In this document: one piece after another, positions 1 to 64,000 of the stretch
Layout of the letters: every line of letters begins with the position of its first letter
Position numbering within the stretch: the first letter of the stretch is position 1
Assembly: GCF_009650765.1 (NCBI RefSeq)
Contig: NZ_CP045740.1
Span: forward strand, 2,666,001 to 2,730,000
Direction of reading: 5' to 3'
DNA length: 64,000 bases
Origin: Streptomyces sp. SUK 48
GTDB taxonomy: Bacteria > Actinomycetota > Actinomycetes > Streptomycetales > Streptomycetaceae
The notes under the pieces: model-generated
Seen by the model: only the letters and a program-made list of their open reading frames with translations
The model's database searches: none
What the model was told of the DNA's origin: nothing
Program-made: the position numbers and the translations under genes

Positions 1-1070
1 GCCGCGCGGGTGCGCCCGTGCGGCGGCGCCGGTGTGCTCCCGGGCCGGGGTGTGGCCCAGGGGGCGTAGGCGAGGAGCAGCGAACCGGCGAACCAGCCCG
101 CGTCCAGCAGCTGCCCGGAGCGGTAACTGCTGTGCAGCAGCGGCGAGGTGAACAGCGCGTCGCACATCACGGTCAGGGCGAGCGCCCCGATCGCGGTGTT
201 GACGGCGGTGCGGTTGCCGGGCGCGCGCCGGAAGTGCAGCGCGAGCACCATGCTGACCAGCGCGATGTCCAGCAGCGGGTACGCCAGCGACAGCGCGGTG
301 TGCGCCACGCTCGGCCCGTCGAACCGGGCCGCCTGGGCGAGCGCGAGGCTCCACGACAGAGTGAGCAGGGAACCGCCGATCAGCCAGGCGTCCAGGCCCA
401 GACAGATCCAGCCCGCCCGGGTCACCGGACGGCTGGCGAGCACCAGCAGGCCCACGATCGCGGGCGGCGCGAAGCACAGGAAGAACAGATCGGCGTACGA
501 CGGGCTGGGCACGGGCCGGCCGAGCACGACCTCGTACCAGCCCCAGACGGCGTTGCCCAGGGACGCCATGGCCGAGGAAAGGCCGAACAGCAGCCAGGCG
601 GGGCGGTAGCGCACCCGGAGGCCGCGGGCGTAGAGGAAGCAGGAGACGGCGGCGGCGCCGGCCGCGGCGCTGAGCCCGAAGTCGCCCATGACCAGCGCGA
701 TCTCGTCGGTGCCCCAGTCGAACGCGGCGCCGACGGCGTACGCAGCGCACACGAGGGCGAGGACGAGTTGCTCGGAGGCGCGGGTGCGCCCGATGCGGAC
801 CCGGCCGCGCACCGGCGGGTCCTGGTGCGGGTGCGGCGCGCGCACCTCTGCGTGGACGGTGGTGGTCGGCGTGGGCGCGTTCACCGGGGCCTCCCGGTGG
901 GTGAGGCGCTCGTGTCCCGCCGCACCCGGCGGACCGGGCGTGTGTGCCTGCGGGGGCCGGCCGGCCGGCGCGGGTGGTGGGTGTGGTGAGCGGTGTGCCG
1001 GCCGCGGCTGCCCGCGGCCGTACGCCAGGGCCGCCTTCGGCGGCTCCATCGCGTCGGATCGTTCGTCCAT
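1..1070 (-). CDS. Membrane N-terminal half of a probable GGDEF/EAL protein (partial)
   Basis: The gene runs off the left edge; 356 codons are visible. The first ~95 residues are Pro/Ala-rich and polar. After that come seven or eight hydrophobic segments, including WLIGGSLLTLSWSLALA and FDWGTDEIALVMGDFG. This layout matches the membrane sensory part of Streptomyces diguanylate cyclase/phosphodiesterases; from its position relative to gatCAB and rmdB it is probably the CdgE (SCO5511) type, but no GGDEF or EAL motif is inside the window, so the enzymatic assignment is inference. The start is uncertain: ATG at 1070 is used here, while an in-frame GTG at 1100 follows no good ribosome binding site. 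A BldD-like box lies at 1171-1185. Confidence 0.7.
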   Translation of the reverse strand, partial: MDERSDAMEPPKAALAYGRGQPRPAHRSPHPPPAPAGRPPQAHTPGPPGAAGHERLTHREAPVNAPTPTTTVHAEVRAPHPHQDPPVRGRVRIGRTRASEQLVLALVCAAYAVGAAFDWGTDEIALVMGDFGLSAAAGAAAVSCFLYARGLRVRYRPAWLLFGLSSAMASLGNAVWGWYEVVLGRPVPSPSYADLFFLCFAPPAIVGLLVLASRPVTRAGWICLGLDAWLIGGSLLTLSWSLALAQAARFDGPSVAHTALSLAYPLLDIALVSMVLALHFRRAPGNRTAVNTAIGALALTVMCDALFTSPLLHSSYRSGQLLDAGWFAGSLLLAYAPWATPRPGSTPAPPHGRTRA

Positions 1071-1170
1071 AGGCCGTGCATCGCCCGTCGCCCCCCTCAC
1101 AAGATCTGAAATGTCATCCCCGGCGCCGATGTAGGCGGCGCTGCCCCTGTCGGGACGATACACCAGGTTC

Positions 1171-1185
1171 GTCACTCAGGGACAT
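1171..1185. promoter_or_regulatory. BldD-like box upstream of the putative c-di-GMP gene
   Basis: The sequence GTCACTCAGGGACAT matches the BldD consensus nTnACnCWGnGTnAn at all specified positions except the T of GT. It lies ~100 bp upstream of the divergent-side start at 1070. BldD bound to c-di-GMP is known to repress several cdg genes in Streptomyces, which would fit the downstream gene. One mismatch and no binding data, so moderate confidence. Confidence 0.45.
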
Positions 1186-1267
1186 AGCTTCTCTACGCTC
1201 CGTGACGACCAGCGGGGATGCGGGCACGGGCCGCGTCCGAGAGGTCGCGGAGGGTGCCGGAAAAGCC

Positions 1268-2307
1268 CTAACGCCCGTTCGTTCCCGGGGTGTCCGGGCC
1301 CTCCGGATCTGTTCCGGCCGGATCTTCCGGGGCCGTTTTGACCGGGTCCTTCGCGTCCGGACCCGTCGTCAGGATCACGTTCCGCAGCGGCTCGTGGTTC
1401 ACGAACCGGGTCAACTGATCGACCAGCAGCCGCTGGGCGCGCGGCAGGAAGGCGGACGTGGGTCCGCCGACATGCGGGGTGATCAGTGCGCCGGGGGCCT
1501 TCCAGAGGGGGTGGCCGGGCGGCAGCGGCTCGGGGTCGGTGACGTCCAGGGCGGCCAGGAGCCGGCCCCGCTCCAGCTCCGCGAGCAGCGCGTTCGTGTC
1601 CACGACCGGCCCTCGGGAGACGTTCACCAGGAGGGCCCCGTCCTTCATCCGGGAGAGGAACTCGGCGTCCACCAGACCGTGGGTGGCGTCGGTGAGGGGG
1701 GTGGACAGAATCACGACATCGGCTTCCGGAAGCAGAGAAAGCACATCGGCGATCGGATGCACGGGACCGCGCGCCGTGGTGCGCCGGGAGCGTGCGACGC
1801 GCGCCACCCGCGCAAGCTCGAAGGGCGTGAGCCGGTCCTCGATGGCGGCGGCGATCGAGCCGTAGCCGACGATGAGCACGTTCTTGTCGGCGAGCGCGGG
1901 CCGGAACGCCCCCTGCCAGTGCCCCTGTTGCTGGGCCCGCACGAAGTCCGGGATGCCGCGCAGCGCGGCCAGGGTCAGGGTGAGCGCCAGCTCGGCGGTG
2001 CTCGCCTCGTGCACCCCGCGCGCGTTGCACAGCCGTACCCCCGGCACGATGGCCGAAAGCCGCGCCGTGATGTCGTCGACGCCGGCCGTGAGGGTCTGGA
2101 TCACCCGGACATTGCTCAACCGCTCCAGCGGGCGCACCTTCACCGACCACCGCTTCATGTACGGCACCACGTACATCACACACCGCGCGGGGTCCCCCGG
2201 AAACTCCTGGTCGCCGTCCTCGCCCCCGTCCCAGAACAGGTACCGGAGCCCCCGGGCAGCCCCTCGATCTCCTCGGGCGGAAGCGGAAGCCATACGTCTG
2301 CGCTCAT
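1268..2307 (-). CDS. D-2-hydroxyacid dehydrogenase, frameshifted near the N-terminus
   Basis: NAD-dependent reduction or oxidation of 2-hydroxyacids. The long frame (stop at 1268) shows a nucleotide-binding motif NVLIVGYGSIAAAI, the catalytic Arg in NVSRGPVVDT, the Glu in DPEPLPPGH and the His in TPHVGG, so the enzyme body is intact. The frame's own first ATG (2293) gives an implausible N-terminus. In another frame, ATG at 2307 encodes MSADVWLPLPPEEIEGLP, a typical family start, and joins GLRYLFWDGG if one G is added to the G5 run at 2249-2253 (C5 on the + strand). The gene is therefore either one base short by sequencing error or truly frameshifted. A Pro/Thr-rich tail of ~30 residues follows the domain. 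Confidence 0.85.
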
Positions 2308-2382
2308 GGTCAGGAGGCTATGTCAGGTACGCGCGGCGCAGAGGTTAGGTTGGGGGTCAGGCTAGGGGAGGTTCCGGAGCAG

Positions 2383-3381
2383 GTGGAGCGCAGGACGATC
2401 GGCGCGGGGGCGCTCGCGGTGGGGGCCGTCGGACTCGGGTGCATGCCGATGAGCTGGGCGTACACCACCTCACGGCAACGGGGCGACGAGTCGGTGAGAT
2501 GCGTGCACCGGGCGCTGGACCTGGGGTCGGGCCTGCTGGACACCGCGGACATGTACGGCCCGTTCACCAATGAGCTGCTGCTCGGGCGGGTGCTGAAGGA
2601 GCGGCGGGCCGACGCGTTCGTCTCCACGAAGGTGGGGCTGCTGGTGGGCGAGCAGCACATCGTGGCCAACGGCCGCCCCGGCTATGTGAAACGGGCCTGC
2701 GACGCCTCGCTGCGCCGCCTCCAGACCGATGTGATCGACCTGTACCAGTTGCACCGCCCCGACCCCGAGGTGCCGATCGAGGAGACCTGGGGCGCGATGG
2801 CCGAGCTGGTGCGGGCCGGGAAGGTGCGCTCGCTCGGCCTGTGCGCGCTGGGCGCGCGCGGCGGCCGCCGCTCGGGCACCGGCCTGCACGACGGCACCCT
2901 GCGCCTGTTGCAGCGGGCGCAGCAGGTGTTCCCGGTGGCCGCGGTCGAGGCCGAGCTGTCGGTGTGGTCGCCGGAGGCGCTGCGGACGCTGCTGCCCTGG
3001 TGCGAGGCGCGGGGCGTGGGCTTCCTTGCGGCGATGCCGCTGGGCAACGGCTTCCTGACCGGCACGCTCACCCCGGGCGAGGGCTTCGAACCGGACGACG
3101 TCCGCGCCCGGCACCCCCGGTTCACCGCCGAGATGATGGCCGCCAACCAGCCGATCGTGGCCGGCCTGCGCCGCGTCGCCCGGCGGCACGGCCCCGAGGT
3201 CACCCCGGCGCAGGTCGCGCTGGCCTGGGTGCTGTCGCGGGGCCGCCATGTGATCGCGCTGCCGGGCACGAAACGGGAGCGCTGGGCCGCGGAGAACGCG
3301 GCGGCGGCCGGGCTGCGGCTGTCGGCGGCGGACCTGGCGGAGATAGGGCGGCTGCCGGGGGCGCGGGGGTCGTGGGACTGA
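2383..3381 (+). CDS. Aldo/keto reductase
   Basis: NADPH-dependent oxidoreductase with a TIM-barrel fold. The catalytic tetrad is visible: Asp and Tyr in LLDTADMYG, Lys in VSTKVG and His in LYQLHRPD. The C-terminal cofactor region shows IALPGTKRERW. GTG at 2383 is chosen because the family begins right there (VERRTIGAGALAVGAVGLG) and GGGGAGG lies ~11 bases upstream. The upstream ATG at 2320 is only two bases from its AGGAGG and adds a non-conserved leader. It is divergent from the hydroxyacid dehydrogenase; substrate unknown. Confidence 0.88.
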   Translation: MERRTIGAGALAVGAVGLGCMPMSWAYTTSRQRGDESVRCVHRALDLGSGLLDTADMYGPFTNELLLGRVLKERRADAFVSTKVGLLVGEQHIVANGRPGYVKRACDASLRRLQTDVIDLYQLHRPDPEVPIEETWGAMAELVRAGKVRSLGLCALGARGGRRSGTGLHDGTLRLLQRAQQVFPVAAVEAELSVWSPEALRTLLPWCEARGVGFLAAMPLGNGFLTGTLTPGEGFEPDDVRARHPRFTAEMMAANQPIVAGLRRVARRHGPEVTPAQVALAWVLSRGRHVIALPGTKRERWAAENAAAAGLRLSAADLAEIGRLPGARGSWD

Positions 3382-3437
3382 GGGACCCTGGGGAGGGGAA
3401 GATCTCGCTGGAACGCCGCCCCGAAGGGATCGTGATC

Positions 3438-4598
3438 GTGCGACGCCGAGCTGTGCCGACCGTGCTGGCCGCGGCCGCCGCCCTCCTGCTGACGGCGGGC
3501 TGCTCCTCCGGCTCCCCCGGCGTGGGCTTCCCGGGCCAACTCCCCCGCACGGCGCCCCCGAGCACCGCGCCCGCCGCCCCCGCCTCGGAGTCGGCGGCAC
3601 CGGCCAGGGGCTCGGTACGGGTGCTGCGCACGGTGGCCGAGGGCCTGAAGTCACCGTGGGGTCTCGCCGTGCTGCCGGACGGCGATCTGCTGGTCTCCTC
3701 CCGCGACGACGGGACGATCACCCGCATCGACCCGGGCACGGGCCGCAAGACGGAGCTGGGCACGGTCTCCGGGGTCTCCCCGGCGGGCGAGGGCGGCCTG
3801 CTGGGCATCGCGCTGTCCCCGCACTACGCCTCGGACCACATGATCTACGCCTACTTCACCTCCGCCTCGGACAACCGCGTCGTCCGCATGCTCTACGACG
3901 ACAAGAAACCGGCCGGTGAGCAACTGGGCGCCCCCGACACGCTGTTCAAGGGCATCCCCAAGGGCCCCGTCCACAACGGCGGCCGGATCGCCTTCGGCCC
4001 CGACGGCATGCTGTACGCCGGCACCGGCGAGAGCGGCCGGCGCGGCCTCGCCCAGGACCGGAACTCCCTGGGCGGCAAGATCCTCCGGCTGACCCCGGAC
4101 GGCGAACCGGCCCCCGGCGACCCCTTCCCCGGCTCCCCCGTCTACTCCCTGGGCCACCGCAACGTCCAGGGTCTCGCCTGGGACGACCGCCAGCGCCTGT
4201 TCGCCTCCGAGTTCGGCCAGGACACCTGGGACGAACTGAACGCCATCAAGCCCGGCGGCAACTACGGCTGGCCCGACGCCGAGGGCAGGTCCACGAACCC
4301 GCGCTTCCAGAACCCCATCGCCGCGTGGCACACCGACGACGCCTCCCCCAGCGGCATCGCCTACGTCCACGGCGTCATCTGGATGGCCGCCCTCAAGGGC
4401 GAACGCCTGTGGCGCATCCCTCTCCAGGGCACCCGCGCCGCGGCCGCCCCCCAGTCCTTCCTCACCGGCACCTACGGCCGCCTGCGCACGGTCGCCCCGG
4501 CGGGCGACGGCAAGCTGTGGCTGATCACGAGCAACACGGACGGGCGGGGGCATCCGAAGAAGGGGGATGACAGGGTGCTGGAGCTTCAGGTGAGTTAG
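3438..4598 (+). CDS. Secreted lipoprotein, PQQ-type glucose/sorbosone dehydrogenase family
   Basis: 386-residue beta-propeller oxidoreductase, exported and lipid-anchored. The signal peptide ends in LLLTAGCSSG, a clear lipobox. Propeller motifs typical of soluble quinoprotein glucose/sorbosone dehydrogenases follow: LKSPWGLAVLPDGDLLVSSRD, GEGGLLGIALSP, VHNGGRIAFGPDGMLY, LGHRNVQGLAWD and KPGGNYGWPD. GTG at 3438 is taken as the start, with AAGGGA about nine bases upstream; GTG at 3432 is too close to it. The cofactor (PQQ) is inferred from the family. The 3' end overlaps the convergent gene at 4525-4803 by 74 bp. Confidence 0.87.
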   Translation: MRRRAVPTVLAAAAALLLTAGCSSGSPGVGFPGQLPRTAPPSTAPAAPASESAAPARGSVRVLRTVAEGLKSPWGLAVLPDGDLLVSSRDDGTITRIDPGTGRKTELGTVSGVSPAGEGGLLGIALSPHYASDHMIYAYFTSASDNRVVRMLYDDKKPAGEQLGAPDTLFKGIPKGPVHNGGRIAFGPDGMLYAGTGESGRRGLAQDRNSLGGKILRLTPDGEPAPGDPFPGSPVYSLGHRNVQGLAWDDRQRLFASEFGQDTWDELNAIKPGGNYGWPDAEGRSTNPRFQNPIAAWHTDDASPSGIAYVHGVIWMAALKGERLWRIPLQGTRAAAAPQSFLTGTYGRLRTVAPAGDGKLWLITSNTDGRGHPKKGDDRVLELQVS

Positions 4599-4803
4599 GG
4601 CCTCTCGTTTGGATCTTGCCGGGCTCGGTGGGGTCCGGGTTCGGAGCGGACAGGCGTATGACCGCCTTGCCGGAGGTCAGGTCTATGGGGCCGCGGCCCG
4701 GGTCGCTGTCCCCGACCTCCTCCCGGGTCAGTTCGAGACGGTTCTGTTCGTCGCGGGTGTGCTTGCGACCAGGCGTGAACAGTTCACTGAAGGCGTCGAA
4801 CAC
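4525..4803 (-). CDS. Small DUF6191-type protein
   Basis: 92-residue protein of unknown function. It begins VFDAFSELFTPGRKHTRDEQ and carries LELTREEVGDSDPGRGPIDL, which I recognise as the conserved core of the actinobacterial DUF6191 family. GTG at 4803 has GGGGGAGC just upstream and matches the family start. The C-terminal ~30 residues (Pro/Ala/Cys-rich) are encoded over the end of the convergent dehydrogenase gene and look non-conserved. Confidence 0.75.
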   Translation of the reverse strand: MFDAFSELFTPGRKHTRDEQNRLELTREEVGDSDPGRGPIDLTSGKAVIRLSAPNPDPTEPGKIQTRGPNSPEAPAPCHPPSSDAPARPCCS

Positions 4804-4937
4804 AGCTGCTCCCCCTTGCCGGTTGTCCCGGGACCGACGCCATTGTCCCGCGCCCCGCACACGTAAGGGGCCTCGGGGACCCGTGACATAGGCACGCATT
4901 CCCCGAGACCCCTGTACTTGGGCGGGTTACTCCCCGC

Positions 4938-5591
4938 TCAGCTCGCCGACGGCAGTGCCAGCAGCGCGTCCGAGTACTTCAGGACGGCCAGCAGCAGGCC
5001 GATGACGCCGAGCGAGACGCCGGCCCAGGCCACCGACTTGATCCAGGGCGCCTGCGAGCGGCCGGGGGTGCCGAAGGCGGGGCGGGCGAGGACGACCACG
5101 CCGGTGATCAGCGCGAGCAGCGCGAAGAAGCCGGCCCACAGCGCGGTGGTGTGCCAGGCGTCGCCGTAGACCGCCTTGATCTGGGTCGCGACGCCCGCGG
5201 TGGAGGACGTCCGCAGCTGGCCGACGAGCTGCTGGCGGGCGCCCGCGACCGTGCCGATCCAGCCACCGCTGAGCGAGACCAGGCCCAGCGCGGCGGAGAC
5301 CACGGCACCGGCACCCTGGCCGACCCCGGAGGGCGCCTTGGCGTCCGCCGCCTCGTCCTCGAACTCGTCCACGGGCTCCGATGCCGTCTGTGCGGCGGGC
5401 GCGCTCTCGGCCGCCCCCTCGGTGCCCCCGGCCGGCGCGCCCTCGGCGCTCACGCCCTCGGTCTCCGCCTTCCCCGCGGTGTCCTTCCCCGCGGTGTCCT
5501 GCCCCGCGGTCTCGGCCCCCTGTGCCGTCTCGTCGTCGTGCCGCGCCGCCGTCGTACCGGCCGCGGCGTCTTCCGATGTCTTCGTTGCCAT
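4938..5591 (-). CDS. Putative membrane protein with acidic Ala/Gly/Thr-rich N-terminus
   Basis: 217 residues. The first ~90 are low-complexity and acidic, with a small tandem motif (TAGQDTAGKDTAGKAE) mirrored in the DNA at about 5482-5512. The second half has about four hydrophobic segments, including VVSAALGLVSLSGGWIG, WAGFFALLALITGVVVLA and SVAWAGVSLGVIGLLLAVL. I recognise no functional domain. It lies 45 bp downstream of the acetyltransferase on the same strand and may be the last gene of the MMPL transcript. Confidence 0.72.
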   Translation of the reverse strand: MATKTSEDAAAGTTAARHDDETAQGAETAGQDTAGKDTAGKAETEGVSAEGAPAGGTEGAAESAPAAQTASEPVDEFEDEAADAKAPSGVGQGAGAVVSAALGLVSLSGGWIGTVAGARQQLVGQLRTSSTAGVATQIKAVYGDAWHTTALWAGFFALLALITGVVVLARPAFGTPGRSQAPWIKSVAWAGVSLGVIGLLLAVLKYSDALLALPSAS

Positions 5592-5636
5592 GGCAGCAAC
5601 CGTACGGATGCCGTCTGAGAGGGCGCTTAATGATCG

Positions 5637-6209
5637 TCAATGGGCGTGTTGCGCGGCGCCCTCGCGTGCCGTGGGCCATTCGGGGGCCAGCACCGACCAG
5701 ATCTCGGTGCTGGTGCGCTCCCCGTCGTGCGGGTAGTTCTCGCGCAGTACACCCTCACGGGTCATGCCGAGCCGCCGGGCCACGTTGATGCTGGGCTGGT
5801 TGGCGGTGGCCACCCGCCATTCCACGCGGTGCATGCCGCGTGTCTCGAACGCCCAGTCGACGAGGAGCCGCATGCCCCGGGTGACGAGCCCGCGCCCGGC
5901 CGCCGCGGGCTCCAGCCAGCAGCCGGCCTCGCACACCCCGCTCGGCGTGTCCCAGGTACGGAAGAGCAGGCCGCCGACGAGCGTCCCGTCCTGCCAGATG
6001 CCGTGCAGCGCGCCGGTGTCGGTGGCGCGCTTCTCGCCGTACGACCGCAGGTAGGCGCGGGCGCCGTCCAGGTCGGTCACCACCTCGGGCAGTCCGATGT
6101 GCCGCCCGATGAAGGCGCGCCCCCGGTCGATGTTGGCCAGCATCTCCGCGGCGTGCCAGACCTCCAACGGGCGCAGTTCGGCGCCGTCACCCAGGGATAT
6201 CGCGTACAT
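5637..6209 (-). CDS. RimJ/RimL-type GNAT acetyltransferase
   Basis: 190-residue GNAT enzyme. Fold landmarks are an acetyl-CoA loop in LEPAAAGRGLVTRGMRLL and the conserved C-terminal WRVATANQPSINVARRLGM followed by GVLRENY, typical of ribosomal-protein/amino-group acetyltransferases. ATG at 6209 is preceded by GAAGGAAG. Its start overlaps the 3' end of the MMPL gene by 23 bp, so translation is probably coupled. The acetyl acceptor is unknown. Confidence 0.85.
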   Translation of the reverse strand: MYAISLGDGAELRPLEVWHAAEMLANIDRGRAFIGRHIGLPEVVTDLDGARAYLRSYGEKRATDTGALHGIWQDGTLVGGLLFRTWDTPSGVCEAGCWLEPAAAGRGLVTRGMRLLVDWAFETRGMHRVEWRVATANQPSINVARRLGMTREGVLRENYPHDGERTSTEIWSVLAPEWPTAREGAAQHAH

Positions 6210-8442
6210 CGCGCTGTGCTTCCTTCTGCTGTTCGTGGATCCGGTCCCGGCCGGTCCGGTCGTCCGGGACCGGTCCGAGCCTCTCATGCGCGGCGCGGCA
6301 CTCCGGCGGCTCGATGCTGATCCGCGGCAGCCCGCGGTCCAGCCAGCCGGGCAGCCACCAGTTGGCGGCGCCGAGCAGATGCATCAGGGCGGGTACCAGC
6401 AGGGTGCGCAGCACGAAGGCGTCCAGGGCGACGGCGGCGGCGAGCGCGATGCCGAACATGGCGATCACGCGGTCGCCGCTGAGCACGAAGGCCAGGAACA
6501 CCGAGATCATGATCACGGCCGCGGAGTTGATCACCCGGCTGGTCTCGGCGAGGCCCACGCGGACGGCGCGCCGGTTGTCGCCGGTCGCCAGCCATTCCTC
6601 GTACATCCGGCTGACCAGGAAGACCTGGTAGTCCATGGAGAGCCCGAAGAGCACCGAGACCATGATCACGGGCAGGAAGGGCTCGATGGGGCCCGCGCGG
6701 CCGAGGCCGAGCAGTTCGCTGCCCCAGCCCCACTGGAAGATGGCGACGACCACGCCGAACGCGGCAGCCACGGCGGCGATGTTCATCACGGCGGCCTTGA
6801 GCGGGATGCCGAGCGAGCGGAAGGCGACGAGCAGCAGCAGGCAGCCGAGTCCGATGACGGTGCCGACGAACAGGGGAAGTTTGCCGACTATGACGTCGGC
6901 GAAGTCGTCGTAGCTGGCGGTCACCCCGCCGACCTGGATGTCGAGGGAGGTGCCCTGCTCGGCGCGGGGCAGCACGGTCTCGCGCAGCCGGTCCACCAGG
7001 GCGCTGGTGCGCTGGGACTGGGGCGCGGAGTCGGGCACGACGGTGAGGTAGGCGCTCTCGCCGCCGGTGGCGTAGGCGGCCGGGGTGGCGGAGGCGACAC
7101 CGGGGGTGGCGCGCAGGGTGGTGTCGAGGTTGTCCAGGGCGAGCCGGTCGGCGGCGCCGTCCACCCGGGTGACGAGGGTCAACGGCCCGTTGACGCCGTG
7201 CCCGAAGCCGTCGGCGAGCAGGTCGTACGCCTTGCGGGTGGTGGAGGTGCGGGGGTCGTTGCCCTGGTCGGAGGTGCCGAGGTGCAGGGAGAGGGTGGGC
7301 AGCGCGAGCAGTGCGATCACGGCGACGGCGAGCGCGCCGAGCAGTCTGGGGCGCCGTTCCACGAGCGCGGACCAGCGGGCGGCGAGGCCGGTGGGCACCT
7401 CGGGGCGCGGTCCGTGCTCGGCGAGCCGGCGGCGTTCGCGGCGGCCGAGGGCGCGCGGGCCGATGTACGACAGCAGGGCGGGCAGCAGGGTGACCGAGGC
7501 GGCGACGGTGAGGACGACGGTCAGGCTGGCGGCCACGGCGACGCCGTTGAGGAAGCTGAGGCGCAGGATCAGCATGCCGAGCAGGGCGATGCACACGGTG
7601 GCGCCCGCGAAGACGACGGCGCGTCCGGTGGTCGCCACGGCGTTCACGGCGGCCTCGGTGACGTCCAGGCCGCGTTTGAGGCCGCGCCGGTGCCTGGTGA
7701 CGATGAACAGCGCGTAGTCGATGCCGACGCCGAGGCCGACGAGCATGCCGAGCATGGGCGCGAAGTCGGCGACCGTCATGGCGTGGCCGAGCAGTCCGAT
7801 GCCGGCGTGGGCGGTGCCGACGCCGATCAGGGCGGTGGCGATCGGCAGCAGGGAGGCGGCGAGGGAGCCGAAGGCGAGGAAGAGGACGACGGCGGCGACG
7901 AGGACGCCGACCACCTCGGCGGTGCGGTCGTCCGGTGTCTCGGTGAGCCCGATGGCGCTGCCGCCCAGCTCCACCTGGAGCCCGTCGCCCCCGGCCGCCT
8001 TCGCGGTGCTCACGACGGCCTGGGCCTCGTTCCTGCCGATGTCCTCGGCCTGCCGCGCGAAGGTGACGGTGGCGTAGGCGGTGTGCCCGTCGGCGCTGAT
8101 CTGCCGGCCGCCCTGGCCGTCGTACGGCCCGTCCACGGAGGCGACGCCGGGCAGCCGGGCGATCCGGTCGAGGGCGGTGGTCATGCTCTGTTCGACGCCG
8201 GCGGTGCGGACGGTGCCCTTGGCGGTGTGCCAGACGACGGTGTCGCTGTCCCCGCCGAGGCCCGGGAAGCCGTCGTGGAGGAGCTGCGCGGCGCGGCCCG
8301 ACTCGGTACCAGGTACCGAATAGTCGTTCGAGTACGACGTGCCGACGACGGAAGCGGCCGCAGTGGCCCCGCCGAAGGCGCACAGCCACAGCAGGACGGC
8401 GATCAGTCGGTGCCGGACGCACCAGCGCGCGAGGGCTGCCAC
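6187..8442 (-). CDS. MMPL-family (RND) transporter
   Basis: 751-residue transporter with two repeats, each a membrane helix, a large extracytoplasmic loop and a five-helix bundle. Key parts: ALARWCVRHRLIAVLLWL (TM1), the motif GLGVGIDYALFIVTRHR in repeat one and GLSMDYQVFLVSRMYEEW in repeat two, with the conserved Asp-Tyr of the proton relay. Actinobacterial MMPL proteins export lipids, siderophores or drugs; the substrate here is unknown. GTG at 8442 follows GGGAG at the right spacing; longer in-frame starts add a leader unlike the family. It is the first gene of an MMPL-GNAT(-membrane protein) unit. Confidence 0.88.
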   Translation of the reverse strand: MAALARWCVRHRLIAVLLWLCAFGGATAAASVVGTSYSNDYSVPGTESGRAAQLLHDGFPGLGGDSDTVVWHTAKGTVRTAGVEQSMTTALDRIARLPGVASVDGPYDGQGGRQISADGHTAYATVTFARQAEDIGRNEAQAVVSTAKAAGGDGLQVELGGSAIGLTETPDDRTAEVVGVLVAAVVLFLAFGSLAASLLPIATALIGVGTAHAGIGLLGHAMTVADFAPMLGMLVGLGVGIDYALFIVTRHRRGLKRGLDVTEAAVNAVATTGRAVVFAGATVCIALLGMLILRLSFLNGVAVAASLTVVLTVAASVTLLPALLSYIGPRALGRRERRRLAEHGPRPEVPTGLAARWSALVERRPRLLGALAVAVIALLALPTLSLHLGTSDQGNDPRTSTTRKAYDLLADGFGHGVNGPLTLVTRVDGAADRLALDNLDTTLRATPGVASATPAAYATGGESAYLTVVPDSAPQSQRTSALVDRLRETVLPRAEQGTSLDIQVGGVTASYDDFADVIVGKLPLFVGTVIGLGCLLLLVAFRSLGIPLKAAVMNIAAVAAAFGVVVAIFQWGWGSELLGLGRAGPIEPFLPVIMVSVLFGLSMDYQVFLVSRMYEEWLATGDNRRAVRVGLAETSRVINSAAVIMISVFLAFVLSGDRVIAMFGIALAAAVALDAFVLRTLLVPALMHLLGAANWWLPGWLDRGLPRISIEPPECRAAHERLGPVPDDRTGRDRIHEQQKEAQRDVRDIPG

Positions 8443-8546
8443 GGACGTGCTCCCAGGGACGGTTTGTGGATCTTTGGCCGGGAACGATCGTCCATAAACT
8501 GAACAGCCCGCAAAGAACGTATGAGCAATCGTTGGACACTCTTGCA

Positions 8547-8566
8547 GGCAAAAGTGATCCTTTGCC
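8547..8566. promoter_or_regulatory. Inverted repeat upstream of the MMPL gene
   Basis: GGCAAA-N8-TTTGCC, a perfect 6-bp dyad, lies ~105 bp upstream of the MMPL start at 8442 in a noticeably AT-richer stretch (8460-8590). It may be an operator for an unlinked regulator; none is encoded next to it. Confidence 0.35.
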
Positions 8567-8599
8567 GCGTTCGTGGGCTTACTCACAGAAGGTACGGAA

Positions 8600-8644
8600 A
8601 ACCCGTGGGGGGACGCGCCGGTGCGGCGCGTCCCCCCACGGGTT
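8600..8644 (-). terminator. Perfect 20-bp stem terminator after gatB
   Basis: Left arm 8600-8619 and right arm 8625-8644 are exact complements (AACCCGTGGGGGGACGCGCC and its complement) with a 5-base loop. It begins 10 bases past the gatB stop. No U-tract follows, as is common in Streptomyces. Confidence 0.85.
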
Positions 8645-8653
8645 GACGGTGTC

Positions 8654-10168
8654 TCAGCCCTCGCTGACGCCGAGCCTCTCCAGGATCAGCTCCTTGACGC
8701 GGGCCGCGTCGGCCTGGCCGCGGGTGGCCTTCATGACCGCGCCGACCAGGGCGCCGGCCGCGGCCACCTTGCCACCGCGGATCTTGTCCGCGATGCCGGG
8801 GTTGCCGGCGATGGCCTCGTCCACGGCGGTGCCGAGCGCCGAGTCGTCGGAGACGACCTTGAGGCCGCGCTTGTCGACGACCTCGTCCGGGGTGCCCTCG
8901 CCCGCGAGAACGCCCTCGATGACCTGGCGGGCCAGCTTGTCGTTCAGATCGCCCTTCGCGACCAGCTCGGTGACCCGGGCCACCTGCTGCGGGGTGATCG
9001 CCAGCTCGTCCAGGGACGTGCCGGACTCGTTGGCGCTGCGTGCCAGTTCACCCATCCACCACTTGCGGGCGGAGGCCGCGTCGGCCCCGGACTCGATGGT
9101 GGCGACGATCGGGTCCAGCGCGCCGGCGTTCAGGATCGCCTGCATCTCCGTCGCGGAGATGCCCCAGTCGGCGAGCAGCCGGGTACGGCGCACCAGCGGC
9201 AGCTCGGGCAGCGCCGCGCGGATCTCCTCGACCCACGCGCGCGCGGGCGCGACGGGGACCAGGTCGGGCTCCGGGAAGTACCGGTAGTCCTCGGCCTCCT
9301 CCTTCACGCGGCCCGAGGTCGTCGACCCGGTGTCCTCGTGGAAGTGGCGGGTCTCCTGGACGATGCTGCCGCCGGAGGAGAGCACGGCCGCGTGCCGCAT
9401 GACCTCGAAGCGGGCCGCCCGCTCCACCGAGCGCAGCGAGTTGACGTTCTTCGTCTCCGAGCGGGTGCCGAACTTCTCGGCGCCCTTGGGCATCAGCGAC
9501 AGGTTCACGTCGCAGCGCATCTGGCCCATCTCCATGCGGGCCTCGGACACGCCGAGGGCACGGATGACCTCGCGCAGCTCGCGCACGTACGCCTTGGCCA
9601 CCTCGGGGGCGCGCTCGCCGGCGCCCACGATCGGCTTGGTGACGATCTCGATGAGCGGGATGCCGGCGCGGTTGTAGTCCAGCAGGGAGTGGGACGCGCC
9701 GTGGATACGGCCGGTGGCGCCGCCGACGTGCGTCGACTTGCCGGTGTCCTCCTCCATGTGGGCGCGCTCGATCTCCACGCGGAAGGTCTCGCCGTCCTCC
9801 AGCTGCACGTCGAGGTAGCCGTCGAAGGCGATCGGCTCGTCGTACTGGGAGGTCTGGAAGTTCTTCGGCATGTCCGGATAGAAGTAGTTCTTCCGGGCGA
9901 AGCGGCACCATTCGGCGATCGAGCAGTTCAGCGCGAGGCCGATCCGGACGGCCGACTCGACGCCGGTCGCGTTGACGACCGGGAGCGCGCCGGGCATGCC
10001 GAGGCAGACGGGGCAGGTCTGCGAGTTGGGCTCGGCGCCCAGCTCCGTGGAGCACCCGCAGAACATCTTGGTCTTGGTGCCGAGTTCGACATGGACCTCG
10101 AGGCCCATGACGGGGTCGTACGACGCCAGCGCGTCCTCGTACGACACCAGGTCGGTCGTGGTGGTCAC
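8654..10168 (-). CDS. gatB: Aspartyl/glutamyl-tRNA amidotransferase subunit B
   Basis: 504 residues. GatB phosphorylates the side-chain carboxylate of misacylated Glu-tRNA(Gln) or Asp-tRNA(Asn) and transfers the ammonia supplied by GatA. It shows the family signature [17 protein letters not shown], a zinc-type cysteine pair set ([17 protein letters not shown]), [19 protein letters not shown] and the conserved [14 protein letters not shown]. The C-terminal tRNA-binding YqeY-like domain ends at [10 protein letters not shown]. The GTG start at 10168 has GAGGGAAG upstream. It is the last gene of gatC-gatA-small ORF-gatB. Confidence 0.97.
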
Positions 10169-10184
10169 GGTGAAAACTTCCCTC

Positions 10185-10420
10185 TCAGCCCAGCAGGACG
10201 TCGTCGTCGCCCAGCCGCTTCAGCTCGCGGTAGAGGATCGCGAGGCCGGTCACGATCGCGGCGGCGGAGACCGCGGCGTCGATCAGCCGCAGCGTGTCGT
10301 GCTCGGCGCGGGCCTTCTTGATCTGCTTGGTGACACCGATCGCGCCGAACGCGGTGGTGACCATGGACAGGTACGTACCGGACTTGGACCTCTTGAAGTC
10401 CTTGGCCTTGGACAGCTTGC

Positions 10421-10424
<4 letters not shown>
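10185..10424 (-). CDS. Small conserved protein embedded in the gatCAB operon
   Basis: 79 residues beginning [21 protein letters not shown]: a basic N-terminus, then amphipathic helices and a moderately hydrophobic stretch ([22 protein letters not shown]). I recognise no domain. Its GTG overlaps the gatA stop as GTGA and gatB starts 16 bases after it, so it is co-translated with the amidotransferase. The position suggests a link to the amidotransferase or the membrane, but there is no direct evidence for a function. Confidence 0.75.
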
Positions 10425-11919
<1,495 letters not shown>

Positions 11920-11923
<4 letters not shown>

Positions 11924-12216
11924 TCCTCCCCCAGGATCTGCGGCACCTTGAAACGCTGCTGTTCCTGGGCGGGGGCGCCGGAGAGCGCCTGCTCGGGGGT
12001 GAGCGAGGGACGGACCTCGTCCGCCCGCATGACGTTCGTCAGCGGGAGCGGGTGCGAGGTCGGCGGTACGTCTTGGTCGGCGACCTCACTGACGCGGGCG
12101 ACCGCGCCGATGATGTCGTCGAGCTGGCCGGCGAAGTGGTCGAGTTCTTCGGGCTTCAGCTCCAGACGCGCCAGCCGGGCGAGGTGGGCGACCTCCTCGC
12201 GCGTGATGCCAGGCAT
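11920..12216 (-). CDS. gatC: Asp/Glu-tRNA amidotransferase subunit C
   Basis: 98-residue assembly subunit that wraps GatA and GatB. It begins [20 protein letters not shown], the family signature, and continues [22 protein letters not shown] at 12216 follows AGAGGATC; the in-frame extension to 12258 is not family-like. It is the first gene of the amidotransferase operon. Confidence 0.95.
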
Positions 12217-12311
12217 GCAGCGATCCTCTGGGGTGAGTGCGTGTTGTTTAAGACCCAATCCTATGGGGCGGGGGGCTCGGCCGGTAAACGGTTTGGCCCG
12301 GGGGTGTGTGC

Positions 12312-12806
12312 TCAGGGGTGGCGGGTGTCCCAGGCGGGGCTCTCCAGGAAGTGATTGTCGTACCGCTCCTGTACCTCCAGCAGGCTCTCCGGGGTGAGTT
12401 CGCCGAGGCGGATGCGCTGGAGATGGCGGAAGTACTCGAAGCGCTCGACGCCCGGGGCGATGACGACCAGGAGGTCGGCGGTGGCGCCGGGGACGGCGGC
12501 GAAGGCATGCGGACGGTCCGGCGGTACGACGATCAGATCGCCGCGCTCGGCGGTGACCACCTCCTCGCCGGAGAGCACCTCGGCGGCGCCGTCCAGCAGA
12601 TAGAACATCTCGGCGGAGCGGTGGTGCACATGCGGGCGGGCTCCGTCGGCGCCCGCCGCGAGCGTGACGCGCACCGTGGACAGGGCGCCGCCGGTGGCGC
12701 TGCTGTCCGCCAGCAGCCGTACGGCGACGGGGTCCTGGCCGACCACCTCGGCCCCGGCCTCCCGCACCAGCGCGGTGTCATCGAACCTCGGCACGAAAAG
12801 CGACAT
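12312..12806 (-). CDS. Cupin-domain protein
   Basis: 164-residue single-domain cupin. The metal-binding motif one appears as [16 protein letters not shown] and motif two as [17 protein letters not shown]. No catalytic partner domain is present. ATG at 12806 lies just behind GGGGAGAGGGAC. It is the second gene of a unit with the DUF4267 protein, transcribed away from a TetR regulator whose operators lie upstream at 13245-13308. Confidence 0.85.
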
Positions 12807-12832
12807 GTCCCTCTCCCCACGGTGCGGTGCGA

Positions 12833-13204
12833 TCAGGCCGCGAACAGCAGCGCGGCGCAGACGAGCACAACCGCGGCGGTGGCGGAATGAATCCCGAACG
12901 CGACGGCCTTCCGGCCGCCGTGGCGCAGGACGGTCACGGTGTCGAGGAGCGGGACGAGGGCCACGCAGAGCATGAACCACGCCTCGGCGCGCGCGCCGGC
13001 GAACGCCAGCAGGGCGAGACCCACCAGGCCGAAGGTGCCGTCCCGGCCGCCCTTGACCGCCAGATAGGCACCGGCGTCGCCCCGGGGGTCGGCGGGGACG
13101 CCGTAGCCGGCGGCGGCCGCGGCGGGCTGGAACCAGAACCGGTAGCCGAGGAAGAGGCAGAACAGGTCGAGCAGGACGGCCAGCGTGTACGCGGCGATGG
13201 TCAT
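12833..13204 (-). CDS. DUF4267 membrane protein
   Basis: 123 residues with four hydrophobic helices (YTLAVLLDLFCLFLGYRFWF, LVGLALLAFAGA, AWFMLCVALVPLL, SATAAVVLVCAALLFAA), the usual size and look of the DUF4267 family, whose function is unknown. It starts at the ATG at 13204 and is divergent from the TetR gene at 13318 across a short intergenic region holding two matching palindromes. Confidence 0.82.
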   Translation of the reverse strand: MTIAAYTLAVLLDLFCLFLGYRFWFQPAAAAAGYGVPADPRGDAGAYLAVKGGRDGTFGLVGLALLAFAGARAEAWFMLCVALVPLLDTVTVLRHGGRKAVAFGIHSATAAVVLVCAALLFAA

Positions 13205-13244
13205 GACGTCTCCCGTTGAGGTGGTTTCCCGCTTCCCACATTTT

Positions 13245-13258
13245 CTAGCAACGCTAGG
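13245..13258. promoter_or_regulatory. TetR-type operator 1
   Basis: CTAGCAACGCTAGG is a dyad (CTAGC-N3-GCTAG). Its reverse complement equals operator 2 at 13294-13308 including the asymmetric centre, so the same sequence occurs in inverted orientation on each side of the intergenic region. It is ~40 bp upstream of the DUF4267 start. Confidence 0.75.
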
Positions 13259-13293
13259 AATAGGAGTGACGCTAGCAGAGCGCCGGTAGATTG

Positions 13294-13308
13294 CCTAGCG
13301 TTGCTAGG
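13294..13308. promoter_or_regulatory. TetR-type operator 2 overlapping the tetR leader
   Basis: CCTAGCGTTGCTAGG is a perfect 6-bp dyad around GTT, ending 9 bases before the tetR ATG at 13318. Its AGGA is probably the ribosome binding site, so binding here should block tetR expression. A related half site GCTAGC lies at 13271-13276 between the two operators. Confidence 0.75.
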
Positions 13309-13317
13309 ATTCCGGGT

Positions 13318-13893
13318 ATGACGATCCAGACGCGCAGGGAGCGCGAACGAGCCGAGCGCAGGCAGCTGATCGTGACGGCCGCCCGGGAACTCGCCGAGGC
13401 GGAGGGCTGGGACGCGGTGACCACGCGCCGGCTGGCCGCCGAGATCGAGTACAGCCAGCCGGTCCTCTACAGCCACTTCACGGGCAAGGACGCGATCATG
13501 GCCGCGGTCGCGGTCGACGGCTGCGCCGACCTGGCGGCGGAGCTACGGGCGGCACGCGCGGACGCGGACGGCGTGCGGGCCGCGCTCACGGCGGTCGCCC
13601 GGACCTACACCGCCTTCGCCCGGCGCCGGCCCGCCCTGTACGACGCGATGTTCACCCACCTGGTGGACCTGCCGTTCGCCACCCCGGAGGCGCCGGCCCC
13701 GCTCCAGGACGCCTTCGGCGAACTGCTGGCCGCGGTGGCACCGCTCACCACCGAGGAGGACGCCGGCCTGCTGACCGAGACCTTCTGGGCGGCCCTGCAC
13801 GGACTGGCGACCCTGATGCGCAGCGGCCGGCTGCCGGAGTGGGCGCACGAGCGGCGCCTGGAGCTGCTGGTGGACCGGTTCGCAGGAAAGTAG
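13318..13893 (+). CDS. TetR-family regulator
   Basis: 191 residues. The N-terminal helix-turn-helix reads LAEAEGWDAVTTRRLAAEIEYSQPVLYSHFTGKD; the C-terminal ligand-binding half contains YTAFARRRPALYDAMF and ends LLVDRFAGK, like the WHG-domain type. It most likely represses itself and the divergent DUF4267-cupin pair through the two palindromes at 13245 and 13294. ATG at 13318 is chosen by domain start and AGGA spacing. Confidence 0.9.
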   Translation: MTIQTRRERERAERRQLIVTAARELAEAEGWDAVTTRRLAAEIEYSQPVLYSHFTGKDAIMAAVAVDGCADLAAELRAARADADGVRAALTAVARTYTAFARRRPALYDAMFTHLVDLPFATPEAPAPLQDAFGELLAAVAPLTTEEDAGLLTETFWAALHGLATLMRSGRLPEWAHERRLELLVDRFAGK

Positions 13894-13954
13894 GGGGAGT
13901 TGGCGGGGAGACGGGGACGGGAGCGAGATCGGGGGATCGAGGGGTCGCGGCGGG

Positions 13955-14009
13955 GGCTGGCGGCCGCCCGCCGTCGCAGGTGGGGCTAGCGGCCGCCCGC
14001 TGTCGCCGG
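13955..14009. repeat. 29-bp tandem duplication across the rmdB stop codon
   Basis: Two copies of a 26-bp core (13955-13980 and 13984-14009; 23 of 26 identical) begin GGCTGGCGGCCGCCCGC and GGCTAGCGGCCGCCCGC. The copy inside the gene holds the TAG stop (13986-13988); the copy past it has CAG-type sense sequence. The duplication therefore spans the gene end. Confidence 0.8.
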
Positions 14010-16301
14010 CGGGGGGCCGCTGCCGCCCGGGACGGGTACCTCGCCCTCCGGCAGGGGGCGGCGAAGGGGCGAGCCGACGCTGGTCTGGCGGAAGCGCAGC
14101 CAGGACGTCGCCTCCTCCGGCGGCATCGCCGCGGCCACCAGCCACCCCTGCACCGCGTCGCAGCCCAGGTCCCGCAACCGCTCCCAGGTCTCGTCGTCCT
14201 CCACGCCCTCCGCGACGACGAGCAGCCCGAGGGAGTGCGCGAGGTCGACGGTGCAGCGCACGATCTCCGCGTCCTCGGCGTCCACCGCGAGCCGGGCCAC
14301 GAACGAGCGGTCGATCTTCAGCTCGCTGACCGGCAGCCGCCGCAGATGCACCAGGGAGGAGTACCCGGTCCCGAAGTCGTCCAGGGACATCTTCACGCCG
14401 TGCCCGGTCAGCGCCGCGAGGGTGTCGGCGGCCCGCTGCGGGTCCTCCAGCAGGACGTGCTCGGTGATCTCCAGCTGCAACGCGGCCGCCGGCACCCCGT
14501 GCCGGGCCAGCCGCGCGGCGACCGAGCCCGCGAAGCCGGGCGTGTGCACATCGCGCGGCGAGACGTTGACCGCGACCGGCACCCGGATGCCCTGCGCCCG
14601 CCAGCGGGCGACCTGTTCGAGGGCGGTCTCCAGGACGTACTCGGTGAGATGGGGCATCAGCCCGGAGGACTCGGCGATCGCGATGAACTCGTCCGGCGGC
14701 ACCTTCCCGCGCTCGGGGTGCATCCATCGCACCAGCGCCTCGAGGCCCGCGACCTGGCCGTCGAAGCGCACCTTGGGCTGGTAGTGCAGCTGCACCTGGT
14801 GCGCGTCCAGCGCCCGGCGCAGATCGCCGAGGAGGCCGAGCCGGTCCGGGGTGTTGGAGTCCCGCTTGGACTCGTAGACCTCGACGCCCGTACGGTCCCG
14901 CTTCGCCTGGTACATGGCCACGTCGGCCCGCCGCAGCAGCCCCTCCGCGTCCAGCGCGTGGTCCGGGAAGACGGCGACCCCGGCACTGGCCTCCAGCACG
15001 AGGGTGAGGCCGTCGAGGTCGAGCGGGGAGCTGAGGGCGGTCACCAGGCCGCGGGCGACCCGCATCGCCGACGTGATGGAGTCGGCGACGGGCAGTAAGA
15101 CCGCGAACTCGTCGCCGCCGAGCCGGGCCGCCTCCGCGCCGCGCGGCAGGGCGAGCCGCAGCCGCTCGGCGATCTGCAACAGCAGCCGGTCACCGGCGAG
15201 ATGACCGAGGGTGTCGTTGACCGAGCGGAAGCGGTCGAGGTCGATCAGCATCAGCGCGGAACGGGCGCCGATGCGGTCGGCGTCGTCCAGCGCGGTCCAG
15301 ATCCGTTCCTGGAGCCACTGCCGGTTGGGCAGCCCGGTCAGCGGGTCGCGCAGCTGCTCCTCGGCGCGGGCGCGGGCCATCCACAGGGCGGAGTCGAGGG
15401 CGATGAGCGGGATGGCGAACAGCGGCAGCAGCACCGGCCGGGCGTCGGCGACCACGCACAGCAGCGGCGCGATGCCGAGCAGCGCCACGGCCACCAGGCC
15501 CTGCCGGACCAGCGCGGGCCGGGGCACGCTCGGCAGTCCGTGCTCGCGCGGCGCGGTGAGGTACCACAGCAGGCCGCGGCTGACGGCGAGATAGGCGACG
15601 GCGGCCAGCGCGACCTCGGGCACGGTGGCGAGACTCCAACTGGGCGCCCGCCAGGGCTGCTCCACGCTGGGCACCCGGCCGAGCGCGCCGAGCAGCAGGG
15701 CGGCCACGCCGATGCCGAGGATGTCCGTCGCGCCGTGCAGCACGCCCTGGCGCCAGCGGTGCCGGCGGGCGATGCCGACCAGGACGACGACGGTCAGGCT
15801 GACCATGCCGGCGGGCGCCCAGCCGTAGCGCAGCAGCACGGCGAGGGTGAGGGCGGCGCCCGAGCCGGTGCCGCCCCACCAGCGGGCGCGGCCCAGCATG
15901 ACGAGGTGGCCGACGATGATCCCGGTGAGCAGGGCCAGCGACCAGCCGGGGGCGCCGCACGGGAAGAGGGCGTGCCGGCCGCCGGAGGCGCGCAGGAAAC
16001 CGGCGGCCAGGACGAGGCCCGCGGCCGCCGTGACGGCCGCGGGCAGCGCGGGCCAGGGGCCCGGCCGTCCGGACTCCGGCTCGCCGCCGAGGCTGACGCC
16101 CGCGCCGGCCAGGCCGGGCGCGGGTTCGATGGCGAGCGGCACCCGGGTGCCCGGCGGGGTGACGGGGCCGGGCGCGGGCGGGCGGACGCGCGGGCGGGCG
16201 GGGCCGCCGGCGCGGCCGGGCCGCAGGATCTCCCGCCAGGCGAGCGCGCGGCGGCGCAGGCGCAGCCGTGAGTCCGGGGCGACGCTCTCGGTCGGTTCCA
16301 T
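13986..16301 (-). CDS. rmdB: Membrane GGDEF-EAL protein, RmdB-like c-di-GMP turnover enzyme
   Basis: 771 residues. After a polar leader there are about eight membrane helices (to ~residue 330), then a GGDEF domain (DPLTGLPNRQWL, intact GGDEF at 395-399) and an EAL domain (EAL at 521-523, LHYQPKV, DDFGTGYSS, VAEGVE). Both active sites look complete; there is no RxxD inhibitory site in front of GGDEF. Position next to ligA matches rmdB (SCO5495), a known bifunctional developmental enzyme. Leu402, three residues after the GGDEF motif, is a TTA codon (15096-15098), implying dependence on bldA tRNA. ATG at 16301 follows GAGAGGGACGG. Confidence 0.93.
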   Translation of the reverse strand: MEPTESVAPDSRLRLRRRALAWREILRPGRAGGPARPRVRPPAPGPVTPPGTRVPLAIEPAPGLAGAGVSLGGEPESGRPGPWPALPAAVTAAAGLVLAAGFLRASGGRHALFPCGAPGWSLALLTGIIVGHLVMLGRARWWGGTGSGAALTLAVLLRYGWAPAGMVSLTVVVLVGIARRHRWRQGVLHGATDILGIGVAALLLGALGRVPSVEQPWRAPSWSLATVPEVALAAVAYLAVSRGLLWYLTAPREHGLPSVPRPALVRQGLVAVALLGIAPLLCVVADARPVLLPLFAIPLIALDSALWMARARAEEQLRDPLTGLPNRQWLQERIWTALDDADRIGARSALMLIDLDRFRSVNDTLGHLAGDRLLLQIAERLRLALPRGAEAARLGGDEFAVLLPVADSITSAMRVARGLVTALSSPLDLDGLTLVLEASAGVAVFPDHALDAEGLLRRADVAMYQAKRDRTGVEVYESKRDSNTPDRLGLLGDLRRALDAHQVQLHYQPKVRFDGQVAGLEALVRWMHPERGKVPPDEFIAIAESSGLMPHLTEYVLETALEQVARWRAQGIRVPVAVNVSPRDVHTPGFAGSVAARLARHGVPAAALQLEITEHVLLEDPQRAADTLAALTGHGVKMSLDDFGTGYSSLVHLRRLPVSELKIDRSFVARLAVDAEDAEIVRCTVDLAHSLGLLVVAEGVEDDETWERLRDLGCDAVQGWLVAAAMPPEEATSWLRFRQTSVGSPLRRPLPEGEVPVPGGSGPPPATAGGR

Positions 16302-16513
16302 TCCCGTCCCTCTCACAGCCGGCGGTGCCCACGCCACGCGGCCCGATGTCCGACACCATCGACGGCTTCGCGCTGAAGAAATCCTTGCCGCGCCCACGGC
16401 GGGCAGGGAAATGTCCCCGTCCGCCGCCGGGCACGGCAGGTGCACAACTCAACACTAGGCCGCGCGGGGCTTCCACGGGCACCGGTCGTCGGCGGTTGCC
16501 CGAATGCGCCCGG

Positions 16514-16553
16514 GGCCACCCGTATGCAACTGGTATGCGCCGAACGGGTGGCC
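16514..16553 (-). terminator. Stem-loop after ligA
   Basis: GGCCACCCGT (16514-16523) pairs perfectly with ACGGGTGGCC (16544-16553) around a 20-base loop, 9 bases past the ligA stop. The rest of the 260-base gap between ligA and rmdB should hold the rmdB promoter; I see no unambiguous -10/-35 pair. Confidence 0.65.
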
Positions 16554-16561
16554 TTCAACCG

Positions 16562-18775
<2,214 letters not shown>

Positions 18776-19783
18776 TTACTCTGGGTTGTCCGCGAGGGAT
18801 CTCGCCGCCCGGACGCAGTGGGCGAGCGCCTGGCGCGCGTAGGCGGGGGAAGCGCCCGCGAGACCGCACGCCGGGGTGAGGGTGACCGCCTCGGCGAGCA
18901 GGCCCGGGTGCAAGCCCAGCCTGCGCCACAACGTCCTGACACCCCTGACGCTACCGGCAGGGTCCGACAATGGGCCGTCCGTGCCGGGCACGACACCGGC
19001 GAACAGCCGGGTGCCCGCCTCGACGGCCTCACCGATCACGTCGTCGTCACGCTCGGTGAGAAGCGCGAAGTCGAAGGAGACGGCGTCGACGCCGGCCCGG
19101 CGCAGCAGCGCGAACGGGACGTCGGGGGCGCAGGAGTGGACGGCGACGGGTCCGTCCGGGTGGGCGCCGACGACGTCGCGCAGGGTGTGCTCGACGAGCT
19201 GGCGGTCCACGGCACGGTGGGTGCGGTAGCCGCTGGCGGTGCGGACCTGGCCGCGCAGCACGGCGGTGAGGGAGGGCTCGTCGAGCTGGAGCAGGACGCG
19301 GGCGCCGGGGACGCGGCGCCGCACCTCGGCGAGGTGCAGCCGCAGTCCCTCGGCGAGCGAGGCGGCGAGGTCGCGGCAGGCGCCGGGGTCGGACAGGGCG
19401 GCCTCGCCGCCTCGCAGTTCCAGGGCGGCGGCGAGCGTCCAGGGCCCGACCGCCTGCACCTTGAGGTCGCCCTCGTACCCCTGGGTGAACTCCTCCAGCG
19501 CGTCCAGGTCCTCCCCCAGCCAGGCCCGCGCCCGCCGGGTGTCCCGCCCCGGCCGGTCGCCGATCCGCCAGCCGCTGGGCTCCACCCGCGCGTACAGCTC
19601 GACCAGCATCCCGGCGGTCCGGCCGATCATGTCGGCGCCGGGGCCGCGGGCGGGCAGTTCGGGCAGGTACGGGAAGTCCTCGAAGGACCCGGTGACGGTC
19701 TTGACGGCCTCCCGGGCGTCCCCGCCGGGCATGGACCCGATCCCGGTGGCCCCGGCGAACCTGAACACGCTGTTTTCGCTCAC
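18776..19783 (-). CDS. MetE C-terminal-like (cobalamin-independent methionine synthase family) protein
   Basis: 335 residues, the size of the catalytic C-terminal half of MetE alone. Likely zinc ligands are His/Cys in HSCAPD and Cys in TPACGLAG; the substrate-binding segment LLQLDEPSLTAVL is also present. Proteins of this stand-alone type may use a methyl donor other than folate; whether this one makes methionine is not known. It ends 15 bp before ligA, so the two are probably one transcript. GTG at 19783 has no obvious Shine-Dalgarno. Confidence 0.82.
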   Translation of the reverse strand: MSENSVFRFAGATGIGSMPGGDAREAVKTVTGSFEDFPYLPELPARGPGADMIGRTAGMLVELYARVEPSGWRIGDRPGRDTRRARAWLGEDLDALEEFTQGYEGDLKVQAVGPWTLAAALELRGGEAALSDPGACRDLAASLAEGLRLHLAEVRRRVPGARVLLQLDEPSLTAVLRGQVRTASGYRTHRAVDRQLVEHTLRDVVGAHPDGPVAVHSCAPDVPFALLRRAGVDAVSFDFALLTERDDDVIGEAVEAGTRLFAGVVPGTDGPLSDPAGSVRGVRTLWRRLGLHPGLLAEAVTLTPACGLAGASPAYARQALAHCVRAARSLADNPE

Positions 19784-19829
19784 CGGAGAAGCCTACGGAA
19801 CCCGCGGGCGCGGCTCGTCCGCCCGTCGT

Positions 19830-19929
19830 ACCGTCGGGCCGGCGACCGGGCGGCACCGTCAGGCCAGCCACCCGGTCGCACCGTCAGGTCAGCGGCCCGG
19901 CCGTACCGTCAGATCGTTGACCTCGGCGT
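19830..19929. repeat. 25-bp tandem repeat, 3-4 units, spanning the SDR stop codon
   Basis: The hexamer ACCGTC recurs at 19830, 19855, 19880 and 19905, exactly 25 bp apart, and units one to three also share GGYCRGC-N-ACCCGG-type sequence. The fourth unit is diverged coding sequence. The stop codon of the SDR gene (19889-19891) lies in unit three; units one and two are downstream copies of the gene's last codons. Confidence 0.8.
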
Positions 19930-20578
19930 CCCGGGGCAGGTCGAGGGCCATCAGGATCGTCGTGGCGACCGACTCGGGGTCGATCCACTTCCCGGCGTCG
20001 TACTCCTTGCCCTCCTGCTGGTGCACCTTGGCCTGCATCGGGCTCGCGGTGCGGCCCGGGTAGACGGAGGTGACGCGGACGCCCGCGGCGTGCTCCTCCT
20101 GGCGCAGGGCGTCGGCGAGGGCCTTGAGGCCGTGCTTGGCGGCGGCGTAGGCGGCCCAGCCGGCGCCCGCGGCGAGGCCCGCGCCGGAGTTGACGAAGAG
20201 GACGTGGCCGCGGGCGGCGCGCAGCTGAGGCAGCAGGAGGCGGGTCAGTTCGGCGGGCGCGACGAGGTTGACGTCGAGCTGGTGGCGCCAGGACTTGGGG
20301 GTCAGCTCGCCGACCTCGCCGAGATCCACGACGCCGGCGATGTGCAGCAGGGAGTCCACCCGGTCCGGGAGTGTCTGGTGGGAGAACGCCCAGGAGAGCC
20401 GGTCCGGTTCGGCGAGGTCGCCGACCAGGGTGCGGGCCCCGGGAAAGTCCGCGGCCAGTTCCTTCGCGCGGCCCGCGTCCCGCGCGTGCAGCACGAGTTC
20501 GTCCCCGCGCGCGTGCAGCCGGCGGGCGAGGGCCGCGCCGATGCCGGAACCGGCCCCGGTGATCACATGTGTAGCCAT
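19889..20578 (-). CDS. Short-chain dehydrogenase/reductase
   Basis: 229 residues of the classical SDR fold. The cofactor loop is TGAGSGIGAALARRL (TGxxxGIG), and the active site is Ser in VNSGAGLA and Tyr/Lys in WAAYAAAKHGLKAL. YPGRTASPM follows as usual. ATG at 20578 (MATHVITGAG) is preferred as the family start over ATG at 20587. It is 16 bp upstream of nothing on its own strand but follows the LOG-family gene closely. The 3' end lies inside a 25-bp tandem repeat. Confidence 0.9.
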   Translation of the reverse strand: MATHVITGAGSGIGAALARRLHARGDELVLHARDAGRAKELAADFPGARTLVGDLAEPDRLSWAFSHQTLPDRVDSLLHIAGVVDLGEVGELTPKSWRHQLDVNLVAPAELTRLLLPQLRAARGHVLFVNSGAGLAAGAGWAAYAAAKHGLKALADALRQEEHAAGVRVTSVYPGRTASPMQAKVHQQEGKEYDAGKWIDPESVATTILMALDLPRDAEVNDLTVRPGR

Positions 20579-20594
20579 ACCCGCCATGCTCGCA

Positions 20595-21134
20595 TCAGCG
20601 GGCGCCGAGCCGCTCCTCCAGGTGGGCGAGCGCCCCGGCCGGCTCCTCGGCGAAGAAGACCAGGTCGGCCAGAGGGCGGGGCAGGAAGCCCTCCTCCTCC
20701 ATGCGGCGGAACTGCTCGCGCAGCCCGTCGTAGAACCCGGCCGTGTTCAGCAGCACCACCGGCTTCTCGGTGCGGCCGTGCTTCTTCAGCTCCAGGATCT
20801 CGGTGGCCTCGTCCAGGGTGCCGGTGCCGCCGACCATGATGACCACGGCGTCGGCCTTCTCCAGGAGCAGCTTCTTGCGCTCGGCGAGGTCGGCGGCGAT
20901 CACCATCTCGTCGGCGGCGGGCCGGGTCTTGTTGGCCAGGAACTCCACGGACACGCCGACCAGCCGGCCGCCCGCCTCCTCCACCCCGTCGGCGACGACC
21001 TTCATCAGGCCGACGTTGGAGCCGCCCCAGACCAGGGTGTGGCCCCCCTTGCCGATCAGCTTCGCGAACTCACGGGCGGGGCCGGTGTACCGCTCGTCGA
21101 GGTCGGCGGCGGAGAGGAAGACGCAGATGTTCAT
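20595..21134 (-). CDS. LOG-family (TIGR00730) Rossmann-fold protein
   Basis: 179 residues beginning MNICVFLSAADLDERY. The signature reads VGGTGTLDEATEI, close to the family PGGxGTxxE but with Val in place of Pro. Family members are cytokinin-riboside phosphoribohydrolases or related nucleotide hydrolases; the activity here is inferred. ATG at 21134 has GTAGGAGCC directly upstream. It lies 16 bp upstream of the SDR gene on the same strand. Confidence 0.88.
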   Translation of the reverse strand: MNICVFLSAADLDERYTGPAREFAKLIGKGGHTLVWGGSNVGLMKVVADGVEEAGGRLVGVSVEFLANKTRPAADEMVIAADLAERKKLLLEKADAVVIMVGGTGTLDEATEILELKKHGRTEKPVVLLNTAGFYDGLREQFRRMEEEGFLPRPLADLVFFAEEPAGALAHLEERLGAR

Positions 21135-21148
21135 GGCTCCTACCGTAC

Positions 21149-21194
21149 GCGGGGAGAACCGGGCGCCGGACGCGGGAAGAACCGGGCGCCCGCC
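21149..21194. repeat. 23-bp tandem duplication in the divergent promoter region
   Basis: Two adjacent 23-bp copies (21149-21171 and 21172-21194) share GCGGGRAGAACCGGGCGCC. They fill most of the 75-bp gap between the LOG-family gene and the DUF427 gene, so they probably overlap promoter elements of one or both. Confidence 0.75.
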
Positions 21195-21209
21195 GGCGCT
21201 GTCCCGGGT

Positions 21210-21533
21210 ATGGCCCAAGGACACACCATCACCATCGAAGCCGTCGAGCGGCGCGTGCGCGTGGTGCACGGCGACCAGGTGCTCGCGGAGACCGACCGCC
21301 CCCTCGTACTGCGCGAGACGGGCTGCCCGGATCGCTACTACATCCCGGCCGAGGACGTGCGCCTCGACCTGCTGACCCCGTCCGGGACCCACACCGTCTG
21401 CCCGTTCAAGGGCACGGCGTCCTACTGGTCGCTGCCGGACGCGCCCGACCTGGTCTGGGCGTACCCGGAGCCCAAGGCGGACGTCGCCCCGATCAAGGAC
21501 CACCTCTGCTTCTACGACGTCGACGTGTCGTGA
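21210..21533 (+). CDS. DUF427 protein
   Basis: 107-residue single-domain protein with the conserved core RETGCPDRYYIPAEDV, HTVCPFKGTASYW and AWAYPEP-like sequence. Function is unknown in the family. ATG at 21210 is chosen by domain start; there is no strong ribosome binding site in the repeat-rich leader, though GGG is close by. Confidence 0.88.
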   Translation: MAQGHTITIEAVERRVRVVHGDQVLAETDRPLVLRETGCPDRYYIPAEDVRLDLLTPSGTHTVCPFKGTASYWSLPDAPDLVWAYPEPKADVAPIKDHLCFYDVDVS

Positions 21534-21570
21534 CCGACGAGTCCGCCGTCGTGCGGCAGTCTGCACGGAC

Positions 21571-22353
21571 ATGGACAAGAAGACGACTTCCCGCGACGGC
21601 ACCTCCCTCGCCTACGCGGTGACCGGGCGGGGGCCCGTGGTGATCCTGGTGAGCGGCGCGATGTCCACCGGCGGCACCCTGGCCCCCCTGGCCGAGCGGC
21701 TCGCGGACCGGGTGACGGCCGTCGTCTACGACCGCAGGGGCCGCGGCGAGAGCGGCGACACGGCGCCGTACGCGGTGGACCGCGAGGTCGAGGACCTGGC
21801 CGCGCTGCTCGACGCGGTGGGCGGAAAGGCCGCGCTGTTCGGCGTCTCCTCCGGCGGCGCGCTGGTGCTCCAGGCGGCGGCGAGCGGGCTGCCCATCACC
21901 CGTACGGCGGTGTACGAGGTGCCGTACGCGGACCATCTGGCGGGCGGCGCCGAACGCGAGGCCGCGTACAAGCGGGACCTGGGAGAGGCGCTCGCGGACG
22001 GCCGGCGCGGGGCCGCGGTCGAGCTGTTCCTGCGGCTCACCGGACTCGGCGAGGAGATGATCCAGCGCGCCCGCCAGTCCCCCATGTGGCCGGGCCTGGA
22101 GGCCGCCGCGCCGAGCCTCGCCCACGACGACGCCGTGCTGGGCGACGGGCTGCTCCCCCGCGCCCGCCTCGCGGCCGTCTCCGTGCCGCTGCTGGCGGTC
22201 GCGGGCGGCGCGAGCCCGGAGTGGATGCGGCAGGCGGGCCGGGACATCGCGGACGCGGTGCCCGGCGGCGCGTACCGGGTCCTGGAGGGCCAGACCCACA
22301 TGGTGGAGCCGGAGGTGCTGGGGCCGGTGCTGGCGGACTTCTTCGCCGGATAG
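21571..22353 (+). CDS. Alpha/beta hydrolase
   Basis: 260 residues. The nucleophile elbow is FGVSSGGALV (Ser in GxSxG) and the catalytic His sits in EGQTHMVEPE near the C-terminus; the oxyanion region is LVSGAMSTGG. Probable esterase-like cytoplasmic enzyme; substrate unknown. It starts 37 bp after the DUF427 gene and ends 6 bp before the convergent mnmA stop. Confidence 0.9.
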   Translation: MDKKTTSRDGTSLAYAVTGRGPVVILVSGAMSTGGTLAPLAERLADRVTAVVYDRRGRGESGDTAPYAVDREVEDLAALLDAVGGKAALFGVSSGGALVLQAAASGLPITRTAVYEVPYADHLAGGAEREAAYKRDLGEALADGRRGAAVELFLRLTGLGEEMIQRARQSPMWPGLEAAAPSLAHDDAVLGDGLLPRARLAAVSVPLLAVAGGASPEWMRQAGRDIADAVPGGAYRVLEGQTHMVEPEVLGPVLADFFAG

Positions 22354-22359
22354 CCCGGG

Positions 22360-23481
22360 TTACGCCGCCGTCGTCGCCCGGGTGGTGGAGGCGATCGTGG
22401 CCGAGCCGACGACGCGCGTGCCGTCGTACAGCACGATCGCCTGGCCGGGGGCGACGCCGCGGACCGGTTCGGTGAAGGCGACCCGGAGTCCGCCGTCGAC
22501 CGGCTCGGCCCGTACCTCGGTCTCGCCGCCGTGGGCGCGCAGCTGGGCGGTGTAGGTGCCGGGCCCGGTGGGGGCCGTGCCGCACCAGCGGGGCTTGATC
22601 GCGGTGAGGGCGGTGACGTCCAGGGCGGCGGCCGGGCCGACGGTGACGGTGTTGTCCACCGGGGAGATGTCGAGGACGTAGCGCGGCTTGCCGTCGGGGG
22701 CCGGGGTGCCGATGCGCAGGCCCTTGCGCTGGCCGATCGTGAAGCCGTACGCCCCCTCGTGGGTGCCCAGGCGGGTGCCGGACTCGTCCACGATGTCGCC
22801 CTCGGCCTTGCCGAGCCGCCGGGCGAGGAAGCCCTGGGTGTCGCCGTCGGCGATGAAGCAGATGTCGTGCGAGTCGGGCTTCTTGGCGACCGCGAGGCCC
22901 CGGCGCTCGGCCTCGGCGCGGATCTCCTCCTTGGTGGTGACCGTGTCGCCGAGCGGGAACATCGCGTGCGCGAGCTGCTTGTCGTCCAGGACGCCGAGCA
23001 CGTACGACTGGTCCTTGGCCATGTCGGAGGCGCGGTGCAGCTCGCGGGAGCCGTCCGCGCGGACGATCACCTGGGCGTAGTGGCCGGTGCAGACGGCGTC
23101 GAAGCCGAGGGCGAGCGCCTTGTCCAGGAGCGCGGCGAACTTGATCTTCTCGTTGCAGCGCAGGCAGGGGTTGGGGGTGCGGCCGGCCTCGTACTCGGCG
23201 ACGAAGTCCTCGACGACGTCCTCGCGGAAGCGGTCGGCGAGGTCCCACACGTAGAAGGGGATGCCGATGACATCGGCGGCGCGGCGGGCGTCGCGGGAGT
23301 CCTCGATGGTGCAACAGCCCCGCGCGCCGGTACGGAAGGACTGGGGGTTGGCGGAGAGCGCGAGATGGACGCCGGTGACGTCATGGCCGGCTTCCGCGGC
23401 GCGCGCGGCGGCGACGGCGGAGTCGACCCCGCCGGACATGGCGGCGAGGACGCGGAGGGGGCGCTGCGGGGTCTCAGTCAT
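22360..23481 (-). CDS. mnmA: tRNA 2-thiouridine(34) synthase
   Basis: 373 residues. It thiolates U34 of Glu, Gln and Lys tRNAs with sulfur relayed from a cysteine desulfurase. It shows the PP-loop [13 protein letters not shown], the first catalytic Cys in [12 protein letters not shown], the second in [11 protein letters not shown], and the conserved [12 protein letters not shown] at 23481 follows GGAAGGG. The desulfurase gene lies upstream on the same strand, separated by 337 bp that hold a TPP-type riboswitch on the other strand. Confidence 0.97.
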
Positions 23482-23592
23482 AACCCTTCCAGGGTACGGG
23501 GCCGCGGGGACCGGGCGGCGGGGTGCCGGAACCCGGAAAAATCATGGACCAGGCCCTTTATGTCTGGTATGGGCGGGCTTATTCTGAAGACA

Positions 23593-23783
23593 GACCTACG
23601 AGACGAGTGAGGGAGTCCAAGCGGAGTAGCCGACGTCAGCGTGAGACCGCGAGGGATCCGCTGGTGCCGACGTCGACGCTCGGGCTGAGAGGCCGGAAGG
23701 TCGCAGGACGGACCGGAAGGCGACCTCCAGACACCTGATCCGGACCATACCGGCGAAGGGAACCCGCCTCGTAGGTCGTTTTT
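23593..23783 (+). promoter_or_regulatory. TPP (thi-box) riboswitch with no downstream gene on its strand
   Basis: The 3' core ACCTGATCCGG (23733-23743) continues through CATACCGGCGAAGGGA (to 23761), a near-consensus TPP aptamer. CTGAGA lies at 23685-23690. AGTCC (23614-23618) can pair with GGGCT before it (P3), and AGGTCGC/GCGACCT form the usual extra hairpin. P1 is GACCTACGAG (23593-23602) paired perfectly with CTCGTAGGTC (23768-23777), followed by G and five T. A possible -10 TATTCT at 23580-23585 would start RNA near 23591. The P3 arm is unusually long. The next + gene is at 25704; the RNA points at the 3' end of the cysteine desulfurase gene. Confidence 0.82.
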
Positions 23784-23818
23784 CATGCCCTTTTCCGGGG
23801 GCGCCCACCGTCGCGGGT

Positions 23819-24988
23819 TCAGGTGAGGCCGGCCGCGCGGGCGCGTTCCACGGCGGGGCCGATGGCCCGGGCGACGGCGTCCACGTCCGCCTGGGTGGAG
23901 GTGTGGCCGAGGGAGAAGCGCAGAGTGCCGCGCGCCAGGTCGGGGTCCACGCCGGCGGCGAGCAGGACATGGCTGGGCTGGGCGACGCCCGCGGTGCAGG
24001 CGGAGCCGGTGGAGCACTCGATGCCCTGGGCGTCCAGCAGGAGCAGCAGGGAGTCGCCCTCGCAGCCGGGGAAGGTGAAGTGCGCGTTGGCGGGCAGCCG
24101 GCCGCCGGGGGCGGGGTCTCCGCCGAGGATCGCGTCCGGTACGGCGGCCAGCACGGCCTCGGCCAACCGGTCGCGCAGGGCGCCCACTTCCCGCTCGAAC
24201 TCGCCGCGCCGCTCCGTCGCGAGGCGCCCCGCGACGGCGAAGGAGGCGATGGCGGGGACGTCGAGGGTGCCGGAGCGTACGTGGCGCTCCTGGCCGCCGC
24301 CGTGCAGGACGGGGACGGGGGTGTACTCGCGGCCCAGCAACAGGGCGCCGATGCCGTACGGGCCGCCGATCTTGTGCCCCGAGACGGTCATCGCGGCGAG
24401 ACCGCCGGCGCCGAAGTCGACGGGGACCTGACCGAACGCCTGGACGGCGTCGGCGTGCAGCGGGACGCCGAACTCGGCGGCGACGTCGGCGAGTTCGCGG
24501 ATCGGCATGATCGTGCCGATCTCGTTGTTGGCCCACATCACGGTGGCCAGCGCGACGTTCCCGGGGTCGCGGGCGATGGCCTCGCGCAGGGCGTCCGGGT
24601 GGACGCGGCCGTGGGCGTCGACGGGGAGGTACTCGACGGTGGCGCCCTCGTGCTCGCCGAGCCAGTGCACGGCGTCCAGGACGGCGTGGTGCTCGACGGG
24701 GCTGGACAGGACGCGGGTACGGGCGGGGTCGGCGGCGCGGCGGGACCAGTACAGGCCCTTCACGGCGAGGTTGTCCGCCTCGGTGCCGCCGGAGGTGAAC
24801 ACGACCTCGCTGGGTCGCGCGCCGAGCGCGTCCGCGAGGGTCTCGCGGGATTCCTCGACCGTACGGCGGGCCCGGCGGCCGGAGGCGTGCAGGGAGGAGG
24901 CGTTGCCCGTGATGCCCAGCTGCGCGGTCAGAGCCTCTGCCGCCTCCGGGAGCATGGGGGTGGTCGCGGCGTGGTCGAGGTAAGCCAT
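23819..24988 (-). CDS. iscS: Cysteine desulfurase (NifS/IscS class V aminotransferase)
   Basis: 389-residue PLP enzyme that takes sulfur from cysteine for MnmA, Fe-S clusters and thiamine thiocarboxylate. Visible are HAATTPM at the N-terminus, the conserved [10 protein letters not shown], the PLP Lys in [13 protein letters not shown] and the catalytic Cys in [13 protein letters not shown] at 24988. No Fe-S scaffold gene is nearby, so its main partner here is likely MnmA. The symbol is by function; NifS2-type naming is possible. Confidence 0.94.
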
Positions 24989-25083
24989 GGTGGGGAGATT
25001 CTACGGCGCGGCCTTCTCCTCGGCGGTGCGCCCTCCCCCAGCGGTGCCCGCCTTCCCCGTCGCCACGAGTGCCGCCCGCCGGG

Positions 25084-25362
25084 TCACAGGCTCCAGGAGA
25101 CCGTGTTCGAGACCTGGATGGCGACCAGCAGGACCGCGAGGTCGGCGACGCCCAGGGCCAGGCCCAGGTAGGCGCGGCCGCGGCGGGCGGTGCCGCGCCA
25201 CAGGGAGACCGCGGCCAGGGCGATGGCGACCGGGCCGAGGAAGAGGTTCAGGACGAGGAGGCCGAGGAGGCCGAGGATGAAGGACGCGACGGCCATGCCG
25301 TCGGCGTCGCGGTTGCGGGCGGGGGCCTCGGTGCGGCCCGCGGCCGGTGCGGTGAGTTGCAT
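25084..25362 (-). CDS. DUF4190 membrane protein
   Basis: 92 residues. After a polar leader there is the DUF4190 pattern: MAVASFILGLLGLLVLNLFLG, then LAAVSLWRGTARRGRAYLGLALGVADL, giving two or three membrane helices. Function unknown. ATG at 25362 follows GGGAG. Confidence 0.85.
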   Translation of the reverse strand: MQLTAPAAGRTEAPARNRDADGMAVASFILGLLGLLVLNLFLGPVAIALAAVSLWRGTARRGRAYLGLALGVADLAVLLVAIQVSNTVSWSL

Positions 25363-25391
25363 GGTGCTCGACTCCCGAAGGTCGGTGGCGG

Positions 25392-25559
25392 TCAGTTGGC
25401 CGGGGTGCGCCGGCGGCGGCCGAGCCGCTCGCGGACGGCGAAGACGCCGAGCCAGACGGCGATGACGGCGGCCAGTACGCCGGTGACGGGCAGCGGCGCG
25501 TGGGCGACGGTGCCCAGCACCACACCGAGCAGCATGAGTGCGGCGACGAGGAACAGCAT
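25392..25559 (-). CDS. Small two-helix membrane protein next to TetR
   Basis: 55 residues, MLFLVAALMLLGVVLGTVAH then LPVTGVLAAVIAVWLGVFAV, ending in a basic tail RERLGRRRRTPAN. Two membrane helices; no domain recognised. ATG at 25559 has GGAGGGG upstream. It is divergent from the TetR gene at 25704 and its promoter region holds the palindromes at 25612-25639 and 25683-25697, so it is the obvious regulatory target. Confidence 0.78.
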   Translation of the reverse strand: MLFLVAALMLLGVVLGTVAHAPLPVTGVLAAVIAVWLGVFAVRERLGRRRRTPAN

Positions 25560-25611
25560 GGGATCGAATCCCCCTCCGGGATGCCTCGCGTTCCAGCTCT
25601 GTAAAGTTTCG

Positions 25612-25639
25612 GTGAACAGTTGTAGTAACAGTTGTTCAC
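25612..25639. promoter_or_regulatory. Operator 1 of the FabR/DesT-like TetR
   Basis: GTGAACA (25612-25618) and TGTTCAC (25633-25639) form a 7-bp dyad separated by 14 bases; inside is a second, nested AACAGTTGTT. The element lies ~55 bp upstream of the small membrane protein start. Confidence 0.65.
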
Positions 25640-25682
25640 TGACTTTGAGTCTAGCGCGTCCGGCGGCTTTCCAATTCCAGAG

Positions 25683-25697
25683 AACAGTTGTTAACTG
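25683..25697. promoter_or_regulatory. Operator 2 of the FabR/DesT-like TetR
   Basis: AACAGTTGTT (25683-25692) repeats the nested motif of operator 1, and CAGTT-GTT-AACTG (25685-25697) is a further dyad. It ends 6 bases before the tetR ATG at 25704, so it covers the ribosome binding region. Confidence 0.65.
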
Positions 25698-25703
25698 GAT
25701 GAC

Positions 25704-26330
25704 ATGAGTCACACCCTCGGCGCCCGGCAGGCCCAGAAGCAGAAGACGCGGCAGGCGTTCCTCGACGCGGCGCTCGCGCTGCTGGAGGAGCAGAGCCTGA
25801 GCAGCCTGGGCCTGCGCGAGGTCACCCGGGCCGTCGGGGTCGCCCCCACCGCCTTCTACCGGCACTTCCGCTCGATCCCCGACCTCGGCGTCGCCCTGGT
25901 CGACGAGGCGCTCGGCAGCCTGCACCCGATGGTGCGCGAGACGGTGTCCACGACCGGCGACAGCGAGGAACGCATCTCGCGCGCCGTGGAGTTGATCGCC
26001 CGCTATGTGGCGGCCCACCCCTCCCACGTCCGCTTCATCGCCCGCGAGCGGCACGGCGGGGTGCAGCCGGTGCGCGAGGCCATCGGCGGCCAACTGGCCC
26101 GGTTCGCCGAGGAGGTGAGGGCCACTCTCGCCCAGGACCCCGGGGCGGCGGGCTGGAGCGACGACGACCTGCTGATGCTCGCGCGTCTGTACGTCGACCA
26201 GATGCTGATCAGCGCCTCCCTGTTCCTGGAGGCGCTGGAGGGTCCCGCGGACGAGCGGGACCGGGTGGCCCGGCTGGCCACCCGGCAGCTGCGGCTCATC
26301 ACCATCGGCCGGGACCACTGGCTGGACTGA
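25704..26330 (+). CDS. TetR-family regulator, FabR/DesT-like
   Basis: 208 residues. The helix-turn-helix SLSSLGLREVTRAVGVAPTAFYRHF is very close to the E. coli FabR and Pseudomonas DesT type, which sense acyl-CoA or acyl-ACP and control unsaturated fatty acid genes; DesT/FabR operators also contain TGAAC/GTTCA half sites as seen at 25612-25639. A lipid role here is inference. It is divergent from small membrane-protein genes. The last codons are part of a perfect 27-bp tandem duplication. Confidence 0.9.
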   Translation: MSHTLGARQAQKQKTRQAFLDAALALLEEQSLSSLGLREVTRAVGVAPTAFYRHFRSIPDLGVALVDEALGSLHPMVRETVSTTGDSEERISRAVELIARYVAAHPSHVRFIARERHGGVQPVREAIGGQLARFAEEVRATLAQDPGAAGWSDDDLLMLARLYVDQMLISASLFLEALEGPADERDRVARLATRQLRLITIGRDHWLD

Positions 26331-26374
26331 ACCCCCGGAGGGATCGGGCTGGACTGAACCCCCGGAGGGATCGG
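26321..26374. repeat. Perfect 27-bp tandem duplication across the tetR stop codon
   Basis: 26321-26347 and 26348-26374 are identical (each begins GCTGGACTGAACCCCCGG). The first copy encodes the last residues Leu-Asp and the TGA stop at 26328-26330; the second repeats them just downstream. It lies in the 57-bp gap before the convergent ABC permease end. Confidence 0.92.
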
Positions 26375-26387
26375 CCCGGTCGGCCCG

Positions 26388-27167
26388 TCAGTGCCTGGTG
26401 CCGGTGTTGAACAGCGAGCGCGACCAGAGGTAGCCGGTCAGCGCGATCCCGGCGCACCAGGCCAGCGAGATCCACCCGTTGTCGCCGATCGCGGTGCCGC
26501 AGAGCAGTCCGCGCAGCGTCTCGGTCATCGGCGTGAACGGCTGGTTCTCCGCGAACCAGCGCAGCCCCGGCGACATCGACCCGGCCGGCACGAACGCCGA
26601 GCCGAGGAACGGCAGGAACTGGATCAGCAGCGGCTTGTTGCTGGCGGACTCGACCGTCTTGGAGATCAGGCCGAGCGCCACCGACAGCCAGGTCACCGCG
26701 AACGCGATGGCCGCGAGCAGACCGGCCGCGGCGAGCCACTCCAGCGGGCTCGCCCCGGAGCGGAAGCCGACCGCGAGGGCGACGCCGACGACCGGGACGC
26801 AGCAGAGCATCGTCTGGACGACGCTGCCGAGGACGTGCCCCGTCATGAACGAGGAGCGGGTGATGTTCATGGTGCGGAAGCGGTTGATGATGCCCTCGGT
26901 CATGTCGTTGCAGACCGCGATCGAGGTCGACATCGAACCGGCGGCCACGCCCATGATGATGATCCCGGGGGTGAGATAGCCGATGTACGCGTCCCGGCCG
27001 CCCATCCCCGCGCCGATCGAGCCCCCGAAGGCGTACACGAACAGCAGCAGCATCAGGATCGGCATCATGGCGGCGCCGAACCCCACGGAGGGGTAGCGGA
27101 CGGCGTGCTTGAGGTTGCGGCGCAGCATGGTCCGCGAGTCGTGCACGGCGTGGGCGAACGTGCTCAT
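26388..27167 (-). CDS. ABC-2 type export permease
   Basis: 259 residues, six membrane helices, of the DrrB-like drug/lipid exporter type: MMPILMLLLFVYAFGGSIG, YLTPGIIIMGVAAGSM, the coupling segment DMTEGIINRFRTMNITRSSFM and FLPFLGSAFVPAGSM. ATG at 27167 overlaps the ATPase stop (ATGA) and follows GAGGAGAACC. It pairs with the ATPase upstream. Confidence 0.92.
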   Translation of the reverse strand: MSTFAHAVHDSRTMLRRNLKHAVRYPSVGFGAAMMPILMLLLFVYAFGGSIGAGMGGRDAYIGYLTPGIIIMGVAAGSMSTSIAVCNDMTEGIINRFRTMNITRSSFMTGHVLGSVVQTMLCCVPVVGVALAVGFRSGASPLEWLAAAGLLAAIAFAVTWLSVALGLISKTVESASNKPLLIQFLPFLGSAFVPAGSMSPGLRWFAENQPFTPMTETLRGLLCGTAIGDNGWISLAWCAGIALTGYLWSRSLFNTGTRH

Positions 27168-28174
27168 CGGTTCTCCTCGAGGTGCAGCGGGGTGCCGGAT
27201 ACTGCGGTGCCCTGGCCGGTCAGGGCGAGGAAGACGTCGTCGAGGTCGGGGGTGTGCACGGAGAGACCGGCGGCCCGCACGCCGGCGGCGTCGAGCCGGT
27301 CGAGCAGGGTCCGCAGCGTGTCGAGTCCCCCGTCGCCCGCGACCCGCAGGGCGAGTTCGTCGTCGTCCCGGGCGGCGCCGGGGAAGGCCGCGGCCGCGCG
27401 CTCGTACGCGGCCGGGTCGGTGAACCGCAGCCGTACATGGCTGCCGGGGATGCGCGCCTTCAGTTCGTCGGCGGTGCCCTCGGCCACGATCCGGCCGCCG
27501 TCCAGCACGGCGATCCGGTCGGCCAACTGGTCGGCCTCCTCCAGGTACTGGGTGGTGAGGAAGACCGTCGTACCGCCCGCGACCAGTTCGCGCACCATGT
27601 CCCACATGGTGCGGCGGCTGCGCGGGTCGAGGCCGGTCGTCGGCTCGTCCAGGAAGATCACCCGGGGGTCGCCGACCAGGGTCATGGCGAGGTCGAGCCG
27701 GCGCCGCATACCGCCGGAGAAGGTCGCGGCCCGCTCGCGGGCGACATCCGCGATGCCGAACCGTTCGAGCAACTCGGCCGTACGGGCACGCCCTTCCCGC
27801 TTGCCGAGGCGGAGCAGGTCGGCCATGAGGAGCAGGTTCTCCTCGGCGGTGAGCAGGTCGTCGAGCGCGGCGAACTGCCCGGTGACGCCGATCGCGGAGC
27901 GCACCCCGTCCGGGTCGGTGGCGATGTCGTGTCCGGCGACCTGGGCCTGCCCGCCGTCGGCGGCGAGGAGCGTGGACAGGATCTGCACGGTGGTGGTCTT
28001 GCCGGCCCCGTTGGGTCCGAGCAGCGCGAACACGGTGCCGGCCGGGATGCGCAGGTCGATGCCGTCGAGGACGGTCTTGTCGCCGTACGACTTGCGCAGA
28101 TCAAAGGCGGAGACGGCGGCGGGTGTCCGCGCGCCGTCACCCTTTCTTGGTGTGTGCATGACAGAAGAAGGCAT
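27164..28174 (-). CDS. DrrA-like ABC exporter ATPase
   Basis: 336 residues. Walker A GPNGAGKTT, Q-loop VTGQFAALDD, signature FSGGMRRRLDLA, Walker B VIFLDEPTTGLD and a C-terminal regulatory extension ending PDLDDVFLALTG, the hallmark of daunorubicin-resistance-type ATPases. ATG at 28174 has GGGGGGC upstream; ATG at 28159 is the alternative. A run of GTGAG repeats lies shortly upstream. Substrate unknown. Confidence 0.93.
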   Translation of the reverse strand: MPSSVMHTPRKGDGARTPAAVSAFDLRKSYGDKTVLDGIDLRIPAGTVFALLGPNGAGKTTTVQILSTLLAADGGQAQVAGHDIATDPDGVRSAIGVTGQFAALDDLLTAEENLLLMADLLRLGKREGRARTAELLERFGIADVARERAATFSGGMRRRLDLAMTLVGDPRVIFLDEPTTGLDPRSRRTMWDMVRELVAGGTTVFLTTQYLEEADQLADRIAVLDGGRIVAEGTADELKARIPGSHVRLRFTDPAAYERAAAAFPGAARDDDELALRVAGDGGLDTLRTLLDRLDAAGVRAAGLSVHTPDLDDVFLALTGQGTAVSGTPLHLEENR

Positions 28175-28203
28175 GACGCCCCCCGTTCGAAGGCCGAGGT
28201 GAA

Positions 28204-28230
28204 GTGAGAGGTGAGGTGAGGTGAGGTGAA
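28204..28230. repeat. GTGAG pentanucleotide run upstream of the ABC ATPase
   Basis: Four consecutive GTGAG units, plus imperfect flanking ones, lie 30-55 bp upstream of the ATPase start at 28174, in the non-coding gap after the DUF4097 gene. Such runs slip during replication; copy number could alter leader length. Confidence 0.7.
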
Positions 28231-28245
28231 GCGAACTGAGACGGA

Positions 28246-28315
28246 GTGGGAGGCGGGCCGGCCGAGGGTCGCCGCTCGGCGTGGGAAGCGGGCCGGTCGC
28301 GGGTCGCCGCTCAGT
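28246..28315. repeat. 35-bp tandem duplication across the DUF4097 stop codon
   Basis: 28246-28280 and 28281-28315 are aligned 35-bp units (about 30 of 35 identical), both beginning GTGGGARGCGGGCCGG and sharing GGGTCGCCGCTC. The stop codon of the DUF4097 gene (28311-28313) lies at the end of the second unit; the first unit is downstream of the gene. Confidence 0.85.
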
Positions 28316-29150
28316 GCCGGGCGCGGCGCACGTCGATGCTTCCGTAGCGGGTACGGGCGCGGACCTCGACGGTCTCCTCGGAACGCTCGGGGGCCCCGGA
28401 GGCGGTGAGCGTGTTGCGCACATGCCCACGCTCGGAGCTGACGTCGAGCCAGGCGGCGGTGCCCTCGCGGACCCCGACCTCGATGGCGCCGTAGGAGGTC
28501 TCCAGCTGGACCCGGCCGCGCACGACCTCGACGGCGCGCAGGGTGCCGTGGGCGGTGGTGGCGACGACATCGCCCTCGGCGCACTCGATGTCGATGTCGC
28601 CGTTGGCGCCGTTCACCCGCAGCTCGCCGGTGACCACGCCGACGACCGTGCTGCCGTGCGAGTTCTTCAGGACCGCGGACCCCTGCACGGTGCCGACGCG
28701 CAGGCTGCCGGAGCTGGTGGTGATCTCGGCGCCGCCCGCGACCCGGTCGACGCTGATCGAGCCGTGGGAGACGGTCAGCTTGAGCGGCCCCGCCGTATCG
28801 AGGCGGACATCGCCGACCGAGGTCTTCACCCGGGCCTCGCCGAGCCCGCCCTCGCCGAACACCTGGACCCAGGAGCCGCCCACGTCGACGCGCGAGCCCG
28901 TGGGCAGTTCGACCGTCACCTCCACGGTGCCGGAGGGTCCGATGAAGGCGCGCTCCCTGGTCCGCACGCTCAGCTCGCCGTTCACGTACGCGACCTCGGT
29001 CTGCTCGGCGGCCCGTACGTCCTTGCCCCGCTTGCCGCCGGGCAGCACCTCCACGACGGTGTCGGGGCGGTCGCTCGCGATGAAGCGGATGGATCCCGCG
29101 CCCACATGGGCGGTGACGGAAATGGGTCCGGGGGTGTCGAAAGCAGGCAT
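28311..29150 (-). CDS. DUF4097-family beta-helix protein
   Basis: 279 residues made of repeated short beta strands (VKTSVGDVRLDTAGPLKLTVSHGSISVDRVAGG and similar), the DUF4097/adhesin-like solenoid pattern. There is no signal peptide, so it is probably cytoplasmic or peripheral. ATG at 29150 follows GAGGACGG. It lies between the RHH-protein gene and the ABC exporter on one strand; in other actinobacteria this trio is common, and I infer a single transcriptional unit. Confidence 0.88.
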   Translation of the reverse strand: MPAFDTPGPISVTAHVGAGSIRFIASDRPDTVVEVLPGGKRGKDVRAAEQTEVAYVNGELSVRTRERAFIGPSGTVEVTVELPTGSRVDVGGSWVQVFGEGGLGEARVKTSVGDVRLDTAGPLKLTVSHGSISVDRVAGGAEITTSSGSLRVGTVQGSAVLKNSHGSTVVGVVTGELRVNGANGDIDIECAEGDVVATTAHGTLRAVEVVRGRVQLETSYGAIEVGVREGTAAWLDVSSERGHVRNTLTASGAPERSEETVEVRARTRYGSIDVRRARH

Positions 29151-29235
29151 GGCTGTGCCGTCCTCATGAGTCCTTGGGGCGTCCCCGCTGGTGGGACGTG
29201 GTCTGAGTGGAGCGGTCGGGCGGGGCTGGGTGCGG

Positions 29236-29745
29236 TCAGCGCACCCAGCCCGTGAAGCTCTGTCCGAACGACTGGGTCTTCTCCGCGGGGCGCGGCCGGG
29301 CTCTGCCGTCGACCGCGGCGGACACGGCCCGCACGAGCCAGGCGTTGACCGACAGCCCCTCCCGGCTCGCGGCCTCCTCGGCCCGCGCCTTGAGCTGGGC
29401 CGGCAGCCGCAGATTGACCCGGGCGGTGCCGCCCTCGTCGAGGTCGGCGGGCGCCGGCGGCGGCGCGAGGGGCCCGGCGGCGGCCTCGACGGGCCCGGCG
29501 GTCTCCGGCAGTGTCACCACGAAGTCGGGGTCCAGCCCCCGCAGCCGCACGTCGACCGAGCCGGGCGCCAGATCCCGGGTGATCTCGTCCATCGCCGCCG
29601 ACAGCACGTTGAGCATCGTCAGCCGGGCCGCCGAATCCAGCGGAGCGGTCAGCCGCTCGGCCAGTTCCCGGGCGTCCTGCCCGCCCGCCTCCGCGGCGAC
29701 GGAGAGTTCGCGACGGAGGCTGTCGACATAGGGGGTGAGGTCCAT
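29236..29745 (-). CDS. HicB-like ribbon-helix-helix protein
   Basis: 169 residues. The C-terminal part, about residues 108-148, is a ribbon-helix-helix domain: ARVNLRLPAQLKARAEEAA then REGLSVNAWLVRAVSAAV, as in HicB/CopG/Arc-type proteins. The N-terminal ~90 residues are helical, with no recognised domain. No HicA toxin gene is adjacent, so it is more likely a regulator than a toxin-antitoxin partner. It heads the DUF4097-ABC unit, and arrays of TGGTGCCA-like sites lie directly upstream, suggesting autoregulation. Confidence 0.85.
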   Translation of the reverse strand: MDLTPYVDSLRRELSVAAEAGGQDARELAERLTAPLDSAARLTMLNVLSAAMDEITRDLAPGSVDVRLRGLDPDFVVTLPETAGPVEAAAGPLAPPPAPADLDEGGTARVNLRLPAQLKARAEEAASREGLSVNAWLVRAVSAAVDGRARPRPAEKTQSFGQSFTGWVR

Positions 29746-29750
29746 GACGC

Positions 29751-29776
29751 CATCATGGCATCACTGTGGCACCACA
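29751..29776. promoter_or_regulatory. Start-proximal RHH-type operator sites
   Basis: TGGCATCACTG (29756) and TGGCACCACA (29767) are the inverse orientation of the TGGTGCCA sites of the distal array. They cover the 30 bp before the RHH gene's ATG at 29745, where binding would block initiation. Confidence 0.6.
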
Positions 29777-29887
29777 TGCAAGGGCAAGTAGCGCCATGCG
29801 CACGAAATTCCGCGCGGATCGTCACCGCAAGGGCCCTGACCTGCACACATGCCCGACAGGACCAGCGGGCACCAATGTGGCGCCGGA

Positions 29888-29947
29888 CGGCACCAGGTGA
29901 TGCCAGCTGGTGCCATGTGGTGCCATGTGGTGCCACCTGGCACTACC
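29888..29947. promoter_or_regulatory. Six-unit array of 10-bp operator-like repeats
   Basis: Decamers follow each other without gaps: CGGCACCAGG, TGATGCCAGC, TGGTGCCATG, TGGTGCCATG, TGGTGCCACC, TGGCACTACC. The core TGGTGCCA recurs at 29908, 29918 and 29928, exactly one helical turn apart. Ribbon-helix-helix proteins bind such phased tandem sites cooperatively, and an RHH gene starts ~145 bp away at 29745. The array runs to within the last codons of the LysR gene. The rest of the 197-bp gap must hold the promoter. Confidence 0.7.
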
Positions 29948-30833
29948 CGCGCGCCGGCCCGGCGAACGCCCGGCGGCCGTGCGCGAGCAGCGCGCGCACC
30001 GCCGGGCCCGGGCCGCCCCGCCAGATCAGCGCGAGGAGCGCGGGGGTCTCGACGTCCTCGATCAGGCGGGCGGCGAGCCGGTCGGCGTGGCGGGCGGCCA
30101 TGGACTCGCTGAGGACGGCGACGGCGAGATCGCGGGCGGCGAGATCGGCGATGGCGTCGGCGGCGGTGGCCTGGAGGGCGATCACGGGGCGGAGGTCCCG
30201 CGCGGCGCACGCCCGGTCGAACACGGTGCGCACTCCGGTGCCGGGCGGCATGCACACGATCGGGTGGGCGGCCAGCTCGGACAGGGCGACCCGGGGCCGC
30301 GCGGCCAGGGGGTGGCCGGGCGGTACGGCGGCGACGAGCCGCTCGCTGACGAGGGTCAGCGTCTCCAGGCCCGCCGGCGCGGCGGCCGCGACGCCGACCA
30401 GCGCCAGCTCGACGGTGCCCGCGCGCACCCCCTCGACGAGCCGGTCGGAGTTGTCCTCCACGAGGGAGAGTTCCACCCCGGGATGGTCCCGGTGGAACGC
30501 GGCGAGGGCGTCGAACAGCGGGGTCACGGTGCAGCCGACGACCATCCCGACGGTGAGCCGGCCCCGGATCAGATCGCTCACCTCGCCCACCGCCTGCCCG
30601 ACCGCCCCGGCCGCGGCGAGCGCGGTCCGGGCATGGGCGAGCGCGGCCTTGCCCGCGACCGTGAGCGTGACCGCGCGCGCCGAGCGGTCGAACAGCTCGG
30701 CCCCCAGCTCCCGCTCCAGCCGGCGGATCTGGGCGCTGACGCCGGACTGGCTGATGTGCACCCGCTCGGCGGCCCGGGTGAAGTTCCGCTCCTCGGCGAC
30801 CGCGACGAAGTACTCCAGCTGCCTCAGTTCCAT
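29943..30833 (-). CDS. LysR-family regulator
   Basis: 296 residues beginning MELRQLEYFVAVAEERNFTRAAERVHISQSGVSAQIRRLE, a standard LysR winged helix, followed by an effector-binding domain (LTVGMVVGCTVTPLFDAL, VELSLVEDN). Divergent from the NTF2-like gene at 30958, its most likely target. The intergenic stretch contains TCCA-N14-TGGA around TTCCAGAATTTCC near 30855, a possible binding site. ATG at 30833. Confidence 0.93.
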   Translation of the reverse strand: MELRQLEYFVAVAEERNFTRAAERVHISQSGVSAQIRRLERELGAELFDRSARAVTLTVAGKAALAHARTALAAAGAVGQAVGEVSDLIRGRLTVGMVVGCTVTPLFDALAAFHRDHPGVELSLVEDNSDRLVEGVRAGTVELALVGVAAAAPAGLETLTLVSERLVAAVPPGHPLAARPRVALSELAAHPIVCMPPGTGVRTVFDRACAARDLRPVIALQATAADAIADLAARDLAVAVLSESMAARHADRLAARLIEDVETPALLALIWRGGPGPAVRALLAHGRRAFAGPARG

Positions 30834-30957
30834 GACTCTGGATCCTAGTTTCCAGAATTTCCATCTGTTGGACTTCTGATCGGCCCGCGACCAGGCTGGG
30901 AGGCGTCGGCGGACAGCACGGAGGAGGCCGACAGCCATCACGGATGAGGAGGAAGGC

Positions 30958-31323
30958 GTGCCGGAGTACGAGAAGGCCATGCGCCCCGAGGACATCACCC
31001 GCCTGTTCGTCGAGCGGTCCAACGCGGGGGACGCGGCCGGGGTCGCCGCGCTCTACGAGCAGGACGCGGTCCTGGCGTACCCGCCGGGCGAGCGGACCGT
31101 GGGCCGGGAGGCGATCCGCGCGCTGTGGGAGAAGGTGCTGGCGAACCGGCCCCGGTTCGCGCCGGAGCCGCCGCTGCCCACGCTGGTCAGCGACGGCATC
31201 GCGCTCACCGCGACCCCGCCGAAGGACGGCGCCGGGGCCCGCGCCCAGGTCGCCCGGCGCCAGCCCGACGGCAGCTGGCTGCGCCTGCTCGACCAGCCGG
31301 AGTTCGTGACGCCCGCCCGTTGA
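30958..31323 (+). CDS. SnoaL/NTF2-like protein
   Basis: 121 residues with the NTF2-like cone pattern: ITRLFVERSNAGDAAGVAALYEQDAVLAYPPG and a C-terminal RQPDGSWLRLLDQPEF. Such proteins can be isomerases, cyclases or simple binding proteins; no active-site assignment is possible. GTG at 30958 follows GAGGAAGG. Probably regulated by the divergent LysR. Two degenerate 16-17-bp repeats (CCCGGACCCGCGTCC type) follow the stop. Confidence 0.87.
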   Translation: MPEYEKAMRPEDITRLFVERSNAGDAAGVAALYEQDAVLAYPPGERTVGREAIRALWEKVLANRPRFAPEPPLPTLVSDGIALTATPPKDGAGARAQVARRQPDGSWLRLLDQPEFVTPAR

Positions 31324-31390
31324 TCCCGGACCCGCGTCCACCCGGACCCCGCGTCCGCCCGTCGCCCCCGGCGCCCCGCGAGCGCCCGGG

Positions 31391-32254
31391 TCAGGCCAGT
31401 CTGACCCGGGCCAGCTGGCGGGACTGGGCCACCAGCCGGTCCGCGCTGTCCCAGACCTCCGCGTCCTCCTCCAGGAAGCCGCCGGCGAGGTTGCGGGTCG
31501 TGATGGCCACGCGCAGCGGACCCGGGGCGGGGCGGTGCCGGATGTGGGCCGTCAGCTCGACGGTGGGCACCCAGCCCTTGAGGCCCATCTCGAAGGCGGT
31601 CGGCGGCAGCGCGTCCACGGCCAGCAGCAGCGAGAGCGGGTCGGCGTCGCGGCCGTCGGCGAGGCCGAACCAGGCGCGCATCTCGCCCTTGCCGGAGGGC
31701 TGCCCGAGCGCCCAGCCGAGCGTGGCGGGGTCCAGCTTGAGCAGCAGGCGCTCGGTGATGGCCGAGGTGCCCTTGAGCGGGTCGGGGCCGTCGGCCGGGC
31801 CGAAGCACTGCTCGAAGGGCGGGATCGCGGGCGGCTTCGCGGTCGTGCGGACGTCGTCGGGGAGGGCGGCGAGGTCGCCGTAGGAGGCGAGGACGCGGAT
31901 GCGTTCGACCTCGTTGCCCTCGTCGTCGTACTGGAAGAGCGACGCCTGGCCGGTGGAGAGGGTGCGGCCGGTGCGGACGGTCTCGGTGCGGATCACGGCC
32001 CGGCCCGGCCGCGAGGCGGTCAGGTAGTGGGCGGAGATGGTGAAGGGGTCCGGGTGCGGGAGGGCGTCCCCGAGGGCCCGGCCGAGCACGGCCAGCAGAT
32101 AGCCGCCGTTGACGGCGCCGAGGATGGTCCAGCCGGCCGAGAGGTCGAGGTCGTAGACCCCGGGCGCGCGGCGGACGACGGCGGTGTCGCGGTCGAACTC
32201 GCTCTCGCCGGTCACGGCCCGCGACGGGGAGGGCACGGAAGCTGCTTCTGCCAT
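31391..32254 (-). CDS. TesB-like acyl-CoA thioesterase family protein
   Basis: 287 residues, double hot-dog fold. Landmarks are WTILGAVNGGYLLAVLGRAL, ISAHYLTASRPGRAVIRTE, GRTLSTGQASLFQ and, in the second half, ELTAHIRHRPAPGPLRV followed by DSADRLVAQSRQLARV. It probably hydrolyses acyl-CoA; chain length unknown. ATG at 32254 (MAEAASVPSP) is preferred; the leader back to 32320 does not look coding. Confidence 0.88.
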   Translation of the reverse strand: MAEAASVPSPSRAVTGESEFDRDTAVVRRAPGVYDLDLSAGWTILGAVNGGYLLAVLGRALGDALPHPDPFTISAHYLTASRPGRAVIRTETVRTGRTLSTGQASLFQYDDEGNEVERIRVLASYGDLAALPDDVRTTAKPPAIPPFEQCFGPADGPDPLKGTSAITERLLLKLDPATLGWALGQPSGKGEMRAWFGLADGRDADPLSLLLAVDALPPTAFEMGLKGWVPTVELTAHIRHRPAPGPLRVAITTRNLAGGFLEEDAEVWDSADRLVAQSRQLARVRLA

Positions 32255-32413
32255 GGCTGAACGGTACAACAGGCAATTACTAAGCGGTAGCTTTGCGGCT
32301 TTCCCCTCCCTCGACGTCACGGTAGGATTACGGGAGGTGAGGTTTCGGCAATTTCTCGGTAAGTGTCAGGACACGTCCGTAACCCCGGGGCCTTGTTTTC
32401 CCTCTATCGGGAC

Positions 32414-33718
32414 ATGAGCCTCACCGGGACTCCGTTCCTCTACACGACCATCGTGCTGGCCGTGATCGCCCTCATACTGCCGCTTCTGCTGTGGTCGAAG
32501 ATGCGCGGCCCCAAGCACCTGCGCACCGTCGCCCGCATGCTGATGCTGCTGTTCGCCCAGGGCACGGCCGTCACCCTGGTCTTCGTGCTGGTGAACAACC
32601 AGAACAACCTGTACGACAACTGGGCCGACCTCTTCGGCACCGGCAGCCACGTCGAGCAGGCCGCCGACCTCGGCCGCGACGGCACCGGCGGCATAGCGGT
32701 CAAGCGCCTGCCCAAGGTCAAGCAGAACTTCACGCAGGCCACCGGCCCCGGCATGCACTCCGCCGGCGGCGTCCGCGTCACCCAGCTCAAGGGCCGGGTC
32801 TCGGGCGTCGACGCCGAGGTCTACGTCTGGCTGCCGCCGCAGTACAACGACCCGGCGTACCGGCACAAGAAGTTCCCGGTGGTCGAGGTGCTCCCCGGCT
32901 ACCCCGGCTCGGCGCGCGCCTGGTTCGGTTCGATGAAGGCGCACGAGCAGCTGCTGCCGCTGATGAAGAGCGGCCAGGTCGCCCCCTTCATCATGGTCGC
33001 CCCGCGCACCAACCTGCTGGCCGGTGTGGACACCGGCTGCGCCAACATCCCGGGGCAGGTCAACGCCGACACCTGGCTGAGCATCGACGTGCCCAAGATG
33101 GTCATGGACAACTTCCGCGCCCAGCCGGCCCCGCAGGGCTGGGCCATCGCCGGGTACTCGGCGGGCGCCCAGTGCGCGGTCAAGCTGGCCGTGGCGCACC
33201 CGGACCGCTACAAGGCCGCGGTGAGCATGTCGGGCTACAACGACCCGATCGGCGAGCGCAACTCGCTGGCCGCGCAGAACCCCACCCTGCGCGCCGAGAA
33301 CAACCCGTACCTGCTGCTGAAGAAGGCCGCCGTGCCGCCGCCCATCGCGCTCTACCTCTCCGGCGAGTCCGGTGACGGCTACGAGGCGGGCATGGCGCTG
33401 GAGTCCGCCGCCAAGGCGCCGACCACCGTGCACGTGGTCTTCCTGCCGAAGAGCGCGGGCGGTCACACGATGGCGCTGTGGCGGCCGCAGGTGCCCGACG
33501 TGTTCCGCTGGCTCACCCTCCAGATGGGCCAGAGCCACGCCAAGGGCCGGGACCACTCCGTGTCCGGCGTCCCCGGGACCGGCACCGGCGCCCCCGCCGG
33601 GACGGCCGCCGCCGGGGCCACCGGTACTACTCCTCGGTCACCGTCGAACGGCGGTTCCACGCACGCGGAGCTCGCCAGTGGAACCGCATCGCGAGCAGGC
33701 GCAGCAGAAAAGCGGTGA
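32414..33718 (+). CDS. Membrane-anchored alpha/beta-hydrolase esterase
   Basis: 434 residues. Two N-terminal membrane helices (LYTTIVLAVIALILPLLLW; MLMLLFAQGTAVTLVFVLV) lead to an extracytoplasmic esterase of the antigen 85/esterase D-like type. The nucleophile is Ser in IAGYSAGAQCAV; the late His is in SAGGHTMALW. ATG at 32414. The Gly/Ala/Thr-rich tail of ~50 residues overlaps the convergent TRIC gene by 92 bp and is probably non-essential for the fold. Confidence 0.88.
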   Translation: MSLTGTPFLYTTIVLAVIALILPLLLWSKMRGPKHLRTVARMLMLLFAQGTAVTLVFVLVNNQNNLYDNWADLFGTGSHVEQAADLGRDGTGGIAVKRLPKVKQNFTQATGPGMHSAGGVRVTQLKGRVSGVDAEVYVWLPPQYNDPAYRHKKFPVVEVLPGYPGSARAWFGSMKAHEQLLPLMKSGQVAPFIMVAPRTNLLAGVDTGCANIPGQVNADTWLSIDVPKMVMDNFRAQPAPQGWAIAGYSAGAQCAVKLAVAHPDRYKAAVSMSGYNDPIGERNSLAAQNPTLRAENNPYLLLKKAAVPPPIALYLSGESGDGYEAGMALESAAKAPTTVHVVFLPKSAGGHTMALWRPQVPDVFRWLTLQMGQSHAKGRDHSVSGVPGTGTGAPAGTAAAGATGTTPRSPSNGGSTHAELASGTASRAGAAEKR

Positions 33719-34285
33719 CGGCCGCGATCCCACTGGTGAGGGGGGTCAGCGCGTCGTAGCGGATGCACAGCACCACCATGCCCGCGCCGACCATCGCCGG
33801 GACCGCGTACAGATCGCGGTCCCAGCGCAGCAGCGAGGGCACCTCGTTGGCCACCAGGTCGCGCAGCACACCGCCGCCGACCGCGGTGGCCAGGCCGAGC
33901 GTCGCCGACGCGGTCAGGCCGAGGCCGTAGCCGTACGCCTTCGTCGTACCGCTGACACAGAACAGGCCGAGGCCGGCCGCGTCGAAGACGAGCACCGCCG
34001 TCTGGATCCGCTCCACGTGCGGATGCAGGAAGAAGACGACGAGCGTGGCGAGCAGCGGGGTGAGGAAGTACCCGAGGTCCGTGAAGGCGGCCGGGGGTAC
34101 GGCCCCGATCACCACGTCACGGAAGAGCCCCCGCCCAGCGCGGTCACCTCGGCGAGCACGGCGATGCCGAACACGTCGAAGTTCTTCCGGACCGCCAGCA
34201 GCGCGCCGGAGATCGCGAAGACGAAGATGCCGATCACGTCGAGCGTGTGCTGGACGGAGGGGCTGAAGAACTGTTGCAGCTGCAC
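33627..34285 (-). CDS. TRIC-type (UPF0126) cation channel protein, frameshifted
   Basis: Six- or seven-helix membrane protein. The first part starts at GTG 34285 and reads VQLQQFFSPSVQHTLDVIGI, FVFAISGALLAVRKNFDVFG, AVLAEVTALGGG, then falls into a stop. The rest (VVIGAVPPAAFTDLGYFLTP and onward to 33627) is in another frame. Adding one G to the G5 run (C5 on + at 34128-34132) restores the family sequence ALGGGLFRDVVIGAVPP. So a full ~220-residue gene is present but one base short. Cation conduction is known for TRIC relatives; function here is inferred. Confidence 0.82.
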
Positions 34286-34332
34286 CCTGACATTCTCACC
34301 TGTCGAGCGGACTGAACCTTACAAAGCCAGGC

Positions 34333-35724
34333 TCACAGGGCGGGTTTACCTGTGGTGAACAGCCAGGTGTGGAACAGGTCACCGAGCTGCTGTCCACTGA
34401 TCCGCTCGGCGAGGCGGATGAAGTCGGCGGTGTCGGCGTTGCCGTACCGGTGCAGCCGGGTCCAGGCGGGGAGCAGCTTGAAGAACGCCTTGTCGCCGAT
34501 CCGCTCGCGCAGCATCTGGAGGGTCATGGCGCCGCGGTCGTAGACGGCGTCGGCGAACATCGTGTCCCGCTGGGGGTCGGCGACCTTCGTCTGCCAGAAG
34601 GAGGAGTCGGCCGGGACGGAGTCGTAGTCGGCCAGGAACGAGTCGTGGGCGCTGCGGGTGCCCCGGTGCTCGGCCCACAGCCACTGGGCGTAGGTGGCGA
34701 AGCCCTCGTTGAGCCAGATGTCCTTCCACTCGGCCACGCTCACCGAGTCGCCGAACCACTGGTGGGCCAGTTCGTGCACGATGGTCGTCTCGCTGCGCAC
34801 GGCGGAGTACGCCGGCTTGGACTGCACCTCCAGCGAGAAGCCGGCCTCGGGCATGTCGTCCACGATCGCGCCGGTCTCCTCGAACGGGTACGGCCCGAAG
34901 ATCTTCGACCAGTAGTCGGTGGCCTCCGCGGTGACCCCGTACACATCGACCTTGTTCGAGTTCTTCAGCACCGGGTCGACGGCGACGTAGACCGGGATGC
35001 CGCCGGGGGTGCGGCCGGTGCGGACGTCGAACTTCCCGATGGTGGCGGTGGCGAGGTAGGTCGCCATCGGCTTGGACTCCCGCCAGTGCGTGTACGTCGA
35101 GGCGCCCCGGTCGCGCGTCGACACCAGCAGCCCGTTGGAGACGGCGGTCAGGCCCTTGGGCGCCTTGATCCGGATGTCGTAGGTGGCCTTGTCGGACGGG
35201 TGGTCGCTGGACGGGAACCAGGTGGAGGCCGCGTTGGGCTCGCAGGCGACGAAGACGCCGTCGGGTGTCTTCATCCAGCCGTACTTGGAACCGAAGATGA
35301 TGGGGCCGCCCAGTGGCTGGGGCACACCGCCGTAGGTGACCCGCACGGTGAAGCGCCGGTTCTTGGCGAGCGGGCCGCGTGGGGTGACGGTGACCTCGGC
35401 ACCGTCGCGGCTGAACCGGGCCTTCCTTCCGTTCACTTCTATCCGGGTGATCTCCAGCTGCTGGAGGTCCAGGTCGAAGGAGGAGAGGTTCTGGGTGGCG
35501 CGGGCGGTGAGGGTCGTACGGCCGTCCAGGCGGCCGGTGTCGGGGGCGTAGGCGACGTCGAGGTCGTAGTGCAGCGCGTCGAAGCCGCCGTTGCCCAGGC
35601 CGGGGAAGTAGGGGTCGCCGATGCCGGGGGCGCCCGGGGTGGGGGCGGGGGCGGCGGCGACGAGCAGGAAGGAGGCCGCGGCGGTGGCCAGGACCCCCGC
35701 ACGTGCCGAACGGGAGAGTGCCAT
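34333..35724 (-). CDS. Secreted M1-family metallopeptidase
   Basis: 463 residues with a signal peptide (ARAGVLATAAASFLLVAAAPA). Zinc site HELAHQWFGD with the distal Glu in WLNEGFATYAQW and the following region matching M1 aminopeptidases. At this length it has the N-terminal beta and catalytic domains but lacks the large C-terminal helical domain of aminopeptidase N, as usual for secreted Streptomyces members. ATG at 35724. It is separated from the opp operon by 120 bp. Confidence 0.93.
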   Translation of the reverse strand: MALSRSARAGVLATAAASFLLVAAAPAPTPGAPGIGDPYFPGLGNGGFDALHYDLDVAYAPDTGRLDGRTTLTARATQNLSSFDLDLQQLEITRIEVNGRKARFSRDGAEVTVTPRGPLAKNRRFTVRVTYGGVPQPLGGPIIFGSKYGWMKTPDGVFVACEPNAASTWFPSSDHPSDKATYDIRIKAPKGLTAVSNGLLVSTRDRGASTYTHWRESKPMATYLATATIGKFDVRTGRTPGGIPVYVAVDPVLKNSNKVDVYGVTAEATDYWSKIFGPYPFEETGAIVDDMPEAGFSLEVQSKPAYSAVRSETTIVHELAHQWFGDSVSVAEWKDIWLNEGFATYAQWLWAEHRGTRSAHDSFLADYDSVPADSSFWQTKVADPQRDTMFADAVYDRGAMTLQMLRERIGDKAFFKLLPAWTRLHRYGNADTADFIRLAERISGQQLGDLFHTWLFTTGKPAL

Positions 35725-35844
35725 GAGTCGTCCCTTTCGAGCGTGAACCGATCAGGTGTCGGACACGGGCGACTCTGCACTCTCCCGATCAGGCATGTAC
35801 ATGCCCCTTGCGTAAACCGATCTTCGGCGGCAGTCCTTTTTCGG

Positions 35845-37596
35845 CTACTTTCCCTTCGCCTTCGGGGCGTCGGGGGCAGCACCGGGCTCGGCCTCGGCGG
35901 CGGCTTCCGCCGCGGGCTCCGCCTTCGAGCCCGGCTCCGCCGAAGTCCCGTCACCAGGAACGGAGTTGGTCTCCTCGGTGACCGGCTCCGGGGCGGCGTC
36001 GGTCGCGGCCTTCGCCACCGTCTCGGTCTCGGCCTCCGCAGCAGGCTCCGGCTTCGCGTCCGGCGCCAACGAAATCCCGATAACGGGCTTGGACTCGGCT
36101 TCCTCGGCGACCGGTTCCTGGGCGGCGTCGGTCGCGGCCTTCGCCGGCGTCTCGGGCTTCGCGACGGTCACGGACTCCGCCGCACCCTCGGCCTTCGCCG
36201 CAGGCTCCGGCTTCGCGTCCGGTGCCGACGAAAGGCCGGTGGCAGACTCGGACTTGGTCACCTCGGCGACCGGCCCCGGGGCGGCCTCGGCCGTGGCCTC
36301 GGACTCGGTCCCGGCCTTCGCCACAGGCGCGTCCCCGGCCTCCGCCGGGGAACCCGGCTTCGGCGAAGTCGCCTTCTCGGCAACGGACTTGGCCTCGGCC
36401 ACGTCCGGCGCCGCCGGCTCCGTGCCGGTCGCCGGCCCGGGCTCCGGCCCGTCCGGCGTTCCGCCCGCCAGGACCGCGTCCGGTACCAGCTCCGACGCCT
36501 CCTTCGCCGCCGACAGCAGGACCGTGTCCTGCGGTGCCTGGTCGGCGAAGTTCTCCGGGTGGTGGCACGCGACCCGCTGGCCCGGCTTCAGCTCGACGAG
36601 CTGCGGCTCGGTCGTCCGGCAGATCTCCGTCGCCTTCCAGCACCGGGTGTGGAAGCGGCAGCCCGACGGCGGTGCGATCGGCGAGGGCACGTCGCCGCGC
36701 AGCAGGATGCGCTCGCTCTTCTGGCCCCGGCGCTTGGTGTCCGGCACCGGCACCGCCGACATCAGCGCCTTGGTGTACGGGTGCATCGGCGCCTCGTACA
36801 GGGCGTTGCGGTCGGCCAGTTCGACGATCTTGCCGAGGTACATCACCGCGATCCGGTCCGAGACGTGCCGGACGACGGAGAGGTCGTGCGCGATGATGAC
36901 GTAGGTCAGGCCCAGTTCCTGCTGGAGGTCGTCCATGAGGTTGACGACCTGGGCCTGGATCGACACGTCCAGCGCGGACACCGGCTCGTCGGCCACGACC
37001 AGCTTCGGCTTCAGGGCGAGCGCGCGGGCGATGCCGATGCGCTGGCGCTGGCCGCCGGAGAACTCGTGCGGGTAGCGGTTGTAGTGCTCGGGGCTCAGGC
37101 CGACCAGTTCGAGCAGCCGCTGGACCTCCTTCTTCACCCCGCCCTCGGGCTCGACGCCCTGGAGCCGGAACGGCGCCGAGACGATCGAGCCGATGGTGTG
37201 CCGGGGGTTCAGGGAGCCGTACGGGTCCTGGAAGATCATCTGGATGTCGCGGCGCAGCGGGCGCATGTCGCCGGTGGACAGCCGGGTGATGTCCTGGCCC
37301 TCGAAGGCGATCGTGCCGCCGGTCGGGTCCTGGAGGCGGGTGATGACCCGGCCCATGGTCGACTTGCCGCAGCCCGACTCGCCGACGACGCCCAGGGTCT
37401 CGCCCTTGCGCACCTCGAAGTCGATGCCGTCGACGGCCTTCACCGCGCCGACCTGGCGGCGCAGGATGCCCTTCTTGATCGGGAAGTGCTTGGTCAGGTT
37501 CTCGACCTTGAGCAGCACCTCGCGCTCGTCCGGAGCCGACGCCTGCCCGGGGACCGCGGCCTGCGCGGCGGTGTCCGTCTTCTTCGTCTCACTCAC
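35845..37596 (-). CDS. oppF: Oligopeptide ABC transporter ATPase (OppF-like) with long repetitive C-terminal tail
   Basis: 583 residues against ~330 for the family. The ATPase is normal: Walker A GESGCGKST (~72-80), IFQDPYGSLNPR, signature EFSGGQRQR (~178-186), LVVADEPVSALDVS, then the Cys-rich oligopeptide motif GCRFHTRCWKATEIC and PGQRVACHHP. From ~355 to the end the chain is Ala/Pro/Glu/Lys-rich and disordered, with a ~50-residue near-repeat (APDAKPEPAAKAE, later APDAKPEPAAEAE; each followed by KAATDAA). The GTG start overlaps the oppD stop (GTGA). Last gene of the operon. Confidence 0.93.
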   Translation of the reverse strand: MSETKKTDTAAQAAVPGQASAPDEREVLLKVENLTKHFPIKKGILRRQVGAVKAVDGIDFEVRKGETLGVVGESGCGKSTMGRVITRLQDPTGGTIAFEGQDITRLSTGDMRPLRRDIQMIFQDPYGSLNPRHTIGSIVSAPFRLQGVEPEGGVKKEVQRLLELVGLSPEHYNRYPHEFSGGQRQRIGIARALALKPKLVVADEPVSALDVSIQAQVVNLMDDLQQELGLTYVIIAHDLSVVRHVSDRIAVMYLGKIVELADRNALYEAPMHPYTKALMSAVPVPDTKRRGQKSERILLRGDVPSPIAPPSGCRFHTRCWKATEICRTTEPQLVELKPGQRVACHHPENFADQAPQDTVLLSAAKEASELVPDAVLAGGTPDGPEPGPATGTEPAAPDVAEAKSVAEKATSPKPGSPAEAGDAPVAKAGTESEATAEAAPGPVAEVTKSESATGLSSAPDAKPEPAAKAEGAAESVTVAKPETPAKAATDAAQEPVAEEAESKPVIGISLAPDAKPEPAAEAETETVAKAATDAAPEPVTEETNSVPGDGTSAEPGSKAEPAAEAAAEAEPGAAPDAPKAKGK

Positions 37597-38678
37597 AGCT
37601 TCGGCGCAATCTCTTCGGTCCAGATCCGCTCGCGGTCCTCGGCCGGCAGGTGGCAGGCGGACCAGTGTCCGGCGCCGACCAGCTCCAGCTCGGGGCGCAC
37701 CGTGCGGCTGACGTTCTCCGCGGGGATGTCCGCGTACGGGCAGCGCGGGTGGAAGGCACAGCCCGAGGGGACGTTGATGAGGCTCGGCGGCTGGCCCTTG
37801 ACCGGGATGAGCCGTTCGGAGGTCTCGCGGTCGATGCGGGGCATCGAGCCGAGCAGGCCCCAGGTGTAGGGGTGCTGCGGCTTCTCGAAGACCTCGGCGG
37901 CGGCGCCGCGCTCCACGCACCGGCCGCCGTACATCACGAGGACGTCGTCGGCGATCTCGGCGACCACGCCGAGGTCGTGCGTGATCATGATGACCGCGGA
38001 GCCGAACTCCTTCTGGAGGTCGCGGATCAGGTCGAGGATCTGCGCCTGGACGGTCACGTCGAGGGCGGTGGTCGGCTCGTCCGCGATGAGCAGTTCGGGG
38101 TTGTTGACCAGCGCCATGGCGATCATGGCGCGCTGGCGCATACCGCCGGAGAACTCGTGCGGGTAGCCGTCGACGCGCTTGGCCGGCTCGGGGATGCCGA
38201 CGCGGTCGAGCATCTCGATGGCGCGCTTGCGCGCTTCCTTCTTGCCGACCTTGTGGTGCACCCGGTACGCCTCGACGATCTGGTCGCCGACCTTGTAGTA
38301 GGGGTGCATCGCGGACAGCGGGTCCTGGAAGATCATCGCCATGTCGCGGCCGCGGAGCCTGCGCACCTCGTCCGGGGAGGCGCCGACCAGCTCCTTGCCG
38401 TTCAGCCAGATCTCGCCGGACATCCGCACGTTCTTGCCGCGCGCGCCGAGCCGGTGCAGGCCCATGACGGCGAGCGAGGTGACGGACTTGCCCGAGCCGG
38501 ACTCGCCGACGATGGCGAGGGTCTTGCCCTTCTCCACCGAGAAGGAGAGCCCGTCGACGGACTTGACGATGCCGTCGTCGGTCGGGAAGTGCACCTTGAG
38601 GTCGCGGACCTCCAGGAAGGCCGAGGGCGCCTTGGTGGTGGACTCCTCGCCCGGTTCGGTCTTGGAGAGTTCGGTCAC
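37593..38678 (-). CDS. oppD: Oligopeptide ABC transporter ATPase (OppD-like)
   Basis: 361 residues. Walker A GESGSGKSV, MIFQDPLSAMHPYYKVG, signature EFSGGMRQRAMIAMAL, LLIADEPTTALDVTVQ and the C-terminal oligopeptide-binding Cys motif GCAFHPRCPYAD. GTG at 38678 overlaps the oppB stop (GTGA), and its own stop overlaps oppF, so B-D-F are tightly coupled. Confidence 0.94.
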   Translation of the reverse strand: MTELSKTEPGEESTTKAPSAFLEVRDLKVHFPTDDGIVKSVDGLSFSVEKGKTLAIVGESGSGKSVTSLAVMGLHRLGARGKNVRMSGEIWLNGKELVGASPDEVRRLRGRDMAMIFQDPLSAMHPYYKVGDQIVEAYRVHHKVGKKEARKRAIEMLDRVGIPEPAKRVDGYPHEFSGGMRQRAMIAMALVNNPELLIADEPTTALDVTVQAQILDLIRDLQKEFGSAVIMITHDLGVVAEIADDVLVMYGGRCVERGAAAEVFEKPQHPYTWGLLGSMPRIDRETSERLIPVKGQPPSLINVPSGCAFHPRCPYADIPAENVSRTVRPELELVGAGHWSACHLPAEDRERIWTEEIAPKL

Positions 38679-39682
38679 GAGAGCCTCACCCGCGGGTCGG
38701 CGGCGGCGTAGAGCACGTCCACCAGGAGATTTGCGATGACGACGAAGACGGCGGCGAGCAGGGTCACGCCGAGGATCTTCGGCAGGTCGTTGTCGGTGAT
38801 GCCCTGTACCGCGTACTGGCCGACGCCGGGCAGCGAGAACACGTACTCGGTGATCACCGCACCGCCGAGCAGCAGACCGAGGTCCATGCCGAAGACGGTG
38901 ATGATCGGGGTGAGGGCGGCCCGCAGACCGTGCCGGACGACGACCGTGCGTTCGGGCAGGCCCTTGGAGCGGGCGGTACGGATGAAGTCCTCGTTCATCG
39001 TCTCCAGCATGCCCGAGCGGGTGAGCCGGGCGTAGATCGCGGAGTACAGCAGCGCGAGCGAACACCACGCGGGGAAGAGGGTGTTGGCCCACTGCGCCGG
39101 GTTCTCGGTGAACGGGACGTAGGTGCGGCCGAAGATCGGCCACTTGTAGGTGAAGAGCAGGATCGCCAGGTTGCCCGTGAAGAACATGGGCAGCGAGACG
39201 CCGGCGAGGGCGACGCCCATGAAGGTGCGGTCGAACAGCGAGCGCGGCTTGAGCGCGGAGACGACACCGACGGCGACACCGGAGAGCAGCCACAGCACGG
39301 CGGCACCCACGGCCAGCGAGAGGGTGATCGGAATGCGCGAGGTGAGCTGCGGCCAGACCTCGACGTGGTCCTTGAAGGAGTAGCCGAAGCAGGGAACATC
39401 GCAGTGCACGGTGGTGGGGCCGAGGTTGTAGTCGGCTCCGGCCACGATCCCCTTGATGAAGTGCCAGTACTGGATGTAGAGCGGCTGATCCAGCCCAAGG
39501 TTGTGCTTGACCGCGAGGATGTCCGCCTTGGAGGGGCTCTTTCCGATGTACTGCTGCGCCAGTTGGTCCGCTGACTGGCCCACGAGCCGTGGCAGCAGGA
39601 AGAAGATGGCGAAGGTGACCGCGGTGACGACCAGCAGCAGGATCACTGCCGCGAACGTCCGGCGGAGGATGTACGAGATCAC
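38675..39682 (-). CDS. oppB: Oligopeptide ABC transporter permease (OppB-like)
   Basis: 335 residues, six membrane helices. It starts MISYILRRTFAAVILLLVVTAVTF, the standard OppB/DppB opening, and has the EAA-loop segment EDFIRTARSKGLPERTVVVRHGLRAALTPI. The stop overlaps oppD. A strong stem-loop separates it from the substrate-binding gene upstream. Confidence 0.94.
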   Translation of the reverse strand: MISYILRRTFAAVILLLVVTAVTFAIFFLLPRLVGQSADQLAQQYIGKSPSKADILAVKHNLGLDQPLYIQYWHFIKGIVAGADYNLGPTTVHCDVPCFGYSFKDHVEVWPQLTSRIPITLSLAVGAAVLWLLSGVAVGVVSALKPRSLFDRTFMGVALAGVSLPMFFTGNLAILLFTYKWPIFGRTYVPFTENPAQWANTLFPAWCSLALLYSAIYARLTRSGMLETMNEDFIRTARSKGLPERTVVVRHGLRAALTPIITVFGMDLGLLLGGAVITEYVFSLPGVGQYAVQGITDNDLPKILGVTLLAAVFVVIANLLVDVLYAAADPRVRLS

Positions 39683-39694
39683 GGGGACCGGCGC

Positions 39695-39728
39695 TGGTGC
39701 CCGCGGGCCGCAAAGCCCGCGGGCACCA
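39695..39728 (-). terminator. Stem-loop between oppA and oppB
   Basis: TGGTGCCCGCGGGC (39695-39708) and its perfect complement (39715-39728) enclose the loop CGCAAA: a 14-bp stem 26 bases after the oppA stop. In transport operons such hairpins usually give partial termination or protect the abundant binding-protein message. Confidence 0.8.
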
Positions 39729-39754
39729 ATGCCTTCACCTGCCTTCCGGGGCTG

Positions 39755-41503
39755 CTACTTCTTCGTGGTGCCGAGGTTGAGGTAGTCGTACTGACCGCTG
39801 AAGGCGGCAGTGGAGACCACGTTGGTGGCGTACGGCGAGCGGTACAGCAGGACCTTGAAGTAGGTCAGCGGGACCAGGACGGCGTCGTTCATCGCCTGCT
39901 GGTCGATCTGCGCGTACAGGGCGTTGCGCTTGGCCATGTCCGGCTCCGCAATCGACTGCGCGAGCAGGTCGTCGACCTTCTTGTTCGTGTACTGCGACAG
40001 GTTGGTGTTGCCCGACTGGCTGATCGCCTTGCTGTTCAGGATCTGCTGGAGGAAGCCGTAGCCGGAGGGCCAGTCGGCACCCCACTGCATCATCATCAGG
40101 CCGACGTTCTGCTTCTTGTCGAAGCTCGGCACACCCGCGTAGTCGGTGAAGTACTTGCCCTGCGGGTACTGCTTGAGGGTGGCGTTGATGCCGACCTTCT
40201 TCAGCGAGTTGATGATCGCGGTGGCCGCGTCCACCTCGCCCGGACGGTCGGAGCGGGCCGTGATGTTGGTGTTGATCGTCTTCTGGCCGCAGGACTTGAG
40301 CTGGTCCTTGGCCTTCGCGACGTCGCCCTTGTTGCCCGGGGTCGTGTAAGCGTCCGCCTTCTGGTAGCCGGTGATGTCCGGCGGCAGGACGGTGGAGGCG
40401 ATGTCACCGCGGATCGGGCCGCCCATGGCGGTCTGCACGGAGACCTTGTCGATGGCGTACTCGACGGCCTTGCGGCAGGCGACGTTGTCGAACGGCTTCA
40501 CCTTGGTGTTGATCGCCGCGTAGACCAGCCGGCCACCGTAGGTGTTGTCGGTGCTGGCCTTGGCGTCGGCGGACTTGAGGACGTCCGCCTGGGTGGAGGC
40601 CTGGACGCCGGTGCCCGCGAGGTCGACGGTGGCGTCGCCGGACTGGAGGTCCTTGTCGATCGTGTCGGCGTTGATCTTCAGGTTGACCACGATCTTGCTG
40701 GCCAGCTGCTTGCGCAGCGGGTCGGTCTTCGCGTCCCAGTTCTTGTTCGGGACCAGAACGACCTGCTTGCCCTCCTGGTAGCTCTGGATCTCGTACGAGC
40801 CCGAGGACACGATGTGCTTGACGTAGTCGACACCGTCGTCCTTGGCCTGCGGCACCGGGGCCGTCTCGGGCGTGGCGACCAGGTAGTCGAACTCCTGGAA
40901 GGCCCGGTTCAGGTGGAAGACGATCGTGGTGGCGTCCGGGGTCTCGATCGAGGCCAGGCCCTTGGCGCTCTTGTCCTTATAGGGACCCTTGTACTTGTCG
41001 CCGTCCTTCATGTACTGCTGGAAGTAGTTCGGGCCCAGCGAGAGCACGTCACGGGCGAAGTTCGACCGCTCGACGGCGTACTTGACGTCCTTCGAGGTGA
41101 TCGGGGAACCGTCCTGGTACTTCAGACCCGCACGCAGCTTGTACGTCCAGGTCTTGCCGCCGTCGCTGGAGACGCCCTTGCTCGCGGCGAGGTCCGGGAC
41201 CAGGGTGTTGCCCTTGGAACCGGGGGCCGGCTCGAACGTCATCAGCGGACGCGCGTAGAGGCGGCTGAAGTTGTACATGTACGCGTAGTACGTGTTGCCC
41301 GGGTCGAACGAATCCGGCACGTCCGACATCTCGTAGGTGACGGTGCCACCCTTCTTGTCGGACGCGTTGACGACACTCTTGGTCGCCACGTTGGCGCCGG
41401 CCGCCTTCGGTGTGTCCTTGTTGTCATCGGCCTTGCTGCAGCCTGCGACGAGCAGGCTTGCGGAGCCGATGGCCGCGACCGCGGCCAGCGCTGACCTTCG
41501 CAT
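39755..41503 (-). CDS. oppA: Oligopeptide-binding lipoprotein (OppA-like)
   Basis: 582 residues, extracellular lipid-anchored receptor of the transporter. The signal peptide RRSALAAVAAIGSASLLVAGC ends in a lipobox Cys. SBP family 5 signatures follow: VTYEMSDVPDSFDPGNTYY, LRAGLKYQDGSPITSKDVKY and YAIDKVSVQTAMGG. ATG at 41503 is chosen because GGAGGGGAAG sits at the right spacing; the ATG at 41524 precedes that site. The peptide ligand is unknown; peptide uptake can act in development (compare BldK). Confidence 0.93.
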   Translation of the reverse strand: MRRSALAAVAAIGSASLLVAGCSKADDNKDTPKAAGANVATKSVVNASDKKGGTVTYEMSDVPDSFDPGNTYYAYMYNFSRLYARPLMTFEPAPGSKGNTLVPDLAASKGVSSDGGKTWTYKLRAGLKYQDGSPITSKDVKYAVERSNFARDVLSLGPNYFQQYMKDGDKYKGPYKDKSAKGLASIETPDATTIVFHLNRAFQEFDYLVATPETAPVPQAKDDGVDYVKHIVSSGSYEIQSYQEGKQVVLVPNKNWDAKTDPLRKQLASKIVVNLKINADTIDKDLQSGDATVDLAGTGVQASTQADVLKSADAKASTDNTYGGRLVYAAINTKVKPFDNVACRKAVEYAIDKVSVQTAMGGPIRGDIASTVLPPDITGYQKADAYTTPGNKGDVAKAKDQLKSCGQKTINTNITARSDRPGEVDAATAIINSLKKVGINATLKQYPQGKYFTDYAGVPSFDKKQNVGLMMMQWGADWPSGYGFLQQILNSKAISQSGNTNLSQYTNKKVDDLLAQSIAEPDMAKRNALYAQIDQQAMNDAVLVPLTYFKVLLYRSPYATNVVSTAAFSGQYDYLNLGTTKK

Positions 41504-41556
41504 GATGGTCTGCTTCCCCTCCATTGAACGGAAAACTTGATGAGCTCTCTGGCTGC

Positions 41557-42555
41557 CTAGCGGCTGCGCGGGTCGAGAGCGTCGCGGAGACCGTCGCCGA
41601 GCAGGTTGAACGCGAGGACGGTGATGAAGATGGCGAGACCGGGCACGATCATGTACTGGGGATCGACCTGGTAGTAGGTGACCGCCTCGCGGAGCATGCC
41701 GCCCCAGGACGCCTGCGGGGGCTGGATGCCGACGCCGAGGAAGCTCAGCGACGCCTCGAAGAGGATGTTGGTCGGGATGAGCAGCGTCGAGTAGACGATG
41801 ATCGGGCCGACCAGGTTCGGCATCAGCTCACGGAAGAGGATGTACGGACCCTTGGCGCCCATGCCGCGGGCCGCGTCGACGAACTCGCGCTCGCGCAGGG
41901 CCAGCGTCTGGCCGCGCACGATCCGGCCCAGATACGGCCAGTTGAAGAAGCCGATCACGAAGATGAGCACGGCGAGGTGGAGCGGGAGTCCGTTCAGGCC
42001 GAAGGCGCCGCCCTGGAGCGTTGCGGAGATCGCGATGGCGAACAGCAGCAACGGGAAGGCGAGGAAGGTGTCCATCAGCCGGCTGATGATCGAGTCGACG
42101 CGGCCGCCGTAGTAGCCGGCCACCACGCCCATGATCGCGCCGATCACGTTGGACAGGATCGTCGCGCCGAAGGCGACGACCAGCGAGACCCAGGAGCCCT
42201 CCAGGATGCGGGTGGCGATGTCCCGGCCGAACTTCGGATCCACACCGAGCGGGTGGTCCGCGCCCATGCCGCCCCAGCCGCTCTTGGGCAGGGAGGTGTT
42301 GGGGTCGATCAGGTCCTGGTGGAAGGCGTTGGGGTCGAGGCCGAACACGGCCTGGATGGGGCGCGAGAGGACGGCCAGCAGGATCAACAGGATCACGATG
42401 ACGCCGCCGGCCACGGCGACTCTGTCCCGCTTGAAGCGGGTCCAGGCGATCTCGCCCAGGGAACGACCCTCGATCCGCCCCTTGTCGGCTCCCGCGAGCA
42501 CAGCCTCAGGCTGCGCCTCGGCTGCCGCCCCGGTGGTCTCGATCGGTGCGGTCAC
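41557..42555 (-). CDS. oppC: Oligopeptide ABC transporter permease (OppC-like)
   Basis: 332 residues. An N-terminal cytoplasmic segment (RSLGEIAWTRFKRDRVAVAGG) then TM1 VIVILLILLAVLS and a late five-helix core with EREFVDAARGMGAKGPYILFRELMPN as EAA loop. GTG at 42555 follows GAGAGGGG. It is the first gene of the operon C-A-B-D-F. The 297-bp gap upstream (42556-42852) should hold the operon promoter; I see no convincing hexamers and no ORF there. Confidence 0.93.
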   Translation of the reverse strand: MTAPIETTGAAAEAQPEAVLAGADKGRIEGRSLGEIAWTRFKRDRVAVAGGVIVILLILLAVLSRPIQAVFGLDPNAFHQDLIDPNTSLPKSGWGGMGADHPLGVDPKFGRDIATRILEGSWVSLVVAFGATILSNVIGAIMGVVAGYYGGRVDSIISRLMDTFLAFPLLLFAIAISATLQGGAFGLNGLPLHLAVLIFVIGFFNWPYLGRIVRGQTLALREREFVDAARGMGAKGPYILFRELMPNLVGPIIVYSTLLIPTNILFEASLSFLGVGIQPPQASWGGMLREAVTYYQVDPQYMIVPGLAIFITVLAFNLLGDGLRDALDPRSR

Positions 42556-42852
42556 GATGTGCGACCCCTCTCGCCGGTGGTGACCGGCCTGCGCTGCCGC
42601 GGTTTGCGGCTTTGTCGACTTGCAAGCGAACACGAGTTTGGAAGGCTCGTGGTCTGAGTGGGGAGTCTTCAGCGTCCTTGCGATCACTCGCCAGAGCTGA
42701 CGGTGAAAGTATGCGCAACCGTGATGCACCGCGGAGGATTCCGTTATCCGGACAGTGGGTAACGACCCCCGGACGTGGGTCAGTTGGGACACAACGCCGT
42801 AATGCCGCGGTTCGGGAATTAGGGTGGGAAGGGCGCCGGAAGCGGCGGAAGC

Positions 42853-43665
42853 TCAGTAACCGCCGTGCACCGGCGGATAGCCGTAGCCCGGCGCCGGGGC
42901 CTGGAGTCGGGGTGCCGGACGGCCGGCCGGGGCGGCGGCGTGGGCCTCGCGGTCGTAGAACGGCCGGGCCTGGGCGCGCATCCACATCACGACCGGGTCG
43001 TGGTCGTCGGTCAGCGCGACCGTGGAGACGGGCAGGCCCTCGGGGACGGCGCCGACGGAGCGCTGCATCATGGCGCGCACCGAGTCGACCGCGGCGGGCG
43101 AGGTCTCGTACAGGTCCAGGCCGATGGCGAGGTACGGCGCCCCGAGCGCGGGCTGCACCCAGGCGCGGCGCAGCGAGCGCAGGGCGGGGGTGCGGTGGGC
43201 GTGCTGGGCGAGCTGTGCGTAGAACTGCGGGATCTCGATGGCGGGTTCGGTCAGCCGCAGGGGGCCCGCGGGCTGCCGGTCCAGGCCGGTGGCGATGCGG
43301 CGCAGGTCGAGCCAGGGGATGCCGACGCCGCCGCCGGGGGCGTGCGGGTTGAGCCAGAGGCCGTAGTGGTCGGGGTAGAGGGTGCGGGCGACGTCCAGGC
43401 CGTCGACCACCTCGTACGAGCGGTTCCAGCCGCTGGCGGACAGCTCCTGGGCGGAGGTGACGCAGGGCGCGTAGCGGCAGCCGCCGACCTCCATGTCTCC
43501 GTACTGGGCGTCCGGGGAGCCGGCCTGGCCGTGCCACAGCAGCATCCAGATCTGGCCGGCGGAGGGGGTGGCGAGGGCGCGCAGCAGGGCCTCGTAGGCG
43601 TCGTAGCGTCCGGGCGTGACATGGCGGAGCGTGTGTTCGACGCTTCCGCTGTGGGTGGCGCTCAC
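42853..43665 (-). CDS. SseB-like protein (C-terminal SseB domain)
   Basis: 270 residues related to enhanced serine sensitivity protein SseB. The end resembles its neighbour: DDHDPVVMWMRAQARPFYDRE here, DDPVAEWLKSSVRPFYVR there. A Pro/Ala/Tyr-rich tail follows (PAPGYGYPPVHGGY). The function is not defined biochemically; in E. coli SseB affects serine sensitivity and interacts with the cysteine desulfurase route (rhodanese SseA is its neighbour). Placement beside glycine/serine genes supports a metabolic role. ATG at 43665. Confidence 0.82.
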   Translation of the reverse strand: MSATHSGSVEHTLRHVTPGRYDAYEALLRALATPSAGQIWMLLWHGQAGSPDAQYGDMEVGGCRYAPCVTSAQELSASGWNRSYEVVDGLDVARTLYPDHYGLWLNPHAPGGGVGIPWLDLRRIATGLDRQPAGPLRLTEPAIEIPQFYAQLAQHAHRTPALRSLRRAWVQPALGAPYLAIGLDLYETSPAAVDSVRAMMQRSVGAVPEGLPVSTVALTDDHDPVVMWMRAQARPFYDREAHAAAPAGRPAPRLQAPAPGYGYPPVHGGY

Positions 43666-43761
43666 CTTGTCATGCCCTTCTTCTCCCTCGTGACCTCGCG
43701 TGCGAGGACAGCTTATGCGCCGATGGGCACGGGGCCCGTTGTCCGTTCGCCCGGGCCCCGG

Positions 43762-44547
43762 CTAGCGAACGTAGAAGGGTCGCACGCTTGACTTCAGCCA
43801 TTCGGCCACCGGGTCGTCCGTCACGTCCAGCAGGATCAGGTTGACCGGCCAGGCGGTCGGTATCCGGCCGAGGGCGCGGCCGAGGGCCTCCAGGGGCAGG
43901 GCGCGGAAGTCGCCCTCCCACTGGGAGAGTTCCACGCCGACGAACATCACCGGGTCGGCGCTCTCGATCGCGGCCAGGCAGCGGCGGGCGGTGAGGACCA
44001 CGCCGGTCGCGGCGAACTCGGCACAGGCGGCGGAGAGGAAGTCGACCGGGTCGTCCTGCCAGTCGGGCTCGAACAGGCGGACGCGGCCGCCGGTGGCGGG
44101 GCCGTCCAGCGCGGTGAGGCCGGCCCGGCACAGTTCGGCGACGGCCTCCGGCGGCAGCGGGATGCCGACCATGCCGCCGGGGTTCACCGCGATGCCCGCC
44201 TGCGGGGGCAGACCGCGGGCGAACTCCACGGCCGGGGCGATGGTGAACGCCATGTGGGAGCCGACGGCCTGGCGGAACTGCTCCTCGGAGCTGAACACCG
44301 GGACGAACGCCTGGCCCTCGATGTCCAGGGTGGGCAGGTCCAGCGGGCCGCTGCCCGGACCGCCGCCGGCCGGCAGCGGCACCCAGAGGAAGCTGCGGCC
44401 GAGGACCTCGATGATCCGGCCGCCCGCCGCGGGCACGCCGAGGGAGGCCGAGAGCACCTCCTCCAGCTCGTTGCCGGGCCAACCGCCGTGCGGGTGGGGG
44501 TGCGCCTGTGCCGGGAAGTCCGCGGGAAAGTCCGCCGGGAAGTCCAT
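43762..44547 (-). CDS. sseB: Enhanced serine sensitivity protein SseB
   Basis: 261 residues with the full SseB layout: an N-terminal SseB domain (GNELEEVLSASLGVPAAGGRI onward, FSSEEQFRQAVGSHMAFT) and a C-terminal one ending EWLKSSVRPFYVR. The N-terminus carries three copies of a short DFPA motif (DFPADFPADFPA), encoded by GGAAGTCCGC-type DNA repeats. ATG at 44547. It lies between its paralogue and a kinase gene, all divergent from gcvT. Confidence 0.85.
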   Translation of the reverse strand: MDFPADFPADFPAQAHPHPHGGWPGNELEEVLSASLGVPAAGGRIIEVLGRSFLWVPLPAGGGPGSGPLDLPTLDIEGQAFVPVFSSEEQFRQAVGSHMAFTIAPAVEFARGLPPQAGIAVNPGGMVGIPLPPEAVAELCRAGLTALDGPATGGRVRLFEPDWQDDPVDFLSAACAEFAATGVVLTARRCLAAIESADPVMFVGVELSQWEGDFRALPLEALGRALGRIPTAWPVNLILLDVTDDPVAEWLKSSVRPFYVR

Positions 44548-44589
44548 CTGCCTACCGCCTGCTGGGAACCGCTGCTGTGACCATGAAGG

Positions 44590-45264
44590 CTAACGGGTAG
44601 CGGTGACAGAGCCGTACCCCGTGAACACGATCCGCTGTACGGCGTCCGCCGCGGCCCGGTCCAGCAGCACCGCGGAGCCGCAGCCCGCGGGCACCTCGCC
44701 GCGCCCGACCGCCTCCAGCAGCCGGGCCGTCGTGCGCCGGTGGCGGCCGAAGGCGCGGCGGGAGACGGCGCGGCCGCGCTCGCGCTGGCCGGCGCGGGCC
44801 GTCTCCTCGGGCACGTCCAGCAGGAGCAGGTGCAGGGTGGCGCCGGAGCGCCGGGCGGCGCGGGCCAGCCAGGCGCGCACCCAGGGCCGGGTGCCGCAGT
44901 CGTGCACCACCAGGGCCGCTCCGGTGCGCAGGGCGCGGTGCAGCGAGCGGTAGTGCGCGGCGCGCACCAGGGGGCGGTAGACGGCGTACGGCAGGAGGCG
45001 GGGCAGCCGGGCGGCGAAGCGGGCCCGGGTGTCCTGGGAGTCGACGCGGCGGGCGGTGACCGCGCGGCGCATCAGCGTGGACTTGCCGCTGCCGGGCAGC
45101 CCGGTGAGGACCACGAGGTCGCGGGGGCCGAAGCGGAGGGCGGCGGGGGCGGCCCCCGCGCGCAGGTCCAGCACGCGGGGCGCGGGGCGGGCGGCCACCC
45201 GCTCCCGGGCGGCGGGGCTTCTCGGCGCCGGGATGCCCGTCGCGTGCGCCATGGTCCTGTCCAC
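44590..45264 (-). CDS. AAA-type P-loop kinase-like protein
   Basis: 224 residues. P-loop VLTGLPGSGKSTLMRRA and a likely Walker B/acceptor region LVVHDCGTRPWVRAWLA, followed by HLLLLDVPEETARAGQRERGR, the pattern of small zeta-toxin/APS-kinase-like phosphotransferases. The substrate is unknown. GTG at 45264 is chosen since GGGGAGGACG lies eight bases before it; the in-frame ATG at 45300 has no ribosome site. It is divergent from the glycine riboswitch. Confidence 0.8.
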   Translation of the reverse strand: MDRTMAHATGIPAPRSPAARERVAARPAPRVLDLRAGAAPAALRFGPRDLVVLTGLPGSGKSTLMRRAVTARRVDSQDTRARFAARLPRLLPYAVYRPLVRAAHYRSLHRALRTGAALVVHDCGTRPWVRAWLARAARRSGATLHLLLLDVPEETARAGQRERGRAVSRRAFGRHRRTTARLLEAVGRGEVPAGCGSAVLLDRAAADAVQRIVFTGYGSVTATR

Positions 45265-45448
45265 CGTGATCGTCCTCCCCTTGTCGTCGGCAATATCCAT
45301 GCCCGCTGGAAGTAAAGAGAAGGTAATGCCCGGTGTGCCACGGGCGGGTGCGCGTACCGCCACAGGTCGGTTACGGATCCGGCCCCTGACGGGCGGGGGT
45401 GCGACGTGCAATGATGTGGCCGCCAACTGCATACCGGCCGTTTGAATC

Positions 45449-45650
45449 CGCGCGGGAGAGTCCCCAGCAGGCTTCGCTGGGGCGCCGAAGGAGCAAGTCC
45501 CTCCCTTGAATCTCTCAGGCCCCGTTACCGCGCGGGCGAGGCACATCTGAAAAGCGGGCCGCCGTGACGGCGGCCCCACCCAAGGTGCAAACCGTGGTCG
45601 CCCCCGTGGCGGTTACGGCGAACCTCTCAGGTTCCGATGACAGATGGGGA
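45449..45650 (+). promoter_or_regulatory. Tandem glycine riboswitch upstream of gcvT
   Basis: Aptamer one (about 45449-45534) has GCGGGAGAGTCC, GCGCCGAAGGAGCAA and TTGAATCTCTCAGGC; aptamer two (about 45537-45650) has GAGGCACATCTGAAAAGC, GGCGAACCTCTCAGG and GATGACAGATGGGGA. These are the classical glycine-aptamer pieces in the classical order. Just downstream, GATGGGGAGGAAC can fold on GTTCCT-CG-CCCCATC (45643-45670), the probable switching hairpin. Glycine binding should turn on the gcv operon. Confidence 0.95.
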
Positions 45651-45670
45651 GGAACGTTCCTCGCCCCATC
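45643..45670 (+). promoter_or_regulatory. Expression-platform hairpin of the glycine riboswitch
   Basis: 7-bp GATGGGG/CCCCATC plus 6-bp AGGAAC/GTTCCT, with a CG bulge. It shares its left arm with the 3' end of aptamer two, so glycine binding and hairpin formation exclude each other. It ends 11 bases before the gcvT ribosome site (GGGAG at about 45682). Confidence 0.65.
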
Positions 45671-45697
45671 CCTGTTGCCCTGGGAGACGACCGTCCG

Positions 45698-46816
45698 ATG
45701 AGCAGTACCGAACTCCGACACACCGCGCTGGACGCCGTGCACCGCTCGCTCGGTGCGACGATGACCGACTTCGCGGGCTGGGACATGCCGCTCCGCTACG
45801 GCTCCGAGCGCGACGAGCACCTGGCGGTGCGGACCAAGGCGGGCCTGTTCGACCTCTCCCACATGGGCGAGATCACCGTCACCGGCCCCGAGGCCGCCGC
45901 CTTCCTGAACCTGGCCCTGGTCGGCAACATCGCCTCCGTCGGCGTCGGCCGCGCCCGCTACACGATGATCGTGCGGGCCGACGGCGGCATCCTGGACGAC
46001 CTGATCGTCTACCGGCTCGCGGAGACCGAGTACATGGTCGTCGCCAACGCCTCCAACGCGCAGGTGGTCCTGGACGCGCTGACGGAGCGCTCCGCCGGTC
46101 TCGACGTCGAGGTGCGCGACGACCGGGACGCCTACGCCCTGCTCGCGATCCAGGGGCCGGCCTCCTCCGGCATCCTGAAGTCCCTCACCGACGCCGACCT
46201 GGACGGTCTGAAGTACTACGCGGGCCTGCCCGGCACCGTCGCCGGTGTCCCCGCGCTGATCGCCCGCACCGGCTACACCGGCGAGGACGGCTTCGAGCTG
46301 TTCGTGAAGCCCGGGCACGCCGTCGCGCTGTGGCAGGCGCTGACCGAGGCCGGCGAGGGCGCCGGCCTGGTGCCCTGCGGCCTGTCCTGCCGCGACACGC
46401 TGCGCCTGGAGGCGGGCATGCCGCTGTACGGGCACGAGCTGACCACCTCGCTGACCCCCTTCGACGCCGGGCTCGGCCGCGTGGTCAAGTTCGAGAAGGA
46501 GGGCGACTTCGTGGGGCGCGCCGCGCTCACCGAGGCCGCCGAGCGCGCCGAGCAGAACCCGCCGCGCGTCCTGGTCGGCCTGATCGCCGAGGGCCGCCGG
46601 GTGCCGCGCGCCGGGTACCAGGTGGTCGCGGGCGGCACGGTGATCGGCGAGGTCACCTCCGGCGCCCCCTCCCCCACCCTGGGCAAGCCGATCGCCATGG
46701 CCTACGTCGACGCGGCGCACGCCGCGCCCGGCACCGAGGGTGTCGGCGTGGACATCCGGGGCACGCACGAGCCCTACGAGGTCGTCGCGCTGCCGTTCTA
46801 CAAGCGCCAGAAGTAG
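45698..46816 (+). CDS. gcvT: Glycine cleavage system T protein (aminomethyltransferase)
   Basis: 372 residues. It transfers the methylene of lipoyl-bound glycine to tetrahydrofolate. Signatures: DFAGWDMPLRYGSERDEHLAVR, GLFDLSHMGEI, the folate-site Asp in LSCRDTLRLEAGMPLYGHEL, and GYTGEDGFELF. ATG at 45698 follows GGGAG. First gene after the glycine riboswitch. The P protein (gcvP) is not in the window, and L protein is usually unlinked. Confidence 0.97.
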   Translation: MSSTELRHTALDAVHRSLGATMTDFAGWDMPLRYGSERDEHLAVRTKAGLFDLSHMGEITVTGPEAAAFLNLALVGNIASVGVGRARYTMIVRADGGILDDLIVYRLAETEYMVVANASNAQVVLDALTERSAGLDVEVRDDRDAYALLAIQGPASSGILKSLTDADLDGLKYYAGLPGTVAGVPALIARTGYTGEDGFELFVKPGHAVALWQALTEAGEGAGLVPCGLSCRDTLRLEAGMPLYGHELTTSLTPFDAGLGRVVKFEKEGDFVGRAALTEAAERAEQNPPRVLVGLIAEGRRVPRAGYQVVAGGTVIGEVTSGAPSPTLGKPIAMAYVDAAHAAPGTEGVGVDIRGTHEPYEVVALPFYKRQK

Positions 46817-46945
46817 ACAGCGAGCCCGGTCGCGCCCCGCCCCCCAGGGGCGGGCACGTGACCCTGCGCACATTCGCCCGCCCACCGGCGGTCACCAGCG
46901 TCCCCCCGTCATCAGCACTCCCGCGCGTACAGGAGAATTCAGGCC

Positions 46946-47323
46946 ATGAGCAACCCCCAGCAGCTGCGCTACAGCAAGGAGCACGAGTGGCTGTCGGCCG
47001 CCGGCGACGGCGTCTCGACGGTCGGCATCACCGAGTTCGCGGCCAACGCGCTCGGCGATGTGGTCTACGCCCAGCTCCCCGAGGTCGGCTCCACCGTCGA
47101 GGCGGGCGAGACCTGCGGTGAGCTGGAGTCCACCAAGTCGGTCTCCGACCTGTACTCCCCGGTCACCGGCGAGGTCACCGCGATCAACGAGAACGTCGTC
47201 GACGATCCGTCGCTGGTGAACTCCGAGCCCTTCGAGGGCGGCTGGCTGTTCAAGGTACGCGTCACGGGCGAGCCGGGCGACCTGCTCTCCGCCGCCGAGT
47301 ACGACGCCCACATCGCCGGCTGA
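46946..47323 (+). CDS. gcvH: Glycine cleavage system H protein
   Basis: 125 residues. The lipoylated Lys is in [16 protein letters not shown]. It shuttles the aminomethyl arm between P, T and L proteins. ATG at 46946 follows AGGAGAA. It is separated from gcvT by 129 bp and from glyA by 14 bp. Confidence 0.98.
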
Positions 47324-47337
47324 GGAGTCGTTGCCGT

Positions 47338-48603
47338 ATGACTGACCTGAACACGCCCCTGCACGAGCTGGACCCGGAGATCGCCGCCGCGGTCGACGCC
47401 GAGCTGCTCCGCCAGCAGTCCACGCTCGAGATGATCGCGTCCGAGAACTTCGCGCCGCTCGCGGTGATGGAGGCCCAGGGCTCGGTCCTCACCAACAAGT
47501 ACGCCGAGGGCTACCCGGGCCGCCGCTACTACGGCGGCTGCGAGCACGTCGACGTGGCCGAGCAGATCGCCATCGACCGGATCAAGGAGCTGTTCGGCGC
47601 CGAGTACGCCAACGTCCAGCCCCACTCCGGCGCCTCCGCCAACCAGGCGGCCCTGTTCGCGCTGGCCCAGCCCGGGGACACCATCCTCGGCCTGGACCTG
47701 GCGCACGGCGGCCACCTGACCCACGGCATGCGGCTGAACTTCTCCGGCAAGCAGTTCAACGTGGTCGCGTACCACGTGGACGAGGAGAACGGCCTGGTCG
47801 ACATGGCCGAGGTCGAGCGGCTCGCCAAGGAGCACCGCCCCAAGGTCATCATCGCGGGCTGGTCGGCGTACCCGCGTCAGCTGGACTTCGCCGCGTTCCG
47901 CCGGATCGCCGACGAGGTCGAGGCGTACCTGTGGGTCGACATGGCGCACTTCGCCGGCCTGGTCGCCGCCGGTCTGCACCCGAACCCGGTCGAGCACGCG
48001 GACGTGGTCACCTCCACGACGCACAAGACCCTGGGCGGCCCGCGCGGCGGCATCATCCTCGCGAAGAAGGAATTCGCGAAGAAGCTGAACTCGTCCGTCT
48101 TCCCGGGCTTCCAGGGCGGTCCCCTGGAGCACGTGATCGCGGCGAAGGCGGTGTCCTTCAAGGTCGCGGCCTCCGAGGGCTTCAAGGAGCGCCAGCGTCG
48201 TACGGTGGACGGTGCCCGCATCCTCGCCGAGCGTCTGACGGCCGCGGACGTCCGTGAAGCCGGGGTCGACGTGCTGTCCGGTGGTACGGACGTGCACCTG
48301 ATCCTGGTCGACCTGCGCGCCTCCGAGCTGGACGGCCAGCAGGCCGAGGACCGGCTGCACGAGGTCGGCATCACGGTCAACCGCAACGCGGTCCCGAACG
48401 ACCCGCGTCCCCCGATGATCACGTCGGGCCTGCGGATCGGCACGCCCGCCCTCGCGACCCGCGGCTTCACGGCCGAGGACTTCGCCGAGGTCGCGGACGT
48501 GATCGCCGAGACGCTGAAGCCGTCGTACGACGCGGAATCGCTCAAGGCCCGGGTCACCGCCCTGGCCGACAAGCACCCGCTGTACCCGGGCCTGTCCAAG
48601 TAA
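47338..48603 (+). CDS. glyA: Serine hydroxymethyltransferase
   Basis: 421-residue PLP enzyme that interconverts serine and glycine with tetrahydrofolate. Signatures: [34 protein letters not shown], the PLP Lys in [14 protein letters not shown]. Third gene of the operon; a perfect 13-bp stem-loop follows it. Confidence 0.98.
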
Positions 48604-48609
48604 TTCCCC

Positions 48610-48639
48610 GGTGGGGTACTCGCCGTCGAGTACCCCACC
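48610..48639 (+). terminator. Stem-loop between glyA and sdaA
   Basis: GGTGGGGTACTCG (48610-48622) pairs perfectly with CGAGTACCCCACC (48627-48639), loop CCGT. It sits just after the glyA stop and 8 bases before the sdaA ribosome site AAGGAG, so it may give partial termination or set a processing point. Confidence 0.8.
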
Positions 48640-48658
48640 ACTGCCCCAAGGAGTGACC

Positions 48659-50026
<1,368 letters not shown>

Positions 50027-50079
50027 GCTTTACGTGATCGCACATTTACTTGATCGGTCCGCGGAACAATCATGGTTCC

Positions 50080-50685
50080 ATGGACCGACCGAGTCAGCTC
50101 ATCGAGTGCGGGGAATTCGTCCTCCGGCGTTTACGGGGGCAGCGTGATTTCGTTCAACTGTTCACGCTGATAGAGGAATCCCGGGATCATCTGCGGCCGT
50201 GGATGCCGTGGGCCGATGGTCATGACGAGCACAGCACCCGGGAACTGCTGGTGAGTTCCGAGTCGAAGTGGGAGAGCGGCGAACTCTACAACTACGTCGT
50301 CGCCGAGGACGGCGGGCTGATCGGCATGTGCCAGGCGTATCGCGCCGAGCCCCGGGGGTGCCGGCTGGGGTACTGGCTGCACCCCTGCGCGGTGGGGCGG
50401 GGCATCGCGACGAGGGCGACGGCGGCGCTGGCCGAGGCGATGTTCGCGCTGGCGGACGTGGGGTATCTGGAGATCGCGCACGACCTGGCGAACGCCCCCA
50501 GTCGCGCCGTTCCGCGCCGGCTCGGATTCACCGAGCTCCGGCGCGAGCAGGCGCCACCGCCGGCGGCGCCGTCCGGCTGCGGAATCGATCTGATCTGGCG
50601 GCTGAATCGCCCCGCGACCGGGGGAACGTTTCCGGGGGGCCGTGCGGGGGGCACAAACTCTGCATGCTCCACGGCATCGACGTAA
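50080..50685 (+). CDS. GNAT acetyltransferase with a TTA codon
   Basis: 201 residues of the RimJ/RimL type: LRPWMPWADGHDEHSTRELL and the acetyl-CoA loop LHPCAVGRGIATRATAALAE, then a short strand region LEIAHDLANAPSRAVPRRLGF. Leu18 is encoded by TTA (50131-50133), a codon read by the bldA tRNA in Streptomyces, so translation is probably limited to late growth. The leader and first codons are lower in GC than the surroundings. ATG at 50080; the end overlaps the next gene by 22 bp. Confidence 0.83.
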   Translation: MDRPSQLIECGEFVLRRLRGQRDFVQLFTLIEESRDHLRPWMPWADGHDEHSTRELLVSSESKWESGELYNYVVAEDGGLIGMCQAYRAEPRGCRLGYWLHPCAVGRGIATRATAALAEAMFALADVGYLEIAHDLANAPSRAVPRRLGFTELRREQAPPPAAPSGCGIDLIWRLNRPATGGTFPGGRAGGTNSACSTAST

Positions 50686-51218
50686 GTTCGTTCCAGTCCA
50701 CGTCATATGACACGGACGGGCTCTCTTTCGTCTTCATGAAGGCGACCGAGGGCCGTTCGTACGTGAACCCCCGCCTCACCGCGCAGACCAAGACCGGCCG
50801 TGACGCCGGACTGGTCGTGGGTTTCTATCACTTCCTGTGGCCGGGCAGCCTCTCCGCCCAGGCCGACTACTTCCTCCAGCACGCCCCGGAACGCACCGGC
50901 GACATCCTGGCCGTCGACTGGGAAACCACGGGCGACGGCACGCACGCCAGCAACGCGGAGAAGGACAGCTTCATCCGCACACTGAAAAAACTGCGGCCGC
51001 ACAACAAGGTCGTGCTCTACACCAACCGGGATTTCTGGCTGAACATCGACCGCACCTCTTACGCGGGCGACGGCCTGTGGATCGCCGACTACGTCACCGC
51101 GGGCAAGCCCCGCATCAAGGCCAAGTGGCGCTTCCACCAGTACGCGAGCCAGCCCCTCGACAAGGACCTGGCCGACTTCTCCTCCAAGGCGGCGCTCAAG
51201 GAGTGGGCGGGCGGCTGA
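50664..51218 (+). CDS. GH25-type muramidase without signal peptide
   Basis: 184 residues beginning MLHGIDVSSFQSTSYD, a GH25 lysozyme start with the catalytic Asp, then FVFMKATEGRSYVNP, GFYHFLWPGSLSAQADYFL and the active-site LAVDWETTGD (DxE). No signal peptide or wall-binding domain is present, so either it is released by an unusual route or it is a phage-endolysin-type relic. ATG at 50664 has no clear ribosome site and lies inside the end of the acetyltransferase gene: translational coupling is likely. Confidence 0.85.
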   Translation: MLHGIDVSSFQSTSYDTDGLSFVFMKATEGRSYVNPRLTAQTKTGRDAGLVVGFYHFLWPGSLSAQADYFLQHAPERTGDILAVDWETTGDGTHASNAEKDSFIRTLKKLRPHNKVVLYTNRDFWLNIDRTSYAGDGLWIADYVTAGKPRIKAKWRFHQYASQPLDKDLADFSSKAALKEWAGG

Positions 51219-51225
51219 CGCACCC

Positions 51226-51264
51226 AGGGGTGCCCGCTCCCGGAGGAAGGGACACCCCTGCCGG
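51226..51264. terminator. Bidirectional stem-loop between convergent genes
   Basis: CAGGGGTG-CCC (51226-51236) pairs with GGG-A-CACCCCTG (to 51264), one bulged A. It fills the gap between the GH25 gene (+) and the EF-hand gene (-). Confidence 0.6.
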
Positions 51265-51270
51265 CCCGCG

Positions 51271-51483
51271 TCACTTGTTCAGGTAGGTCCAGAACTCGTC
51301 GAAGGACAGGACCTGGTCACCGTTGAGGTCACGGGACTTGATGATGGCTTCGGCGACCGTGTCGGTGACGTTCCAGTCGCCTCCCTGGGCCAGGGCGGAC
51401 TTGAATTCGGCAGCGGTGATGAAACCGTCACCGTCCCCGTCGATCCGCTGGAATTCCTTGCGTGCTTCCTCGATGTCCGCCAC
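51271..51483 (-). CDS. cabD: EF-hand calcium-binding protein, CabD-like
   Basis: 70 residues with two EF hands: loop one DGDGDGFITAAEF and loop two DLNGDQVLSFDEF, both with calcium ligands at positions 1, 3, 5 and 12. It matches the S. coelicolor CabD (SCO5464) type from memory, a calcium sensor. GTG at 51483 is the family start, with GGGGCGGATC upstream; an in-frame ATG at 51519 adds 12 atypical residues. Confidence 0.87.
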   Translation of the reverse strand: MADIEEARKEFQRIDGDGDGFITAAEFKSALAQGGDWNVTDTVAEAIIKSRDLNGDQVLSFDEFWTYLNK

Positions 51484-51543
51484 CGATCCGCCCCTTTTGT
51501 TCGTGTTTCTTGTGCCCATGCAGGCGTACTGACGCTGGTCAGA

Positions 51544-52455
51544 TTAGCTGTCCGTGCGGGCACGCAGTGCGGCGACCACCCAGGCGAAGTCCTCGGTGTG
51601 CGGCGGCGCGGGAGCGCGGTTGACCAGGGCGACGAGTTCGCGGTAGCGGGCGACCCGGTCGTCGAAGCCGGCCGCCATGCGCTCCAGGACGTCCTCGTAC
51701 GCGGCGTCCCCGAAGAGCTCGTGCAGGACCGGTTCCGCCTGCGGCGACTTTGGGGCGATGCCCCGCTCCCGGGCCGGGGCCACCAGTTCCACCAGCCGCT
51801 TGGCGAACCAGAGCGAGCGGCCGCGCGCCTCCCCGGGTGCGCCGTCCGCCGCGTTGAGCTCCATCGCCCGGCGCATCCGCGCGCGGAACTCCGGGTCCTG
51901 GAGCAGCTCCGCCAACTCCACCCACGCGTCCACCTCTTCCGGTGTGGGGTCCTCCGCCAGGTCGACCGTGGTGGCGCGCAGCCGCTCCCGCACCTCGGGG
52001 TCCACGCCGTCGAGCCCCTGGAGGGCCTCCGCCACGAACTCCGCCACGATCCGCTGCCGTTCGGCCGCCGACAGCCGGGCCAGTCTGTTCATCAAGGTCG
52101 TCTCCCTCGCGCTCGCGTCACGTCTGGCGACCGACGACAGCACCGCACGGGTCACCTTCAGCGACCTGATCCGCGCGTCCAGCGCGGCCACGTGCGTCGC
52201 CGCGACCTGTGCCACGGTCCGCTCCCCCGCCAGCACATGGCGCACGTCGTCCAGGCCGAGTCCCAGCTCGCGCAGGGTCCGGATCAGCTCCAGGCGGGCG
52301 ACGCTCGGGGCGTCGTACAGCCGGTAGCCGCCCGGGGAGCGGGTCACCGGGGTGAGCACGCCCTCGTCCGACCAGTAGCGGATGGTGCGCACGGTCAGTC
52401 CGGTGGCCCGTGCCAGCTCGCCGATGGTGAGAAATCCGGTGCCGTCGTCGTTCAT
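51544..52455 (-). CDS. MerR-family regulator with large helical C-terminus
   Basis: 303 residues. The winged helix is FLTIGELARATGLTVRTIRYWSDEGVLTP and PGGYRLYDAPSVARLELI. Instead of a metal-binding loop there are ~220 residues of mostly helical sequence, the usual layout of Streptomyces drug/effector MerR regulators. Divergent from the GNAT gene at 52505 with a dyad between them. ATG at 52455. Confidence 0.92.
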   Translation of the reverse strand: MNDDGTGFLTIGELARATGLTVRTIRYWSDEGVLTPVTRSPGGYRLYDAPSVARLELIRTLRELGLGLDDVRHVLAGERTVAQVAATHVAALDARIRSLKVTRAVLSSVARRDASARETTLMNRLARLSAAERQRIVAEFVAEALQGLDGVDPEVRERLRATTVDLAEDPTPEEVDAWVELAELLQDPEFRARMRRAMELNAADGAPGEARGRSLWFAKRLVELVAPARERGIAPKSPQAEPVLHELFGDAAYEDVLERMAAGFDDRVARYRELVALVNRAPAPPHTEDFAWVVAALRARTDS

Positions 52456-52461
52456 GTCCGG

Positions 52462-52491
52462 GAGTCTGGGCCTTCCAGCGGGTGGAGACTC
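52462..52491. promoter_or_regulatory. Likely MerR operator
   Basis: GAGTCT (52462-52467) and AGACTC (52486-52491) are an inverted repeat with an 18-base centre, which contains CCTTCCAGC. It fills the 49-bp gap between the MerR gene and the GNAT gene and resembles the long-spacer sites of MerR regulators. Confidence 0.5.
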
Positions 52492-52504
52492 AAGGGGAGG
52501 CGTC

Positions 52505-53167
52505 GTGGAGACCGTGCGGGAGATTCTCGACCAGGTGGCGCGGGGCGTGTTCCCGCCGGCGGACGGCCGTACGACGGTCCTGCCGCAGCCCGGGCCCCGG
52601 CACGCGGGCGTACTGGCGTTCACCGGACACTCCGTCGTCGTCACGGACGAGGACCCCGCCTGGGTGTACGACACGCTGCGCGGCCTGGACTGCGATCCGC
52701 TGGCGGCCGCCCTGCACCCGTGCTTCCTGGCCGCGCTGCTCACGCGCACCGGGCGGCGGGCGGAGACGGTGGACGCGGTGCTGGTGGCCGGTCCGCTCCC
52801 CGGCGCTCCCGGGCTCGCGCTGACGGAGATCCGGGACGCCGGCCATCCACGGATCCGGTACGCGCGCGAGCGCCGCGACGACGTGCGGGCCTGGCAGGCC
52901 GACGGCGGGGTGCTGGTGACGGGCCGGGGGACGGCCGGGCGGCTGGAGGTCTCGGTGGAGGTGGACGCGGCGGCCCGGGAGCGGGGTCTGGGGCGGCGGC
53001 TCGCGGGCGCGGCCCGGCGGCTGGCCGGGGAGCCGCTGTGGGCGCAGGTGGCGCCGGGGAACGCCCGGAGTCTGCGGGCGTTCCGGGCGGCCGGATACCA
53101 CCCCGTGGGCGCGGAGCTGCTGCTCCGTCCTCCCGGCTCAGCGGAAGACGCCCGTGTGCCCCAGTGA
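52505..53167 (+). CDS. GNAT acetyltransferase
   Basis: 220 residues. The C-terminal half is GNAT: EVSVEVDAAARERGLGRRLAGAARRLA (acetyl-CoA loop) and VAPGNARSLRAFRAAGYHPVGAE. The N-terminal half (EILDQVARGVFPPADGRTTV, AFTGHSVVVTDED) is shared by related Streptomyces proteins, function unknown. GTG at 52505 follows GGGGAGG. Probably controlled by the divergent MerR; its end overlaps the convergent YncE gene by 30 bp. Confidence 0.82.
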   Translation: METVREILDQVARGVFPPADGRTTVLPQPGPRHAGVLAFTGHSVVVTDEDPAWVYDTLRGLDCDPLAAALHPCFLAALLTRTGRRAETVDAVLVAGPLPGAPGLALTEIRDAGHPRIRYARERRDDVRAWQADGGVLVTGRGTAGRLEVSVEVDAAARERGLGRRLAGAARRLAGEPLWAQVAPGNARSLRAFRAAGYHPVGAELLLRPPGSAEDARVPQ

Positions 53168-54325
53168 GTAGCGGCCCGGCTGGGGATAGACCGCGAGGCC
53201 GTGCGGGCCGCTGCCGACCCGGATGCGGGCCAGCTGCCTGCCGGTGCGGGTGTCGATGGCGTACACCTCGGCGTCGTAGCGGCCGGACAGCCACAGGACC
53301 TTGCCGTCCGCGGAGACACCGCCCATGTCGGGGCTGCCGCCGCCGGGCAGCTGCCACTTCTTGGTGAGCTTGTTCCGGGCGAAGTCGAAGACGGAGATGG
53401 TGCCCTCGCCCCGGTTGGAGACGTACATCTCGCGGGAGTCGCGGCTGACGTAGAGACCGTGCGCGCCCTTGCCGGTGTAGAGGAAGCCCGGCTTGCCGAA
53501 GGTGTCGCCGTCCAGGACCCACACGCCGTTGGCCATCATGTCGGCGATGTAGAACCGCTTGCCGTCCGGGGAGACCTTGACGTCCTGCGGCATGGAGCCG
53601 TGCACGGGCAGCTTCTGCCGGCCGACCACCGTCATCCGCGCGGTGTCGACCTTGAGGAGCTCGCCGCTGAACTCGCAGGAGACGATGAAGTAGCGGCCGT
53701 CGCGGGAGAAGTCCGCGTGGTTGACGCCATAGCAGCTGACCGGCACCTCCTTGACGGTCTTCATGGTGTGCGCGTCGCGGAAGACCAGCCGGCGGTCCAT
53801 GGAGGCCATGACGATCGCGTACTTGCCGTCGGGCGTGAAGTACAGGTTGTACGGGTCGTGCACGGCGACCGGCTTGCCCGCCTTGCCGGTGCGCGGGTCG
53901 ATGGGAGTGAGGCTGTTGCCGAGGTCGTTGTTGACCCACAGGGTCTTCAGGTCCCAGGAGGGCACCACGTGCTGGGGCTGGCGGCCGACCGGGATGGTGT
54001 CGATGACCTTGTAGGTCTTCGGGTCGATGACGGTGACGGTGTCGGAGTTGGTGTTGGGCACGTACACCCGGGAGGGGAAGTTTCTGACCACCGGGGAGAG
54101 CAGGCCGGGCCGGTCCGCCGCGTAGACGTCCGCCGGGTCCTGGACCGGGGGCATGCCGGGCAGCACGTTCACCCGCGCCTGGTCCACCTGCGGCTGGGCC
54201 GGCGGCCTGCTGCCGACGGGCTCGTGCGCGCGGTCCGCGCCCTGGCCGCTGCACGCGGACACCAGGGCCAGGGCGGCGAGGGCGGCACCGGCGGCCAGCC
54301 GGCGGGCGGCTTTCGAGGTTCGCAT
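53138..54325 (-). CDS. YncE-like beta-propeller lipoprotein
   Basis: 395 residues with lipobox LALVSACSGQ. Propeller blades recur as VYVPNTNSDTVTVIDPKTYKVIDTI, LYFTPDGKYAIVMAS and MYVSNRGEGTISVFD. Secreted, cell-surface; probable binding or scaffold role. Its ATG overlaps the upstream deacetylase stop by one base (TGATG), so the two are translated together. Confidence 0.9.
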   Translation of the reverse strand: MRTSKAARRLAAGAALAALALVSACSGQGADRAHEPVGSRPPAQPQVDQARVNVLPGMPPVQDPADVYAADRPGLLSPVVRNFPSRVYVPNTNSDTVTVIDPKTYKVIDTIPVGRQPQHVVPSWDLKTLWVNNDLGNSLTPIDPRTGKAGKPVAVHDPYNLYFTPDGKYAIVMASMDRRLVFRDAHTMKTVKEVPVSCYGVNHADFSRDGRYFIVSCEFSGELLKVDTARMTVVGRQKLPVHGSMPQDVKVSPDGKRFYIADMMANGVWVLDGDTFGKPGFLYTGKGAHGLYVSRDSREMYVSNRGEGTISVFDFARNKLTKKWQLPGGGSPDMGGVSADGKVLWLSGRYDAEVYAIDTRTGRQLARIRVGSGPHGLAVYPQPGRYSLGHTGVFR

Positions 54326-55128
54326 CAGCTCAGCAGCTCCGTGGTGGTGACGGCGCGCAGTTTGCGGCGGTCGAGTTCCGTGAGGACGTCGGGGAGGGCG
54401 GCGACCGTGTCCTCGTAACCGAAATGCAAGCTCACCACCGAGCCCTCGCGCACCTCCGAGAGGACCTTGCGGGTGACGGCGGCGGCGCCGGGGCTCGTGT
54501 AGTCGAGCGAGTCGACGTCGTACGACAGCACGTGCGGGTAGCCCGCCCGGCGGGCCAGCGTGGCGACGAGCGCGGAGGCGGTGGGGGCGCGGGACGGGCG
54601 GAACCAGGTGCCGATGGAGCCGGTGAGGCGGCGGAGCCGGTCGGCGCAGTCGGTGATCTCCTTGCGGGCGTCGGCCTCGGGCAGGTCGTTGACGGAGATG
54701 TGCCGCTGGGTGTGGTTGCCGAGGTCGTGGCCGCCGTCGAGGATGCGGCGGGCGAGGCCCGGGTGCTCGTCCAGCCAGCTGCCGACGGCGAGCACGGTGA
54801 GGTGGGCGCCGTGCCGTTCGGCGGTGGTGAGCAGGGCCTGGGCGAGGGCCGGGTCGCCCTGGCCGTGGAAGGTGAGCGCGAGCTGGGGGCGGGTGCGCGG
54901 GCCGTGGGTGATCTGGGCGGGCTGTCCTGGATAGGCGCGGGGGCCGGGGGCCGCGGGGGCGGTGGGTGAGGGCTTCGCGGAGGATGTCACGGCGGACTCG
55001 GGGGCGGTCCGGGTGGCCGTGGTGGTCTTCGGGCCCGTGCCGCAGCCGGCGGCGAGGGCGCCGCCCGCGACGAGTCCGGCGCCCGCGCGCAGCGCGTCCC
55101 GGCGGTTGGTGGTGGTCACCCGCGCCAT
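54325..55128 (-). CDS. Polysaccharide-deacetylase-like Tat lipoprotein with altered active site
   Basis: 267 residues. A twin-arginine leader TNRRDALRAGAGLVAGGALAAGC carries a lipobox. The NodB fold is evident: HDLGNHTQRHISV keeps both metal His, and FRPSRAP and VSLHFGYEDT mark motifs three and five. But motif one, normally TFDDGP, reads LTFHGQGDP, so the catalytic Asp and a metal Asp are missing. It may be a binding protein or use another mechanism. Co-translated with the YncE lipoprotein. Confidence 0.87.
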   Translation of the reverse strand: MARVTTTNRRDALRAGAGLVAGGALAAGCGTGPKTTTATRTAPESAVTSSAKPSPTAPAAPGPRAYPGQPAQITHGPRTRPQLALTFHGQGDPALAQALLTTAERHGAHLTVLAVGSWLDEHPGLARRILDGGHDLGNHTQRHISVNDLPEADARKEITDCADRLRRLTGSIGTWFRPSRAPTASALVATLARRAGYPHVLSYDVDSLDYTSPGAAAVTRKVLSEVREGSVVSLHFGYEDTVAALPDVLTELDRRKLRAVTTTELLS

Positions 55129-55196
55129 TTAAGGGATGAAAGGTAAGAAAAGCGCGTTTTGTCCGAGTTGGTGTCGGGGGCGTGCCACGGCCGTCG

Positions 55197-55700
55197 CTAC
55201 CGCTCGTTGACCCGCATCTCGAACCAGGTCGTCTTGCCGCGCGGCAGCAGGTCGACGCCCCAGCGGTCGGACAGCTTGTCGACCAGGAACAGGCCCCGGC
55301 CGCTGATGTCCAGTTCCTGGACCGGCATCAGGCAGGGCAGCCCCCGGGAGGGGTCGCGCACCTCGACGCGCATCCAGCCGGGGCGGCAGCGCATGCGCAG
55401 GCCGAAGACCCGGGCGCCGGTGTGCCGTACCGCGTTGCCGACCAGTTCGGACACCAGCAGGACCGTATCCTCGGTCAGCTTGGGGGTGAGCCGCCAGGTG
55501 CGCAGGACCACCACCTGGGCGAGGCGGCGGGCGGTGGCGGCGGATTCCGGGCGGGAGGGCAGCTGCACCTCGCGCTCCGTCGGATTGCCGAACAGTTCGA
55601 GCGCCTTGAGCGCCTGTTCGTCCTCGACCGTGGGTGACCAGCGTGCCGCGGAAGCGCGGCTGTGTCCCCGCGGCTGTTCGATGCCCTCCAGCCCCGCCAT
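55197..55700 (-). CDS. RsbW-like ATP-binding protein (HATPase_c)
   Basis: 167 residues. The N-box is LLVSELVGNAVRHTGA, the G1 region VEVRDPSRGLP and G2 GRGLFLVDKLSDRWG, all as in single-domain Streptomyces anti-sigma/serine-kinase proteins. Target unknown. ATG at 55700 (MAGLEGIEQPRGH) is the family-like start. The 325-bp gap upstream holds its promoter and the small features listed at 55886-55988. Confidence 0.88.
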   Translation of the reverse strand: MAGLEGIEQPRGHSRASAARWSPTVEDEQALKALELFGNPTEREVQLPSRPESAATARRLAQVVVLRTWRLTPKLTEDTVLLVSELVGNAVRHTGARVFGLRMRCRPGWMRVEVRDPSRGLPCLMPVQELDISGRGLFLVDKLSDRWGVDLLPRGKTTWFEMRVNER

Positions 55701-55885
55701 GCCCCCATGATGGCCGTCGCACACCGCCTCAGGGGCCGTTCCGGAGGAATACGCCCCCCGTACGCCCCCGTCGGGCACTGCGCGACCGGCATATGCCGAC
55801 GGCATGTCACTGGCCGGTACGCCCCGGCTGACCTGCGAGGACGACTCGATTCCGGGCAATCGCGGGGCTCCCTCGACCAGACAGA

Positions 55886-55902
55886 CTTAAGGGTGCCTTA
55901 AG
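55886..55902 (+). promoter_or_regulatory. 17-bp perfect palindrome in front of a -10-like CATAAT
   Basis: CTTAAGG-GTG-CCTTAAG is a perfect 7-bp dyad. CATAAT (55909-55914) follows it at a distance suited to a -10 element, and GAGGGAC plus a small ORF lie downstream, so the palindrome covers the -35 position of a possible + strand promoter. It could equally serve the divergent ATPase gene. Confidence 0.45.
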
Positions 55903-55934
55903 GCTCCCATAATCCGCCCCATCGAGGGACCTGT

Positions 55935-55988
55935 ATGAGACGACTCGTCAACTGCTGGTGGACTCAAGGGAGTTCAGTTGCGTTTTAA
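55935..55988 (+). CDS. Possible 17-residue peptide gene
   Basis: MRRLVNCWWTQGSSVAF then TAA. The ATG has GAGGGAC five bases upstream and a -10-like CATAAT ~20 bases before that. It resembles a leader peptide in size and in the Trp-Trp pair, but no biosynthetic gene follows on this strand; the next gene is convergent. Coding is unproven. Confidence 0.3.
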   Translation: MRRLVNCWWTQGSSVAF

Positions 55989-56025
55989 AGGAATTCCGGG
56001 AGCTCCACCGCCAACCCCGTTCCTT

Positions 56026-56793
56026 CTAGAGGAACTTGGCCTTTCCGGGCCCCTCCTCCACGAAGCTGCGCATGCCGCGCTCGCGGTCCTCGGTGGCGAA
56101 CAGGCCCGCGAACCAGTTGCGTTCGACGGCGAGCCCGGTGTCGATGTCGGTCTCCAGGCCGACGTCGACGGCCTCCTTGGCGGCGCGCAGCGCGACGGCC
56201 GGGCCCTGGGCGAGCCTCGCGGCCCAGGTGTGCGCCTGCTCGTAGACCTCGGCGGCCGGGACGACCCGGTCCACCAGGCCGATCGCGAGGGCCTCGTCGG
56301 CCTTGACCATCCGGCCGGTGAAGATGAGGTCCTTGGCCTTGGAGGGGCCGACCAGACGGGGCAGGCGCTGGGTGCCGCCGGCGCCCGGGATCAGGCCGAG
56401 CAGGATCTCGGGCTGGCCGAGCTTGGCGTTGTCGGCGGCGATGCGGTAGTCGGCGCACAGGGCGAGTTCGCAGCCGCCGCCCAGGGCGTAGCCGGTGACG
56501 GCGGCGACGACGGGCTTGGGGATGCGGGCCACGGCGGTGAAGGCGTCCTGGAGGCCGCGGGAGCGCAGGACCATCGCGGTGTGGTCCATGTTCTGCATCT
56601 CCTTGATGTCCGCGCCCGCCGCGAACACCCGCTCCCCGCCGTAGATGACCACGGCGCGCACGTCGTCGCGGCGCGTGGCCTCCTCGGCGAGTTCCCTCAG
56701 CCGGTCCTGGGTGGCGACGTCCAGCGCGTTCATCGGGGGGCGGTCCAGACGCAGCGTGCCGACGCCTTCGGCGACATCAAGAGTGACGGTCAT
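56026..56793 (-). CDS. Enoyl-CoA hydratase/isomerase
   Basis: 255-residue crotonase. The oxyanion and Glu sites are GGGCELALCADYRIA and GQPEILLGLIPGAGGTQRLPRLVG, with both catalytic Glu present; FAAGADIKEM is the CoA-binding loop. It functions in fatty-acid beta-oxidation or amino-acid breakdown. ATG at 56793. Stands alone. Confidence 0.94.
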   Translation of the reverse strand: MTVTLDVAEGVGTLRLDRPPMNALDVATQDRLRELAEEATRRDDVRAVVIYGGERVFAAGADIKEMQNMDHTAMVLRSRGLQDAFTAVARIPKPVVAAVTGYALGGGCELALCADYRIAADNAKLGQPEILLGLIPGAGGTQRLPRLVGPSKAKDLIFTGRMVKADEALAIGLVDRVVPAAEVYEQAHTWAARLAQGPAVALRAAKEAVDVGLETDIDTGLAVERNWFAGLFATEDRERGMRSFVEEGPGKAKFL

Positions 56794-56872
56794 ACGGCTC
56801 AGGTTAACGGCGACTAACGGCGGCGGGCCCGGTGCCGTAGGTCACAGCACCGGGCCCGCACACCGCGGGGGC

Positions 56873-58093
56873 CTACTTCTTCCAGTCCGCCCAGGACATG
56901 TTCCAGCCGTTGAGCCCGTTGTCCGGGACCACCGTCTTCTCGTGGGAGTTCTTGACGACGACCACGTCGCCCAGGATCGAGTGGTCGAAGAACCAGGCGG
57001 CCGGCGTCGAGGAGTCGTACCCGCCCTTCACGTCGCGCAGGCCGATGCAGCCGTGGCTGGCGTTGAAGTTGCCGAAGGCGCCGCCGCCCCAGTAGTTGCC
57101 GTGCACGAAGGTGCCGGAGCCGGTCAGGCGCATGGCGTGCGGGACGTCCTTGATGTCGTACTCGCCGCCGTAGCCGACCGTGTCTCCGTTCATCCGGGTC
57201 ACGGACAGCTTCTCGCTGATGACCATCCGGCCGTTCCAGGTGTCGTAACCGGGCTTGCCGGTGGTCACCGGGAGGGTCTTGATCACCTTGCCGTCGCGGG
57301 TGACCTTCATCGTGTGCCCGCTCGCGTCCACGACGGAGACCTGGCTGCGGCCGATGGTGAAGGACACCGTCCTGTGCTGCTTGCCGTAGACGCCGTCGCG
57401 GCCCTCGACGCCGTCGAGATCGAGGTCGACGGTGACCTTGGTGCCGGCCTTCCAGTAGTTCTCGGGGCGGAAGTCGAGGCGGTCGTTGCCGAACCAGTGG
57501 CCCTCGACGTCGACCGGCGGGTCCGTCTTGATCTTGATGGACTTCTCGACGGCGTCCGGGTGGGTGATGCCCCGGGAGAAGTTCACGGAGAACGGCATGC
57601 CGACGCCGACGGTGGAGCCGTCCTCGGGCGTGAAGGTGCCGATGAAGGTGCTCTTCGGGGTGACGGTGGTGAAGCTGGAGTCCTTGGCGGTGCTCTTGCC
57701 GTCGGTGTCCTTGGCGACGGCGTGCACGGTGTACTTGGTGGCGGCGGCCAGATGGGCGGACGGCGTCCAGGAGCCGCCGTCGCCGGTGATGCTGCCGTCG
57801 ACCTTCGCGCCCTTGGCGTCCGTGACGGTGACCTCGGTCAACTTCCCCCGGGCCGCGCTGACTTTGAGGGCGCCGTCGGTGGCGACGCCCGTGGCGCCCT
57901 GCTCCGGGGCGATGCTGACGGCCGCCGTGGAGGGCCGGCCCTGCTGGGTCGCGGCGCCCTTGCCGTCGTCCTTGCCACCCCCGCCCCCGCCGCCGCACGC
58001 CGCGAGCGACAGCACCAGGGAGCCGGCTATGAGGCCCCCTGCCGCGCGCCGCCGCCTCGCCACCGATGCCCCCGATATCGGCCGCACGTTCAC
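56873..58093 (-). CDS. L,D-transpeptidase lipoprotein (Ig-like plus YkuD)
   Basis: 406 residues. Signal peptide ends LSLAACGGGG (lipobox). Two Ig-like beta domains (~55-240), then YkuD: the catalytic site is HGNYWGGGAFGNFNASHGCIGLRD-like with Cys in SHGCIGLRD, and HGNYW upstream. It makes 3-3 crosslinks in peptidoglycan. GTG at 58093 follows GGGGAGAACG. Its neighbour at 58265 is a paralogue. Confidence 0.93.
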   Translation of the reverse strand: MNVRPISGASVARRRRAAGGLIAGSLVLSLAACGGGGGGGKDDGKGAATQQGRPSTAAVSIAPEQGATGVATDGALKVSAARGKLTEVTVTDAKGAKVDGSITGDGGSWTPSAHLAAATKYTVHAVAKDTDGKSTAKDSSFTTVTPKSTFIGTFTPEDGSTVGVGMPFSVNFSRGITHPDAVEKSIKIKTDPPVDVEGHWFGNDRLDFRPENYWKAGTKVTVDLDLDGVEGRDGVYGKQHRTVSFTIGRSQVSVVDASGHTMKVTRDGKVIKTLPVTTGKPGYDTWNGRMVISEKLSVTRMNGDTVGYGGEYDIKDVPHAMRLTGSGTFVHGNYWGGGAFGNFNASHGCIGLRDVKGGYDSSTPAAWFFDHSILGDVVVVKNSHEKTVVPDNGLNGWNMSWADWKK

Positions 58094-58264
58094 GTCGTTC
58101 TCCCCTCGCAGGGCCTGTTCGGCCCGCTCCCCACCACAGTTGGTGCGCGAATATTAACTGCCCGGTTTTGAGCGGGGTGTCAGGCGAATGTCACCGTTCC
58201 GTCGCAACTTCCGCCTGGCACCCGCACCGGCCCCCCGCGCGCCGCCCTGTGGCCTCCCACGTGG

Positions 58265-59488
58265 TTATTTCACCGCGGAGCCCGCCTTCCATGCCGCCCA
58301 CGTCAGGTTCCACCCACCGAACCCGTTGCCGGGGTCGACCGTCTTGTCCTGGCTGTTGACGATCTCCACCACGTCACCGACGAGGCTGCGGTCGAAGAAC
58401 CATCCGGCGGGGGTGTCCGAGCTGCCGCCCTGGACGTCCCTGAGGCCCACACAGCCATGACTGACGTTGGCCACGCCGGGGGCGGTCGGGTCCCAGTAGT
58501 TGCCGTGCAGGAAGGTGCCGGAGTCGGTGAGCCGCATGGCGTGCGGGACGTCGGGAATGTCGTACTCGCCGCCGAAGCCGACCGTCTGACTGTTCATCCG
58601 GGTCTCCTCCAGCATCTCCATCACCACCATCTTGCCGTTGTAGGTGGGGTTCGCCGGGGCGCCCGCGGTGATCGGGACGGTGGCCAGCAGCCGGCCGTCG
58701 CGCCGCACCTCCATGGTGTGCGCCGCCGCGTCGACCAGGGAGGTCTGGCTGCGCCCGATGGTGAAGGAGAACGACTTGGACTGGAGCCCGTAGACCCCCT
58801 TGGCGGCCTCGACGTCGCGCAGCCCGAGGTCGACGGTGACCTTGGTGCCGGGCTTCCAGTACCTCTCCGGGCGGAAGTCGAGCCGGTTCTTGCCGAACCA
58901 GTGGGCGCGGATCTCCACCGCGGGCCGCGCCGTGACCCGCACCGCGCGTTCGACGGCGGCCTTGTTCACGATGTCCGTGCTGAAGGCCAGGGAGACGATC
59001 TCGCCGGTGCCGACCAGGGAGCGGTTCTCCGGGGTGGCGTAGGCGATGAACCGTTTGCCGGGGACGTAGGTGGTGAAGGACGCGTGCCGGGCCGAGCGGC
59101 GCCCGCCGGAGTCCAGTGCCACCGCGTCCACGGTGTACTTGGCGGCGAGCGCCAGCTTGTCGTCGTCCGGCCGCCAGGTCAGCCCGTCGGCGCTGAGATG
59201 CCCGGGGACCGGGGTGGCCCTCGCGTCCTGTTCCTCGACCACCTTCACCTTCTCCAGCCGGCCGTCGGGCACCCGCACCCGCAGCCGCCGGTTCTGCGGG
59301 ACGGCCGTGCTGCCGTCGTCCGGGGACACCCGGATGGCGTCCCGGGGTGCCGAAGTTCCGCCGGGTCTGCCGCCCAGGCCCAGCGGGCCCGAGCCGCCCG
59401 CGGAGCATCCGGCCAGCAGTCCGGCCCATGTCAGTACGGCCGCCAGTGCGGCCCCCGCGCGCCGTGCGCGCCCATGTACGTGCCTCAC
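58265..59488 (-). CDS. Second L,D-transpeptidase lipoprotein
   Basis: 407 residues, similar along the whole length to the downstream neighbour: lipobox LAGLLAGCSAG, Ig-like domains, the common core GRSQTSLVDAAAHTMEVRRDG, and the YkuD site with Cys in VSHGCVGLRD preceded by HGNYWD. GTG at 59488 is chosen by the signal peptide; its ribosome site is weak. A tandem duplication gave the pair. The 270-bp gap upstream (59489-59758) holds no recognisable gene. Confidence 0.92.
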   Translation of the reverse strand: MRHVHGRARRAGAALAAVLTWAGLLAGCSAGGSGPLGLGGRPGGTSAPRDAIRVSPDDGSTAVPQNRRLRVRVPDGRLEKVKVVEEQDARATPVPGHLSADGLTWRPDDDKLALAAKYTVDAVALDSGGRRSARHASFTTYVPGKRFIAYATPENRSLVGTGEIVSLAFSTDIVNKAAVERAVRVTARPAVEIRAHWFGKNRLDFRPERYWKPGTKVTVDLGLRDVEAAKGVYGLQSKSFSFTIGRSQTSLVDAAAHTMEVRRDGRLLATVPITAGAPANPTYNGKMVVMEMLEETRMNSQTVGFGGEYDIPDVPHAMRLTDSGTFLHGNYWDPTAPGVANVSHGCVGLRDVQGGSSDTPAGWFFDRSLVGDVVEIVNSQDKTVDPGNGFGGWNLTWAAWKAGSAVK

Positions 59489-59758
59489 GCGCTGCTCAAC
59501 GACCGGGCACGCTCCGGGGAAACGTGAGTGCGAGCCATGCGGTGGGCAGAACAGTGGGAAGGACGACACGTCGGGGAGCCGATCGCCGCGCCCGTACCGG
59601 AGCCGAGGGGCGCGGCCGCACCGGGTGGCCGGGTCCGCCGGCGGCCCGGGGCGCCATGCCGTACCGGGTCCGTCCGGGTGCCTTCGGGGCCGCCCGGCGG
59701 CACCCGTTCGGCGGGCTGCGCCGCTCCCGGGCCGAGCCACTGGAAGAGGGGCCGACAG

Positions 59759-62008
59759 GTGACGAGCGCAGCCGAGCAGCGGGCACCGGCCGAAGGGCGG
59801 GCCGCGGCGCCCTCGACGAACGGCGCCCGGCGCGCCCCGGTGCCCGGGCCGCCGGTGTGGCCGGGGACGCCGACACCGCTGGGGGCCCGGTTCCGGGTCG
59901 GGCCCGACGGGGTGGCGGGCACCAACTTCGCGCTGTGGGCGGCCGGGGCGCACGCCGTGCGGCTGTGCCTGTTCGACGCGGACGGCCGGGAGACCGGGGT
60001 CCCGCTGACCGAGCTGACGCACGAGATCTGGCACGGCTTCGTACCCGGCGTACTGCCCGGACAGCGGTACGGCTACCGGGTGGACGGCCGCTGGGACCCG
60101 TGGACCGGCGCCCGCTGGAACCCCGCGAAGCTGCTCCTCGATCCGTACGCGCGCGCGGTGGACGGCGAGTTCACCCTCCCGGCCGAGGTGTACGGCCATG
60201 TGCGGGACTGGCCGGAGCAGCGTGTCGCCGACACGGTGCGCGACGAACGGGACTCGGCGCCGTACGTCCCGAAGGGTGTCGTGGTCCATGACGACGACGA
60301 CTGGTCCGACGACCGCCGCCCCAAGACGCCCTGGGCGGACTCGGTCATCTACGAGCTGCACGTACGCGGCTTCACCAAGCTGCACCCCGGCATCCCCGAA
60401 CAGCTGCGCGGCACCTACGCCGGGCTCGCCCACCCGGCCGCGATCGAGCACCTGGCGCGGCTGGGCGTGACGGCCGTGGAGCTGCTGCCCGTCCACCAGT
60501 TCGCGCACGAGGACCACCTGCTGCGCCGGGGCCTGTCCGACTACTGGGGCTACAACTCCGTCGGCTACTTCGCCCCGCACGCCGCCTACGCCGCCTCCGG
60601 TACGGCCGGACAGCAGGTCGGCGAGTTCAAGCGGATGGTGCGCGCGCTGCACGCGGCCGGCATCGAGGTCATCCTGGACGTGGTCTACAACCACACCGCG
60701 GAGGCCGGGGAGCTGGGGCCGACGCTGTCCCTGAAGGGCATCGACAACCGCGCCTACTACCGGCTCCAGGACGACGCCCGCCGCTACGCCGACTACACCG
60801 GCTGCGGCAACACCCTGCACGTGGTGCGGCCCCAGGTGCTGCGGCTGATCACCGACTCGCTGCGCTACTGGGTGACCGAGATGGGCGTGGACGGCTTCCG
60901 CTTCGACCTCGCGGCGGCGCTCGCCCGCTCGATGCACGACGTGGACATGCTCTCGCCCTTCCTCGCGGTGATCGCCCAGGACCCGGTGCTGCGCCGGGTC
61001 AAGCTGATCGCCGAGCCCTGGGACATCGGCTCCGGCGGCTACCAGGTGGGCGCCTTCCCGCCGCTGTGGGCCGAGTGGAACGACCGCTACCGGGGCGCCG
61101 TACGGGACTTCTGGCGGCACGCGCTGCCCGATGTGCGCGAGATGGGCTACCGGCTGTCCGGCTCCAGCGACCTGTACGCCTGGGGCGGGCGCCGCCCGTA
61201 CGCCTCGGTCAACTTCGTCACCGCGCACGACGGTTTCACGCTGCGCGACCTGGTGTCGTACGAGCGCAAGCACAACGAGGCCAACGGCGAGGAGAACCGG
61301 GACGGCAGCGACGACAACCGGTCCTGGAACTGCGGCGCGGAGGGCGAGACGGCGGACCCGGAGGTGCGGGCCCTGCGCCGCCGCCAGCTGCGCAATCTGC
61401 TCACCACGCTGCTGCTGTCCACCGGGGTGCCCATGCTGGTGGCCGGTGACGAGTTCGGGCGCACCCAGGGCGGCAACAACAACGCGTACTGCCAGGACAA
61501 CGCGACCGGCTGGCTCGACTGGTCGCTCCTGGACGAGCCGGGCTGGCGGGCGCTGTTCGCCCTCACCTCGCGGCTGATCGCGCTGCGCCACCGGCATCCG
61601 GTGCTGCGCCGGCGCGCCTTCTTCTCCGGGCGGGCGCAGGCCGCGGACGGGCTGCGGGACCTGGCCTGGTTCACGGCGCGGGGCGCGGAGATGACCGAGG
61701 GCGACTGGTACGCGCCCGCGGCCACGCTCGGCATGTATCTGTCCGGGCGGGACATCCCGGGGCGCGACGAGCGGGGCGCGCAGGTGGTGGACGACAGCTT
61801 CCTCGCGGTGCTGCACGCGGGCGCGGAGCCGGCCGGCTTCGTGCTGCCGGGCCCGCCGTGGGCGGAGGGTTACGAGGTGGTGGTGGACACCTCCCGGGAG
61901 GACCAGTCGGCGCCGCCCGGCACGGCGCACCCGGCGGGCACGGAACTGACCGTGCCGGGGCGGTCGGTGCTGCTGCTGCGGGTCCTCGGGGGTCCGGGGA
62001 CCGGCTGA
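59759..62008 (+). CDS. glgX: Glycogen debranching enzyme
   Basis: 749 residues. After a Pro/Ala-rich leader comes a CBM48 domain (PLGARFRVGPDGVAGTNFALW) and the GH13_11 barrel: YNHTAE, DGFRFDLAAAL with the nucleophile Asp, LIAEPWD with the Glu, and VTAHDGFTLRDL. It removes alpha-1,6 branches from trimmed glycogen. GTG at 59759 follows GAAGAGGGG; the open frame continues upstream but without family-like sequence. No other glg or tre gene is adjacent. Confidence 0.95.
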   Translation: MTSAAEQRAPAEGRAAAPSTNGARRAPVPGPPVWPGTPTPLGARFRVGPDGVAGTNFALWAAGAHAVRLCLFDADGRETGVPLTELTHEIWHGFVPGVLPGQRYGYRVDGRWDPWTGARWNPAKLLLDPYARAVDGEFTLPAEVYGHVRDWPEQRVADTVRDERDSAPYVPKGVVVHDDDDWSDDRRPKTPWADSVIYELHVRGFTKLHPGIPEQLRGTYAGLAHPAAIEHLARLGVTAVELLPVHQFAHEDHLLRRGLSDYWGYNSVGYFAPHAAYAASGTAGQQVGEFKRMVRALHAAGIEVILDVVYNHTAEAGELGPTLSLKGIDNRAYYRLQDDARRYADYTGCGNTLHVVRPQVLRLITDSLRYWVTEMGVDGFRFDLAAALARSMHDVDMLSPFLAVIAQDPVLRRVKLIAEPWDIGSGGYQVGAFPPLWAEWNDRYRGAVRDFWRHALPDVREMGYRLSGSSDLYAWGGRRPYASVNFVTAHDGFTLRDLVSYERKHNEANGEENRDGSDDNRSWNCGAEGETADPEVRALRRRQLRNLLTTLLLSTGVPMLVAGDEFGRTQGGNNNAYCQDNATGWLDWSLLDEPGWRALFALTSRLIALRHRHPVLRRRAFFSGRAQAADGLRDLAWFTARGAEMTEGDWYAPAATLGMYLSGRDIPGRDERGAQVVDDSFLAVLHAGAEPAGFVLPGPPWAEGYEVVVDTSREDQSAPPGTAHPAGTELTVPGRSVLLLRVLGGPGTG

Positions 62009-62148
62009 GCCCGGGCGCCGGGCGGGCGCCGGGCGCGCCTGTGCGACGGCTGTGCGTGACGCGGATCACGTGGCGCGGGTGCAGCGTCCGAGGGGGTCCA
62101 GGGCCTTTCCCCTTGTGAAGAGCGCCGGCGAGAACGGGGACCGTGGGA

Positions 62149-62655
62149 ATGGAGCAGGCTCGGGCCGGTGAGTACGACGCGTTCGTGGCGGCCCGCTGGT
62201 CGGTCCTCGTCCACCTGGCCCGTCTGCTCACCGGGGGCGATCGGCATCGGGCCGAGGACCTGTTGCAGGAGTCCTTGGTCAAGCTGTGGTTCGCCTGGCC
62301 GAAGGTGGCCGACGAGGCGCCGGAGGCGTATGTGCGCACGGTGCTGGCGCGGGCGGCGGCCCGGTCGGCGCGGCGGCGCTGGTGGGGCGAACGGCCCGTG
62401 GAGGAGCTGCCCGAGGTGGCGGCCGGCGGCGATCTGTCGGCGACCGTGGCCGAACGCTCCCGGCTGGAGGCGGCGCTCGCGCGGCTGACACCGCGCCAGC
62501 GGGCCGCCGTGGTCCTGCGCTACTACCAGGACCTGCCCGACCGGCAGGTGGCCGAGACCCTCGGCTGCCCGGTCGGCACCGCACGGTCCCATGCCGCGCG
62601 CGGGGTGGCCCGGCTGCGGCAGCTGCTGTCGGACGTCGTCGAGCCGGTGGGGTGA
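62149..62655 (+). CDS. SigE-family (ECF41-like size) sigma factor
   Basis: 168 residues. Region 2: FVAARWSVLVHLARLLTGG, HRAEDLLQESLVKLWFAW; region 4: LTPRQRAAVVLRYYQDLPDRQVAETLGCPVGTARSHAARGVARL. This is the short Streptomyces SigE-50-family type. ATG at 62149 is eight bases behind CGGGGA; the GTG at 62143 is too close. It is followed after 3 bases by a membrane protein gene likely to be its anti-sigma partner. Confidence 0.9.
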   Translation: MEQARAGEYDAFVAARWSVLVHLARLLTGGDRHRAEDLLQESLVKLWFAWPKVADEAPEAYVRTVLARAAARSARRRWWGERPVEELPEVAAGGDLSATVAERSRLEAALARLTPRQRAAVVLRYYQDLPDRQVAETLGCPVGTARSHAARGVARLRQLLSDVVEPVG

Positions 62656-62658
62656 GTG

Positions 62659-63261
62659 ATGAAGCTCGGGAATCACGTGGACGAGACCGGCCTCGACGGG
62701 GCCGGTGAGACCGAAGGCGCAGAGGGGGCCGAGGGGGCCGACGGGTTCGAACAGCGGCTCGCGCGGCTGATGCACGGGACGCTGGAGCCCGCGCCGTTCG
62801 AGCCGCGGCACCGGGAGCGGCTGCGGGCGGGGGTGCGCACCCGGCGCCGGGCGCGCGCGGCGTACCGGGCGGCCGGTTCCGCGGCGGTGGTCGCGGGGCT
62901 CGGCCTCGGGCTGTTCCTGTGGCCGCACGGGGACACCCAGGTACGGCCCGGCGCGCCGGCGCCCCGGCCCGCGACGAGCCCGGCGCCCTCGCCGTCGGTC
63001 CCGCCGAGCGAGACACCGACCACCTCACCGACCCTCCCTCCCACGTCGATCCCGAACTCGCGGCCCAGCTCGTCGAGTTCGGCGCCGCCCGGCGCGCCCG
63101 GTACGACCGCCACCACCTCGTATCCGCCCGACGCACCCAGTACGACGCCGACCACCTCGTATCCGCCCGACACACCCAGTACGACGCCGACCACGTCGTA
63201 CCCGCCGCCCACCACGACCACCACGACCGCCACCGCGAACAGCGAACGGGGAACCACGTGA
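62659..63261 (+). CDS. Single-pass membrane protein, probable anti-sigma-like partner
   Basis: 200 residues. A cytoplasmic part (FEQRLARLMHGTLEPAPFEP, RERLRAGVRTRRRARAAY) leads into one membrane helix (AAGSAAVVAGLGLGLFLW) and a ~110-residue extracellular tail of Pro/Thr/Ser, with TTSYPPDAPSTTP repeated. The pairing with a sigma gene and the topology suggest an anti-sigma factor, but there is no zinc HxxxCxxC motif. ATG at 62659; its TGA overlaps the next GTG. Confidence 0.8.
   Translation: MKLGNHVDETGLDGAGETEGAEGAEGADGFEQRLARLMHGTLEPAPFEPRHRERLRAGVRTRRRARAAYRAAGSAAVVAGLGLGLFLWPHGDTQVRPGAPAPRPATSPAPSPSVPPSETPTTSPTLPPTSIPNSRPSSSSSAPPGAPGTTATTSYPPDAPSTTPTTSYPPDTPSTTPTTSYPPPTTTTTTATANSERGTT
63117..63221 (+). 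repeat. 42-bp in-frame repeats encoding TSYPPD motifs
   Basis: Two full 42-bp units and a partial third begin CCTCGTATCCGCCCGAC, CCTCGTATCCGCCCGAC and CGTCGTACCCGCCG. Each encodes TSYPPxxPSTTPT. They lie in the extracellular tail and can vary in number by slippage. Confidence 0.8.
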
Positions 63262-64000
63262 TCAGCATCCGACCGGGCCGGCCCGCCACGCCGGCCAAGG
63301 CCCCCGCGCCCCGGCGCGCCCCGCTGCCCACCCACCACGACGAGCCCGTACTGGACCTGGTCGTCCCGGTGTACAACGAGGAGAAGGACCTGGAGCCGAA
63401 CGTCCGGCGGCTGCACACGCATCTGCGGGACACGTTCCCCTACCCCTTCCGGATCACGATCGCCGACAACGCGAGCACCGACGGCACCCCGCAGATCGCC
63501 GCCCGGCTGGCCGGTGAGATGGCCGAGGTGACCTCGCTGCGGCTGCCGGTGAAGGGCCGCGGCCGGGCGCTGCGGGCGGCCTGGTCGGGTTCGCGGGCGC
63601 CGGTGCTGGCGTACCTGGACGTCGACCTGTCCACCGGGCTCGCGGCGCTGCTGCCGCTCGTCGCACCGCTGATATCCGGCCACTCCGACCTGGCCATCGG
63701 CACCCGGCTCGCGTCCGGTTCGCGGGTGGTGCGCGGACCCAAGCGCGAGGTGATCTCGCGCTGCTACAACACGCTGCTGCACTGGACGCTCGCCGTCGGC
63801 TTCTCGGACGCGCAGTGCGGGTTCAAGGCGGTGCGCCGCGAGGCCGCCGAGCGGCTGCTGCCGCTGGTGCGGGACGAGGAGTGGTTCTTCGACACCGAGC
63901 TGCTGGTGCTCGCCGAACGGGCCGGGCTCCGCATCCACGAGGTGCCGGTGGACTGGGTGGACGACCCCGACAGCAGCGTCGACATCCTCGCCACCGCGCT
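63258..64000 (+). CDS. GT2 family glycosyltransferase, dolichyl-phosphate-mannose type (partial)
   Basis: 247 codons are visible before the window end; the gene is not closed. It begins VISIRPGRPATP, then the GT2 core LDLVVPVYNEEKDLEPNVRR, ITIADNASTDGTPQIAARL, the DxD-type YLDVDLSTGL, IGTRLASGS and FSDAQCGFKAVRREAAERLL. It probably transfers sugar to a polyprenyl phosphate. GTG at 63258 overlaps the preceding stop (GTGA), so sigma, membrane partner and transferase form one operon. Confidence 0.88.
   Translation, partial: MISIRPGRPATPAKAPAPRRAPLPTHHDEPVLDLVVPVYNEEKDLEPNVRRLHTHLRDTFPYPFRITIADNASTDGTPQIAARLAGEMAEVTSLRLPVKGRGRALRAAWSGSRAPVLAYLDVDLSTGLAALLPLVAPLISGHSDLAIGTRLASGSRVVRGPKREVISRCYNTLLHWTLAVGFSDAQCGFKAVRREAAERLLPLVRDEEWFFDTELLVLAERAGLRIHEVPVDWVDDPDSSVDILATA

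Follow-up and report, generated by a model that had tools for sequence, protein, structure and literature searches.

In Listeria, an antisense RNA is controlled by a B12 riboswitch that is directed into a convergent gene. Other riboswitch-containing RNAs, namely SreA and SreB (SAM, Listeria) and EutX (Enterococcus), are reported to act as small RNAs in a portion of PMC4691137. For Streptomyces, an excerpt of the S. lividans reannotation (PMC8079986) gives two TPP switches, each ahead of thiamine genes. Among the titles listed from the open-access literature, none concerns a TPP riboswitch of actinobacteria that is orphan or stands alone. The main texts of two Streptomyces small-RNA papers (PMC3765725 and PMC2422843) contain neither thiamin nor ferredoxin; mnmA and desulfurase are absent from the main text of the former, and the SCO numbers 5486-5488 from that of the latter.

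Here we describe an RNA element in a window of 64,000 nt from Streptomyces sp. SUK 48 (GCF_009650765.1, NZ_CP045740.1, positions 2,666,001-2,730,000); all positions are counted within this window. In our preferred reading, to which we assign a probability of about 0.6, the element is the gene for a stand-alone small RNA of ~190 nt that derives from a TPP riboswitch aptamer, would respond to TPP and would have its output in trans. Sequence comparison supports a unit found at different sites, which has its own promoter signature, a TPP-core fold of P1-P2-(P3 + extension)-P4/P5, an end at P1 with a short U-run, and no fixed neighbour. By analogy, the nearest precedents may be SreA/SreB, EutX and similar RNAs, in which a riboswitch is reported to serve as a small RNA. 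The present RNA differs from these in having a TPP-type aptamer and, it appears, a dedicated gene with a promoter signature of its own, in occurring in many genera and in having lost the sensor arm in some species. With the Listeria B12-riboswitch antisense RNA it shares the orientation towards a convergent gene, but the Streptomyces RNA has no conserved antisense neighbour.

A TPP-type aptamer in the window

The features of the element are collected in Table 1. The preliminary description of this DNA had proposed a TPP-type aptamer on the + strand, and the elements CTGAGA, ACCTGATCCGG and GCGAAGGGA can all be read directly, with RF00059 as the best match of the region. The perfect P1 and the -10-like box that it had pointed out before P1 are also present. 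The T-run was said to follow P1 at once; it is there, with a single G (23778) between P1 and the run. The flanking proteins, taken earlier as desulfurase and MnmA on the - strand, are indeed a class-V aminotransferase (PF00266), which we read as cysteine desulfurase, and an MnmA-type protein (PF03054), both on that strand, and no near + strand gene lies 3' of the element in the window, as had been stated. Elsewhere in the window, a tandem glycine riboswitch is found at 45443-45653 (+; 70.9 and 36.0 bits).

Table 1. Positions of the RNA element and its parts in the window
Feature	Position	Strand	Basis or remark
A-tract ~55 nt 5' of the RNA, possible UP element	23537..23541	+	read from the sequence
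-10 box TATTCT, putative own promoter of the RNA	23580..23585	+	sequence
RNA element, P1 to P1	23593..23777	+	match to model R1 (G000:C1:2689593-2689777), 182.8 bits, not independent because this copy (L003) is among the 29 training sequences
P1, 5' strand GACCTACGAG	23593..23602	+	perfect 10-bp helix with 23768-23777
GGGAG, 5' strand of P2 and beginning of P3	23611..23615	+	in 151/158 relatives
Enlarged P3	23615..23685	+	GTCCAAGCG (23615-23623) pairs with CGCTCGGGC (23677-23685); alignment A1
P3 extension capping P3	23623-23634 ... 23666-23678	+	GGAGTAGCCGAC ... GCCGACGTCGACG; alignment A1
CTGAGA of the TPP core	23685..23690	+	sequence; in 142/158 relatives
P4-P5 arm, remaining TPP core	23733..23761	+	ACCTGAT 23733-23739, GCGAAGGGA 23753-23761; RF00059 alignment
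P1, 3' strand CTCGTAGGTC	23768..23777	+	pairs with 23593-23602
U-run (T-run) after P1	23779..23783	+	with P1, possible intrinsic terminator

An RF00059 hit above threshold had been named beforehand as one of the points on which the assignment would stand or fall. Formally the element fails it: RF00059 gives 30.4 bits (E 0.00043 for 501 bases) against a gathering score of 54.3. The fold is nevertheless present, and the score is likely low because P3 is enlarged. In the 29 aligned Streptomyces copies (that of the window included), P3 forms a long helix that is extended by ~50 nt; in the window, this helix has a single A-C mismatch between GTCCAAGCG and CGCTCGGGC. RF00059 matched 17 of the 20 Streptomyces loci scanned, with 32.1-46.1 bits (the best being L029, 46.1) and none at the cut-off, while at E 0.05 there was no match in the window's own locus (L003), L007 or L017. 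A further 24 loci, 23 of them outside the genus, likewise included none at or above the gathering score. Since none of the 44 loci scanned in total reaches it, these RNAs are probably hidden by the Rfam cut-off and unannotated in many Streptomyces genomes. In the window's genome, RF00059 has two matches at E <=0.001, scoring 63.3 and 50.1 bits (the latter under the cut-off), and the element is not among them; by our reading of the sequence, these two appear to stand before a thiO-like gene and a gene for an ABC-transporter binding protein.

The element shares with RF00059 the conserved aptamer core and the layout of P1, P2, P3 and P4/P5, and the core letters GGGAG, CTGAGAGG, CGACC, ACCTGATCCGG and GCGAAGGGA are the same or nearly so. 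Among 158 relatives (the window not counted), GGGAG occurs in 151, CTGAGA in 142, ACCTGA in 146 and GCG.AGGGA in 136; left out of these counts is L318, which we read as an ordinary switch before a thiO-like gene. Model R1, which was built from 29 Streptomyces copies including that of the window, in turn gives 35-49 bits for 15 of the 16 ordinary TPP loci. Both ordinary switches with displayed R1 alignments have GGGAG, and they have in common GGGAGCCC/GGGCUGAGAGG and ACCUG-UCCGG-CCGGCGAAGGGA. TPP as the ligand would follow from this likeness. The differences from RF00059 are the score, a P3 larger by ~50 nt, the lack of a thiamine gene downstream, and the absence of P4-P5 from some Streptomyces relatives (12/99). 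In each of the 16 control loci, of which two are from the window's genome and 14 from the class sample, the ordinary TPP switch is followed by a co-directional gene. Of 159 loci, only L318, itself an ordinary switch, matched any of the 17 ORFs following the control switches. Because neither the cut-off nor the gene context of a cis-regulatory TPP riboswitch was found, we do not file the element as one; it is a TPP-aptamer-type RNA that probably forms a stand-alone small RNA. If TPP is sensed with no gene in cis to control, another output is needed.

Distribution of the RNA family

Relatives with 70-93% identity are found by blastn in other genomes of the genus. With R1, 100 of 295 genomes of the genus have a match above 60 bits, one per genome (the 29 training copies are among these); the scores then fall from 68.8 to 47.2 bits, where ordinary TPP switches start. 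Six of 296 genomes in a class sample exceed 60 bits, one of these being outside the genus. In the window's family, R1 has matches at E <=1e-12 in 61 of 249 genomes, of which 32 belong to the genus and 29 to other genera. The RNA is also found in another order: matches at the same E value occur in 22 of 200 genomes of a family that we call f17 and suspect to be the Streptosporangiaceae, and in 10 of 200 genomes of the order of f17, where both figures include one genome (G626, 58.4 bits) that holds only an ordinary switch. Near one long-form TPP RNA (locus L014), a cobalamin riboswitch match lies at 2333-2404 (+), with 32.8 bits against a cut-off of 31.5.

Conservation as an RNA with a putative promoter and end of its own

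We then examined pairing in an alignment (A3) of 60 sequences, mostly from outside the genus and none used to build R1. In it, 91.8% of cells pair. Changes on both sides were seen in 36 of 52 pairs, compared with a mean of 21.4 in shuffled alignments (none of 500 shuffles was as high) and with 7-18 pairs when the partner was slid by 1-3 columns. Eight of the 12 P1 pairs are among those with changes on both sides. These figures are favoured by the fitting of the alignment to the model. The first nine P1 pairs are all standard in 153 of the 158 relatives.

The flanks are conserved as well. We compared 99 Streptomyces loci (98 of the genus plus L235) with a second set of 60 loci, among them L318 as well as three from the window's genus. 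A TAnnnT motif lies within 22 nt upstream in 99/99 Streptomyces loci (background 0.86%) and in 36/60 of the second set (background 1.3%). At -55 to -51, 63-88% of the 99 loci have A, and this A-tract may act as an UP element. Over 7 nt counted from the last base of P1, T averages 3.10 in the Streptomyces loci against a background of 1.00 (about threefold) and 2.68 against 1.02 in the second set. P1 and the U-run could terminate transcription.

Two further features after P1 were considered and set aside. An ATG or GTG is found 4-16 nt 3' of P1 in 77 of the 99 Streptomyces loci (background 30%; 23784-23789 in the window). The ORF lengths resemble the control and the 28 peptides inspected look unrelated, with no evident conserved ORF. 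A further terminator hairpin within 50 nt downstream was rejected for Streptomyces, where the folding energy is no better than in the control; in the second set it is slightly better (-17.5 vs -16.8).

In the small-RNA reading, transcription would start near 23593 and stop after P1, and the binding of TPP might close the P1/P2/P4 junction so that a compact, terminated RNA is favoured. P1 and the P3 extension would mediate the output in trans, by way of an RNA or protein partner, and TPP would be an input that some lineages have dropped. The conserved 12-mer GGAGTAGCCGAC was searched for an exact antisense target; its exact complement occurs 0 times in the window's genome, which speaks against this reading.

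Downstream genes and a DevR/OsdR-type box

The gene following the RNA bears on whether the RNA is a leader. With gene calls that are ORFs with high third-position G+C and not curated genes, the next gene of the Streptomyces long form is on the opposite strand in 85/99 loci and co-directional in 13/99, with none called in one. A leader of one gene family in Streptomyces was rejected on this count. Among the 13, six belong to one gene cluster (c24, which by our reading of the sequence may be NAD-binding/DUF2867-like) and two to another (c11). In five loci (L215 and L217-L220), the core has GCC for GCG, and the c24 gene on the same strand starts within ~75 nt of the RNA end or overlaps it; these possibly represent a cis-regulated or re-specified variant. 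In the second set, the next gene is opposite in 27 loci and co-directional in 32, with one lacking context (n=60). Since the next gene is co-directional in 32/59, a leader function is possible there.

In f17, 11 of 24 loci carry in the 70 nt upstream of the RNA a palindromic box that matches RGGGMCNNNNGKCCCY at 11-12 of the 12 specified letters, against a background of 9 of 1257 windows; 10 of the 11 boxes lie at -52 to -49. The box was spotted by eye before testing, so that its enrichment is post hoc. Thirty-six other loci of the window's family, a set including three loci of the window's genus (L265, L272 and L278) and an Embleya locus, have the box in nine cases (background 10/1954), all of them in one genus, g180 (9/17), where the box stands at -51 or -50 in every case. 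An excerpt of PMC5069765 gives AGGGCCGATCGGCCCT as the OsdR consensus. The predicted box upstream of the f17 and g180 copies is a candidate link to the DevR/OsdR dormancy regulon. In contrast, none of 98 Streptomyces copies reaches 11 of 12 letters, a count that does not include the window's own upstream region.

We scanned 126 proteins around the f17 loci except L296 and L318 (22 of 24). Within the first 25 of 123 families, short-chain dehydrogenases are the commonest (6), and phosphoribosyltransferase (5), FtsH/M41 (3), RtcB (2) and CBS (2) are also present; a KdpD/Usp protein is also among the neighbours. A co-directional gene lies within 260 nt in 13 of 23 long-form loci, the flank of L296 being too short to judge. 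The RNA might therefore be a cis leader riboswitch for non-thiamine stress genes in f17, including the phosphoribosyltransferase, FtsH, RtcB, CBS and KdpD/Usp types, with the gene lost in Streptomyces, and the upstream DevR/OsdR-type box could serve RNA and gene alike. We regard this as unlikely, since the remaining f17 loci have no such near gene and the Streptomyces copies retain promoter and fold, mostly with no same-strand gene downstream.

Loss of the P4-P5 arm

The P4-P5 arm (ACCTGA and GCGAAGGGA) is absent from 12 of the 99 Streptomyces loci, all at a site beside a TetR gene. In these 12 copies the promoter is still present, as are the two P1 strands and the P3 extension (GGAGTAGCCGAC ... 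GGCCGACRTCGACGG, exact or close), and two of them (L233 and L234) are 112 nt long, hardly more than P1 plus the P3 extension. As core-bearing copies exist in other genera and families, we take the absence of the arm as loss. Mapped onto a tree of 63 loci that was built from the neighbouring glycosyltransferase alone, the arm label needs four changes, two of them forced by well-supported branches; a first tree, with L222 on a long branch, needed five. The tree suggests that the arm was lost in two to four events.

Model R2, built only from the 12 arm-less copies, recovers copies that bear the core; most of these score 83-129 bits, and three score 45-52. Core-less copies that might have escaped R1 were also sought with R2, and the 88 genomes (of 291) with an R2 match all belong to the 100 found with R1. 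We read this pattern as an effector (P1 plus the P3 extension) that may be separable from the TPP input. Two observations weaken such a reading: L317 shows the reverse loss, with CTGAGA gone and P4-P5 kept, and outside Streptomyces the P3 extension conserves pairing but not letters.

The arm-less copies could also mean that the small RNA uses the TPP-aptamer fold as a scaffold only and that TPP sensing is gone, as they keep promoter, P1 and P3 extension with no P4-P5. This is improbable for the family, because most copies keep the core letters (136-146 of the 158 relatives for CTGAGA, ACCTGA and GCG.AGGGA), which a free scaffold would presumably not need.

Returning to the trans-acting, TPP-responsive RNA, a broader scheme can be put forward tentatively. 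A TPP aptamer might have become a relocatable small-RNA gene with a separable sensor (P4-P5) and effector (P1 plus the P3 extension), acting in trans. This gene would have come under the control of a hypoxia/dormancy regulator in certain actinobacteria, and in Streptomyces it would later have lost the TPP sensor several times, with the effector retained. If true, thiamine status would be connected with dormancy or stress, and the change of a riboswitch into an ordinary small RNA could be seen in progress. Next to one and the same TetR gene, copies that have the sensor arm and copies that lack it occur naturally and allow a ready comparison, and whether riboswitches can turn into independent small RNAs would then be open to direct testing in laboratory strains of Streptomyces.

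Genomic neighbourhoods and the desulfurase

We then compared the neighbourhoods of the 99 Streptomyces loci. The RNA converges on a TetR gene in 63, has TetR upstream in one, lies by mnmA/nifS in 12 (the window locus being counted in addition to these) and is elsewhere in 23. Since the 63 TetR loci seem to go back to a single inherited site, they are not 63 independent observations; the distance from the element to the TetR 3' end has a median of 61 nt (range 6-1314). No mnmA/nifS was found within 2.5 kb of the 59 second-set loci listed, at the identity limits used.

Sites with and without a copy were also compared. The ferredoxin-TetR site of the window's genome has no copy of the RNA. The nifS loci (with 1.5 kb flanks) have none in six genomes with a copy at TetR, nor in three genomes lacking a match above 60 bits; as positive controls, three mnmA/nifS genomes do show the copy at that site. 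This comparison places the RNA, with its promoter and end, at different addresses, and the RNA sequence is kept at these sites.

The preliminary description had offered either a stand-alone TPP-sensing transcript or an antisense RNA into the desulfurase 3' end. The former, taken as a TPP-type transcript, is supported by sequence, given the promoter signature, the U-run, the lack of a fixed downstream gene and the presence in many species. The latter does not hold as a conserved function, because the neighbourhoods vary and the alternative site lacks the RNA in the genomes checked: the position between desulfurase and mnmA is conserved in only the 12 of 99 Streptomyces loci, the remaining loci lying elsewhere, and in 0/59 of the second set. 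A conserved position antisense to one gene, as in riboswitch-controlled cis-antisense RNAs, was likewise not found, several different neighbours being present. Any antisense effect that ties the RNA to sulfur supply would be confined to a single group of species. In the preferred reading, the RNA is neither a regulator of a downstream thiamine gene nor a conserved desulfurase antisense.

A more general form of the antisense idea is a TPP-gated cis element, from which, when TPP is lacking, read-through beyond P1 would yield antisense RNA to whichever gene is adjacent (the desulfurase here). P1 and the U-run could be a TPP-favoured terminator, and a close convergent gene is present in many loci, as the short distance to the TetR 3' end illustrates. 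We consider this very doubtful, since the neighbour varies from locus to locus while the RNA sequence is preserved at different sites.

Clustered copies and mobile elements

We found no match in 50,697 phage records. Two plasmid records have a match: a 5.7-Mb linear record of Embleya sp. NBC_00888 contains a relative at 115 bits, and in the record of Nonomuraea gerenzanensis the match spans 41 nt only. A decaying relic or selfish dispersed repeat, to which the sporadic distribution, the several sites and three copies within ~76 kb in one genome could point, is the most improbable explanation in view of the covariation, the -10 box in 99/99 loci, the single copy above 60 bits in each of 100 genomes and the absence from the phage records; a relic of a lost thiamine gene, the fallback of the preliminary description, is disfavoured by the covariation and the conserved -10 box.

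The three clustered copies (L268, L273 and L281) are in a g180 genome (G817), near one contig end. In two other loci, tRNA genes lie near the copy, at 4287-4371 in L265 (~110 nt from the element) and at 5047-5119 in L288.
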